Source: Bryopsis sp. KO-2023 (taxonomy: Eukaryota; Chlorophyta; Ulvophyceae; Bryopsidales; Bryopsidaceae). From it: DNA of 64,000 nt. Within the stretch, counting starts at the first letter, position 1, and each line of letters begins with the position of its first letter. Below, piece after piece: positions 1-64,000 of this stretch. The position numbers were made by a program, and so were the translations under genes. The DNA lies in NCBI GenBank assembly GCA_030272585.1, contig BSYQ01000008.1:1736001-1800000 (forward strand), in the 5' to 3' direction. Below the pieces are notes generated by a model. That model searched no databases. It had not been told where the DNA came from and was given only the letters and a program-made list of their open reading frames with translations.

Positions 1-384
1 AAATCCCTCCCATTTTGATTCAAAGAATGACTATCATAAAACATCAGCAGTGTGAGATATTTCCACAGGTGGCTGCAGGAGGCTTTCGGTCTTTGATATA
101 AGACGTTTGATAAAAATGGTATAAGTGCAGAATATTGGCTTGGATCAAAGGACACGACCTAAGGTTGGGTTGCGTGATTTGTGTTCTTCTGGATAGGGGT
201 GACATCTTTAATTCTTTCAAATAATGGGTTTGGAGCGTGGCAGCACAGTGTTTTGCCCTTTTCCGACAAGAAAAAGTAGTATAATTTCAATTTCAATACA
301 ATTTCAGAAACTGTCTTTCACTCCTTTCCTTCTCTTTTCCAATCACTCATCTTTTGCAAAATTCAGAAAAATGGTTACAGTAGC
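1..384. other. Left flank, no gene seen
   Basis: AT-rich sequence with short stops in all frames. It lies downstream of the minus-strand ORF that ends at 385 and may include its 3' UTR. I see no repeat or RNA signature. Confidence 0.5.
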
Positions 385-630
385 TTAGTACTGGTAACCT
401 CTGCTCAAGGTCGGAAAAAATCCATCCAGTATACATAAGAAAGCCATTACATGGTGTGAACCAATTGGAATCTTCACAATGGAAGGAAAAAACAGAAACA
501 ACCATGTCATTAGTAATTTTGGATGACTCACCAGTGTATCTTCCCAGTACTTCAGCAAAACGAACGCAACGCCATACAGAATCAAAATGCAAGCAAATTC
601 CGTCAGAGTGAACTCATGAGCGGCTTTCAT
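385..630 (-). CDS. Small hypothetical membrane protein (81 aa)
   Basis: An uninterrupted ATG-to-stop ORF of 81 residues. It contains about two to three hydrophobic stretches (roughly residues 12-26, 38-52 and 60-70), the first beginning FACILILYGVAFVLL, separated by short polar loops. This suggests a small integral membrane protein. I do not recognise the family; small ER subunits (PIG/DPM type) were considered but no signature matches. It is divergent from the RRM/RS gene that starts at 899, so the 268 bp between the two ATGs could be a shared promoter. It could also be the first exon of a longer spliced gene, since a single-exon gene is unusual here. Confidence 0.45.
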   Translation of the reverse strand: MKAAHEFTLTEFACILILYGVAFVLLKYWEDTLVSHPKLLMTWLFLFFPSIVKIPIGSHHVMAFLCILDGFFPTLSRGYQY

Positions 631-898
631 GATTGCTTTCCTCCTTTTCCCCCCGACCCAAATTTCGAGCGCTGCCGAGCAGCCGCAGATTCTTTCTTTT
701 TTCCTCCCTTTCTGTGATCGCTTGCAGCGATTCTACGGACTTTCTGCAGCCGCAGCACTCCTCCCAGCTGCAGCAGCAATGAAAATAAAACCTGATGGAG
801 TATCCTAAAAATAGATCCCAAACAACACAAAACCGAACACATCAACACCCATTTTTGGAAGACGATTTTTTTTGCCATCCAGGCAAACGGATGCGAGT
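631..898. promoter_or_regulatory. Probable bidirectional promoter region
   Basis: A 268-bp gap between two divergent start codons (630 minus, 899 plus). It has alternating C/T-rich and GC-rich blocks and no clear TATA box. Assignment as a shared promoter rests only on gene orientation. Confidence 0.3.
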
Positions 899-3800
899 AT
901 GGGGAAGTTTGCTGCAGAACTGCAAGCCATCAACAAGGGGACGATGGGTTTTTTGGACTCGTCGCCAGAGTCGGGAGAAATGCGGACCGAGAGGAAAAAA
1001 CGCCGTCACAATAACTCCAGCCCCTCGCGCTCGCGGTCACGGAGCTCGTCACGCCGGTCGGATAACTCTGACATCTCGTCGTCGTCGAGCTCCGGGCGAT
1101 CGGGTCGCTCCCGTCGACGCAGGAGGAGTTGGGGACCGACGATTCGAGGGAAGCGGGTGGCGAGGAGCGTGTCGCGAAGCTTGTCCCCGAGCCGAACCCC
1201 GTCGAAGGATTTGGGCCTGAGGGGGGAAAGTCCAGGACTCGTCGATGCCATCAACAGTACCGTTTTCGTCGGCAACGTATCCGAAAAAACCGACGAACGC
1301 GACCTGCGCGAGTTTTTTCAAAAATTCGGGACGGTCGTCGAAACTAAGGTGGGTGGGTGTTCGAAAGATGAACGGAGGGCTTGGGTTCGAACCGAAACGG
1401 ACGAAAAAGACAGCTGAAGCCTTGGCGCCCGGAGAGTTTTTGATTGTGCCTTGGGGGAACGCGGCGTCATTTTCTGTGTTGCACAGGTTGTGTTCGACCC
1501 TGACACCCATCAGTCCAGATGTTTCGGTTTTGTGAAGTTTTCTTCTGCGAACGACGCGGATTTGGCGGTTTCGCAAGCGCACGGAAAGGTATCCCTCGTT
1601 CTTAGCCTTCTATAGAGATATTCGTGCGAGCGGTTGTTGCGCAAGAAAATTTTCCACGCGCTGAATACAGATGCATGTGTGTGTGGTGGAGTCAAATTTC
1701 TTAATTTCCCGTGGAGTGATAACTTTTGATTGGATTATATATTTGTATCATAACATTTTCCCTATAGTATTCACTTTTGATTCGATACATGTATGTATTG
1801 TATAAAAAAATTTCCCTAAAGTATTAACTTCTGTTTTTTATTTTATTTTCGAGGTTTTGGAAGGAAATACCATTCGTTGCAACTTGGCAAGATATCCCCC
1901 TCCAAGCAGTCGAAAAGGAGAATCCGACAGAGACTCCCCAGAGAGGAGCAAAATGAGGTGATTTTTTGTTTCTTTTTTGCACCTCAACTTATCTTTTTTT
2001 CTTTTTGGCTCTCTGTGCGTTCGTGTCCTGTTTGAAGATTGCTATACGAACCCAAAGTTATAAACTCCAGCCCCCCCCCCCCCAAAAAAAAAGGAAAGAG
2101 AGAAAGGATATATTAAGGAAAGAAAATGAAAAAGAAAAAGCGTGGAGTGAAGGATGGAGCGACGGACAGGTGCCTTATTTTTTGCTTTTGGTTAGTTTTT
2201 GTTTTTCTGTGGAAAAAATGCTGACCGATATGAAAACGATATATAGAAGATATACATTTTTCTTAGGGAGAATTTCCGAGATGAGGTGGAGGAGGGGGAA
2301 AAAAGGCATAGGTTAGTTCCGCATGTTCTGATTTTCCTTCGGTTGATTTTTCCTGGGGTTCTAATTCGCATTGTTTTGTTACAGTCTTCCAGAATGCAGA
2401 AATGAGATCGGAGGTGAGTGTGTTCCGAGTCGGCTGGTTTTCCCCCCTCTCTCTTTCCGTATGCTTTTTATTTTCCAAAAAGAAAATAGAAAAAAAAATG
2501 GGGGATATCAAAAAACAAAATAAAAAAAAAGAGAGAAGAGAGAGAGGCAAAAAGAAAAAGAACAAAAAGACAGGGGGGAAAAGAGTCGCATTGCCAAGAA
2601 ATTATATTAGCATGTAGTATGTGGTTATGTGCGTGCTGATGTGTGTGTGTTTGTGTACGTGTTCGTCACTCTTTTGTCTGTGATATAAAAAGAGTGAGGG
2701 GTCGGGGGCAAAGGAAGTACAGAAGGTCGGGCTCACCTGGGCGATGGGGCGGTCGAAGCAGATCGAGGTCTAGGAGCAGGAGCCACTCTCGCCCGTCATC
2801 CCCAGTCAGAAAACGCAGGCAATCTCCTAGCAGGTCCAAGAAAAAAAGAAAAAAAAACACTATGAAACAAACAAATGAACGATACGTAGCTGCCAATTGA
2901 CAGTGATTTGGGATGTCTTGTTGCATAGGCACATAACAAAAGGAGGGGGGGGAGAAGTCTATTCCTTGAGCTGTCTGGATTTTTTAGCCCCTTCGTTGTT
3001 TTTTGTTGTGAATACCTGCAGAAAGCGCCCTCCCCTCTTGCCTCAAAAACCAACGGGGTCGATATATGGTGTCAGAATTCCGGAATAATGCCCAGCAGGC
3101 TGAAATCTGCTTTGAAAATGTGTTGGTGTTAGAAGCTACAGCCCAGTCAGACCTCGCCGATATGGCCGGAGCCGGTCGAGGTCCCCACTTCGTTACAAGC
3201 AGAGGGTGTCAAGGAGGTCTACCAGCAGACGGAGGTCCCTCAGTCAGTCCAGGAGGCGCTCCTCAGCAGGTAACTTTGTTCTGTCGCTCTTCTGTTGGCT
3301 TTTTGGTTTAGCCAGCCTGGAAGGGGCTCCTCACCAAGCACCTGTGTCAGTTCCACTTTTTCCCCCTGAAGATGAAAAAAAAAAAGTGAGGGGTAAAAAA
3401 ATTATTAAGAGCTTGATACGTCCGGAACACTGGAGGAGATTCAGGAATCATTATTATTATTGTTTCATTTAGGAGTATGCCTTTTTTGTTTTCGTCTCTA
3501 TACATGGAACATATGCTCTTTTCTTTTGCCGTCTTCCAGAGGCATCCCCAAGAGGTGGTTTCAAGCGTGAGTTGGCCAAAGCAAAGCTGAAGGAGCAAGA
3601 GCTGGTTTCAAAAGTGGAGACGCTGGAGGTGGAAGGCAAAAAAGCACAGGAGGACAAAGAGCACGCGACCGCGAGTCTGGCTTCCCTTTCGGCAGAATTC
3701 AGGGCAGTCGCAGAACGAAGCAGGAACAGGGGGGCCATGCTGGCAAAACTGGTGCGAGCGGTCAAAGAAGTGGATGATGCCAAGAAGCATCTGGAGGTGA

Positions 3801-4739
3801 GAAATAAATTATGGAAAGGGGAACAGAAATGTTTTTACTGGATGTGTGTGTGTGTGTGTCTGCGTTTTTTCTATTGTATGGTGGTTTCTTGTGCTGGATT
3901 TATCGGGGGGGGGGGGGGGGGGGGGTTCTAGGGGGTTTCTGTGGCAGTCAGTGCAGGGCCAGTTCATAACAAATACTGAGGGCGCTCCAGAGATCTAACC
4001 CCATTCTGTAGCTTAGACTTAGATTCAGCAGACGTTAGCCCAAGAAATCGAGTTTCCTGCGTCTTTCTGGCAAAAAAAATATATGTAAAAAAGGTTTTTT
4101 TGTTTGCTATGTTAAGATGGCACAAGCGAATCTGGACGATGTTTCGAATTCTGCGATAAGCTTGATGCAAGAGGAAGAGCGAAATTTTGAAAGGGCAGAA
4201 AACAGAGGGATGACCAGCAATAACGACTCCTCCAGACGAGATGAGGAGGCAGCAGATGAGGGTAAAGAAGATGTTGATTTTCTTTTTCGTGTTTTTTAAT
4301 TTCAGTTTTTCAACCTTCTGGTTCTCGTTGCTGGTTGCCTTTTTTTTTGCATTCACAGTGACCCTTTTTTTCCCTTTTTTTTTAGCCATCGAGCAAAATA
4401 TTTTCGTTCAGAAAGTGTTGGTATAGCACGAGAGCGTTCGAACTCAGTAATTGGGCTGAAACCTCGACCCAATATCTATCTATAAATAGATATAGCAATC
4501 CGGGCAGAATCTTACCTAGGGGAGCTTTTTCTCTATTGTGCTTTGTAGAACCAGAAGTCGGGGCAGCCTCCCCACCAGAAATAGCCGACGAACAAGAGAA
4601 TCAAGCCTCTCGTGGTGGCACAGGGGAATGGGCTGCCAAGCCCATTGTAGAGAACGGAACTTCGCCTGCAACCTTGGAGACTCAAAACACGGCGCCTGGG
4701 AAAAATTGGAAACCTTTGACTTTTAAGTTCAATCTCTGA
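899..4739 (+). CDS. RRM and RS-domain protein (SR-like splicing factor) with C-terminal coiled coil
   Basis: Multi-exon gene. Exon 1 (899-1348) encodes a Ser/Arg-rich N-terminus and the first half of an RRM (STVFVGNVSEKTDERDLREF). Exon 2 (1487-1588) carries RNP1, CFGFVKF, and exon 3 (1854-1957) the last RRM strand. RS-repeat exons follow near 2715-2835 and 3130-3271. The exon at 3540-3796 is a Lys/Glu-rich coiled coil. Exons 4117-4261 and 4549-4739 encode an acidic tail ending FKFNL. Phases match for exons 1-3 and from the 3130 exon to the end; small exons between 1958 and 2715 (for example about 2385-2413) are not resolved. RRM plus RS domains indicate a nuclear pre-mRNA splicing role. The coiled coil is not typical of classical SR proteins, so I give no symbol. 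Confidence 0.75.
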
Positions 4740-5037
4740 TTGATGGGGGGAGGAAATCATTTCACTTTCCGTTTTAGAGCTTTTTTTGTTGCTTTTCTTA
4801 GTGCAGAAAACTGGGATGGAGCCATGTTTGTCCTTGGCTTTTTTCATTTTGGTATTATTGTGACGTTTGGGGGGGGGATGTACGGATGGAACTGTAGTGT
4901 TTGGACACACATCAGTACGGAATGTACTGCTGATAGCAGCCAGACAGACCTGGGTCAATCTGTCAACGCGCCTCGCTCCAATTAAAGACCTCACGCCACA
5001 CACAGCGTGCTCCCCACTTTGAATTCGACCGCCAACT

Positions 5038-8000
5038 ATGGATCTCTCAACGCTCAAAAGCAATGTTCGGGGGGTTACCTCGGAAGTCCTGAAAACGTGC
5101 CGTGATAGAGGTTACGACGTACGTTGCCACGACTTCAGCAACACGATATTTGGGGGTGTCAGCGTTGATTTTACCGTTGCTGGCATGGTTGGCGCGGAAG
5201 ATTCAGTTGTTGATCACCTTTGCTAGGTGGATGAGTTCGTGGCGGCTGTTTTCGCGCTTCGCTGCGAAATCCAAGGGAAATGGAAAAGCAAGGGAGTGTC
5301 GCTGTCCGAAACTATGGATCCCACAGACATATCTGCGGTAGCAGAAACGGCCGCCGCATGCTTGATGGCTGCGTCGAGCACAACGATCGCAAACGTGAAA
5401 ATGCAGGTTCGTGCTATGACCCGTGGAACTGGCGAGTTGGCGCTGCTATGATGCTGTTTTTCACATTCAGTTATGACCCTGCGAACAGGTGACCATGGAA
5501 AAGGCATTCCAGGAACAGAAGCAACTGATAGAAAACGAGCACAAGGAAAAGGGGGATATTCTCGATTCTCTAGCTAGAGGTGGGCAGTTGCAGACGCCTT
5601 CTCTAATGCCTTCTCTAGATAGAATGCCTATAAGCAGTAGATTATAGTGGGGAAAACACAACGGACGTCCAAAATTGGAGCACAGCGTTAACGCTGTTTT
5701 GTTGATATTGAAGACACTCTCCATAAGAACAAAAGGCAGAAAAACAGAAAGCCCAGCGAAACTGACGATGTACTCCTTGTGCGGAAAAAATATATTTAAA
5801 CGCTACTCGCTTCTATTTCCCTTTTATTTCATTGTGAGGAAGATGGATGGTTCTTCTTGGCAGGTTTTTAAACATTACCTTGAGAATCGACATCAAAAAA
5901 GCGAAGGAAAATGAGAACGGAACGCCAGAAATGGTGAGAATACAGGCAGTGGACATATCGATTTTTGATAATCCTCAGGGACGTTCGTTGTGGAATCCTC
6001 AACACCACGACCTGGTGATTAACGCACGTAAGTTGTGGTGCAGGGATTTGCGCCACCAAGGACACCATTGGCGACTCGAAATACACAGAATTTCATCAAA
6101 AGGTAAACCCACCTTTACTACGTCTTCGAGAGAGTGCAAGACTTGACAGGGCTCAGGAGAAAACAGCGGGAGAATCTGATGGTGTGCTTGGGCGATCCAG
6201 GTTCAAAGCTATGTGTGCATTAAGTGTAACGCCAGCCAAACAGACGGAATGGCGGCTGCCGAAGTCCACGCAGCTCTAGACAGCGTGATGCCGTTCTCAA
6301 CTCTAGCGTGCTTCTTGACGCTGGCGAAACTAGACAAAGAGGCTCAGCTTGAGGCAAGCCATTCGTTTTATGGAGAGTGATGCTCTTGGGGTCAGCTGTG
6401 TGATTTGCTGTTGTCTGGAAGACACTGGTTCCTGGCTAGACTTTCTTCTCTTTGTTGTTGCTCAGAACTACACCAATATCGTTTTGGGGATTTGGCTGTA
6501 CAACGAATACAAGGGGGTTGCGCGGACCCCAGCTGCGCCCAGCGTGACACGGTACATACAGCAAGCACAAAATCTTCTCCATGATGCTCAAGAACAAAGG
6601 ACTCGGCTCCAGAATACAATAGAGTCCTTGGAGCGAGCCCATCGTCGTGTATTTTCGCTCGGAGATCAAGAAAATGCTTCAAGACTTCAAGATTCTCTCG
6701 TTTATATGGCTTGCGCCACAATGTACTGCGAGAAGCTTGAAGACGAGACGCTGCAAGCAATGGTACTTTATCTTTTTGAACACCAACTTGGATTGAAATC
6801 CATTGCTCCGAATTGAGGAAGTAACCAAAATCCCGAACAATAGTGGTCAGCTGGCGATGGCCTGACCTGTTTCGGGGTTTCGCAGGAGCTCGTCAGGGCG
6901 CTAAAGCATGATATGGATGATCTCCTTTCGACAGTTCACGAAATCGTCGGGAAAAATGCCACTGTTCCCAAAGACGACGTGTATCCGATTTTCGATAAAC
7001 TCGGAAGAACCCATCGTGCTGTTGCTGATGAACAAAGGTTGCTCGTGGCAAAGACCAGACTTCAAGATGCACTGGCTCACTTCGTCGCTGCGGATATGGT
7101 AGCTCTTCAGGTGCACGCCCGCTTGGATTTCCCCTAACAAACAAGGTGCTCATCTTATCTTTCCTGCTAGCAACGATTTGAGTGCGTGGCTGGGTTCGAA
7201 TCAGGTTGAAGAGGATGTAAAGTCGATTCCGGGCGCTGAGTTTCTCGTAGAGTGCGATGGCCCTGATATTCCTGAGGATACTGAGGCGGCGGAAGCTATT
7301 CAAGGAACCATAAGAATTTCCAAAGACGACCTCGATCAGACGGCGTTTGCATTCAATGGTTTCTGTCCAGTCTCTTTTGTTCGCCGTCAGGGGGTGCCCA
7401 TCAGCCACAACCCCGACGTCGGCTTCGTGAAATTCCAGGACAAGGTGTACTCCTTTTTTGAGCCCGTTGCTCTTCACATCTTTGCGTCGAATCCAAGGGC
7501 GTATATTGAGGTAAGCAACGCAGGTTGGCTTTTGCTCAGATACCGCGCGTCCAATTTGCACTGCTGGGACGGGGTATGCGATGGCAGCGGAACAAGTTTG
7601 GTTTCAAAACAAAAGTGCTGAGAAATCGCATCAATACAGGGTGTGAAAGCGCTCGCCATGGAAGAGCCTTTACTTCTCCAGCCGCTTGGGTTATCCAGTT
7701 CGTCCCCTCTGTTCGATGTCGCAAGGACCATCCACCTCCTGAAAGAACCTCTCCAGTGCTGTTCGGGAACGCAAACCCCAACGCACTTCGTCGAAACGTA
7801 CATCGACAAAGAATATGAATGGAATGTCTGGGCTCTGCGCCGCCGGTGAGGGGTTCTCTGCATCTGTCAATTTGTTCTGAGGCTTTCTGGAGTTTCCATT
7901 CTGATGCCATACTTTGGTTGTGTGTTGCGAAGGGCTCTCTCGTTGGCAGATCTGCGGGGCAAGGCGACGCATTCCTGCCAAACCAATCTGAGCCATTTCA

Positions 8001-8179
8001 AACGGGAAAGCCAAGTTCAAGTGTGGAAACCCAAACAGGCCTCCACACAAACACACTCAAACAAGGCACAGACAATGCCAAAGAATTTACGCTACATCGC
8101 GGGATTGAGGGGTGCGCCGGACGTAAAAATGAGCGTCGTCAGCTTGGAACTCGATATTGGGCAAACCCACCAATACTGA
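5038..8179 (+). CDS. CFAP206: Cilia- and flagella-associated protein 206
   Basis: CFAP206 belongs to the axonemal radial-spoke base and helps dock spoke RS2 and dynein c. Exon 1 (5038-5118) starts MDLSTLKSNVRGV and is followed in phase by 5227-5406 and 5489-5579. Further exons lie near 5840-5935, 6050-6350, 6460-6760, 6890-7110, 7170-7510, 7640-7846 and 7949-8179. The C-terminal half matches the family: a segment reading GFVKFQDKVYSFFEPVAL, then RRRxxxLADLRGKATHSCQT, a Gln/Thr-rich stretch and the closing motif NLRYIAGLRG. Exon joins between 5580 and 6460 are not fully resolved. Some internal exon edges are approximate. The family call is firm and shows that the organism has motile flagella. 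Confidence 0.88.
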
Positions 8180-10179
8180 TATGCATCGATCCATCTCACC
8201 CTGTTTTTGTTTTTCCCCTTGTAATCTTTTCAAAGAAGTGCACTCCACCAAGGATCCGATTTTGTGAACTTCGATCTGCTTACAATTAGCTTCCATACAG
8301 TTTTTAGCTTTGGACTTTACCACATGCTGATAATCGAGATAGAAGTGTGCAGGCCATGCAGGCAAAGCTGATGACTCTTAGGGAAGCAGAAATGTAGCTT
8401 GTGTGAATTTTGGGGGGGGGCAGGGGGTGGGAGGGGTTGGTTTTGGGGGTCCCTGGAAAAATTTAAATTAAAAATGGAATGCAGACCAGAGCGTGAATGC
8501 ACATCCAGAGAGAATGAGAATTCCCCCTAGTTTGCCACAAAAGTAGAAAACTTGTTAATAGGATCCACCAACTTCACTGGACATCTACAACAGCTTTGTA
8601 TTTTCTGATCATTGTAGCTGTTCCTTCTCTTGCGTGCGACATTTGTCAAGCAATGAACTGGGCGAGGCAAAGAACTTATGGTGAATGGATATTGTTGGGG
8701 AGTTTCTCCTTTTGCGAGAAGGCCCCAAGACGCACCAAACCACAAGATGCAGAATGTAGAATTTTAAATGTCAATTATCAAAATGAACCATCCCTTCCCA
8801 TCCCTTTTTTCCCTTTCCCTTTTCACTCATCCCTCAAGCTAAGTCTCGCTTGCTGAAACAGATCGATTCTGTCTATCAAACCAGAAAATGACCCACCAGG
8901 ATGTTCTCTTTCTCTTTCTTTTTAAAACCTTTTTCCTTACTCTCCTTGCAAATCTCCACTCGCACTCGAAAAAAAAAAAGAAGAAAACACAACACATGGA
9001 TGTATTGTTAAATTACTAGTAAAGCGGTTCCTAACCCTACCTCTTGTGTGTTAATTTTTTTTTCGTATCTTTTTCTTAATTTTTCTTTTCCTTTTCCAGT
9101 TTCCTCCCTAACTTTTCATGATTGTGTTCCCCCTCCCCCCAGCATTCCACACCCTCATTTTTTTTCTCCAGTTCAAGAGAAAAAAAAACTGCTGTGCAAT
9201 TTGCTTCTTAATCATATCCCTTCCCTCAACCCCCTCTGAGTTATCAGTCCTAAAACTTTTTTTCTTTTTTTTTTTTGCTGTTTCGCACGGCCAGCAAATA
9301 AAAAAGAGGAAAACAAAAAGACAAAAAGAAAGAAATGAAACCTTCATCCTGATGGAAAAAAATATACACAGATATAACATATGCTCCCCGAGGTGCAGCA
9401 AAAAAACCAGAAAAGAAAAAACCAGAACATGACAAGCATTCTTTCTTTCTTTTCTTTCTTTGTGAAAAAAAAAAAATTGAAAATGAGAACTCCTTACACA
9501 TATTTCCAACACAGTGTTTTTTTTTTCTTTTTTCTTTTTTTCTTCCCCATAGCCTCCAGGCCCTTGCATTCCACAGCTTTCACCTCATCCATAATTTCTT
9601 TTCCCCCATCCCCTGTTGATTAGAATCCAATGTTTAAACAGATTTAAAAAAAAAAAGCAACCTCCACAAGTAATCTATTTATAGCACCCTCAAAACCGCA
9701 GGTTGGAATTAAAAAAAAAAAAAAAAAAGGGGAACAGATCACAGCCTTCTCAAACCAACAAGCTGCCTTTCTATTTTTTGACCTCTCCCACAAAAATATA
9801 TTAAAAAAACTTGGGGGAGAAGAAAAAAAGGCTGCTCATCCCTATATTTTGCATAGACCCCCCACTCCCCCCTCCCTCCCTTTCATATTTTTTTTTCCTC
9901 AAATTTCCATCAAAAAAGGACTCACATACACACACACGTCACTCACACACACACAACTGCCAGTTTCTTTATCCTTTCTTTTTCTTGCATAAATCTGCCA
10001 AACCCCCGCATATCACAGCCGTTAAGGAGCAACCATCCTACACACACATCGTTTCACTCATTTTTCCACTCCCAACTTGCTCCCCCTTTTTTACTTTTGC
10101 AATCTTCCTTGTTGCTTAACACCCCTACATTCGCTCCTCCCTTTTCCGCTTGTAAAATACCCAGCTTTCACTCACGGGT
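8180..10179. other. Non-coding spacer between convergent genes
   Basis: Two kilobases between the ends of CFAP206 (plus) and SIN3 (minus). It is strongly C/T-rich on the plus strand, with many poly-A, poly-T and poly-C runs and short CA repeats near 9925-9955. Open frames here are low-complexity Phe/Lys/Ser strings and are not credible genes. It should contain both 3' UTRs. Confidence 0.55.
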
Positions 10180-13100
10180 TCAACTCTGGGCAGGGGGTTG
10201 CGATGGGGGGACCCCCGCATTGGTCAAGTTTTGTTGCCAGGTGGTATTCTGGGGCGGAGGCACAGCCGCCGGAGTGCTGGTTTTGGAATTCAACCATGCC
10301 TTGAAATCAGCAGTCCGTCTCGTCTGGGAAATCTCGATGGCTCGGGTGTCCTTCCTCTTCTTTTTCTTTACCAACACATCCTCCGAACCCAGCACATAAG
10401 CCAATTTCGACGTTTCGCACGAAATCCTACCCTCCAGACCATTATCCATGTAGAATTGCGACAAATGCTCCGCCTCAAACCTCCCGTCGTCGTTTTTCGG
10501 GATGGTGGGGACGTTTCGGCGGAGCAACACTGGGGTGAACCCCTCTCCGGTCTGCACCCCATTGTCACACGATTTCCCGACAAATCCCTTATAGTACTCC
10601 ATGAAACTTGGCTTAACGATGCTGCCCCCCATTTCGACCATGATGTCTGGGCTCATCATCTGAACAGTGAGTTGATTTTCCGGGGTTCTTTCCACACGGT
10701 AAACCTGGTCTTCCCTCAACACCACCTTGCAGTTGGAAAGATACATTTCCTCACGGATGGTGTTTCGCTGGCGCTCGTACTTGTACAAATCCCACACTCG
10801 CAGGGAGATCTCATCCAAAACCAATGCTTGTATGTGTTTGATCATTCGGAAAATCAGCTTGTCCAGAGTGAACAACACATAAGAATTGGTGCTCAGCAGC
10901 GATCGGCACATGTCCTCAAACTGCGACATCTCCATCGTGTTGTCGATCAATTGATACACCATCGCTCGGAACTGTCCGTGCACCTTCTCGGCAGCTTCCT
11001 CCCCATCTTCGACGTGACTGGGCTCCCCCACTTCCGAGGAATTGCTGTTGGGCTGGGCACCCTTCTCTTGCGAACGACAGCATTTCCTCGCCATCCAGAG
11101 GCGATCGTACAAGTAGTGATGGAGGCGGAAAAAGAGATAGAAGGGCTCGTTGCAGTACAGCACCGACCCGTCGTGACTGTCACTGGGGGGCGATGTGGAG
11201 GGTGCTTCTGGGGGAACGCAAGCTGAAGAGCTGGGGCCGGCACCGCCTTCAGACTTGTGTCCGATTGCCACCAGGGGCTGACACCCGCCAAACAGACGAG
11301 AAGGGTCCTGTTGCCTGTCCAATGGAAGGGCTTTAGTGCCGTCAAAGTCTTGCTCCTCTTGCTCACCCATCTGCTCGTCCGATGCTTGGCCAGGACTGTC
11401 CTTCGAGCCTTTCCCTGCAAAAATCCGGAAAATCCACATGACTGAATTATTCATATCGCCAAGTAAAGCGTAAGACTTTACGCTTTTTCAGACCCTCTTC
11501 CCACCCCCACCCAAAAAATGAAAAAGTTGAAAAACAGTACAGGTTGGACTAATTGGACCAAAAAATTTCTGTGGAATTAAGCTATGGAATGAGGTAAAAT
11601 CGAAGCGATCAGGGACCCCACCTGCAGCATCTTTCATGGCATAGGGTGGTGTCGCCGGACCGGAAATCTCCCCACTCACAACCCGATCTTCCTCCGCTTC
11701 GACAACCCCTCCATCATCGTCCAAATCCTCCCTCAACCCCATGTCCATATCTTGAGGTTCTTCCTCCTGTGCACTCGGAGACCTTGCTGAGCCGACTTCA
11801 TGGGGGGTCACCCCAAAGTAGGGCTCAACAAACCTACTCCAGAAATCCATCGCCTGCTTGTAAGCATCCGCTGAAAGCATCTTGCTGGCTGCAAACCTGA
11901 CGACGTCGTACACATCCTCATGGACCGCCCTGTCCGAGTAATCGAACGTCATGTGGGCCTGGAGGTTCGATTCCAGGGTGGTGGCGGTCGAAAGGTTCAG
12001 CAATTGCTGGTCGTCTGACTTCAGCTTCTCTGCAGCATCCTTGATGTCGAGAATGAGCTGCTTTGGGGCCAGGTTCTTTTTGTCCGACTGCTTGAAGTAG
12101 AAGCTTCGGTGGTCGAGCGATTTGTGATAGTTGGTTTGAAAGAGGGATTGCCAGTGCGCGTTCATGGTTTCACGCACGTGCCTCCATTCCTGGTCTTTCT
12201 GCTGCATTCTCGACAGCACCACGGGCATCGCGATCACTGGATTCTTTTTCAACAGCTCCAGCACATGTCTGCCCTTGTCACTGTTGCAACCATACGACGA
12301 GAAAAACCCAACATTCAACCTCTTTTACTAATCTTGTTCTCTACCGAATGCATCGGGGGGGTCCATTGTGCCAGGGAGTGCCCCTTAGATTGCTATTCAC
12401 AAAAAAGGAGAAAGCCCTGGCCATCTTGACATATATCAAACACAATCAGAGGAAAAAGCCACCCCACCCCCCCTTTCTTTCGCCCCATAGCTCTTTCTGT
12501 CTTACAGTAACATCGACCAAGTCATGGATATTCTTTACCAAGCCTGCGTTTTAGCACCACACACCCACCCACCTGTAAATGCGCTCTATTATCCTGCAGT
12601 GGACAGGGTTCAATGAGCCCTCAGGCAAGCTGTAATTAGCTCTTTCTTCAGGGGACAGGTTTGCCAATCGATCTTGAATCGGACCGAGGGCCTTCATGGC
12701 AGACGTGTTCCTCTCGATCGCCATTTCCAGATCATATCGCTCATCTTCACATCTGAAATACAAGTCAACACATGCATATAAATCCCCATTCATAACAACA
12801 CCCCCCCCAAAAAAAAACACACACACACCCCTCAACCATTCTTCCCCATTTTTTCACATGCATATCGAGCCCTCGACTCGATGGGTTTCCTTCTCTGACA
12901 AACAATGGGTGTATATATCTTGCCACTAAGGTAATAAAAAGGTTTGAATAGCCCCCCCCCCAAAAAAAAACAAAAAAAACAATTTTTAAAAGGCTCAACA
13001 ACACACCCACCCGCCTCTCACCTGAAAAGGTTTTCTTCATATTGGTTTTTGCGCATGTGCTTGAAGGAGCTATCTTCCGTTCCTGTGGTTACGCTGGCCA

Positions 13101-14280
13101 GCTCGTCTTGGAGCACAGCCTCCCCAGTGACGGTTCGCCCGGAGCATTTCATTATGGGGTAGTCCTTGGGCAAGCGAACATAGGAAGTGGTGGGCCTCTC
13201 CAGAGTGGTGGTGTCCAGCTCTGACACAGGCCTGGTCAAATATTTGTTTCTCTGAGCCAGCAAAGCCCTGCTCCTCTGGACCTGAGCCAATCCCCCTCGC
13301 CCGGCCTCCCTGGAGTTGGACTCCCCGCCTAGGTCGTCATCCACGCCGGAGGATGACCCGATAAACTGCATGAAAGTCGCCATGACGTCCGGGTGTTTCC
13401 CGATCACGTCTTGAACCAGCTCCAAGAGTTCCGGTTTGCTGATGACGTCTTGGGCGTACAAATTCACGCATTTGAGCAAGTCGGTGTACGTTTCCCTGTT
13501 GTTCAGCTTGGACTTGACTTCAGCGAAAAAACGGAGTTCACGCTCGTAGTCAAGCTGGTCGCGGGGACCGCGCCGGGCGTCATTGCTGTTGCGCGCGGAC
13601 CTTCTGCGCGAGTAACCCCCGTCAATGGTGTTCGACTGGGAGGACAAGGGGGCCATCGCCCTCGCGCTGGTGTTGAGGAGATCCTGCGCGGCGGGACCGT
13701 CTTGGGAATGGTCGGGCAAAAAGTAGCCAAATTCGTCGAGCAAATCCTCGTGCGTCCTGAACAAGTCTGCGACCTCCCTGTAAACCGCGTGGATGTCCAT
13801 CCGCCCTTGCCGAAAGCAGCACAAAATTTCCAAGAAGTTTTTGTACACCCGCTCGTCGTTGGCAAACCTGGCCTTGATTTTGTTGATATAAGTGATTGCC
13901 TGGTCCAACTCCACCGCCGGCTTGGCCTCCCTCCTCTCGGGCGAAAGAGTGATTTCCGACCCCTTGGGCAGGAAAGTGTTAAACCCCAGGATGAGATCGT
14001 TGTGACCCTTCAGCAACTCCTTCACCTTTTTGATCACCGTCGCTATGTCAATTCTCTGCGCCTTGAAGTCCTTCATAACGTCCAAGAAGGAATCATACAC
14101 GTCCTTGCGGTTGTGAAACCGCTGCTTGACTTCGCGAAGGTAAACCAAGGCGTCATTCGTTGTCAACGCATTCCTCCTGATTGCTTGCTGCGCCGGACCC
14201 TCCGGACGAAAAGTCCCACCCCCAGCGACCGCCCGTCGAGAAGTAGCACCCATTCCACCGTCCTCCCTGGGCTTGTTCAT
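10180..14280 (-). CDS. SIN3: SIN3 transcriptional co-repressor (paired amphipathic helix protein)
   Basis: Four exons with matching phases: 14280-13022, 12752-12573, 12319-11622 and 11414-10180, giving about 1123 aa. SIN3 is the nuclear scaffold of histone deacetylase co-repressor complexes. Exon 1 encodes three PAH domains (roughly residues 39-105, 122-190 and 243-308; for example VYLREVKQRFHNRKDVYDSF). The HDAC-interaction region starts at its end (TTSYVRLPKDYPIMKCSGRT) and continues through exon 2 (IERNTSAMKAL) and exon 3 (GRHVLELLKKNPVIAMPVVL). Exon 4 holds the conserved C-terminal SIN3 motif NEPFYLFFRLHHYLYDRL. The protein is shorter than plant SIN3-like proteins (about 1300-1400 aa) but has every core domain. 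The first acceptor of exon 3 was chosen by phase. Confidence 0.92.
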
Positions 14281-15421
14281 TTCCTAAACAAGTCCCTCAC
14301 CTCGAAATCCCCCACCGTTAATAGACGTTCTTTCTTTGCGTTTTTCACCCTATATCGTTGCCCCTCAGCGCACCTCCTCCTCGTCCCTTTCAGACTTTTT
14401 CTGCACAGCCGGCAACCAAACAGAGGAGGTCTTCGTTTCAGCGGTGGTTTGGCGTTAGCAGTCACGCATAAGTCTCGATAAACCAAAAAAAATAATAAAC
14501 CAAAAAAAAAATAAACTGGCACTCTTTGGTGGGTATAATCGACGACAACCCTCAAGCGTGCAAAAACCACACGATTTTTTTTTTCCTCATGCTAAAAAGG
14601 CCAGAGACGACCAAAAAAAAATCATACACAAAAAATAAAAACGAACCAAAAACAAAACAAAACACGAAAAGCAGCGCAATGTGGCGCACACTCACCCAAG
14701 TTGGAAAAGAGAAAAAATATATTCTTTTTTTTTCCTTTGTGCTCGTCCACACACACACTATAGAAAAACACAACCGGTCCAAAGCGCGGCCCTCCCAAGA
14801 ATTCGTCGCAACGATTGGTGCCAAAAAAGAAATGCAGGTGGTGGAACGGAGCGTAAAAGAAGAATGTGAAAGGAATGTGTAGAATTGGTGGGCGGGAAAT
14901 TCGAGCGCGCGTGACCGACGAGACAGTCATGGAGGCGCCGCAATGTACGACAATATACGAAGCGGAAAGGCAGCCGTCGAACGGTGTTTCCCCAAAACAC
15001 AAGCGCTGGAACAACAACAAGAACGCAGGGAGGTGAAGGGGGGGGGGGCTCTTGTATCTTCCAGCATATTTATAAAGATTTCAAGACGCGCCACTGGGAA
15101 GCGCATGATGTGTTCTAGTGAGTTTTAGGGGGCTCAGTTCTGAGGGTCGTCCAGGTATCCTGCAGTGTTTGCTGGTTTGGGAGCAGATCATTTTTCTCAG
15201 CTGTTCTCGTTTCTGTCGAGTTGCTTTAAAGTTTAAACGAAGGACGCATTCGTTGAGGTGGCGTCGATTGAACGACTCCGTGGACATCGGTGATCGCCTG
15301 TTTTAATACTTGTGGTGCCTTTTCTTCATTCAAAACTCCAAAATTGCACAAAAAAATTGGGAAAATGCTTCGAAGAGCAGGTCCTCCGAAACATGCAAAA
15401 CAAGAAAGGAGATGGCTGCCA
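14281..15421. other. Spacer between SIN3 and CFAP141
   Basis: This holds the presumed SIN3 promoter and 5' UTR (next to 14280) and the 3' side of CFAP141. It is AT-rich with poly-A/poly-T runs and a short CA tract near 14750. No convincing ORF or RNA gene was seen. Confidence 0.5.
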
Positions 15422-15951
15422 TCAGTCCCTGTTCTTTGCGATGGCCAGCCCCATATCATTCAGCTCCATCTCGTATTGGACGACCTCACGCTCCAAAAGT
15501 TCTCGGAGCCTTGCTTTCCTCTCCACTTTCACGGCTCGATCAGCGACGTAGAGTTCTTGCTCGATCATGTCCTTTGCTGATGTGGGGTTCCTTTGGATGG
15601 CGGAGGCGTCCTGCCGCAGGCCTTTCTCTCCAACCGAGCAATCAAAACCCCTAAAAGCGACATAGGAAAAACGTGAAACCTTAAGAAGAACAGCCTTCCT
15701 ATCAAATTGCCGCCTTTTAAAAACGCAATAGAGTCGAGGCTCGTTTCATCTTTTGCACGGAATTCTCATCGAAATGGGCAAGGGAGATGGACGCCACATG
15801 TGAACCACCTGCCGGCTTGCTGGAATTTCGACTGATGCCACTGCGCCACCTGATTTCCTGTAGAAATTTTACTCGAATACGCCTCAGCGTCTGCGTATTT
15901 GTCGTTCTCACGGACTAGGCGCTGGATATTTTGAGGGAGTGTGCGATCCAT
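15422..15951 (-). CDS. CFAP141: Cilia- and flagella-associated protein 141
   Basis: Two exons, 15951-15809 and 15650-15422, join in phase 2 to encode 123 aa. CFAP141 (C1orf189 in human) is a small microtubule inner protein of ciliary doublets. The diagnostic block is in exon 2: QRNPTSAKDMIEQELYVADR, then a basic helix and the ending VQYEMELNDMGLAIAKNRD, which parallels the family's Q-RNP ... YQQELNQMG pattern. The length fits the family (about 100 aa in human). The start at 15951 is the first in-frame ATG of exon 1; the N-terminus is poorly conserved. It diverges from the bL31 gene. Confidence 0.82.
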
Positions 15952-16222
15952 TTGCGCTAACCCGTCGCGACGTTCCTAGACTGATAAAGGAAGAGGGAGG
16001 TCCCCTGTGAAGTCGATTTACTCCGTAGGCCCGCACCAAAGGCCAATTCTGACCAGTCAAGCGCCTGCGACAAAGCCACATGAACGAACCATGTGGAATC
16101 GACCATAATTGAGTAGAATTGAATGTTTGCGCGGGATGGTGACTGTGGGGTGTGACGACTATGGATCTTGGTGCGACAAAATGCAAGGGTTGCGACGCTC
16201 ATGAGCGAAGGTGTTTGGAAAA
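15952..16222. promoter_or_regulatory. Divergent promoter between CFAP141 and bL31m
   Basis: 271 bp between the two ATGs of divergent genes. No TATA box is evident. The role is inferred from orientation alone. Confidence 0.35.
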
Positions 16223-16832
16223 ATGGCTCGCGCGAAGTTGCATCCCTTCACGAACATGATGACTTTCGTTCTCAACAATGGTGCCAGCATTCAGCTGGAA
16301 ACCACGATGTCGAAAAGGAGCCTTCCTTATTTTCTGCAGTCGGTATGTAACAGCACACATGTGATACAAAGAAATATATCGACAAGGAATCCTGCAGGTT
16401 CAATCGATTTTTTATTGTTGTTTTCTCACTCTGGTGAAGTCCCAGCTGCACAGCACTTGCTGAAGCTTCCCTTCATTGTTTTTTACCATCTCCAGTTTTG
16501 AGCCCTTCCATTTTTCACAAGCATTCGAAACATATCAGTCCAATTCTTCTTCAAATTCATCATATTCCACCTCTTCTAACCAATTCTGTCTGGACATCAA
16601 CATCGCCCCCCCCCCCAAAAAAAAAAAATCAGGTGCACTCAACATTTCAAAGGATAATCGAAGTTCGTTTGCAGTTTTGTTTTTGCTGAGTTTTAGGGTT
16701 TTTGGGGCTAATTTTTGTTTGTGTTTCTTGAAGGACCCCACTAACCACCCCTTTTTCACTGGAAAGGAGCGTGAAATCGAGGACAAGGGTCAAGCGGCAA
16801 AGTTTTTCTCCAGATTCGGAGGAAGAAAATGA
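16223..16832 (+). CDS. Large ribosomal subunit protein bL31, probably mitochondrial
   Basis: Exon 1 (16223-16342, 40 codons) and exon 2 (16734-16832) join in phase 0 to give a 72-aa basic protein. The N-terminal part reads MARAKLHPFTNMMTFVLNNG and the C-terminal exon reads NHPFFTGKEREIEDKGQAAK, then FFSRFGGRK. This is the bL31 pattern HPF-TGK-R-D-G-F--R-G. It is a structural protein of bacterial-type large subunits. It lacks the zinc-binding cysteines of some bL31 forms and has no long presequence; mitochondrial location is inferred from the short length and resemblance to bL31m. The intron contains a poly-C/poly-A tract at 16606-16628. Confidence 0.8.
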
Positions 16833-18475
16833 TTGCAGAGTGTGGACTGTTGAACATATATATATATATATATATATATATGTTCCTCCATGTTCTGACA
16901 AATCGTAGTGAGTTCGTTTTGTAAAGAAACGAGTTTCTTTTGTCACTTGTGTGGCCTCTGGTTAACATCCTGCTTACATTTCCATATTCAAGATTTTTGA
17001 ATGAGCAGGAGGGTATTGGGTGTCATTTTGCTCAAGTCGGAGGGGCAATCGAACTGCATACGTAGTTGGGCTTTCGGTTGTTGAGGCGTTTGTTTTAAAG
17101 ACTGAATTGCCAATTGTAAATGTTCTCCCATCACCTGGTACCTGTTCCCTATGCAGAAAGTGTGTGGCAAAGAAGAGCAGCAGACTTTTTTACCAAAGAA
17201 AAGACAGTGAAGGATGGAGGTACAGGGATGACAATATTTGTCAGGACTGTGTCACCAATGTTGAAAAATCTGCTCTCCTACCTTCAAAGATAAGGTGGTT
17301 ACGCAAGGGTTTTTCTCCCCTACGCACAGCGTTTCTGAATAGCGGGGAAAAAAGGGTTTTTTTCTCCTCAAAACAGCATTTCTGACTAGCAGAACAAAAA
17401 GGTATCCAACAGAATGATGATCCAGGTGATGTTGCTGGCCAACAGTAGACACGGATCGAGACAGATTAATGCCCCATCCACATGCATGTATTTGCCATCG
17501 ATTTCAGGTTGGATTTCGTTTTGGAAACGGCGGTGCGTTTTGAGAAAGCAAATGTTATGTGCATGCACGTATGGTGTTCTTGCTTGGAGAAGATATCAAC
17601 AATGGCTGAAAAAAGGAGTACGAGGTGGTCTATCCAACATCCATAATCAGTAAAGTGGGAATCATGTATGTGCTGGATGGTCAGCCCCTCCTTGAGAATT
17701 GTGGAATTCTTCCTTTAATTTCTGATGTGTCCAATTGCCACGATTTTTTAATATGGCTTTGGCCCAAACATCAGGCAGAAAATGAAAAAGGTCGTTTTCT
17801 ACCCCCTCTTAGTGGAATTTGCCCCGACCGCGCGCCAAATGATCCCATCACATATTAAATGAGATCCTCCTGATCTTCTATGATCAGGGATGAAATCAAA
17901 TTTCAGGCCAACCGTCACGGCAAATAAAGGGTGATCGAACAAACATATTGGGAATGTTCACCCCCCTTAGTTTGACAACACACCAAAGCAGCTGACTTCA
18001 TTTGAACCACCTTTCTTTTCGATAGCGAGCTATGATGAAGAAATATTTACACATATGTCAAAACGCAACATGAACTCATCTTGATGTCCCTCCGATCCGA
18101 TATCCAATTTTTCGTTTTCATGCACCCGAAGACCCATGTAAACCGTAGATCCCCCCCCTCCCGACAAAAATTTGGAGGGGTTTTCCCAAGACTTTTCCCC
18201 GTAGCTAGAGCTATTACCCTTGAGAAGAATAATCATGGCAGACTTTGAGCCCCACCATCAAAAACCTCCCAAATAATTTTATTCACCAGAAACCATTTCG
18301 AATCGATATGACAACCCCACCCCAAGTTAACTCGGAACCCACAAACAAGTACGTAGATGAAACATACACCTCCCGAAAACCCCCACCTTCTAGCCCCTTG
18401 CCCCCATTAACGATCATTTTGAACTTTTCAACCAAAACAGCACACCACGTATTAGTCATCCACAAACACAGGATG
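16833..18475. other. Spacer with TA microsatellite and unassigned coding-like fragments
   Basis: It begins with a (TA)13 tract at 16856-16881. A plus-strand open stretch at about 17128-17390 contains paired cysteines (CSLCRKC ... CQDC), and a minus-strand ORF of 60 codons lies at 17386-17568. Neither has convincing exon borders or a recognised family. They may be remnants of a gene or mobile element. Confidence 0.35.
16856..16881. repeat. (TA)13 microsatellite
   Basis: A perfect alternating AT tract just downstream of the bL31m stop codon. Confidence 0.95.
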
Positions 18476-19756
18476 CTAGTAGAACCCTCCCTTTTTCCCG
18501 ACTTCAGGATATATGTACACAGCGCTTTCGTAGCGTCCCTTGTCAGGCTGCAGCTCCGTTTCTCGTTCCGGTTCTTTCATGTAAAAAGAAGCCGGTCCAT
18601 CCAACACATTAGGACTATCTTGCTTGTTTTCCTCATCCCCCTGTGCGCTGTCCCCGATTTCCAAGCTAACCAGCCCCTGTTTTGGATTCTCTTTTTTCGC
18701 GTCTTTTCTGACGTCTTTTTTGGGACGACCCCCCTTGCCTGTGATCTTCAGCTCTTTCTGCTGCCGACGAGACTCGGTGCATTCGAAAACGCACACGATC
18801 AAAGTGAACAGGATGTACAAGGCGAGCAGGATGTTAGGCAAGGCGAAGACGTCCACCCACCACCAGTGCAGCTTGATGTGGCATTGTTCGCAGGTGTTGG
18901 GGAAGACCCTGTCGACGGTTTCGCAGTCGAAGTCGCAATCCCCATTCACCTCGCAGTCCGGCAAGTCTAGCGTCACGGACTCGATCGACACGCCGCAAAA
19001 CTTGTGAGTCGAGTAAGCTTGCAGAAAAATCACCAGCCCCGCCAACAGATAAGCTAACACCAAGCGGAGCACGCCCAGGAGCCGCATCCCGTGCGTGATT
19101 CTGCTGGGTTTCCATGCTTTGTTGAAGAAGGTGTATCTTGTGGCGGTGAACATGATGAACAGAATGGAAAGGGCTGCGAGGATGAGGCCAGCGTATTTCG
19201 TCCACTCGCCTATTTTGCTCAGGGAGGAAATGTCGTCTTGGACGTCTTGCATGACCTCTTCCGTGTTGCTTTCGATCGTCATATTGACCTGGGGAAGCGT
19301 GAGCTGCCCTGGTGCCGTCCATCCGAACACAGGGCCGACAAATCCATCAGCAGCGCAACCTGCCTGCAGCCGACGCTTTCCACCGACGAGATCTTTCGCA
19401 ACTTTGACGACCCCTTTCGCTGAATCCACAGCGCCGGCGCAAAAATCGAACGTCTCCAGTATACACCTGGACTTGCCCACCACGGAGCGAGCCAATCCCT
19501 TCGCCGCATCGCTGTAGCTCTCCGTGACGCTGGACGTCACACTTTTCAGAAAACGCTCCTCACACTTTTTCACTCTCGCGAACTCGCCCCAAATATCGTC
19601 CATGGCTCCGACCGCAGCGCCCAGCAAGAAGGCGAAATATATTTGCCCTATGATTTTCCCTCCATACTTTTTAAAGGTGAGCAGCAACACAAGCCTCCAC
19701 CACTTCCTCCATTTTTGAGATCCAGTGAGTTCTGCTGTGGCTTTCTTTTTCGCCAT
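18476..19756 (-). CDS. Hypothetical four-helix membrane protein (426 aa, intronless)
   Basis: One uninterrupted ORF from ATG at 19756. It has a Lys-rich N-terminus, a hydrophobic segment near residues 20-50, a soluble stretch of about 120 residues with cysteines and an N-glycosylation sequon (NMT), then three further membrane helices (about 200-225, 245-270 and 315-345). The loop before the last helix is Cys-rich (seven Cys, including CDFDC and CEQC). The tail is Lys/Glu-rich, ends KKGGFY and is probably cytosolic. I do not recognise the family. The topology faintly resembles DC-STAMP-type proteins, but no diagnostic motif is present, so this is only a lead. It is one of the few intronless genes in the window. 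Confidence 0.6.
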   Translation of the reverse strand: MAKKKATAELTGSQKWRKWWRLVLLLTFKKYGGKIIGQIYFAFLLGAAVGAMDDIWGEFARVKKCEERFLKSVTSSVTESYSDAAKGLARSVVGKSRCILETFDFCAGAVDSAKGVVKVAKDLVGGKRRLQAGCAADGFVGPVFGWTAPGQLTLPQVNMTIESNTEEVMQDVQDDISSLSKIGEWTKYAGLILAALSILFIMFTATRYTFFNKAWKPSRITHGMRLLGVLRLVLAYLLAGLVIFLQAYSTHKFCGVSIESVTLDLPDCEVNGDCDFDCETVDRVFPNTCEQCHIKLHWWWVDVFALPNILLALYILFTLIVCVFECTESRRQQKELKITGKGGRPKKDVRKDAKKENPKQGLVSLEIGDSAQGDEENKQDSPNVLDGPASFYMKEPERETELQPDKGRYESAVYIYPEVGKKGGFY

Positions 19757-21105
19757 GTTTACGGGGTAGCCGCAATGCGGAGGCGTGGGAGTTGCCCCGT
19801 GTATTTACAAATGGTCGCCAATGAATTGAAGGTTTCTTTCCGTGAAAGAAAAGAAAACCTCTAAGCCCTTGGCTTAGAGCGTAGCTATGTACACCTTGCA
19901 GCGCTCGACACCTGCCATTGGAAAACGATCCCTGCTAAGCTTCTGTTCGCATTTCACAAGCAGGACCTGCTCCATTGCACTCCCTGGAAATTTGTCCAAG
20001 TTCGTTCAGAGGAGGAGCACTGGCTTCTGGTCGACAGTAAAGAAAAACCAAAAAACGAAAATAGCTAGCCTGCAACGAGCGAGGCGATCGACGTCAAAAC
20101 GAGTTTTTCGACAGGGTCGTACCCTTCCGTAGGGCTGCGCTGCAACACTTCCCAAAGCAGAGGCTTTTTGAGCGAGACTCTTTCAAAAATTAACAGCAGT
20201 TGTGTTTTTTTCCTGTCACGGAAGAACTCGATCCCTCAAGTGCCGCAGCATTCAGCCCTTGATGAGACGGTTGCCGGATCATTTGATTTCCCCATTGACG
20301 TTTTTGACGTTCCTGTTCGCTTGAGGAAAACGACTACCAGCGCAGCCTCCCCGAAATGTACGTTGCTCTGGGCAAAGACTGGCAAAAAACTTCGAGACGC
20401 AGTCTTGAGCGCTTAAGCTTTATCGATCATTTGGAAGAATCGTGGTGCTGGACCATTAACTGGTCATTAGATGGTGCTTGTGTCAAAGCGAACGATCCAT
20501 GTGTTGATTGCAAGAAGCGAACGCCCTCGACTCCCCAACGCTCGACTCCCCAACTGAGGATGGATGCATCGACACATCAACACCACCAAGCTTGTTTTTT
20601 TTCTATTTTTTATGATCCAAGGGTAGGGTTTTGCACCTGGAGCAAAACCACACCAGTGCACAAAGTTGATGTGGGTGTGGATTCCATTTTCTATCCTCAA
20701 GGTGGCACCTGCTGTGAATTCGCTCCCAGGAATTCAAATCCTGCAAATTCAACACTTCACACTCTTTCTTTTTTGAGAACAGAAATTCAAAAAGAAAAAG
20801 AAAAATGCTGTTGAATTTCGAATGCTGAGCTTGGAAAAGCTGCTGCAGAAGCACGTGTGTCACCATGGCTGACGTAAGGCAGCTGACGTAAGCACAGAAA
20901 TCCCCTCAAGCAGCCCACAGAAATTCTGACGCTTTTGCCCTGAGTAAACCGACGACACACACACCCTACGCGGAAGAAAGGCGGAATCACTCGAATTATT
21001 GAGATCCTATTTGCAACGAAGCAAGCCCCCTTTTTTTATATTTTTCCGTGGTTTCGCCCCCCCCTTGCCTCGTTTTCGTTCCGGACGTGAGTTCCGACCG
21101 TGGCG
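19757..21105. other. Spacer with plus-strand coding-like blocks
   Basis: Between the divergent membrane-protein gene and TOM20. Around 19887-20132 and 20168-20416 the plus strand has open frames of balanced composition (for example SALDETVAGSFDFPIDVFDV, stop at 20414-20416), unlike the low-complexity frames elsewhere. I could not link them with splice sites or a family. A degraded gene is possible. 20417-21105 shows nothing clear apart from a short tandem repeat (CGCTCGACTCCCCAA) near 20525. Confidence 0.3.
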
Positions 21106-23795
21106 ATGATGAACATGGAGGCAGCGATGGAAGAGGAGAGGTTGGTTTCGTGTTTTCTTCCCCTGTTTTTTCCCCACACACGCTCGCGCGCGCGTTCTTT
21201 CGAGTTCGATTACTCCTGGCAATCATTCTTTTCCCCTTGTATTTTTTTTTTTCGAATTTTGTCGTTCGTGTTGCGGGTCCAGTTTCTCAGAGGGAAAATT
21301 TCCACAACGCTGTTTGTTTCGCCAGATTGCGTTTCTTCGAGGAGGCCATCGTACAAGCGAAAAGCGACTACGAAAAAGACAACACTGATGCACAGGCGAG
21401 CGCACAATGTCTTTTCTCAAGTTTTTCTTTCTTTTCAATTTTTCGGCCCCGTACTTTGTTGCCATTTTCGAACACGAAATGCACCCCCTTCCTTGGGAAA
21501 GTATTTGAAGTTAGTTTAACTCGAGTATGGGAAATTGTTCAGGCGCTGACGCGTTGGGGAGGAGCCCTGCTGGAGCTGGCGCACTTGCATCGAGGGGAGC
21601 GAGCCTGTAGCACCATTGAGGAGGTGAGGATAAATGGGGGCGTTTCGACTGCCCTTTTAGAAAATTCAGGGAATTAGTTAGTTTGTTTTTTTCCTTGCTT
21701 GGCAGCTTTTTTCATGGTTTTTATTGGCACCTCAAGAAAAAGAGAAAAAACATTTCCTGCACTGAACTCGCCTATTTTTTATTCCATCGAGGGAGGGGGA
21801 AAAAAAAACTTTTTCTTTTGACCTCCCCGTTACACGAGAATTTCCAGAAAAAGTTAGCCAGATTTTTAATTTTTTTTTCCTTTTTTTATTTCCCCTCAAA
21901 TCCACTCCCTTTTTCGACATTGGCACCTCGAAAAAATAATAAAGAAAAGGTATAGAAAGCTCGTGTTTCGGGTTGGGGTTTCGGGAGGTCCCTATTGTGA
22001 GCGAGGAATGTATTTTTGGATAGGGAAAAGGTTTCCTTGCCATTGTGTGTTTGGGTGATATTTGATGTGGCCGACGGGACCATCAGGCAATAGAGAAGCT
22101 TCAAACCGCGTTGGACCTGGATGGCACAAAGCACAATGCCCTGTGGTGCTTGGGAAATGCCTACACTTCCAAGGTGGGTGATAATCCTGACTGTGCATTG
22201 GTTTTTTTATGGGTAGGGGGAAAACAGAGCATGCAATTTCATGCTCGGCGCTTTTTGGCAGAAAATTTGTTTTAATGCAATTTCATGTGCTGATTTCTTT
22301 TTAGTGGGCCATTGTTTTTTCCTTTTGCCAAATATTGTACTCGTTCAATATTTTCTCTTGAGGTTGTCAGCACAGTTGTTTGGTTTTTACGGGACAATAA
22401 AAAAAATCGATTCACAGTGATCCATTTATCCATATTATGTTGAATAATTTTTACGGGGTAGTGGGGGTGTTTGGGACCGAGTTTTCCCTCACAATAATGT
22501 GGGTAGTGTTCTTTGGATATTTCAGGAGAAACCCAAAATAGTCGCACAATCAAAGTGTATTTTTGGGAAGTATCATCAAGCTCCACACAGTTACCCTTCC
22601 TCTTCCACCCCCATCCCTGTGAAAAAAAATCATTTAGTAAATATCGTGTTCGTATTTCAAAAGTAAACAAGAATAAACAAAAACCTGCTGTTCATTTTTT
22701 TTGTTTCCTTTTTCTTATTACTGAATCGTAGGATTTTTTTTCTATTTGATTGTAGGGTTTCCTGATGCAAGGCGATAAAGAGCAAGCACACGACTTGTTC
22801 AACAAAGCGTTGGACTGTTTTAAAAAAGCGCAGGCAGAGGTAAAAGAAACGCATGTGCACACAGATCATATGGGTTTTGTGTGTGTGCGTGAATTTTTTT
22901 CTGGAAGCTTCTTTCCCAATGTCATTCAGAGAATCATTACATGGACTGGGTTAGAACAACTATCCCCTGCCAACGAAGTAACGATTTCTTTTTTTGGGGG
23001 GCAGGATCCGACGAACGAAATTTACCGAAGGGCTGTCGAAGTGACAGAAAAGGTGAGCATCCTTGTGCAATATTATATATTGAAAAAAAAAAAAGCTGGA
23101 AACAAAAAGAAGAAATAGGAATCAACCTGAGAAGTGTTCTGTTTTTGTTTGGATATGCAGTGCAAGTACGTTTCGTTCCTGATTGATTTTTTCTTGCTTT
23201 TCTCAAGGCTCCTGAAATTTACGAAGAATTGCAAAGGCAATTGGGTGGAGAGAAAGAAGGAGGAGGGGTGAGAATCCCCCCCAGCATTTCTCCCCACCAC
23301 AAAAAAAAATCAAAATTTGAAAATCAATAAATAAGGAAAGGCTCGTTTGCTTAAAATGTGTGCTTATGCTTCATGTCAACGCTGCACTTTTGGATTTGAA
23401 ATCAAATTTTTCATTTTTTTTTACTCTCTCTTTCTTAGAAGTAGCAAACATGTCCACCCTCCATTCCGCAATCTTTTTTTTTTAAAGGTGAATTGATGAC
23501 CTTTTCTGTTTAAAATGTACTTCATCGTAAAAGCTCCATGTTCAAAATATGTAAGTTTGAGCCCATTATTTCTCAATTTTTTTGCCAATATTTTTCAACT
23601 TTGAACCATCAGGCGGATTCCGGTGGAGCCTCGTCATCAAGATCGGGGGCCGATGGGGCAAAGAAAACGAAAGGAGGCTCCAAGGATGGCAAGGTTTCGG
23701 ATGCTTGGTGGGATTTTGCCGGCTGGGCTTGCTTGGTCGGTGCCGGGGCTCTGATCTTGGCTTACTCTCAGAAAGGTGCCAGTACTTCGACCTGA
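21106..23795 (+). CDS. TOM20: Plant-type mitochondrial import receptor subunit TOM20
   Basis: Eight exons with matching phases: 21106-21140, 21326-21395, 21543-21623, 22087-22173, 22756-22839, 23005-23052, 23208-23267 and 23613-23795 (215 aa). Plant TOM20 is a C-terminally anchored outer-membrane receptor that recognises mitochondrial presequences through TPR helices. The family is recognised from RFFEEAIVQAKSDYEKDNTD, TRWGGALLELAHLHRG, KHNALWCLGNAYTS, DLFNKALDCFKKA, NEIYRRAVEVTEKAPEIYEE and a final hydrophobic anchor (WACLVGAGALILAY) after a Lys-rich linker. The intron after exon 2 appears to be GC-AG (CAG|GCGAGC). This TOM20 type is topologically reversed from, and unrelated to, the animal/fungal one, so it is strong evidence for an Archaeplastida host. 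Confidence 0.93.
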
Positions 23796-26700
23796 GTTGG
23801 GAGGAGGTGTTTTTTTTGTTTTGGAAAAGTGCATTGGAGGGGGAGAAAAGATTTATGGAAAAAGGAAAAAAAACAGAATGAAAAAAAGGTCTGGAGAGAG
23901 AGCAAAAAAAAAGAAGAAGAAAATGATATCATCTGTGCATTCTGTTTTCGAACACATTTTGAGTTTTTCAGCATTCGGTGGTTGTGCTTTTTTTTTTCTC
24001 CCCCGCTTTTGGTGGAGGTGGAAAAAATGCTGGGGGGAAATTAGAACAGCAATTTTATGAATGTTGTCTCCCTTTTTTTTTTTGGACAGAAAAAGAAAGA
24101 TGGAAGAAAATTGAAAGGGGAAAAAAATTCAGATAACGTTGAAAGGAATCAGGTAGGATCATAGTTTGTTTTTGTAATGAATTTGGAACAAGACCAAACT
24201 TCCACCCCCCCCCCCAAAAAAAAGAAACAAAAAAAAATGATAAGAAAAAGAAAGAGAAAAAAAGAAAGAGTGAGGAGGGAAAAAAGTGTGACAAGAAAAA
24301 AGGACTCGTTTGTGGTGTTAGGAATCCTACCACACTTTTTTTGTTTCTACTTTTACTTTATATAAAGGGAAAAAAAAAGAGAAAAACTGCTCACGCAGTG
24401 AGCGATGATAGGCTGCGAGTCTTGTTTTTCTTTTCCATTGTACAAGTGCTGATTTTTCTTTTCCAGTAGTTTTTGATATGTGAAAAAACCCCACCCAAAA
24501 CAGGAAGCGTTTGGAAAAAAAAGAAAAAGGAAATGCACTTGGTATGGTCGATTCTTGATTTTTCGATACTTCTACATTTTTCTGCAAAAAAAAAGAGGGG
24601 GGAGGGGGGGGAAAGGGAAGGGGCTGGGAAAAAAAAAAAAGATTTATGCTGGGGTTGATTCCCAAAAGGATAATATTTCCGTTTGATGCAAGCCTGTTTT
24701 TTTCTTTTTTTTTTAATGTGTTTTTTTTTTTTTTTTCGATGGAGCGACAAATTTGAAGTGGAAAGAGGACTCGATATGAAATCACTGGATGAACCCGATG
24801 ATGTGAAGTAATTTTTGCACCTGATTTTTTTCACAGCAAAACGTGTCCTTTTTTCTTTTCTGTCGTTTTTCCGAAGAGTGGGGGGAGACATGGCTTTTTT
24901 TTTTCTTTCGAAGTCAAAATGGGGTGTCGATTTAATGAAACACAAACTGCCGGCTTTATCGTCCAACTGGGTGCTATGCTTATATGTGTGTGTGTGTGTG
25001 TTATCTACTATTCTTATAAAGACAAAAGCAATGCTTCAGGGTTTTTCCTACAAAACCAACCAAGGAACCACCCCTCCAGGTTTTGGATGAAAGCATGATA
25101 CTTGGCCATTCTTTCAATATTGTGAATTGCCTTGGAAGAATAAAATGGATACCCAGGAAACAACCCCAAGGAGTATGCTTTCCACGAGTTGGCATAAACT
25201 CTTCTTTCAAAAAGAGGATGTTCATAGAATAAGAACTGCATTGAATAAGAACTTCCAGCTGGAAAGTCTGGAATCAGGGCCTACATGTATATAATGGATT
25301 GGATCATATATTGTATATTGTGTTATTGAGGATAGGATGAAGCCCAATATTTGTTTTCACCCCCTTACCCCTTACTCTCATAAGAAAGAGACTTCATCAA
25401 TCAGAGGGTGTTCTCCGGATTTGATTTTCCATCGATCTGTCCCTCGATTGTTTCATCAGCATTATCAGCAAGGAGTAGGTACTTTTCTTAGACACTTATC
25501 TTTGGCCCCTCCTCAGTCAGACTCTCTCGACTCGATCTTTTTGCAAACTATATTTTGTTGTACTTTGTGCAATCGATGTTTGTTCGATGGCTTTGACAAC
25601 CGCTTTTCGCAAGAACTATCGAATCGATTAAAACCATCGAATCGATTGGAACGGCTGTTCCCCATCTCTCTACCAATCATCTTCCCTCAAAACACATCCT
25701 TTCATTTGCTCCTTCTAAATTTTCAGCTATATGCCACCTATTTTTGCAAAGTGGAAAACCAACACTAGAACAGCCCTATATATCCTTGCATCACCTTCCG
25801 ATAATAATCCCATTTCGTGAGGGTGATTTTTTAAAAATAGAATATCAGGGATTCCAACCTTGTTTCATATTTCAGAAACAAAACTAACAGCTAAATCCAA
25901 AATCATCAACCCTTATCAGCTAAGAAACGTCAAAAACGAAAAAAAAGAAAAGATGCTGAACAGATTTTGATTTTGTCACTCCTTACACCGAAAAATCAAA
26001 AAAATTAAAAACCGACCGCCGATGTGATAAAGAATTAAATTTCAATCGTCAGAAAGAAAAAAACGAGGCGTCTGCCTGTCTGACATACATGTTCAGTTTG
26101 CGAACGGAAAACGAAATCGACTTTACTCATCGCAAGCAAAGCTAAAGTAAATGCCAAGGATGAGCCATAAAAGACATCATCCATGGAATAATAAATGAAA
26201 AATCCCCCTCCCACTCTCCCCCCCCCAAAAAAAGAAAAAAAGGAAAAAACTCACACACACACTCTTAACCTGCAGTACTCTATATCCCTGCTCATCCCCT
26301 GTAGATAGAAGCATAATGAACTCAGTTTTTTTCTTTCATTCTCTTTTTTATTCTTTTTTGTTTGTTAATGAATTCAAGTTTTTTTCCCTTTTGTGTAACC
26401 CTCATTCCTCTCATTTGGAAATGATAAATTCGTTTACACAAAACACAAATATTATTTTATTTTTGTTGTGGATCCACAAAACTCAATTCCCCTCTCTGTG
26501 GCCCTTTCTCGATCAAAGCATAATCCCCCCCCTCCCCCCTGCTCGTTATTCGTCTCCTTTCCTCTTTATTCTTGTTATTTTCACACAGAATTGGATTGTG
26601 TGAATTCCAGTACATGTCATTCTTTGACACAATAAAAAAAACCCACAAAAAAAACGAAATAACTGATAACAACTCATTCTCTTATCGATGGAGAAGAATG

Positions 26701-26959
26701 CCACAAAAAAACCAAAAACAAAACACGAAATAACTGATAATAACTCATTCTCTTATCGATAGAGAATGACCCCCCCCCTCCTTTCCCTTCTTTCTACTCT
26801 AAAAAAACCACCCCAAGATAGACATCCGCAGTAATAGCCAAGGCAAAAATTAATTAATATGATTAATTCATCTATATGTAGCTATATATATATACATACT
26901 CAAAAAAACGCCAAGAAAAGGCCAAAAAAAAGGCTTTAGAGTGGAGATACGTACCGAAA
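23796..26959. other. AT-rich spacer with a LINE remnant
   Basis: Three kilobases between TOM20 and the BASS4-like gene. 23796-25000 is dense in poly-A/poly-T and G-rich runs; its Lys/Phe-rich frames are not credible. Exon-like pieces (about 24090-24150 and 24740-24808) have plausible splice borders but could not be joined. A LINE-like remnant lies at 25320-25770. 26700 repeats a short block found near 26660 (AACTGATAA-AACTCATTCTCTTATCGAT). Confidence 0.45.
25320..25770 (+). mobile_element. Degenerate LINE-like retrotransposon tail (copy A)
   Basis: Closely resembles copy B at 51200-51560: shared blocks include TTATTGAGGATA, CTCGATTGTTTC and TTGTTGTAC in the same order and spacing. Copy B preserves a zinc-binding motif of the type found at the end of LINE reverse transcriptases. 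Copy A is open for 143 codons but that motif is largely lost. Confidence 0.5.
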
Positions 26960-28483
26960 CTAAATCTGACGTTCAGGATCTTTTTTGATATCATCCACAG
27001 CAGGGGCCGGAGCGCTTTCCTGGGCCTTGTGTTTCGCAATCCATTTCCCCACGATGTAAGCATCGATAAACAGTTGCGAGATATGTGCGATCACGCATGG
27101 AATCGTGATCAACCCCAGGTCCCCCACGACGCTCTCGTCCAAAAACGAAATCACCGTCACCGAAACCGGCAGCGTTTTCTGACTCGCCATGATCAGCACC
27201 GCTTTCCTCTCCCGTTCGCTCATTCGTAGAACCCCCACCGCCCCGAAATTGAACACCAGGAAAATGAGATGCATGGCGATCGCAGCCGCCAGCACTTCCA
27301 GGATGTTGAGAATATGCTGATCGATGATCGAGTCTTGCGATCGGCTCAAGGTTTGCCACACCACGCAAATGAGCGACCCGTTACTGATCAGACTGAGGGG
27401 AATCTTGTGTTTCGTGACGAGTTCTTGCACTGTGACGTGCACTTCTCGCAGGCCCTTCCCGACCAGCAACGGAATCAGGATGGTCAAGGTCAGTTTCACC
27501 ACCAGCTGGGTGGTGTCGATGCTGATGTTTTCGGCATTCACCACCAGAGAAATCGCAAACGGGGTCGTAACGATGCCCAGCATGTTGGTGAAAACCGTCA
27601 GCATCAGGGCTAGGGCTCCGTTTCCGAAGGCTTGAGTGACTAAAGTGACTCCGGAGGTGAGCGTGGTTGGCACCGCTGCAAAAATAGCTAATCCAGTCGC
27701 AAATTCGGGGGTGCTGAAGGGGATTTTGACCAGGCCGAAGCCCAAGCACGGGGTGATGATCAAAATCATGATCGCCCCGTACAGAAACCCGACGTATGCT
27801 TTGAGGGCGGCTGTTATGTCAGCGGTTTTCAGCGTCAGGCCTGATATGACGAAAATCGTGCACACGTTTATGGTTTGGATCAGGCGGAAATTGCCCACCT
27901 GCACAATCACAGAAAAAGCGTACAGAGTTTTTTCGAAAGGCGGGTGGAATTTGGGTTAGGATGAGCAGCAGATTTGCTGGTGCTGATATATGTTTGTATA
28001 TATTTATGTATATATGTTTGTTTTCTGAATTGATCGTATATCGTAGTGCACCAGTTGGGAAAAAAAATACAGCGTGAAAAAGGAAGAATGACTTTGATGA
28101 AATCACGGCCTTGTATTTCCTAATGGTATTACTAATATTAGTCATGTTGATAACATTAACCATGATTTCTGTCATGACAAAAGAAGAAAAATTCCAAGTT
28201 CCAAAACTAAATGAATTAACAAATAAATGCACAAGTAGCCCCCCCCCCCCCCCCAATCAGTCATTTGCATAGCGGGTGAGCTTTCAAGACATCAGCAGAA
28301 GTATAGTAGAAACAATAAATAAATAAATAAGAATACTAGAAATAAAATGGCAATTAAATTATAGTAATAACAAATAAATGAAGACAAAATAAAATCGATA
28401 ATTCTGTGTGCCCACCTTCCATCGAGAAATTTCATCTCCTGGATATGGCCACAGCATCGCCCAAACCAGAGCAACGAAAAATC
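26960..28483 (-). CDS. BASS4: BASS4 / SLC10A7-like sodium-coupled transporter (5' end not resolved)
   Basis: Two exons joined in phase: 28483-28416 (22 codons, FVALVWAMLWPYPGD) and 27898-26960 (312 aa to the stop). The first coding exon upstream is not identified, so the gene extends beyond 28483. The protein is a ten-helix bile-acid:sodium-symporter fold of the SBF-like branch. Diagnostic stretches are TIFVISGLTLKTADITAALK, FAAVPTTLTSGVTLVTQAFG, GNGALALMLTVFTNMLGIV and KAVLIMASQKTLPVSVTVI. In plants BASS4 is plastid-located; in animals SLC10A7 acts in the secretory pathway. Without the N-terminus the compartment here is unknown. The tail is hydrophilic and ends DPERQI. Confidence 0.85.
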
Positions 28484-31420
28484 CTGCAAAGCAAAATTCA
28501 GAGTTTCATTTTTTTCCTTTTCACTAACGAGAATAAGCGCTTCACCTCATAACTGACTTGAGTAATCAATACGCTTGGCATAATAGTTTCGTTTTATTCA
28601 ATTTTTTATTTTTAAATTTATTAAAATTACTGTTGCTTGTCGGAGTTTGCTCCGGAGTCTTTTGTTTCAAAAAAGGGGGGAGGGGGTCCATAAAAATTCT
28701 CCTCAATGGGTGCGTGACATTTAGAGTTGGCGTGATTCAGCTGATTCTAATCAAGTGGGTTTATCAATTCAAGGTTCCATAGACTATTGAGTTTTCAACA
28801 AGCTGGAAAAGAAAATGTGCAAACACTGCCAAACAGTACAAAATTCGACCATGGAGAAATATGACTACTATTAGTAGAAGCAATGTATCCATCCATGACA
28901 ATTTCAGCGCCTATGCGAGACAGTTGCTCAATATTTTTTATGGATCAAGAAATCCATGTGTCGGAATACACAAAAAAAACCAATTCAGGTTTTTTTTTCT
29001 GAGCTCTCACCTAAAGGCAAGAAATGCTGCAGGAATTTCTTCTTCATCCAAGGCCTGTGCAACACAAAGTTTCACTTACTAAATATTTAATTATTCCTGG
29101 AATCTTGGTGCAAATGCCCATCAACGATGTTTGTTTCTGGGGGTATTCTGCTGTTTCCTTTTTTTTGGGGGGGGGGGGGGAGCAAAAGCTTGAGCAAATA
29201 CTTAGAAAATTAATGGGAGCAACTGGAGTCTCGGCCAAAAGAAAATATATATTGTAACATTTTATTGTTGTGTCAAAATAATTTCAAAAAAAACCAAAAA
29301 AAAACTGGAGCAATGTTTCTTCATTTTAATTTGATTTCCAAAACATCCAACACAATGAAAAAAAAATGCAATTAGCCCAACTTCTACACACACATATACA
29401 TCCTTAAGTTCAGGGCGTGGCCAGCGTGGATATATATCACCCAGCGTTAACAGCAGCAACCACCACCAGGAAACCACTACCGCTAGTACTGTTTTGGCGC
29501 CAAAAAGTGAACATCCACAGACAGTCGTGTCGTTCGCTGTGCCCTCACACGTCAAATTTCGATGGGTCAATGCTGTCGTTGCGCACCATCCGGAAACTCA
29601 CCCCCATTCGACTCCTTTGGATTCCACCTTTGGCGGAGACTTAGGAATATCCCCGCTTTTCTCCACAGGTGGGTAAGTTTCGACCCCCACCGCGTCCTGC
29701 GTCTCGTTCACTGCTAACTCAACATGGCACGTCTCCGTTCCACTCATTGTTTTGTTTTGGCGTGTTTTGGAGTGTTCAGGCTCGTTGCTCGTTGCGGTTT
29801 GTTCAGCACAACGTTTTGATCTTCAAAGAATCCGACGTGGATCAAACAGAGTTGGTACAGTAAACGAGCACGTGATCGAGAAATTGAGCCAGCTTCAACA
29901 ACCCAAATGTAGAACTTTGGGGGTGGTGTTGGGAAGGAGACCGTTTCCTTACCCACGCAGCTGTTTTTGAAAACAAAATCGTTGGGTCGAGAAAGCCGAC
30001 AGGCGAACACGGCGGGAAAAGGCTCTATTCTGCTCGATTATGTGATTATGTATGTGGATGCACCGCCGCCCCCCCTCCTCCTCCCCCCCGACAAGTTGAA
30101 AGCAAAGTACGATTTGAGGGAGCGTTTCAGCAAAAGCAAAGAGTGAGAACGGGTTTTGATCTGCATATTCGGGAGGGCGTTCAGAAACGACGTACCGTAG
30201 AATCGAAAGCGCGACGCGCGCGCGACCGCTTTCAGCCTGGAGTTGGGGTGAGACTGCACGACGTCCCCACCATCCGTTCACGAATTCGGCTCCAGCCGTG
30301 GGGTCGTTCTTTTCTGGTTTTGTGTTTTTTTGTGAATCTGCATAGCATCACACTTGGGAAAAGAGGATGTGATTTTCTGGCGGACATGTGGGTCGAACCT
30401 TGTGAGCGCCCTGCGGATTACTATGGTGTTTGGCAGCCACCTCGAAAACCAAAAAGTTGTACCCCTGGCCCAGCAACCCGGACGAGTACGGTGTCGCGTT
30501 TGCTCAAAGCCTTCCGTTCGGCTTCGTTTGGGGTTTTGATCGATTTCGCCACCGGCGAAAGAGAGCAAAAAAAACAGAAAAGAGAGAAAGAGAGCGAAAA
30601 AAAAAAACGGGAGAGAGAAGAGCCAAGGGGGGAGAAACGACAGAGAAGAGAATCCGGCGGGTTTTTTGTTATATATATATATATATTGGTTTTCTTTTAT
30701 TTGAGAGACTTCAATTGCTTCGAAAAACCTCTCGTCGCCGGGGGGCCTTGTTCATCCAAACAGGTGATCTTTCCCTTTCGCTGCTTTTTTCGCTTTTTTT
30801 CTCTTTGGCCTCGTTCGATAAGATATCGCTGGATTCGTCGCCCTACGCTTCAGAAGCATCGTTCTTTTCTATTGTTATTTGGATTGTCAAAGGCTGGGGG
30901 GAAGAAGCTTGGACGGTTGAACGTCAACGCTTGCTTCCCCTCAGGTTTGGCGAAACGAAATCAAGATTTAACTTGAGGCCCCAGACCTGGGGCATTCCTT
31001 TTCGTTGGAAATACAGTATGTGCGTCTGTATTATCGACCCTGCTCACAAACCCTGTTTTTCTCCTCCCCCTGCTTTCCTTTTTTTTGTCTATCCAATCCA
31101 AACATCTTTTCCAAACCCCACCACCACCACGACACATTATTTCGCTGTTCTGTTCTGTTCTGTTCTTTCGTTGCTTTTCCCTGTTTCGCTGACCCGTTTC
31201 TTTTTTGCTCTTCTTCGATTCTTTCGCAGGGGCGGTGTTGTGCGTTTTTTTTTTCTTTTTCTATTTTGCTTTCCTTCTGCTCAAACAGGGTTCCGCCGGA
31301 TCTTTTTCCTTTTTATTTGAAAATCTACGAGGACAGTAGATTCGGTGCTCGACTCGGTGTGCGGTTCAATTCTGTTGCGTGGGGGTCGGCCCCAGCCGAT
31401 CGATTCATCGACTTGGCGCC
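28484..31420. other. Spacer with unresolved coding-like blocks
   Basis: Should contain the missing first exon and promoter of the minus-strand BASS4-like gene and the promoter of the CH/MORN gene. 28484-29400 is AT-rich with a poly-T/poly-G tract at 29159-29180. 29400-30700 is GC-richer with several open frames (see the separate entry). 30700-31420 has C/T-rich blocks and a four-fold TGTTC repeat near 31148-31166. Confidence 0.4.
29452..29969 (+). CDS. Candidate two-exon gene fragment, function unknown
   Basis: A Ser/Thr/His-rich open stretch (about 29452-29668) reads into a donor (CACAG|GTGGGTAAG). It joins in phase 1 with an exon starting near 29779 that continues VNEHVIEKLSQLQQPKCRTL and stops at 29969. 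No start codon is visible, so an upstream exon would be needed. A third open block in another frame (about 29914-30146, with a run of prolines and a stop after SKSKE) could be an alternative last exon. I do not recognise the protein. The call rests on composition and splice phase only. Confidence 0.3.
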
Positions 31421-34400
31421 ATGCCGAATCACAGTTACTATGCAGGAAAATCGGACCTGTTTATGTGGGTCAATCAATTATTGGACTTGAACATCTCCAC
31501 CCTCGAGGAGCTGTCGAACGGGGCAGCTTACTGTCAGATTTTGGATGCTTATTATGAAAACAAGGTTTCACTTCACAAGGTAAAATTGTGTCAGAGTTTT
31601 TTTGGGGGAAAAAAGAGATTAAATTATAAAAAAACAGGAAAGGGAAGATGGTGGTTATCCGCTTAACAGAGAATGGGGTAAAAACAGATGGTGCCAAAAT
31701 AAAAAGACTGTGGGAGGAACGGGGGGTGTTGAATTTTGAAACGAATGTGGTTATGTGAAAAACAAGACAATGCCTTGTTTAACAAAGAAAAAAATTAACA
31801 AAAAAAATTTTCTATACAGTTTGCCAAAGGGGTGCGCCAGCCCAGCTGGTCTTTGTTTTAGTGTTTTACTGATCATGTTGGGATGAGTTATTTTTGCTGC
31901 TGTTTTTGCTTTAACGAAATGCCAGGTCAACTTCCAAGCAAGGAAGGAATACGAGATTTTTTCTAATTACAAGATATTGCAAGCATCGCTGAATTCGGCA
32001 GGGTTCAACCGAGACCTGAACCTTGAGGTGCGTTTTTATTCTCCAGGGCTTTTTTTTTTGCTTTTAAAATCCCGGAGGGGGGAGGGGAAACATTCGAACA
32101 TGGCCTTTTCCCTGAAAACCCCCCCCCCCCCCAAAAAAAAAAAAAAAAAAAAAGATGCAAAAAAAAAATAAATAAAAAACGAAGAGAAGAAACCCTTTGT
32201 TTTTGCCCTCTGTTTTGTGGAAAGTTTTGGTTGAAGCATTGTTTTTTTGTGTGTGTGTTTTTTCAAAACAGGGTTTGTTAAGGGGAGGCCAGGGAAATGT
32301 CCTAGAGCTGCTCCAATGGATGTTCATGAGTTTGAACAAACAGAAGCCCCTGCCCTCTTACGACGCAAAATCTAAAAGAAAAGTGACCCTCAATGGGGGG
32401 TCCAGTAAAATTCCTTTGCCTGCGTGGCGCTCCAACAAATTCGATGTGTTTGGAAGATCGGCCACGATGGGCTCCAACAGACGATTAGTCAACACCCTTT
32501 CGGTATGCTGAAATGCAACCAGACCAAAGAAAAACCATTTGATTGTGAACTTTGGGATTCGAATTTTCGAATTAACAGTTGAGGGTTATTAAAGCAAAAT
32601 ATCTCATATGCTGCTTCTGGCACTTTTTTGTTTTTAGAGTTGATTGTGGTTTTTGTTTGAATATCTCAATTTTGGCCATTTCGAGTGTATTCATGTAAAT
32701 CATCACTAGTTTTCTTTTTTTATTATTTGTATTTTTATTAATTTATTTTTTTTGTGCTTTTTTTTGGGGGGTTGCGTAGGGAACTGAATCCGTCGCTGGT
32801 CATCCACGAGTCTTGAGAACTGCTTTCAGTCAACAGCCGGTGCGTCAGACCAGCACTTCGCGGTCTCCATTGCCGCCCGCCAATCGTTCGCAAGGTAATG
32901 GCAGCACCACTCCAAACGGAAATAACATCGGTGGAAGTGGCTCCTTGTCTCCGGTGCCCCCCAAATCGCCGCTTCCGACTCGTTCACCCAGCCATCAACA
33001 TCGCAAAGCGCCCTCCTCAGACCCCAACGCAAACCCCAGACATGAGGCCAGTCCGGATAACAGCAAACCAGCCAAGCAAGCATGGCGATCGCCAAGAGCA
33101 TCCCCTATGAGGTACCCCTTTTTTTTATCATAGGTGTACTGATATATATATGTATAATTTCAAATATGAGTATATATGAATGAATGAATGTTTAATTTAC
33201 ATTAGGCAAACTTGCCCAACGAAGGCCGTCCACAGGTGACTTAGCCCTGCCCTTAGTAAGAATCCAGCTCAAGAAAAGAAATAAGAATATAAAAAAATAA
33301 AATACGTATATATATATATTTTTTTTTTATTTTTTTTTTTGTGTGTACATTATAATTTTTTTTTTGCTGCAGGAACAATGGAAGCCTGATGCTGTCTTCC
33401 AAGGGTATTTCGATTCCCCGCTTGAAACTGGAGGCACTGTCTGGCACTTCGGATACATCATTGAAAGTCACTCCGGACGGGTCCAATCGCTCGTCCAAGC
33501 CAAGGAGCGTCGGGAGGAGGTCACCCATGTCACCTGCTCAACATGAGTGGAAAGGGACGCCTAAAGATGGTGCCACAAAGTACGTTAAAGACAGGTTCAC
33601 AGGGCCCAACTGAAAACACATAGATTCATGAAAGTATTTGAAAAGTCCCACGCGCACCCCTTCTGAGAAGAAAAAGAAAAAGGGTTTTAAATATATATAT
33701 ATATACTCTGAATGCCGGCTGATTATATATATATGAGGGCAAAAGACCTTCAGACTGGTGTCCCTGGTGAAATTGCTTGCCGGCAGGTTTTTTTTTTTTT
33801 AAATATAATTTTTTATTCAATTTTTTTTTGGGGGGGGAGGTCCAGTTTTACTTTCGGAGGGCAGCATCAGCATATCTAAACATTTTTTTCAACTGTCCTT
33901 TTGAAATAAGTATCACAAAAAGCGACATCCATGAACCCATTGAATGTTGTTGTGTGGTGGTACTAGAAGTTTGGGTCATTTGCTTGCGGAAATCGTTCCG
34001 GTGTGCCTGAAGGCAGCGGCCCAGGCGGTGAGCTCGGTGATTCAGGCCAGCGAGACTTTGCAAACGCTCATAGAGCATGTGGGCACTTCGCAGGACACTT
34101 ACGCTTGCAGGGCGAAACTCCACAGTCTCAGGGATGCAATGAACACGCTCATTCGCCACACCACGTAAGGAAATTATATATATATATATTATAATAAAAT
34201 TAAAGTTAACCCTTCACGAAAATTGCTTCGAATTGGAAAATCGAAAATTTGACCTTTCGGATCTGACATTAAGACAGTGGAGTATGCAGTATCCATGTGC
34301 ACCCACACGGAAAACGATGTCTGATTTTTTATTTTTTTTTAAAGAGATTATTGTTTTATATCGGATGTGTTTTATATATACACATGGGAGGTCAGCACTT

Positions 34401-36232
34401 TGTTTTCGAAAAAAAGAAGAAATGCTTTTTTTTTTTAACCCATGAAATCCATTTCTTCTCAGCTGTACGCTGACATATATTACCCCCCTGGGAGGGTTTT
34501 TTCCGACATAGGTTGCTTTTGGATGATCTTGGTGGTCCGGTGAGTCGGCTCAGGGAGTCCGAATCGTCTCAAGCCGACAGGCTGTTCACCGAAAACTCGA
34601 TGCTCATCAGAAGGCTGGAGGGAGGCCGAAAAAAATTCCACGATCACGTCATTGTTCTGAGCTCAAAGGAGCAAGCCCATCCAGTTCCGAAAGGCACGTC
34701 CGCCAGCGGACTGTCGGACCAGCTGCGAGAACGAACGGAGTCGGACAATCTTGATGGGGCTTTGAGAAAGGCAAGCAGCAGGGGTGGAACAGCAGTTAAA
34801 AGCTGGTCGTCTGAGAGAATCGTCAAAAAAAATAAAATGGAAAGAGGAAGAAGAGTGGTGATATGCTGTGTCAGCCCTGATCACTGCTTTTTGCGGAAAA
34901 GATGGCCTCAGAGGGGAACACACTGAAATTGGGATGCACTGTGAAAGTATCCACCAGGGTGGATGTCTATGTCGTCTGGCAAGGTTTCCTCACAATCTCA
35001 GCCAGACATGGGTTCCATCAAGGTTTGATTGTTTTTCCCCTGACTTTTTATCTTTTCTCGTTTTCCGTTCAGGTTGGTGCAGCCAAGGCAGCTCTTGGCC
35101 GGGCCTTACAGAAAGTTGGTGGTCTGGAGACGGTGTCCAACACAGGTACCCAATTCGCGGACCCTAAGATGGAGTTGGAGCCGTCGGAGCTTGAGTCCGG
35201 TGTGACTGAGGGCATCGAAACTACGCCAGCTGCTGACATCGATGGAAGGGGGGATGAAACCGAAGCCTCGATATCGGTAAGGGGGGGGGAGGGGGAATTA
35301 AAATATTTTTTATTTTTTTTTGATGTCTTCTGGAAACCTGATCCTTTAAATGGGGTGGATTCTTTTTTTTTTTTTTTTCCGAGGGAGGGGGGGATTAGAA
35401 AAAACAGAGGATTCTGTATGGTGTCAGGATTTTAGCCTTTTTTTTCCTCCCCTCATCGTTATTCAATTTTTTTTTGTTGAACAGTAGCATTCTGTCCAGT
35501 TACAGCTTTTGTTTTGCTGGATATAAATATATTAAACAATTTTTTGTCGTGTTTGATCTGTTCAGGTCGGATATCCAGACGGCATCAACTACCCAGGCAA
35601 CAGCGAAGTATACAAAGGACAGTACGTCCACGGGAAAAAATGCGGTCACGGAACTTACACTTTTGTTAACGGAGACGTTTATCAGGGAGAATTCAAGGAC
35701 GACGAAATGCATGGCTGCGGGCTGTACACTTTTTCACACGAGGGGCACTACGAAGGCCAGTGGGTCATGGGGGTATATGAGGGCGTGGGAACGGAGACGT
35801 TTGCCCTGGGATCTACCTATCATGGCCAATACACCGAGGGCTCCCGAAACGGATGGGGTGTTTGTCGGTATTACAACGGGGATTACTACGAGGGCCAGTG
35901 GAGGGAAGGACTGAGGGAAGGAAGGGGTATGCAACAGGTGGGGTTGCGGAGAGGTTTTTTTTTTTTTTTTTTTTTTTTAATTCGTCAAGATTAAATATAT
36001 TATATATAGAGAGAGAGAGAGAATTTTTTTTCTTCTTTTTGAGATTAAATATTATATAGTGAGAATTTTATTACTTTAGTTTATTTTATTTTTTTTGGGG
36101 GGGGGGCCTGTGAACCTTGCGACTGTCCAGAAAACAGGTTTGTTTTTGAAAAAGAAGAAAATGACAGAAAAGAAAGAAAGCTATGATGCTGGATTTGAAA
36201 CTGTCGATGGGACCAGCTTGAACAAATTACTA

Positions 36233-36267
<35 letters not shown>

Positions 36268-37166
36268 TTTTATTTGTTTTTTCAATATTAAAAGTGTGTG
36301 TGTGTTTGTTTTTTCTTTTCTTGTTTTCCTTCCTAATTTCAGTGCACCGATGACAGCAATTTTGTTGGGGACTACCTGTATGGGAAAAGACACGGCTGGG
36401 GGGTGTACAACTTCCCCAACGGAGACCGCTATTACGGGGAGTACGTCAATGACATTCCGCACGGCCATGGGGTCTACAGATTCAGCAACGGCCAGAAATA
36501 CGAGGGTCAGTGGCAGGCTGGCAAAAAACACGGCTACTGTGTGTACACCGTTGAGACCAAAGGAGTTTGGGAGCGGTGGGCTGGCGAATGGGAAGAGGGG
36601 CGGCCGGTGTGGGTGGAGAGCCTGAGTCGCTGGGATAATGATATTTCTGGCATGCCCAGCGAGCTCCGGGGAAAAATGGAGCAGGTAGAAAAGAGGGGAC
36701 GAAAAGAATTTTTGATTGTCCTGGATTTTTTTTAAAACACATTTTTTTTTCTAGGCTATTTTTCTTTCTCGTGGCAGGATTTAATGCTGCAATAAATATG
36801 TTCGGTGTTCTTTTTTTTCTTTTTTTTCCATGTTTTCTTGCAGGAACGTTTTTTTTATCATTTGATTTTGGTTTTCTTGTTATTGTTTTTCTTTCATTAT
36901 TCCTTTTTAACTTGTGGTAATATCAGGCACTGAAGGCTTGCAGAATGGCTCAAGATGCTGGAGAAACAGGGATGTCTCGGGCAGACGAGCACTGGCAAAC
37001 CGACGGCAGCATCCAAAAATCCATCCGAGAGGTCGTCCAGAGGGCAGACAAAGCCGCCATTTTGGCCAGACAGGCTCAGAAAAATGCACTGGAGGTCGCA
37101 GCCAGGCTGGATGCAGCGGAAAACAGAAAAAAAACCAACGCAGTCCCCGTTTTGACAAGACAATAG
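31421..37166 (+). CDS. EB1-type calponin-homology domain fused to eight MORN repeats
   Basis: Twelve exons with matching phases: 31421-31579, 31926-32027, 32272-32502, 32780-33111, 33206-33235 (30-nt, possibly optional), 33373-33579, 33967-34164, 34512-34770, 35073-35276, 35566-35937, 36343-36684 and 36927-37166; about 891 aa. Residues 1-110 form an EB1-like CH domain ([40 protein letters not shown]), the microtubule plus-end binding module. An SxIP motif (SKIP, residues 132-135) sits in a basic Ser-rich patch. A Ser/Pro-rich linker, two helical segments (about 354-506) and an acidic stretch follow. Eight MORN repeats span about residues 585-800 (for example [17 protein letters not shown]); the fifth crosses an exon junction. 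The C-terminus is a helical, Ala/Arg-rich tail. No EB1 C-terminal domain is present. The intron at 34771 appears to be GC-AG. Confidence 0.85.
32119..32153. repeat. C14A21 compound homopolymer in an intron
   Basis: A run of C directly followed by a run of A, in the intron after the second exon of the CH/MORN gene. It is one of many such tracts in the window. Confidence 0.9.
36233..36264. repeat. TA microsatellite in an intron
   Basis: About 15 perfect TA units in the intron between the two MORN-repeat exons, followed by a T-rich tract. Confidence 0.9.
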
Positions 37167-40100
37167 TGCCATAAATTGATTTTTAACAGAGAGTTTCGCA
37201 CCCCGGGAGTTGGAAAAAAAAAAGAAAAAAAATATTATGTTTAACAAACATGAGAATATGGAATGGAAGAGCGAGTGAACGAGGGGTGGGGGGGGGGGGG
37301 TGGGAAGATATCCAAAGGAACTGGTATATATAAATTAAGAAAGAAAAAAACAAAGTTCGATATGCTTTGGGGGGGGGGGGGGGGAACGGGAAAGTGGAGG
37401 TTTTGGGGGGTTTGTTGATTTTGGAGGGAGGTTTTGAGGGGTTCTTTCTCTTTTTTTTATTTGAAGTTGGAAGGGGTTTAAGAAATATATATATATATAT
37501 ATACGGGGGAAAGTAAATTTATGTTTTGGGGGGTAGGAAGAATAATAAGAGTGGCAGGTTTCGTTGTAAATTCGTTTGGGAACGGAAGTGGAGGTCGGTT
37601 AAAAAAAAAAAAGAAAAGGGAAAAAACGAAGAAAAGAAATTGAAGAGGGATTCCGAAAAAAGGGATCAAAGAAAAAAAAATGGGTTGAGAACATTGACTA
37701 AAAAGAAAAAGAAAAACTGAACAAGAAAAGAGAGAGAGATAAAAAAAAAAAAAGCCGACGGGAAAAGAAAAGTGAGTGGGGAACAGAATTGAGTTTGTAT
37801 TGGGAAGAAAAAGAAAAAGAAGAAAAATATATGGGGGTTTACTTGGATGCGTTTGTTTATGCGGGTGGTGCCAACAACAATCGTTGCCCCCCTGAGCATA
37901 TATAGACCTCATCTATTGGAATAATTATCAAAAAAGAGGAAAAAAAAGGAAACTTGTACATCAAGACAAACGGAGAAAAAAGGGGGAAAGACAAGGGGAC
38001 AACCACAAAAAAAAAAAGAAATGAAAAATATCACGCCAAAAAAAAAAAAGGAAAAAAAAAATACAGATAACAGGAGAGCGACGAAGAGGGAGGTCCACGA
38101 TTCCATTTTGGGGGGTTCTGTGATAAGGATGTGGACATCTGTGTAGAAGCGCTTTGTCAAAAATAATCCTTTTTAAACGTTTGTTTCCGTTCTCGGGCAA
38201 CCTTTTTTTTTCCCCTGTATTGGATTCTTTAATTGACGAGTCCATGTTTGAATTATAGTTCATGTTTTCTAATAATACTTTTTTTTTCTGCCAACCAAAT
38301 GGTAGACAAATCCTGCAAAAGGAAACGTTGTTGAACATGCTTCCAGGGTGCAATATGTAAGGAGGGTTGGTTTTTTTCCCCCACAGTTCTAGGTTTCCCC
38401 TTTCTTGGACAAGAAAAAAGCTTTATCAAATCTTCTGATAATGACCCAAAAAAATCCGTTCAACCTTATGATCGCGCAACACACTTTTTCTTTCATTTTT
38501 TTGGTTTTGAAAGGGCATTTTGATTTGACAATTTAGATGGGGGTGGAGCAAATACATTTTGTCTTCGCTGTCCACATTGCACCACAGGCTGTGGTCCACA
38601 GACCACAGTGGTCAGGTGACCTGAGAGGTGGTCTGGTCTAGAAAACGATTGAAATCACTCGATCAACATGTTGCAAAATCTTAGAAAAGAAAGACCAAAC
38701 AGCGTCATAGTGAGACAGCCAAAAAAAAAGTAGGCAGCCCTGCACTGGGTCCCCCACTCACAGCTCCAGAAAAACCCTTGGTCATGGCTTTTGATAATTT
38801 ATCAATTGGTCGATTGATTATGATTCTGTGAAGACGAATCAAAATAGAGAATTTTACATTATAAAAAGCAAACAAAAATTAAATGGCCCATGGATCCAAA
38901 TAATATAATTTATTGAAGTATTATTCAAGGTAAAATATGTAAAAAAATTATTGAATAAAAAAAGGAATGATTAATTACAAGAGAATTAAGAAGAAAAGAA
39001 AATAATTCGGAACCCCTCTTGGACCCTTCATTAAGAAGGGAGTCACCGCGTCACGACAAGGCGGGGGTTCCACCGCGGTGGAAAAACGAAGGTAGCCCCG
39101 GACTCGGCCGCCCACCTAACGGATCAGGCGGTCTTTGGAATTGCCCGGTCCGGGTGGTGGTCTTTTCCCCAACATCGTGGCTAACCGAGGCGGAATCGAC
39201 ATAGCTAAGTCATGCAACCGATTCCAGGCGCACACGAAATCGGGTAGACCCCGTACCTATCTCGGGGTCGACCACGTCATCGGCATATCGGTTCCTAAGA
39301 ACACAAAAATTAGAAATGTCAAATATCAAAGGACAGATCCGAACGAGCCGGAAAAGTCCTTATGACATGACTCTTCACCATGTCCGACGCCGTTACGTCG
39401 CTGAGAAATCAATGTCAACCTGCACGTTTTGTTGAAACGTGGAACTTCGCGTTTCTGTCACGCCCTCTTCCCACTCCGCCAAAGCTGGTGCCAGCGTTCT
39501 TATCATCAGGGGTGGCCAAGCAGTTTCGAAACGGTACGTTCGAGCACGCGAGTGGAACAGCGCGTCGCGTATTCGACGATCTTAATACTTGTTCGACAAG
39601 GGACGTGTTTTTTTTGTTTTCTTTTCCAGAATCCCAGCTACGCCGAGCTCTCCCAACCTCTTAGAAGCTTGAGAAGTTTCTGCGTCAGAGTCGAACTCGG
39701 GCGTTTTGGAAAGACTCACCTCACTGGTGTTTCGTTTCACACTGGTGGTTAGGACAGGCTTCGTCTAGACGTCTGTAGACCCAAGAACCGATTGTTGCAA
39801 AATTCTCTGTGAACAGAAACAACTTCCTCTCGAGCGTAAATAGATCTTTCGAACGCTTTCTCAGTAAAAGTCAAAGCCTGTCCAAAAAGCTACTGTCAAG
39901 AACTTTTCATCCCTGGTGTGGAGCTGAATTAATTCTCGTTTGAAAGTTGTTTTATCTCTGAGTTACAATCGATCGATTGTAAAATTTCGCGAAAGCTGTC
40001 AACATTAGAACAAGAGGGGTAGATGTGGCAGCCAAAAAAAAGAAGATCACCTCCTCTCTTTTCCTTGAGCCTTATTTATCATTTCACTGCCAAGGGTTTT

Positions 40101-41688
40101 TAAAAACAAATTTGTTCATGCTGAAAGCATTGCAATTGGCTGGCCTTGCAACTGTGCAAGGCCAGGGTAATCCATCAGGAAGTTTCTGAATGAAATCCAT
40201 CGGGTTTGAGTTCTTTGGAGGTTGAATGATTGCTTGAAAAAAATCACAGAGGCCACTGGTCCTACAGATAATTCCTTCTCCCCAGAAAGAGTGCCAAGGT
40301 TTCTGTTTTTCAATCTCGAGAAGTGTTCAGTGGCTTTGGAAAAAGCAATACATGCCAGCAGTTGCTGTGTCATTGAACTTTGATTTCAGGAATTTCGGCC
40401 AGCATCACAAAAGTTGGATTATTCCCTCCACAGCTTCCAACTATGTATATATTGACAAAATCTATCTATATATATATGGAGTTTTCAAGGCTTGGCCTTT
40501 GTGTTGCCCGACCTTCAGGGAGTTTGTTTGTCTGAGTCCTATGTTGTATGTTGTATGCTGTGTAGAGCCTCTACCCCTGAGGGGGTTTGTTTTTTTTCGG
40601 TGTACCAAAATTTAGAGATAATGTAGGAAATCTTTTTCGTTAGGATTTCAAGGGGAATCGTAACCCCTTTTGGAACCTTTTTTTGATGGCTCCAAACCAC
40701 TGCCAGAGAATATCGTACCTGTCAGGGCGACAAGATTGGCTGTGGAAGGGTTTCATCCACACCCATGTTGTTATTGCTGACATCAGCAATAACGTCGACG
40801 TTATCTCTAGTAAATAAACATGGCGTGTGAAGACTTTGACATGGAAATGTGAATTATCTGTTCACTACCAAATATTGTAATTATTATTTTACCAAGAACT
40901 ATTTCAAGGACAGGGATTTTACAGGGATCAATCCTGACATTTAAAGCATTGAAATATGTTGATGCAGCACACAGAAACAAAGCGGAGCTGAATAGGAAAT
41001 ATCAAAACCAAGCAATGCCTCTGGAGAGACTCGATCTCTTCCTGAAATAAACTGGTCACTGGGTCTTGAAAATCTCGAGTTTCTGTGACCAACAGCCTTC
41101 CACTGGCAATCTCTCTAACTGCATAATTCTTCAATGAGGCGCACTTCCATCATCACACAGAGATGATCGCAATACCTCCCTGGTGATGAACTGCTCACCA
41201 ACGAGCCCCCCCCCCCCCCCCCAAAAAAAAAGTCCAACAACAACTAATGTCCAATTGATCAAGATCTGCTTTGGACAGCAGAAGTGAAAAACACAGTTCC
41301 TTGAGGGGGGCTTCAGCAACCGACCTCGACCGCCATTGGATCATCACCCTTCGCCCCTGGATTTGCAAGCCTATTTTTCATCCCTCTTTCACGCAAACGC
41401 GTGGTTTCCGAGAAAACCAGGTTGTGGAGGAGAATTCCACTGCAACGATCAAGCCTACTCCCGTAAAGCGACTTCTCCGTTGCTTCTGTGCCGTCTCAAT
41501 CGAGATGGTCTTGCAGTTGGATCTTCTCGACAGGTCAATATCGGTGCAGGGCAGTTACACGTTGGATGTGGAGCATTGATGGGACCAGTTCTTGTGGGCT
41601 GTCGCTTCCTGCTGAAGCTAATCCCCAGTGGCTGATCATTCAAAGGCAGCGCTGGAGCTCTTTGGGTTGTATTGGTGGGCCCGATACG
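37167..41688. other. Long repeat-rich spacer
   Basis: Contains poly-G runs (37369-37384), TA repeats (37483-37502), poly-A tracts, an inverted-repeat cluster at 38581-38650, a GC-rich coding-like island at 39005-39760, a paired palindrome at 40770-40802 and a C17A9 tract at 41206-41231. About 38500-38590 resembles 63230-63350, indicating a dispersed repeat. No recognised gene. Confidence 0.45.
39005..39760 (+). CDS. Candidate coding island, unrecognised
   Basis: A CpG- and GC-rich island in an AT-rich spacer. The stop-free stretch 39117-39365 encodes a balanced sequence (GGIDIAKSCNRFQAHTKSGR, ending EPEKSL) without its own ATG. Fifteen bases later an ATG (39380) opens a second frame, MSDAVTSLRNQCQPARFVET, which has a good donor (GTACGT at 39533) and an acceptor at about 39628 after a T-rich tract. 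I cannot assign either product. The composition differs from neighbouring sequence, so an inserted element or a transferred fragment is possible. Confidence 0.3.
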
Positions 41689-43693
41689 ATGACCTTGCGA
41701 TTGCACGCCGCCGTGGTGGCCCTTCTTATATCGCTTTTGCCGTATGGATCGATTGCGGGGTTCGTCCGTTGCAAGGTTAAGCAAAAGCTTGAAAAACTGT
41801 GACTGTTTACGATGGATTTTCCTTCGGGGGGGCTGGGTGTTTGTGTTGCTAGTCAGGCGATGCAATAAAGGGAAGGGGTCCCCCCCCATTCCAGCGTGCT
41901 TTTTTTGTATTCAGCGTGCTTTTTTTGTATTCGGAGTGGGTCGATTGAACAAATCAAAATGGTTTCGATCTCTGTTCCAGGGCGATTTGTTGGCTGCAAA
42001 GGATGTAGCTTTTTTGGAGTGGCTGATTGAAGAAAGACAATTGCCTAAAAGATTTTGCAAGGTGTATTCCTATGAATATTCTGGTGAAAAAAGGGACAGA
42101 GTGGGAGTGGTTGTGGGGCCCGCTTGCGATGCGGTCAGTTCCATTGCGTTGAAACGCAAAAAAACGATTGCTTTATGTTTGGAAGACTTCTTGACCTCGG
42201 AGGCTGGTTTCCATGAGATACACTTTCGATTTCAGTTTCCAATTTTCATTTGATCTGGATTGAAGCTGAATTTGGAAACAAAAATAGGATTTGTTGGTTG
42301 TGTCGACCAGCGATGGGGGATAAACTTCATTTTCTTTTTTAATGTCCATTTTTTTCTTTGTTTTTCCCGCAAGAATCGCTTTAGTCGAGTTTCAGGAAGA
42401 AAATTGGCTTTTTTCCTTAAGAGATATGAATTCATTACTGTCCCCAGGTTTACATTTCCCTTAGGTTTACATTTATAGGGGGGGGTCTTGTTTGCATCCA
42501 TTCCAGCATCATGGAGGGTGATTGCTCTTCTTTTGCTGTGGTTTGTCATTAATGCTTGATTGATTGAAAAGAAAAAATAGACATTGAGAGGCATCTGAGG
42601 TGGGATTTCCTTCTGATTATATTAATCTGAGTCAAATGGGGGAAACAACTTTTACAAGAACCTTGTGGTGTGGTGTAGGCGCTCCTTGGTCAGTCTGAGG
42701 GTCTAGTCGGCCCTGAAAAACCTAAGTCCATCACTGGACTGCGGTTCCGTCATACATTCTCAGCCAAACAATCAGTTTTGGACGATGCAGTGCAGAAGCT
42801 CCACTCTCTTCCTTGTCTCACAACCATCAATGCCCATGGTGCTGCAGCACTCAGTAAGAGTTCCCGCACTTTTCAAAATCTTGGCGGTTTTGAAATCAAA
42901 TCAAACCTACCTGGTTTCGGGGTTCGTTTCAGTCAGAATTCAGAATTCTTCCTCAACTCCACCACAACAACTGTGTGAGTGTTGTTCCCACAATGTGATT
43001 CGACAATTCCGACCAAAAACATCACAAGATGCGCCAGGCCAGTGCCTAATTCGATAATTCGACGTTTGTTTGTTGGTGTGTGTGTGTGTGTGTGTTTGTT
43101 GTGTCCCATTCCAAAGACTTTTTGACCTCCGATAATTTCCGAAGGCTGTCAGTCAAAGAGCTGGAGGCAGACATCCGAACCACTGTGCTGGTCAGAGCGC
43201 GTCGTTACTATGAATGTGGAAGCTTGTGTGACGATCCCATAGAGCTGATGCTACCGCCCTCACTCCTAACACTCGAAATATGGGGATCTTCCAGACAATT
43301 TAGTTTGTTGGCCGATAGCAGAATAACAGTTTTGCCATCCCTTCCAAAAGGGCTGCAGAAGCTTGTTATAAAGCACACGCGGATTGGTGGGAAGCTGCCA
43401 CAGAGGCTGCCTGAGAACATACGGCACGTGGAGCTTGGGGAAAACTTGTTCGAGGGGGACGTCCCGAGCGAGTGGGCAAAAGCAACAAAACTGGAGGTTT
43501 TTGTGGTTCATGAGGAGAGACTGCGGGACTCGGTTGATTTGAAAAACGTGTGGCCTGGGATAAAAGATATCGATGTGTGCTTGGGCCATCCCAAGAAGAG
43601 ATCTCAGCCCCTGGAGGCATTCGTTAGAAAAAGCTCAAACGCATCCCAGCCGTTGCTGTGCGTCGGTTTTGGCTGCAGTGGTTCTGGCTGCGA
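41689..43693 (+). pseudogene. Secreted LRR-type gene (copy 1) cut by a transposon
   Basis: Exon 1 (41689-41775) is a clear signal peptide (MTLRLHAAVVALLISLLPYG). Exon 2 (about 41981-42130), exon 3 (42679-42853) and exon 4 (from 43117) join in phase. Exons 3 and 4 encode leucine-rich ectodomain sequence (DDAVQKLHSLPCLTTINAHG; LPKGLQKLVIKHTRIGGKLP). They parallel copy 2 (49161-50927) in order and intron phase (phase 1 between exons 3 and 4). Exon 4 stays open until 43693, where the CACTA element begins, just before the point where copy 2 enters its membrane domain. No membrane segments follow on the far side of the insertion, so the receptor-like C-terminus is lost. It may still make a truncated, secreted protein. 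Ligand unknown. Confidence 0.6.
43691..43693. repeat. Left 3-bp target-site duplication (CGA)
   Basis: Identical to 48846-48848 and directly adjacent to the element terminus. Confidence 0.7.
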
Positions 43694-43736
43694 CACTATG
43701 GGAAATCGCGGTCTGTGCGGGGTGTTTTGCAGACCC

Positions 43737-44108
43737 CGCACAGAACCTTGACCACCCATGCACAGGGCAAACAACACCCCGCACGGCTCTGTGCCCCGGT
43801 TTGGCCCCGTTTTTTGCGGGGTCCCGAATTAACCCCGCACAGACTGGTACCCCGCACACAGAACCTGACGTCTTTCCCGTTGTGGGACCCCGTACAGATG
43901 AAACATAGCCCCGTACAGTGTGCGGGGCAGCCTATTCTCTGTACGGGGGTGCCGTGCGGGGTGGATATGAAAGACGTCAGGTTCTGTGTGCGGGGTACCA
44001 GTCTGTGCGGGGTTAATTCGGGACCCCGCAAAAAACGGGGCCAAACCGGGGCACAGAGCCGTGCGGGGTGTTGTTTGCCCTGTGCATGGGTGGTCAAGGT
44101 TCTGTGCG
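43737..44108. repeat. 140-bp perfect inverted repeat inside the CACTA terminus
   Basis: Arm 43737-43876 is the reverse complement of 43969-44108, with a 92-bp spacer. The arms consist largely of the TGTGCGGGG subterminal motif. This makes identical mirror-image reading frames appear on both strands; they are not genes. Confidence 0.9.
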
Positions 44109-44339
44109 AATCATGGACCACCCCGCACAAGGGGGCCAGGACCTCGCACAGTTGTGCGGGGTCTCTGTGCGGGGTGAGTGTAAATAGCGTGTGCGGGCCC
44201 CTTCGATGTGTGTGCGGGGTGATTGTAAAAGGTTTGTGCCGGTGTTTTTGGGTCCTGTGCGGGGTGAGGGAAAATAGCGTGTGCGGGCTCCTTTGATGTG
44301 TGTGCGGGGTGATTGTAGAAACACATGTGTGCAGGTTGA

Positions 44340-47300
44340 AGTCGACAATGTGGTGTTACAATGAAACAATAATGACAAACCCCCTTTGAATTGTAGACCT
44401 CATTTTATGATCGAAGACTTCCCATTCCCACTTATTCCAAAAAAGAAATAGAAACCAAAAAAATAGCCCAAAACCATGAACTCTGATCCTGCCATTCCGA
44501 CCTTGTCTTTCAGTAATATAGAGCTCGTTGAACATAGAAATACTCAGCATCTGACCCACTTCCAACCGTCTTTCAATGTTTTTTTGAGCAAAGCAGAATA
44601 AGGCACATGAGGTGCAATTGTTCAAATGTTCATAATAACTGCAACATATGTTGTCACATGCATATGAATCCGGGTTCACTGAGGTTGCGAAAGTCTTAAT
44701 AAAGTCTGTTTCCTGAATCAAAACCAAATACAAAAAACGTTTTTTAAGAAAACAATGTGCACGTCCGATACCAGAAACAAAACAAGCATGTTGCACCATA
44801 GTCGAAAAAAGGGGGGGCGGAAATCACCCTATCCAGCTGCCCTTTGCAATTGTTGTTACCTTTTTTTCATGGGGTGGGCAGGCTGCCCATTCTAACACAC
44901 CTCCATCTTCCTTTCTCTGCTGGGATTAGTCTTTTTGATCCTCCGACCGAGCGGGCTGGCATTCTCGAATAATCTTCACTGTACCTCATCTTTACGGACA
45001 AAAGAATACATCCCCCCTCCCATAGACCCATGAGCTGATTAGCCCAGCCATCGAATCCCTCACTGCCTGGCAGACAAAACCAGTTGTCAACCCCCCCCCC
45101 CAACCCAAAGGAAAGGCCTGCCCAATCAACAAGAACTAGGATCTGGTGTGTACTGTATCATGCGAATTTTGTACATTTCCTGCGTCCAAGGGTTGGAATA
45201 AATCAATTATTTCAAGATAACTAAAAGCGACCTCAACATTTTTTCTTTTCTGCCTATTTCCATTACTGCAAAAAAGGTTCCTGCTACATGAAATGCATCT
45301 TGCTGATGCACCCACAGCATAAATCCCTGTAACACATCAGGGCATTTTTTTTTGTTTTTCAACACACTTGATATTGTTTCCGGGACTGTCCATGTCGGCC
45401 CCATGGCAGAGATGTTGCTCATTCAATTTCCCACCTCCGACTTCCTCCTGAATATCGTTTCTCCACAGATTATACCTGGTCCACAATTTGGTGTTTTGCA
45501 CTGGAAAAATCTCTGTCGTCCTCCTTCCTAAGCCTGCGAGAAAAATTACCAAAAATTCATGATGCACAAAGAATAGATATTCCTAGCCATCTCCCCAAGG
45601 TCGAAACTCCATTCGAACCGATTGATTAAACCTCAGTGCACAACTCACCGCCACGAACGGCATGATAAACTGAACAGAACCCGTTTCGCTCCAAACAGAT
45701 ATTCAATCTTCGCATGTCCTAGTTCAATCCATCGCCACCATCTGCATCGATTTCTTCATAAATTTCGGTGCCACAGTCACTTCCATCGTCGCTGGAGCTG
45801 GATGGCTGGGTGTATCTAGGGACATGCTGCTTGTGTCTGACTGCGTTCACCCCGAACGGGCGACTAAATTGTGACTGAATCGAGGCCTTCGATAAATCTT
45901 TCCAAAAAAGTAAACAAAACAGTTCACGATACAGGATTTCAGATCCGACCATTATGTACCATTGGGTCCTCAAACCACCATTGTTTCGAAGGTTACTCTT
46001 TTGGGGGAAGGGGGAAATTGCCGGGTATCACGAGTGTGTGCATGGATACACTGGGGGTTCGTTTTGTTTTCTTTCAAACACCGATGCCTAGATTTGTTTG
46101 GTCGAAAGATTTGGGATGGAATACCTTCTAGAACCTTCACTTCACTAAAAAGACTAAGAAAAAAATCTGAGCCCCTGGCATCACTCCCACCTCTTTTCCT
46201 CGTTCTTCTTGTTTTATGAAGGAACTTCATAAGACAAATATGTTTTCCAGCCTCCGTTGAGACAGCTCCAGCAAGTACCTGGGCATCGGCCACAACCCCA
46301 GGCGTCAAAACGCTCCGAGATTCCAGGGGGTGTGCAGCCATGTTTTGAGAAGGTGCAACCTGTGAAGACTAATCAAACCAGAGTTGCTGAGAACTTATCA
46401 GTGACTTCATAAACAGCGAACAAAGTACAGCACACTAAATCAGCAGGATCAAACAACCCAAGTTACTCTGCTTTCCCCGTTTCCCCCGACCAACGCTCCA
46501 GTCACTGCTTGGCCCCGATGTTTCTGTGCAAGTGCAACATGAAATCGACCTGCATGTAAAATTGAAACAAGAAAAGTTTTCCTGAAGTGCTGGTTCTTGA
46601 TTTACCACCTCATTTACCTGCGACCCTTGCTGGTAAATGGCTGCACAGATTCCCAAGGGTTTAAAATAATAAAAAAAAGTTACGTGAAAAAGGTTATGAC
46701 TGCATGCCCCGGGAATTCACGTTTGAAATTGGTGTGTCAGAAACCACCTTTTATTTTTTGTTCTGTGGCTGATTTTTTTCATTTCTGAGAGATATCTGTT
46801 AATACATTTCAAAAGGTTCACACAATGCAAAAAAAATCCAGTGCAGTCCTACCCACTCCGGCCGGCCTTGCGTTGGTGAGGGCAGCGTTCCTGGTGGTGT
46901 TGCGATAATGGCAGCAGCTTCTTCAGGAGGTTCGATTTCATCTGTGATTGCAACGAGCACCACCCAGTCCGGCTCCGAGCCCTCTTCCTCTTAAAGTTTG
47001 GGATTGTCTTCTTCTTCTGAAGGGGATTCTGTCAATGGTGGCGATTGCCTGGATGTTGCCTTCTTTGTTGAGGGTTTATTTTTTCCCTTCCTTGGCTTCC
47101 TGGTTCCGGGAGTAACTTGCAGCAAAGCGCGTTCAGATAAGCTGCACAGGTCAGAATTTGAAGCGCAAAGAGCCCTCTGGAATTCTCCAGCCCCTGGAAA
47201 CATAACCAAGAAAAGCTGGGGGGGTTCTCTGTGGAGTCATGGGAAGCCATCCATTTCTGAAGTCAATCCTTTGATTCGTTGTCCATCCATCAATCCAGCG

Positions 47301-47660
47301 AATTGATTTTACCTTTGCAAGAATCTATTTGGACAGCAAATCAACATGATTGGAGAAAGCAAGAATTCGATGGATCAGCATCCTGTTCTGGTTTTTTTTT
47401 TTCACTTTTTCAAGAAAGTATACAATGCACAGGTTCGAACGTCAAACACAGACTTGTTTTATTTTCCTTTCCCTTTTTCTTTTTCTTTTTTTTTTTTGGG
47501 GGGGGGGATCGAAACAAAGCATCCCCACTGTTCCACTGTGATTCCAACCCCTTTCTTGGATGCTTGTTGAACAAGCTCCAAAATCTGGTAGGAGCCATAA
47601 AGAAAGGGTTTTTCAGAAAGGTCCATTGAGAGAAGCAACCAAAACAATGGTGGGCTGTGC
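44340..47660 (-). other. Element interior with exon-like pieces
   Basis: Several minus-strand blocks look like exons of one or more spliced genes: about 46362-46280 (MAAHPLESRSVLTPGVVADA), about 45900-45719 (ending EIYEEIDADGGDGLN, stop at 45719), 45540-45420 (RRTTEIFPVQNTKLWTRYNL) and 45000-44867 (ending VRMGSLPTP). Acceptors and donors are present at several edges. No transposase or other family was recognised, and complete joins were not established. Confidence 0.35.
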
Positions 47661-47664
47661 TCAC

Positions 47665-47868
47665 CTGTATTTTCTCATCTGATGAGAACATATGTCGGAC
47701 TTGGCTTGCATTCGATATGCTGTTGATGTCCTCCATGAAAGCGTCATCCCTGACTTGTGTTTTTGAGAACAAGAACACTGTGGATTGCATATCTCTGTCA
47801 GCTTTCTTCAAGATACTTTTCGAGTCTTCCTCCCATTCTGATTTTCTGTAGCTCTTTGCTACATCCGC
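47665..47868 (-). CDS. Dynein heavy-chain exon (AAA4 segment) inside the transposon
   Basis: A 68-codon block bounded by a clean acceptor (CTTGCAG) and donor (CAG|GTGAGC). It reads KSYRKSEWEEDSKSILKKAD, then STVFLFSKTQVRDDAFMEDI and ends SSDEKIQ. This matches the dynein heavy-chain AAA4 region just after the P-loop, where the family has VFLF-DTQ--DE-FLEDIN-ILN-GEVPNLF--DE. No stop is present. Neighbouring dynein exons (P-loop before it, linker after it) were not found, so this looks like a captured fragment. The conserved Asn-Gly of the ILN-GEV motif is changed (SISNASQV), suggesting relaxed constraint. Confidence 0.72.
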
Positions 47869-48174
47869 CTGCAAGATAGGAGCTAGGATTTCCAACCTTC
47901 AACAAGCAGGGGCAGAATCAACAAGATTGCAACAAGATTGCAAGCAGGTGACACGGAAATGCGTTATAGGCTGGCTCAGAAATTCAACTAACATTCATAA
48001 GGTGGCAATATCTTGAAGCCTCCTTTTTGTCCAATTTTTGCTAAAGTTAAAAAAAAAAAAAAAAAAAAATGGGGCGTGGTCCTTCAGCAAGGTAAAGTGC
48101 CGATGTAAAATACACGCAGGACACAGCAGTTGAAAAAAAAAACCCTTTGGCTCCCCTTGAACTGGTGGGAAAAC

Positions 48175-48560
48175 CCAGGGGAGCTGCGTTGCGCGACGCG
48201 TCGCTCGTGTAAGAATCTCGCGGCGCTGCTCGAAGCAGGGCCCGAGGCCGTGCTTGGAGATGCGTCGAAAGCGTGGCTCACTGGAGGATTGCCGAGTACG
48301 CAGACGTCGTCCCTGACCCCTTTTCACCAACCGACCTCCAAAGATCTCGTTCCGACGCTTGGACCACGCATGGCAGCGATCCTCCGTCGACCGCATGGCT
48401 CTCAGCCTATGGGAGGTCCGCCAGGTACTCGCGAGGGACTCGCTGCCTCCCCTGACCATTTTCGTTCGACTCCAGCACACGATAGAGATCTGCGAACTGG
48501 CATTCCAAACGAGTGTGACAGATCACACCTCCCCCGCATTTCGCGATTCGATGACGTCAA
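48175..48560. other. GC-rich block in the right part of the CACTA element
   Basis: A GC-rich segment open in several frames. One plus frame reads LPPLTIFVRLQHTIEICELA, which looks protein-like; a 237-codon frame runs across the block into the terminal repeats. It could be a second captured fragment. Not assigned. Confidence 0.3.
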
Positions 48561-48710
48561 CCCTACCCCGCACAGGACAGTAACCTCGCACACGACTCTG
48601 TGCGGGGTTACTGTCCTGTGCGGGGTTGACTGTGCGGGGTTGATTTCCGCGGTTTCATCCACCGCTGACGACTTCGCCAGCGACTCCGTTTTTCCGCCCC
48701 AGATCGTGAC

Positions 48711-48753
48711 GGGAATGCCTGGGAGTCGAACCCAGGTGTTTCCTACCATTCCC
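48711..48753 (-). other. tRNA-like minihelix
   Basis: On the minus strand GGGAATG pairs with CATTCCC (7 bp), and inside it CCTGGG-TTCGACT-CCCAGG forms a T-arm with a consensus 7-base T-loop. Only 10 bases replace the D and anticodon arms. It is therefore a truncated tRNA-like structure, not a complete tRNA gene. Confidence 0.45.
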
Positions 48754-49160
48754 TCTCTCTGTCGCGTCGGTTTTCGCGACTTCAGTTTTTGGCGGAAATC
48801 GACGGTGATTTTACTACCCCGCACAGAGCGGGTTTTCCCATAGTGCGAGGTATCCTTGCAGTGCTTAAAAGTGAGCAAATCCCTCCACAGAAAAATTGAG
48901 AGAAAAACAAGAAGAAGAAGGAACAAAATTCGGAAAACCCACGCTTCCTTTTAGTTGAATAACAGGAATAACTTCGACTTTCTTCCGTAGTGCTACTGGG
49001 TTTCAATATGGTTCAAAAAAACGGAACAGTGGTGCTGCGAAATATGAATGCATAAACAGGCGAGAGTAGTTGCGGTGTAGCGTACGAAAAGGTGCAAAGT
49101 GTTTTGTTTTTTTTCCATCTTTTACTTTCCGCAGAGTTATTTTGTTCAAATCGACTGCAG

Positions 49161-50927
49161 ACGGGGAAGGGCGACGCAAGGCTCGTCACCCGCAGTCAGA
49201 ACTACACCGAGCTGGACATGAAGTTCGATTACGATTTTGACTACAACGGGCCTTCCCGATCCTTTTCGCACTCACCGTGCTACGTTGAGCGACTGCGAGC
49301 CACAGTGGTGGGAGATTGCCCACACCGAAGCTCACCTGTACAAATCGCTGGTGTTCGGATGAAGGGGCTTCCAAGTGGTCGACGATCCGTGGAGGAGCTC
49401 TTCGATTTATTGAAGGACCTCCCGTGCCTGCAAACCTTACACATGGATGGTTGCCCTGGTAAGGTGCAGCCTGCCAAACAAACGAACCAGAATTCACACT
49501 GGAAAAGATAAAACGCTTCGGTTTGTGTTTTCACCGTAGTGGTGGCCGTACCAGTGTGGAAAACTGTCTTGAAAAAAGACTGTAACAAATCCATTCCTAT
49601 TTTGTAATTAATGTATTTTCCGTGACGGACCAACAGCGACGTGTGAATGATTTCAACCCATTTTTGAGTGTCGCGTTTTCCCTCAGGTTGGCTGGCAGAC
49701 TTAGGCACTCTCCATCAACTTCGAAATTTTACTTTCACGACGACGTCCACCGAAGACTGCCCTAAGGCTCCCACAAGCGCAAAAAGCATTGGTATGATCT
49801 TTCCACCCAACCTGGAGATTCTGAAGACACAAGGCATCAGGTTTGGCCCAGGGGAACTATCCACTAGCGCCCTGCCACATTTGAATCAACTGGACATTAC
49901 CCATTCGGGTTTGCCGGAAGATCTGCCCGCTGGACTAAAGCATCTTCGAATCGAGCTTAATCCGACCCTCGAGTGGGTAATTCCGAAGGCCTGGGCAGAG
50001 CTGACCCAGCTGAAGACGATGGCTATCGAAGGGACCTCCCCGTCCGACCGCCTCCTGCTCCAACTCACTCCTGTATTTGACGAAATGATGTGGCTGCTAA
50101 CCGTGAAAACATGCTTGCGAACCACCCTTCCAGACCCTACTCGGGTTCAGTTTTGCAGCGTGGATATCAAACTGCGGTTGTGCACCTCACCCCCAAAAAA
50201 TCTCGGTTGTGGAACCGACTTTGCCCTTGCCACTGGGCTTTCGTGGTCGGCTGTTGGTCTGGTTATTCTTGCGCTTCTGTGTTGTGCTTGTTCTGGGTAC
50301 CAGTATGAACACTCCGTGGGCGTCGTGCACAGGTCATTCGGAGTGGTGTCGCTCGGCGCAATTTGCTCTTGTGTGTGGTTGACCCTGGAAACGTTCCCGT
50401 CCATCTTTGCGAGAGTGATGCTTGGCATCGGAGGGCTTCACTACGTTGCTTTTATGCTGTCGTTCTGGATATCAATGAAACACGCAGAAAAACACGCATG
50501 TTTTCCCAGCGATGCAAGGGAGAGTAAGCCTGTAATGCTGGACACCGCTTGGTTTTTTTGGCGTTTTAAAGGAGGGCGTTTCTCACGTTGCTTGAGCGCT
50601 GCGCTCATTGTTCTCGCTGCGCCGTCGGTGTTGGAATTGGCAGGTCTGTTCCACACGATCACTGGAAGCAAGATTCCTTGCGTCACGTCTGAGATGGATT
50701 TGAGAGTGTGGCTGCACTGGAAGGTTGCACTGCAAGGCCTCACTGCCTCCGCCTTCCAAGCAGTGTTTCAGAGTATCGTGTTCAACTTGCCGCTGGCCAA
50801 GTTCTTCGACATGGTGGGAGCCCACCACCATGTGCCTTTGTGGGTGTTGGCATTGACCTTGGTGCTGTCGCAATTATCGATTCTGCTGGGAGTCGGTCGG
50901 GCGTTGTCGCCAATTTCAGGCGATTGA
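49161..50927 (+). CDS. LRR ectodomain protein with six membrane helices (copy 2)
   Basis: Exon 49161-49458 and exon 49687-50927 join in phase 1. The N-terminal part has leucine-rich segments (EELFDLLKDLPCLQTLHMDG; LPAGLKHLRIELNPTLEWVI) and ends with paired cysteines (CSVDIKLRLC, LGCGTD). Six hydrophobic helices follow, for example AVGLVILALLCCACSG, MLGIGGLHYVAFMLSFWI and LWVLALTLVLSQLSILLGVG. This is a receptor-like layout: extracellular LRRs plus a multi-pass membrane domain. Copy 1 has a signal peptide exon; I cannot find the equivalent here, so the 5' end is missing or displaced by the nearby transposon. The membrane domain family is unknown to me. Confidence 0.65.
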
Positions 50928-51199
50928 TCGGTTGAATAATCATGTTTTTGCGGCGTGACTGTGCGGAAGCGGTGGACACACTGTGGCACTCTTTTCTTTC
51001 AGGTTGTAAAAAGTCATTTTGAAACCGATACTCCTCGTTTTTTTTTGTTTTTTCACTTTGGTCTGTTTTGTGTAATAGATGCTGATTCAAACAAACAAGC
51101 AAATATCGAATTGTTGTTTCGTTTGCTTGCTTGATTGATTGTAGGACATGCTCCAGAGAGCATTTTACTATGTATCCTATGTTTGGTTGTTTCTTTTCA

Positions 51200-51560
51200 G
51201 TGATTACTAATTATGATTTGTATGTTTAGTGTGGATTAGACCATAGTCATGTGGAGAATCGTTCTTGTCCTTGTTTGTTGAGTCTTATTGAGGATAAAGC
51301 CCATCATCCGTTTTTTTGTCCGGCGTTTTTATCAATTAGAGTGTGTTTTTCTGATTTGGTTCCCAAATGGAGAATCCCCATCAATCTGTTCCTCGATTGT
51401 TTCGTCAACATTGTCTAAAACGGGTAGCTACTTTTCCTAGACGCTTATTATCTTTGGCTTGTCGTCAGATTCTCTTGACTTGATATTGCAATCTACACTA
51501 TGTTGTACCTTGTGCTATAGATGCATGTAATTGTTTGATTCCTAATTAGGGGACCTTTGG
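51200..51560 (+). mobile_element. LINE-like retrotransposon tail (copy B)
   Basis: The plus frame reads CGLDHSHVENRSCPCLLSLI, then EDKAHHPFFCPAFLSIR: a Cys/His pattern like the zinc-binding domain found at the C-terminus of many LINE reverse transcriptases. It becomes stop-containing afterwards. Nucleotide similarity to 25320-25640 supports a repeated element. Confidence 0.5.
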
Positions 51561-53727
51561 GGTCAATTGAGATGAATCATGTGAATTGAAAGAATCCTAT
51601 TGACTCCTTGGCTCTCTTCTTGTACAATGCAATCAGGCCTGCTGGGGTGTGTCCACCTGTTTTGGGGGCAGGGGATTTCTTGGGAAGCCTAAGGGTGTTG
51701 CCCAAGCATCGTGGTGGTTTTTTTTACAAGTGTATTTCTAGGTGATGTTGTATAAACATCATGGGACCAGTGTCATTAGTTGTTTTTTTTGGCAGTGAGG
51801 GATGTATTCTCAATTGTAATTAGAGTGTTGTGGTGGGTTGTTATTTGGATGCAACTGGGCCAATTCTATCATTTTTTTATTTATTTTTTTTGAATAAATC
51901 TGGGTGCAAGATAAATTCTGGGATGAATAAATCTGTTGGAAAAGAGTTGGGGTTTCATGTGGAGCTGTGCTTTCAGTAATTTTTTGTGGAACAAACCTTC
52001 TCTTGGTCAAGGCTATTGTCTCTATTTTGTTCGTTGCATCTGCGTCATAGTTATGATTCTGTTTTACATCATCTTAAGCAGCCCGGGAATTACTTTTTCT
52101 AACAAAAAGAAAGCCTACCCTATATGGCATCCCCCACCAAACTGCAAACTTTGCATAAAGATACCCCATCTACAAGTGATGAGATTTCGACCTTGACCAA
52201 CCAAAAATCCAGACATTAGACGAATGGAGAAGAAAATTTCGAAAAGGAAAACGTCTCTTTTACTGTGGGTGTTAAGTTTTGGATTGATTGATGAGATTGC
52301 AGCTAGGACCCAAAGGTGCTGGCTCAAATTTCTAAAACAACTATAGTATCCAGTGTCCATCTTCATTTGACCCTGTGGAAGAACTCATGTGTTGAAATTG
52401 TGAAATTCCCAAAAAGCCATGTCAAAAAAATTGTACAATAGAATGGCTTCACCTCCTTTATATTCCAGTGTTCAGAAGTTCTAGACCGGTTTGATGGTTT
52501 ATTACTACGGGATTCCATGGAACGCTTTTTTCGTTTATTATTATTTACAATGGCTTGAATACAATCTGGCCTTCTTGGGATTTCGTCTGGGAATTGGCTT
52601 CATGCAGTGGCATTTTTTCCGTCCTAACCTTTCGTTCATAGTGACTTGTCGATTCTTTCAGCCCTGAAAACACCTTCTTACACCTAGGTGTTCCTTTTCC
52701 TCCCAGTCACCCTTAGTGGAGCTGTGCAGAAGTGCAACTTGATGATATTTTGCCGCCAGCGCTGGCTGCTAGCAGCACTCAGCTCCGACGTCGCTATTGG
52801 CTGGCGTCTACCGCTCCAATCGACTGCATCATTTGAAGCTCAGCAGAAGGAGATCAATAGGAACCGATTATCCAGGAGATAATCTGCGATAGACTCATCC
52901 GCTACTCGAGACGCTATTTGTGCGTAGTTGTGGAAAGGCCCGCTTTCCTGTGTCCCAAGATTTGATCCGATTGCACCTTTGGGACTGCTGGGTCAAGGCC
53001 AGAAGACTTCCAGCGGGGAGAACCATTAAGAGGGGAGCCACGATTTCTCGATCCTGACATGGAGCAGTTGGGCCCTGGTTTGGGTCCTGACTCTGACAGG
53101 ATTTGGGTGAATTTCTGGGACGGGTCGGAGGACTGAACATGAAATTAGATATTCAGATATTCCTTCTCGGTTTTGTTTTCGAGTTTGCTCTAAATGATGA
53201 GAATGTGCAGGAATAGCAGTCTTTTGGTGCACTTGGAAATGCAGTACAGACTAGAAAAGAAAGAAACAGAGTGACTCTGTCAGCCACAGAAAAGTGTATG
53301 GTTTGCTTCGCCTGCCAATAGTTTCTTCCAGCAGTTTATCTTGATTTCTTGGGATTCTTTACGTCAACAAATTTCTTGTTGACGATACACAAGTGCAAGT
53401 TGTATTTTCGGGTAGGAGCAAAGAGCTTTTGCAGAGGTACCTTTTTGCTTATTGGTGGGATATTTAGCCCAGTGACGCTGATTTGGGAAAGATGGCACCA
53501 GTTGCAAGTGGTTTCTTTTTGGGAGAGAATGGCAAAAGAGCTTGTTTCTAAATCAAGGGAACAACAATATTCTGGGAAAAATAAAAGAGAGGATATCCTC
53601 GTTTGCTGGCAATCAAATGAAGTGAATCAGGAATTTAGGGTATTGTTTAGTGGGCTTCAAGTACCTTCGTTGTTGTGTAAAGAATTTTCCAACAATAAAA
53701 CTGACATCGCCTCTCTTTTCATCGCAT

Positions 53728-54137
53728 AAACGGGGGCACAACATCGCCCAACAGAACATCGCACAGGTGCTGCCACAACATCGCCCAACAGAACATCGCG
53801 TAAACGGTGCCAAAACATCACACGCCGTGCGTTGTTCGAACAGCCCGTGCGATGTCTCTCGCAAGAGTCGTCATCGCAAGACATGTTACGATACGACATC
53901 GCGTAAACGGGGCGAACGCATCGCATAATGTGCGATGCTGCATATGCACTGTGCGATATCCTCTGTGCGATGTCCCAAGCAAAGACGTCAGGAATGCAAC
54001 ATCGCACAGCGCGACATCGCGTAAACGGTGCCAACTAGTCGCACAGCCGTGCGATGTCGCGCATACTATATGCACTGTGGATAAAAGATTGTGCGAGGGT
54101 GTGTCAAACGTCGCACAGACGGGTTTTTCCCATAGTG
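53728..54137. mobile_element. CACTA-related remnant (non-autonomous, one terminus)
   Basis: Ends in CGGGTTTTTCCCATAGTG, nearly the right terminus of the 5.15-kb element. Inside are many copies of a related subterminal motif, GTGCGATGT, in both orientations, and direct repeats such as CATCGCGTAAACGG (three times). The left CACTA terminus was not found, so the copy is truncated or diverged. Confidence 0.6.
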
Positions 54138-55112
54138 CCCCCAATCTAACATGCTCAATAAAAATGCCCCAAGCACCCACCATCAAAGTTTTCTGAACTT
54201 TTCTGAAAAGAAAGAGAAAAGAGTGTTGGTGGGTGTGCTCTCTCAAGGTACAACGGATTTATTTGGCTACCGTTTTATTTTTAGTTTTTTGTGGGTGGGA
54301 AATGCACTTGCCTGAGTTCATCATAAGAGAACATTGTTGTTTAAATTCGAATTGAAAGGATGCTCAGGGAATTCGAACCCCAGTTGATGACCCATCAAGA
54401 TACTGCCCCCACTTCTTTTTTTGTTGAGAAGACAAATATTATCGAGGCAAAAAACATCCGAAAACCTGTACCGAGGTTTTCAATTTTTCTTCATTCATTG
54501 ATCAGACCGTTTCCACCTGAGTTCAGGAGGATTGTGACAAAGCCAGGGAAAGAGACCAACTACGTTCAAGAAGAAGACATCAGACACGGATCTGGAAACT
54601 TGGCTGAGGGGTTTAGAAGAAAAATTTTAATTTGTTGGTTATTCTGGGTTTCCTTACGAATGTTCTCCCCATTGTTCTAGGGACTGTCCAACTGTTGGCC
54701 TCTGTAAACAAAGTGCAAAATATGAATATGAACGTGGCAATTCAACACCTGTGCGTAAGCCTGTGATACCTTTCATCGGATTAAAACTGAATCAACTTCG
54801 ACTGTACCAATTTTTCCAGACATATTTGTCACCATCCATAGCTTTCAGGGTTTGGGGAGCGGATTGTTTCCTCATAAAAATGTCCTAACCAGATTAACGT
54901 GATAAATTGCTCCCTACTTCAACAAAAGTCAATCTAAATTTACACAGAGGTAAAATCCCCCTAACATGTACAGACCTTTCAGAATACAACAGGGCACCCT
55001 AACCACAACAAGAAAGAATCAACCACCGATGAAACGATAAAGATATTTCATCGAAAACCAGCCCACCTTCGAACAAAGTTTAATTTCAAGAAAACGAAAC
55101 GGCTCGATTTTG

Positions 55113-56978
55113 CTATGTGGCCCAGTGATCGTACCCAGTATACACAAACTTCTGCTTCATTTGTTTTGATTTGATCGAAACGAAAAGTGCCACCAAAGCC
55201 CCCAACCCAACGCACGCAACCTTCCCGACCGGGCCCGCCCCAGCACCCCCACTCTTGCTCAAAGCTTGCACCATCATCAACATCGAAACACCGAGGCCAG
55301 CCGCCACCACACTCGCACACTTTTCCAGAATCCCAAAATTTCGCATGGCCCCGGAACACTCTTTGCAGTGTTTCGTGTGGGAGTGGTAACGATCCAGCAT
55401 CTCTTCCTTTTTCAGCAAGGGTTCAACACCCGAACACAGGAGGTCGCCATTGGGGAGTTTCGGCCCCCCGCCCCCTCGTTTTCCATGAAACCATCTCCTG
55501 AATTTGGCGATCATCAGGTCAGCTGTCGATGGAATGAAGTACTCCGAATTCCATGTTTTCCCCTGCTGGGCAGCTTTCCGGAGAGTCTGACTCTGTGGCC
55601 TCAGCAACACGATGTCCCCGTCTGACACAGCGTTGTTCCCTAAATGCATTAGCCACTTCGGCTTGGTGATTTTCATCCGCAATTTGACAAACCAAGGAAG
55701 GCTTTGCAGAATCACCCCCCGGAAGAAAAGTTTGGATTTCCCTTTAGAAGTGGGGGTCATGTTGACCATCAAGTGCTTGAACTTCTTCCCATTTTTCATG
55801 TCAGTATACAGCGTCGTGCCCGGTTCGATAAACTCCATTTCCGTTGTTTGAACAATCTCCTCATCCCCTTCTTCCGGTGCTTGCTTCAGCCCTGTGGGTA
55901 GCAATAAAGACTTCATGCCAATTCTCAGCGTCGCTTTGGAATCCTCTGGCACTTTTTCCACCTCAGCCTCCATCCACCCCGCGGTGTCTCGATTTCCTTG
56001 AATTCCGTGATGTGCATAGGCGACGTGGGAAGGATCCATTGAATTTTCCATCACGATATCGAACGAGTAGGGCACCTCACGCATGTACAAAGGGTAGATT
56101 GTGGTGCTGGCTTCAAAGTCTGCACGGAACGGTTCCTTCATTGAGCTGTCGATGTATGCTGAGGGGCTGCCGTCCGGCCACACCCACACCATCCCATCTA
56201 CCACCTGTCCTTTCATGATATTTCAAGCAACAGAGAGGGAAAAAAATGCTCAACACAGACATTAGTGCACAAGAAAGATAAGAATTGTCAAACGAAATCA
56301 AATTAATAATAGCCACGATTAATCAGATTAGCAGAGCCTTGGCACCCCTGACCACCGATTTGCATGCAGGTGGATTTGAGGGAGGGGGAAAAAATGTCTG
56401 AGAATATTGGAAGAATCAACCTTGGTGGGGAATGTCGTGACTTTCGATCTGCGATTTTTGCATGGACTGCCCTCCTCGTGCGTTTTCGCTTTCACTTGAG
56501 GAATGTCGACGCAATTGCCACCCCCATCGAATCTCCAACCATGATACGAACACATCAAGCTCCCGTCCGAAGGCTCGATCCTCCCTTCCGACAGCGGGGC
56601 CAATCTGTGCGGGCACACGTCCTCGAAGCACCGCCACTCCCCCTTTTCGTTCCACAACACGATATCCCGACCCAAGATCTCGATAGGCTTGGGCGCCATC
56701 GGGTTCAGGTCGCTCTCTATCGCGACAGGGTACCAAGCCTTGGTCCAGTCGAAAGGTGTGACGTCCGTTTCGACGGATCGTTCCGGTTTGGGGACATCTT
56801 TCCCGACGTTTCTGTCGAGTTGCGTGGTTCGGACAAGATGCCCGGGGCGAGCCTTGGCAGGAGCTCGCCAGCCACAGTAACTCACGTCCCTGAGGGCGTT
56901 ACGTGGAAATGAACGCCATACTGCGCTGGAGGGAGTGCGATACGCTGTCGCCTGGAAGCGGGATGACAGTGGAAGCAT
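55113..56978 (-). CDS. Pheophorbide a oxygenase-like Rieske oxygenase (PAO/PTC52 family)
   Basis: Two exons, 56978-56421 and 56204-55113, join in phase 0 to give 549 aa, close to the usual length. The first 50 residues are Ser/Arg/Ala-rich, like a plastid transit peptide. The Rieske cluster ligands are C-P-H (EDVCPHRLAPL) and C-S-Y-H-G-W (LMCSYHGWRFD). The mononuclear iron site is ENSMDPSHVAYAHHG. The C-terminus has the family's redox motif CKEC (HTKHCKECSGAM), then two hydrophobic segments that would anchor it in a plastid membrane. Family members oxygenate chlorophyll catabolites or related tetrapyrroles. Which subfamily this is (PAO, PTC52 or TIC55) cannot be settled by eye. The donor GTTGAT is weak, but the phase and alignment across it are good. 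Confidence 0.88.
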
Positions 56979-57024
56979 TGTCAGATTTCAGCGGCCAAAC
57001 CTCAGCAGCTCAACCAGTTCACAA

Positions 57025-57201
57025 TGACAGCAGCAAAAGCAGCTGTGGGTTTTCTGAAACGACACAACATACCTTACCAAATCAACGAAGCGGAGAAACA
57101 AGGTTCCATGAGGAGACCTTGGGAATGGATTTTGTTCAACTATGCAAGACCGGAAGCTTCCAAGCGACTGTTGTGCGGGCTCAGCGAGCGAAAAAATTGA
57201 G
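57025..57201 (+). CDS. Small candidate ORF, function unknown
   Basis: ATG to stop, 58 codons, reading MTAAKAAVGFLKRHNIPYQI and later RRPWEWILFNYARPEASKRL. The composition looks coding, and the frame is open upstream to an acceptor near 56990. A second open block at about 57590-57706 (ending VIEVFSNQWA) may be its next exon, with a MITE in the intron, but the phase could not be confirmed. The start is within 50 bp of the divergent Rieske gene's start. Not recognised. Confidence 0.4.
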
Positions 57202-58470
57202 TGGGTGAAGCATAGACCAGTCACTGGCAAGATAAAGGTCTTATCACTTGTTGGGAGATATATAATCATATATCACTCCTCTTCTCAACCCCCCCCCCCA
57301 CACACACACACAAACATAGGCGCAACCAGGATTTCGGGGGAGGGGGGCCCGAAATATTTTTGGGGGGGCCACTTTTAATTTTTGGACCTTGCAGTAGAAA
57401 ATTCGGTGAATAGGATTTTTTTTGTTTTTTCTTGCTAGCTTTCTTGAGGCCCGGGCTTCTGTGCACGTAATTTTTGGTTTGGTTTGGTTGGTTTGGTTTC
57501 TTGGGGGGGGGCACAAAATTTTTTAGGGGGCCAGGCCCCCCCAAGCCCCCCCCCTGGTTGCGCCTGTGCACACAAAAGGCGAAGGATTTGAGAAGTTTGG
57601 ACGTGAACAGGGTGGCTTTGCCCAAGCTGCGTATAACGGAGGAGCGAATGTATCAAATGGCGGACGATTCGATTGTGATAGAGGTGTTCAGCAACCAATG
57701 GGCCTAACTTAGCTGGCCCATTGAAGAATTACTCTCATTAAAAAGGCATCAGTCCTTCCCAATCTGGGTCCTATCTCCTGCACTTGATAACTGTCAATAT
57801 GGACCAAATTCCCTAATGTTGAAGCTACGAGGTTGTTATTTTCAATTGGATTTAATTGTTCTGTGTACCGGGTTTGTAGTGAGGTACAACGTGGGAGCAT
57901 GATAAAAAGAAAGGAGGCCGAGTTGATTTTGTCCCATTTGTGGATTGTAAATTCTTCTTTCGACAAAGTCCGAACAAGCCAAAAACAACACTAATCAGGA
58001 TTTAAGGATTAAACAAGGCCCAACGAAAGAGTGGAGTTTGGTCTCTTTTCTGCAGCAAGATATACCCCTTGTCCCTTCTTGCTCTATCCTTGCGCCACAT
58101 GTTCCTATTGTGAAGCCAAATTTCAAAAGAGTGCCACTTCCCAAACTTCCCAAACCCCCCAAATTTTTTTGGGGGGGGGTTCAAAAAAAGAAAGCTCATT
58201 CGATCAATCGATGATTACATTGCCTGGTGAGCCACGGTTGCCCCTACCATAACGATAGCGAAACGATCACCATAATACAAACTGAACCCCCTAAAAGACA
58301 TGAATTTGGGATGGCATGGTCATGTATTCAAAACCCCTCCTGCCTACGTAACATCCATTTTAGTACCCTATTCTAGCCTCTTTCTATTACATCATTCTCT
58401 GCCAAGCACAATCTATTTTTAGAAATCATAAACACGGCGTATTGTGTTTGCGTCTGGAGGGACCGGTCCC
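57202..58470. other. Spacer with MITE, open block and repeats
   Basis: Contains the MITE at 57318-57567, the open block ending at 57706, a minus-strand frame at 57966-57709 that may be a retroelement fragment, a T7G9 tract near 58164-58179 and the 3' side of the SUN gene. Confidence 0.4.
57318..57567. mobile_element. MITE with GGCGCAACCAGG terminal inverted repeats
   Basis: GGCGCAACCAGG near 57319 and its reverse complement CCTGGTTGCGCC near 57556-57567 bound about 250 bp. The ends are rich in poly-G or poly-C, and the inner part has no ORF. No clear target duplication was seen. The termini resemble hAT-like MITEs, but the superfamily is not established. Confidence 0.6.
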
Positions 58471-60892
58471 TCACATTTCGTTTCCGTGGACTCGAACTCT
58501 ATACAAACAGGTATAGTCTCCCGAGCCATGGTTGCTAATGATCTGCACACATGCATTGAAACCAAAACAATTGTATCGCAAACGGGGAGAAGCCAAGCCA
58601 TGTTTAATCAAACACAGAGATACCCAAAATTGTTTCTGCACCAGCCTTCAGGACAAGATCAAACAGCATGTAACAGTGGTCAGTGTTGCATTCATGACTA
58701 AATCACTCCTCAAGGAAATTCCAGAAGAGCAGCCCTTGCCAGAGAATGAGTGATTTACCTTCAGTCTAATGTGGCTGACTGGAAGCTTCCCATCAACCAT
58801 GTCGAATGTCTGCACGTGGCGGCCGTCTTCTTCGAACGCGTATCGGCCCAGCTCCTCGAATCCCTCCATACCTTTTCCTTTTCTCGTGGCGTTGAACCCC
58901 CAAACTTCAAACTCCTTCACAGCAGGGCTCCACTGCCCCCTATAGGCGATACGCTTATCGATGTGCTCCAGTGTTATCGCTGTTATTGCTACAGGAGCTC
59001 TGAGGCGAACATCGATGGAACCTGACGAGCCCGCCAACGGCAAGCATCGGCCAGGCAATGTCCCAGGTCGAAGAACCAACTGTTTGGGAAACACACACGG
59101 ATTGTTTTTCTTTTTGTGCAAGAAATTGATATCAACAACTTTGCAGAGAAGTGTTGGTTTTTGCTTCTTTCTGTTCGATATTTCGTCCAGTTTAAACAAA
59201 GCTCCACCTCGTCGGCCAAGGGATGGATCATTTGCGCGCCAAATCCCATAGTTTTGGAACACTCCATGCAAAATTCGATGAAGCAAGGCCAAAGGGCAAA
59301 CGAGCTCCAGGTACACAGATGGAATCCACGCAGTAATGCAGAATGCCCCACAACACTGGCTCCAGCAGTAGCGAGGGCGTAGTCAGGGAGCCCCTGATGA
59401 TCAAACACCCCAAACCTTTTAACTCAAGAGAATCCTGTTGTTTTGAGGTGAGTTCGTATATGAAATGCACTACCGCTCCGCGGGTTTCATCAATAGAACT
59501 GCGGCTTGTAAGGGCAAGCGACACCCACAGAAACTTGGTCGGTTTTCAGACAATCAACTAACAATCCACAGTAAAATAAACAACTGTCGGTTTTCAGTTG
59601 CTGTTTTGCGATGGTTGATGTGGGTTTCGGCTCACGGTGATGTCAGCAGTATAAGTATCCAGCTTCGCCTCAACTATCTCCTCCACTCGATTGCGAAACC
59701 AGTTCACGGGCTCCTCCCCCCTGCTACAAAAACCCAAACTTCATGGCAGACTTGAGGGCAAAAAAAGACCCATTTGAAGGTTGGTTTCAAAACAGGGGTC
59801 TCAGCAAAGTAAAATGAAAGCTTGGGAAAAAAATAGATTTCAAAGCTGTGGCATGAGATATATGTATCTATTGAAACAAGGGCACCATACCCTTCTTGAG
59901 TGGGCTCCTCTTGAAGCATCCCATATTTTTCCACCATGGAGTCCAAAGCCCTTTCCATTGATGCTAATCTGCATCAAAAAAAAGATATTTCAGTCGAGTC
60001 ATGTTGAATAAATCAATTCTGTGCACTAGAGAAAATAAAATCCTAAAAAGGCAGCCTGATATCTCATACCATGTCTGACAGACAATAGCACATGGGCATT
60101 GTCGGTAAAGTTAGTAAGGGAGGGTTACCAAACACATATTTTTTATGGCGATTCTCAAGCTGGTTGAAAGATGGCTGCAAGAATGATGTTGCGTTCAAGA
60201 ATGAGCAAAACCTCCACGTGCCTGGTTTCGGCCTCCGATTGTTTCTCCTTGTTTTGATTCACGGCCTCATGCAGCGTTGCGACGTTGATCAGCGCCGAGT
60301 CGACCTTTTCCACCATTTTCTTCGAGCCCGAAAAAACTCCAATCACAGCAAAGACCACACAAACCAGAACGATCCCCGCCGCCGCCATTTCCATCCCACG
60401 GATTTCGCAATGGTTGAACCCACGGTCGACTCGCTGATCTTCGCATGCAGCGTTTCGCAACGATATTCGATCGCATTGCGGTGGCGTGTTGGGTCTTTTC
60501 GACGCTCTCCTCTGAACAACTCCGCTGCCTATCCCTGAGTTCTGCGATCCAACCAAGCCAACCAATCATTTAAACGAAACTCCACTTTCGAGCAGCATCA
60601 TTCGATTTCTCACCGCTAGGTTCGCAACATTGCTGCCTCGACCCGCGTTTCCATTCTCGTCCCCCTCCGGCTTTAACCGAGAATTCCTGTGAGCTCTGGG
60701 GAAGGGCGGCGGGTCGGTTTTTGCCTGCGATGAGGGAGGTGACGGAAGTCGAGACCCTTGCTGGCTAGATTTCACGTTCGACTCCACGCCAACCAGTATC
60801 GGTTTCGTTCTCGGGGGCGGCGCCAGCGCCACCGACGGCCCTTCTTCGAGGTTCTGCAATTTGTTTTTCTTTCCCCTGCGGCGGCCTGCCAT
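58471..60892 (-). CDS. SUN-domain protein of the nuclear envelope
   Basis: Exons with matching phases: 60892-60614, 60541-60212 (last border uncertain), 59968-59891, 59720-59636, 59393-59208, 59079-58759 and 58542-58471. SUN proteins span the inner nuclear membrane and bind KASH partners to link the nucleus to the cytoskeleton. The N-terminus is basic and Pro-rich (MAGRRRGKKNKLQ). One membrane helix (MAAAGIVLVCVVFAVIGVF) is followed by a coiled-coil stretch and the SUN domain: DYALATAGASVV, PGRCLPLAGSSGSIDVRLR, APVAITAITLEHIDKR, WSPAVKEFEVWGF and the end SNHGSGDYTCLYRVRVHG. The layout is that of classical C-terminal SUN proteins. One small exon between 60212 and 59968 may be missing, because the phases there do not match directly. 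Confidence 0.88.
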
Positions 60893-61814
60893 GATTCGAT
60901 TTTCTTATTATATTCCTGCATGGTGAAAAGCAAATACATTCAGATCAAAGGCGAGCGTTTTTCGAGCTGCCGCGCTAGGTCTTGCCTTTACCCGCGACAA
61001 GCAATCCACAGACTTTCTTGCTCCTCGCAAAAGAAATATTGGCTTGCCTCAGGAACAACACTTGGAGTTTGCGGCCGGAGATCTTTGTCCAGGTGCCAGA
61101 ATCAAGTCAGCCTCAGAAACAGAAACGTTTCTGTTCTTGTGGGGTTGAATATACATGTATACATAACCCCACCTCGAAAATCACTGCACGATCATTCGGG
61201 GTACGACATAGTGATGATTTATTCCGTATGGCCCAGTGGATCCCAATGGATCCCAGTGAGTTCGCTGGGATCCACAATGCACTGGAATTCCAAAACTGAA
61301 TCCAAAAAACCACTGATATTTGACTTATCCAAGCTTAAAGTGAGTTGGGAACGGGAAATATACAAAAAAAAATCGAAATGTTGACGGGAACAAACAAACA
61401 AACATCAATTGACGGGAACGATGCTTTGTTATGACTTATCATGAAAAGGAATGCTTGAAATAATGTGATAATTATATTACCTACATCTGGCAAATACCCG
61501 AATAGGTGGAGCAGGAAAAAATGAAACGAAACATGACTTTATGTGCAAAGAAAAAAGCAAATTGAAGCGAAAGAAAAAAACAAGTGGCTACGGTTGGCGT
61601 TACTGGGTTTGGAAATATGCTGGCCGAAATCTACTTCAATCTTAGGATGGCACACCTCCCAGCTGGCAGCCAGTGTTGTTTGTTTGGGGAGTAGAGTGGC
61701 ATCTCTTTTACAATGTAATTGATGTTTTTTTTTCTTTTTTTTGGGGGGGGGGGATATTGTGCCAAAACGGTGTGCAAAAAAAACAAACGCATATCTTCAT
61801 TTTGCAGAAAATGT
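60893..61814. other. Spacer upstream of the SUN gene
   Basis: Presumed promoter region of the SUN gene, then AT-rich sequence with a T/G compound tract near 61730-61752. Open frames are short. It ends at the target duplication of the LTR element. Confidence 0.4.
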
Positions 61815-61818
61815 GACC

Positions 61819-62028
61819 TGTGGAATTCAGTGTATCGCAACAATCGATAGTCCGACATTGGAACGATCTTGATATGACTGGAAAGTATAGGAAAGATGAA
61901 TTCAGAGAGGTTATTTAGGAAGTGAAGGGACTGGTCATTGTGTCGTTCATTAGCTTACTTTTTGTAAAGCGTTGTTTGGCGGCCGTTTCACCACTCGGTA
62001 TCGCTGTTGCGAACGAGTGTATTCAATA
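61819..62028 (+). repeat. Left LTR
   Basis: Begins TGTGGAATTC and ends TTCAATA. Appears identical to 62738-62947. Confidence 0.8.
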
Positions 62029-62737
62029 TGGTTTCGGAGCTTTGGTCTTCATTGGACCGATAGCACAAGCACAGGGACGACCAGACACTGTTGCGTCTCG
62101 GAGTGAGACGAATTCTGCAGTGGCGACGTCGAAGAAAGTGTGACTGGAACGATATCACAAGCACAGGGACGACCAGACACTGTTGCGTCTCGAAGTGAGA
62201 CGAATTCTGCAGTGGCCAGGTCGGGTTATTTGTGCTGCGATGTGTACAAAGTAGTCGTGGCCTCGAGCGACGTAGGAAAAATAAATCAGGCAACGACCGA
62301 GGAGTGGTGGCGACGAGGTGGGAGAGTCCTGGGTCGAGACGAATGTGGCGGAAACGTATGGAGTGGAGCCCAAGGTGACTGGGAGCGTCGTGGGAAGAAC
62401 CGTCCAGTTGGTGTTGGGAAAATTCGAAGCCCGAGGTGATTGGGAGCGTCGTGGGAAGGTCTGACGAGAGGGCTGACCAACCCTAGTGAGTTTGAGTCGT
62501 GTGCGCTGGAAATTTGAAAGGCTTGGCAAGTCGCGTCGGAAGAAGGGTGTGGAAGAGAGTGTGCTGTGGAGTGACACCCTGGGTGCTGTGAACGAAATCG
62601 ACGTTGGACGAAGTGATCTTAAAGTGGAAAGGATCCGTTTTTTTCTTAGAAAAAAAAAAAAACGTTGGGCCCACCATGCACCTATTTTTAGAGTCAGGAT
62701 TGGATAGTTTTTATTCTTTCGGAGGCGCAGGAAAGCG

Positions 62738-62947
62738 TGTGGAATTCAGTGTATCGCAACAATCGATAGTCCGACATTGGAACGATCTTGATATGACTGG
62801 AAAGTATAGGAAAGATGAATTCAGAGAGGTTATTTAGGAAGTGAAGGGACTGGTCATTGTGTCGTTCATTAGCTTACTTTTTGTAAAGCGTTGTTTGGCG
62901 GCCGTTTCACCACTCGGTATCGCTGTTGCGAACGAGTGTATTCAATA
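62738..62947 (+). repeat. Right LTR
   Basis: Appears to be an identical copy of 61819-62028; the following GACC repeats the left flank. Confidence 0.8.
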
Positions 62948-62951
62948 GACC

Positions 62952-63904
62952 ACAATAAAAATAAAATATTTTGGAGACGCTCTCCAAAATGTGCCAAGAT
63001 AAAAAAAAGCAGATACAAAAATACGAAAAAAAAGTGCCAAAACCAAGTTCAACAAAAGAATGCGCCAGCTCACAATGAAATATCAAAGAGAAGAAATGCT
63101 TGGAAGTATGTGACTACTTTTTCGTATCAAGACTTGGAAAAAGGAGAAATTGATGCAGGAAAAAACTATGCCAGAAAAAAAACAAAACAAACACGAAACA
63201 TCGCTTTTTTGTGCAGGAAAAAAAGTCCTCTGCTACCAACATACGTTTTCTTTCATTTTAATTATTTTGATAGTAGGTGCTTGGGGTATCTGATTTGGCA
63301 ATTTAGGGAGGGGGGGGGGCAAAAACACTGTGTCTTCACCGTTCCATCCTACCCATCTTTCACATTCTTGGAACATTTATTGTTCTGGTTGTTTTGCCCC
63401 CCAACCCCCCCAGGACACACTTTGGTAGCGTTTCTGTTATCACAAGTGATATTGTACAACAAAGTACCACGCTGTCTATATGAGAAAATCTCGAATAGTC
63501 CATTTGGAAAAGTAGTGTAATAGATCTATCTCTGCCCACAAAAGAAAAAGCACTAAATGAGCTAGTGATGGTCTTCATTCTCAACTTCCTGTTCCATTGT
63601 CTTGGTTTGACTCGTACATACGTATATATACAATGCAAACCCAGCAAAATACAATCCATTGAGTATCAACAAAACAGTTTTCAGTGAGATGATAAATAAG
63701 GCTCAGAAAAAAAAGAGAGAAGTTGATCTTCTTTTGTGGCTGCCTCTCTGCCATTCTTGGTCTATCCTTGGTCTTGCCACCTTTCGATTGTGAACTTAAA
63801 GGTGGAACGACTCCCTCGAACTTCCAAGCGGGCTAGAAGAAAGCTACACTCACAAGGCACTCGAGTATCATCAATAATATGTGAAGACATGGAACGTATC
63901 TTAC
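62952..63904. other. Spacer, partly a dispersed repeat
   Basis: AT-rich. About 63230-63350 resembles 38500-38590 (TTTCTTTCATTTT ... GGCAATTTAG ... GTCTTC). A G-run and a C-run around GCAAAAACA and TGTTTTGC near 63310-63410 form an imperfect inverted pair. No gene recognised. Confidence 0.4.
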
Positions 63905-64000
63905 CTCACTGCCTAATTTCCAAAGGCAGCCCATGTCGTGGAGGCGACGCTGCACCCGAGCCAAAGCCAACAGGTACCCCCCTGTTGCGTGTGCTACGGC
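63905..64000 (-). CDS. Exon of a gene extending past the right edge
   Basis: A stop-free minus-strand block of 32 codons reading ALARVQRRLHDMGCLWKLGS, ending at a good donor (GAG|GTAAGA). Too short to assign. The next exon, expected to the left, was not identified. Confidence 0.45.

Follow-up and report, generated by a model that had tools for sequence, protein, structure and literature searches.

An EB1-type CH domain joined to a syntaxin Habc-like bundle and MORN repeats in a conserved family of green-algal proteins

Sequence and predicted structure together give good support to a single gene in the green alga Bryopsis sp. KO-2023 that encodes one protein joining an EB1-type CH domain, a syntaxin-like middle domain and a MORN module. 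The best explanation, to which we would give an even chance of being right, is that it belongs to a conserved chlorophyte family in which a copy of EB1 minus its EB-homology tail is combined with a Habc-like bundle and a junctophilin-like module of MORN repeats and helices, the whole serving as a microtubule linker.

The gene lies in a window of 64,000 nucleotides (the whole stretch of DNA that was analysed, to which positions refer) and a protein search matches it with 100% identity over 881 aa to BSKO_09187 (here P0001), a hypothetical protein of 881 aa from Bryopsis sp. KO-2023. Its features are as follows.

31421..37166, + strand: whole coding region, ATG at 31421, stop codon included at 37166; 11 exons
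31421-31579, 31926-32027, 32272-32502, 32780-33111, + strand: exons 1-4, identical in the spliced alignment of P0001
33373-33579, 33967-34164, 34512-34770, 35073-35276, + strand: exons 5-8, from the spliced alignment of P0001; exon 7 has a GC donor
35566-35937, 36343-36684, 36927-37166, + strand: exons 9-11, from the spliced alignment of P0001; stop codon included
33206..33235, + strand: candidate optional in-frame exon of the 12-exon model, 30 nt, not in the annotated BSKO_09187
31436..32382, + strand: EB1-type CH domain, aa 6-124, exons 1-3 (profile, predicted fold)
32383..32445, + strand: extension after the CH bearing the [ILV]PxP motif, aa 125-145 (a signature of the family; pLDDT about 90 up to residue 140)
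32446..33966, + strand: Ser/Pro/basic linker spanning about aa 146-343 (exons 3-5, introns included; pLDDT<50 at 143-343)
33971..34677, + strand: three-helix bundle like the Habc of syntaxins, aa 346-465, in exons 6-7 (sequence profile, predicted helices)
34744..35114, + strand: conserved helix, aa 488-510, spanning intron 7 (alignment, predicted structure, spliced alignment)
35611..36621, + strand: eight MORN repeats and closing strands, aa 580-781, exons 9-10 (profile, predicted structure, repeat scan)
36658..37139, + strand: C-terminal helices, aa 794-873

An earlier note on this DNA had described a gene of 12 exons between the same start and stop codons, and its coordinates, strand and frame hold. 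The 12-exon model is open and in phase and encodes 891 aa, but the deposited protein aligns with 11 exons, lacking only the 30-nt exon at 33206-33235. In BSKO_09187 all introns end in AG and all but one begin with GT, the exception being the GC donor at 34771. The CH and MORN parts share a single reading frame and, as had been claimed, the spliced frame runs from one half to the other without an intervening start or stop.

The EB1-like CH domain that the note placed in the first three exons is confirmed, as both the sequence profile and the predicted fold class it as EB1-type, with a match to solved EB1 at E 1.9e-20. When the family CH profile is run against the PDB even the weakest EB outscores the nearest non-EB sequence by some 25 orders of magnitude, a ranking that overrules a closer relationship to CH_2 (sperm protein) or CAMSAP, considered on Pfam matches of 1.5e-4 and 0.049. 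The EB-homology domain (EBH, PF03271), reported missing by the note, is indeed absent among the families listed for P0001 in a Pfam-type search (E<=1), and among those listed for 19 family members (E<=0.1; seven families listed), thus P0001 is not an EB1 family member in the full sense. The ordinary EB1 of Bryopsis is a separate gene (L011, contig C9) that has an EBH. A weak EBH match at C1:8912704 was considered as a second Bryopsis EB1 and rejected, its frames being unlike EB1 by eye, and a third weak match lies at C7:3495821. In a tree of CH domains (18 family and 5 EB rows) 17 of the 18 family rows fall together at 85/91, the long-branched Pyramimonas row is placed next to Bryopsis EB1 (73/70), and in 25% of bootstraps a single branch sets off the five EBs.

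According to PMC3368265, the EB protein Mal3 binds less well when the charge of K63 or K76 is inverted or when Y56 is changed to A, with Q89E impairing end tracking and Q89A giving more binding to the whole microtubule. In the family (18 of the 25 CH pieces were used, against five canonical EBs) the microtubule-contact sites are kept, with Y or H at the Y56 site in 18/18, K or R at K63 in 17/18 and K or R at K76 in 18/18. The end-reading loop (K/R-x-x-D-N) has fared differently, K or R at 87 being found in 1/18, Q at 89 in 1/18 and D-N at 90-91 in 2/18, whereas the canonical EBs have K or R at 87 in 5/5, D-N in 5/5 and Gln at 89 in 4/5, the exception being the Leu of Bryopsis EB1. In P0001 itself position 87 is G and positions 90-91 are N-V. 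From these residues we infer that the family CH binds the microtubule lattice and no longer reads growing ends, and because the loop is lost in most members, binding along the lattice would be expected rather than comets at tips.

Following the CH domain, an [ILV]PxP motif occurs within the first 230 residues in all 23 members scanned, and is the conserved element of this region. SxIP was dropped as a family motif; among those 23 it occurs at the post-CH site in P0001 only, [ST]xIP being found elsewhere in 8 others and not in the rest. The residues from 125 to 345 of P0001 include 33 K+R vs 10 D+E, and judging from this composition the basic linker could add microtubule affinity.

The middle domain has predicted helices at 346-381, 389-425 and 431-465, and the excised bundle scores 30.9 bits against PF14523 (cut-off 26.5) where the whole of P0001 scores 25.6. 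A profile search with the middle domains finds Syntaxin-12 (2dnx) at 1.6e-8, and the syntaxin family is matched by 15/15 of the selected domains, with every other listed family matched by 1/15. These 15 were picked by hand from 25 pieces, some being trimmed by hand; P0012, P0016, P0017, P0018, P0021, P0022, P0023 and P0121 were left out for long inserts or poor alignment, and P0025 and P0028 are also outside the set. In the 91 Mb Bryopsis genome the window gene and its paralogue rank second and third among 6 matches to the syntaxin profile, both falling below the cut-off because the domain is split by introns. When the middle domain is searched against a small syntaxin-enriched set, the best match outside the family (E 6.7e-4) is a locus in Bryopsis that itself matches Syntaxin_2 and SNARE. 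It is the sequence that identifies the domain as Habc-like, and the predicted fold agrees, its scores being weak taken alone. The SNARE motif PF05739 has no match in P0001 (E<=1), and none of the 5 matches to it listed in the genome at E<=0.001 lies inside the window gene. As no SNARE motif was found there, the Habc-like domain probably docks a SNARE or a SNARE-handling protein.

The MORN match of P0001 has an E of 3.8e-33, and with the E of 1.9e-20 for the CH domain chance is excluded as the source of the combination. The eight repeats are tandem units of 23 residues starting at residues 580, 603, 626, 649, 672, 695, 718 and 741, in exons 9-10 when 11 exons are counted, which correspond to exons 10-11 in the count of the note; the fifth (672-694) does cross a splice junction, the intron falling after residue 688. 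In the predicted structure the MORN sheet packs with the C-terminal helices in a manner that resembles junctophilins. The top rows for the MORN part in Foldseek are apicomplexan and trypanosome MORN1 at 32-34% identity, with junctophilin-2 fourth. A hydropathy scan of P0001 for a transmembrane anchor gave a best 19-residue mean of 1.42, at 353 in a Habc-like helix and not at the C-terminus. Whether membrane binding is as frequent among MORN repeats as the note had it is disputed, since PMC7725318 regards MORN repeats as protein-protein modules and reports that TbMORN1 bound single phospholipids, yet that no membrane or vesicle binding was found.

The protein belongs to a family of 27 rows (P0001-P0026 and P0028, P0001 included), chosen by hand from 120 listed of 174 matches; by alignment, the CH region is present in 23/27 and the MORN region in 27/27. 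P0020, P0023, P0024 and P0025, in which the CH is incomplete or lacking, may be truncated gene models. The named members include Ostreobium, Chlamydomonas incerta, C. schloesseri, Volvox, Pleodorina, Edaphochlamys, Myrmecia, Coccomyxa and Pyramimonas parkeae, so that the matches listed span at least four green-algal classes, which we take to be Ulvophyceae (Ostreobium), Chlorophyceae (Volvox, Pleodorina, Edaphochlamys, Chlamydomonas), Trebouxiophyceae (Myrmecia, Coccomyxa) and Pyramimonadophyceae (Pyramimonas), four of the assignments having been looked up. P0010, P0011 and P0028 (its CH by alignment only) are transcriptome records, and therefore CH and MORN are on one transcript in relatives. 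No row named C. reinhardtii is among the matches listed (120 of 174 and two further searches; many rows are nameless). One wider search brought in 11 proteins, of which 3 had new ids (P0121 was used, P0122 and P0123 were not), and another brought in 4, none new. The distribution thus describes chlorophyte members among the word-matched candidates listed, and is not evidence of absence elsewhere. Bryopsis has a second copy on another contig with 15 exons and the same joined architecture, and three CH intron positions are common to this paralogue and Bryopsis EB1.

The note had thought the architecture new; it is already in databases as a conserved green-algal family, whose entries are labelled 'hypothetical protein' or carry the automatic name 'Calponin-homology (CH) domain-containing'. 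Literature searches that paired MORN with calponin homology, EB1, syntaxin or algae, and others on the organism (most subscription papers being outside the search), showed no study of such a protein among the matches listed, and the available parts of PMC7999657, PMC10104144 (where 'morn' is part of 'morning') and PMC9026201 have no bearing on it. CH-Habc-MORN proteins are apparently an unstudied family, which is not to say that this is a proven first sighting.

That two neighbouring genes, one encoding MORN repeats and the other a piece of EB1, have been misjoined is rejected and barely credible given the 23 of 27 rows with the same architecture, the equally joined paralogue, the three transcriptome records (P0028 with its CH aligned only) and the conserved middle domain between CH and MORN. 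It is unlikely that the middle domain is a generic three-helix bundle whose likeness to syntaxin arose by convergence, as sequence profiles rank syntaxin first, both Bryopsis genes are placed second and third by the syntaxin profile, albeit below its cut-off, and the Syntaxin_2 and SNARE locus is nearest outside the family in the enriched set.

The tie to microtubule plus ends that the note suggested is not favoured. A true plus-end tracker, in which MORN dimerisation replaces the EB-homology dimer and membrane or other cargo is brought to tips, is improbable with the loop lost in most members and SxIP at the post-CH site of P0001 only. A flagellar or basal-body component like FAP178, Spef1, RSP1 or FAP266 is similarly doubtful, although most named members are from lineages that we take to be flagellate, and ciliary MORN proteins turn up when the MORN part is matched by fold and by sequence. 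Spef1/CLAMP is also a ciliary EB-type CH protein, according to PMC7999657. Against this, no solved Chlamydomonas ciliary chain is near-identical, the best being FAP266 (1.6e-26) for the MORN-plus-tail query and FAP178 (0.0064) for the CH profile, which is indirect evidence. A divergent member (P0026) is found in Coccomyxa sp. Obi, of a genus presumably without flagella. As no row named C. reinhardtii is among the matches listed, the comparison with the Chlamydomonas chains is limited.

Under the preferred reading of a lattice-binding linker, the architecture of which is evident from sequence and prediction, the events may have run as follows. A copy of the EB1 gene would have lost its EB-homology tail and then, or also, gained the syntaxin-Habc-like bundle and the junctophilin-like MORN/helix module. 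From its conserved contacts the CH domain is predicted to sit on the microtubule wall, binding along the lattice and not as comets at tips, with the disordered basic linker providing reach. Domain likeness suggests that the Habc-like bundle and MORN module might hold a partner, whether endomembrane, cell cortex or another protein scaffold, the Habc-like domain perhaps docking a SNARE or SNARE-handling protein. More tentatively, and with well under an even chance, it could be a dedicated green-algal microtubule-to-membrane linker, in which an EB1 head that exchanged tip tracking for lattice binding has acquired a regulatory domain of syntaxin type and a membrane-junction module of junctophilin type, this one protein placing vesicle fusion or membrane contact sites directly along microtubules. 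The wider family, the Habc-like domain and the junctophilin likeness had not featured in the earlier note.

Several known systems share parts of this protein. According to PMC7999657, CLAMP/Spef1 is a microtubule-binding and bundling protein, and the title of a paper cited there gives it an EB-type CH. The family CH profile, however, matches EBs far better than it matches anything else in the PDB. To our knowledge Spef1 is without EBH, MORN or Habc. Apicomplexan and trypanosome MORN1 are alike in their repeats, although TbMORN1, according to PMC7725318, consists of repeats only, without CH or Habc. Qa-SNAREs (Syntaxin-7/12, Pep12, SYP2; PF14523) share the three-helix Habc-like bundle and sequence likeness to it, and differ by the SNARE motif, which was not found in P0001. 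Junctophilins also have MORN repeats packed with an alpha-helix (for P0001 in predicted structure only), although there the repeats are N-terminal and in P0001 they are C-terminal, at 580-781 of 881. Junctophilins tether two membranes and have a C-terminal transmembrane anchor, whereas P0001 has a microtubule-type CH and is without a strongly hydrophobic stretch. Bryopsis EB1 has a homologous CH and shares the three introns with the paralogue, but unlike the family has kept its EBH. At growing microtubule ends EB1 is the hub. With EB1, EB3, Bim1 and Mal3 the family shares the N-terminal CH and, in many family members, a YDPxARR-like tail after it; the family differs in that no EBH was found, in the loss of the end-reading loop in most members and in the added middle and MORN domains. 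A conserved EB1 derivative that is minus its dimer and partner domain, and mostly minus the loop, and that bears modules like those of syntaxins and junctophilins, would be a natural experiment in how a tip tracker becomes a linker, and a concrete candidate for tying organelles or cortex to microtubules, both in Bryopsis and other giant coenocytic algae and in the unicellular forms related to them.

The gene BSKO_09187 is not alone in the Bryopsis genome, as a paralogue, BSKO_10883, is found in 15 exons at a second locus (L029, G000:C10:441127-448084). The domain architecture of the two is the same, and in the CH domain of BSKO_10883 the site of Mal3 K63 is occupied by Asn. Ostreobium likewise has two proteins of this family (P0002 and P0006), thus the duplication may be older than the split between Bryopsis and Ostreobium. 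Spliced alignment of the annotated protein gives BSKO_09187 a GC-AG intron at window position 34771, with the remaining nine introns GT-AG.

Neighbouring features in the window include:

10183-14283, (-), Sin3 co-repressor gene, with PAH repeats, Sin3_corepress and Sin3a_C Pfam matches lying in separate long frames
26963-27955, (-), SBF-like transporter frame (PF13593, 5.7e-52)
43050-43751, (+), leucine-rich-repeat-like frame, read by eye
49668-50927, (+), second such frame, read by eye, with zero Pfam matches at E<=1e-5
55116-56222, (-), frame resembling pheophorbide a oxygenase (PF08417, 1.5e-11)
58651-59382, (-), SUN-domain frame (Sad1/UNC, PF07738, 3.6e-18; Pfam match)

The transporter frame lies ~3.5 kb upstream of BSKO_09187 on the opposite strand. 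Within the same 64-kb window, ~21 kb downstream of the gene, is the SUN-domain frame, the SUN domain being a cytoskeleton-linker domain of the nuclear envelope.
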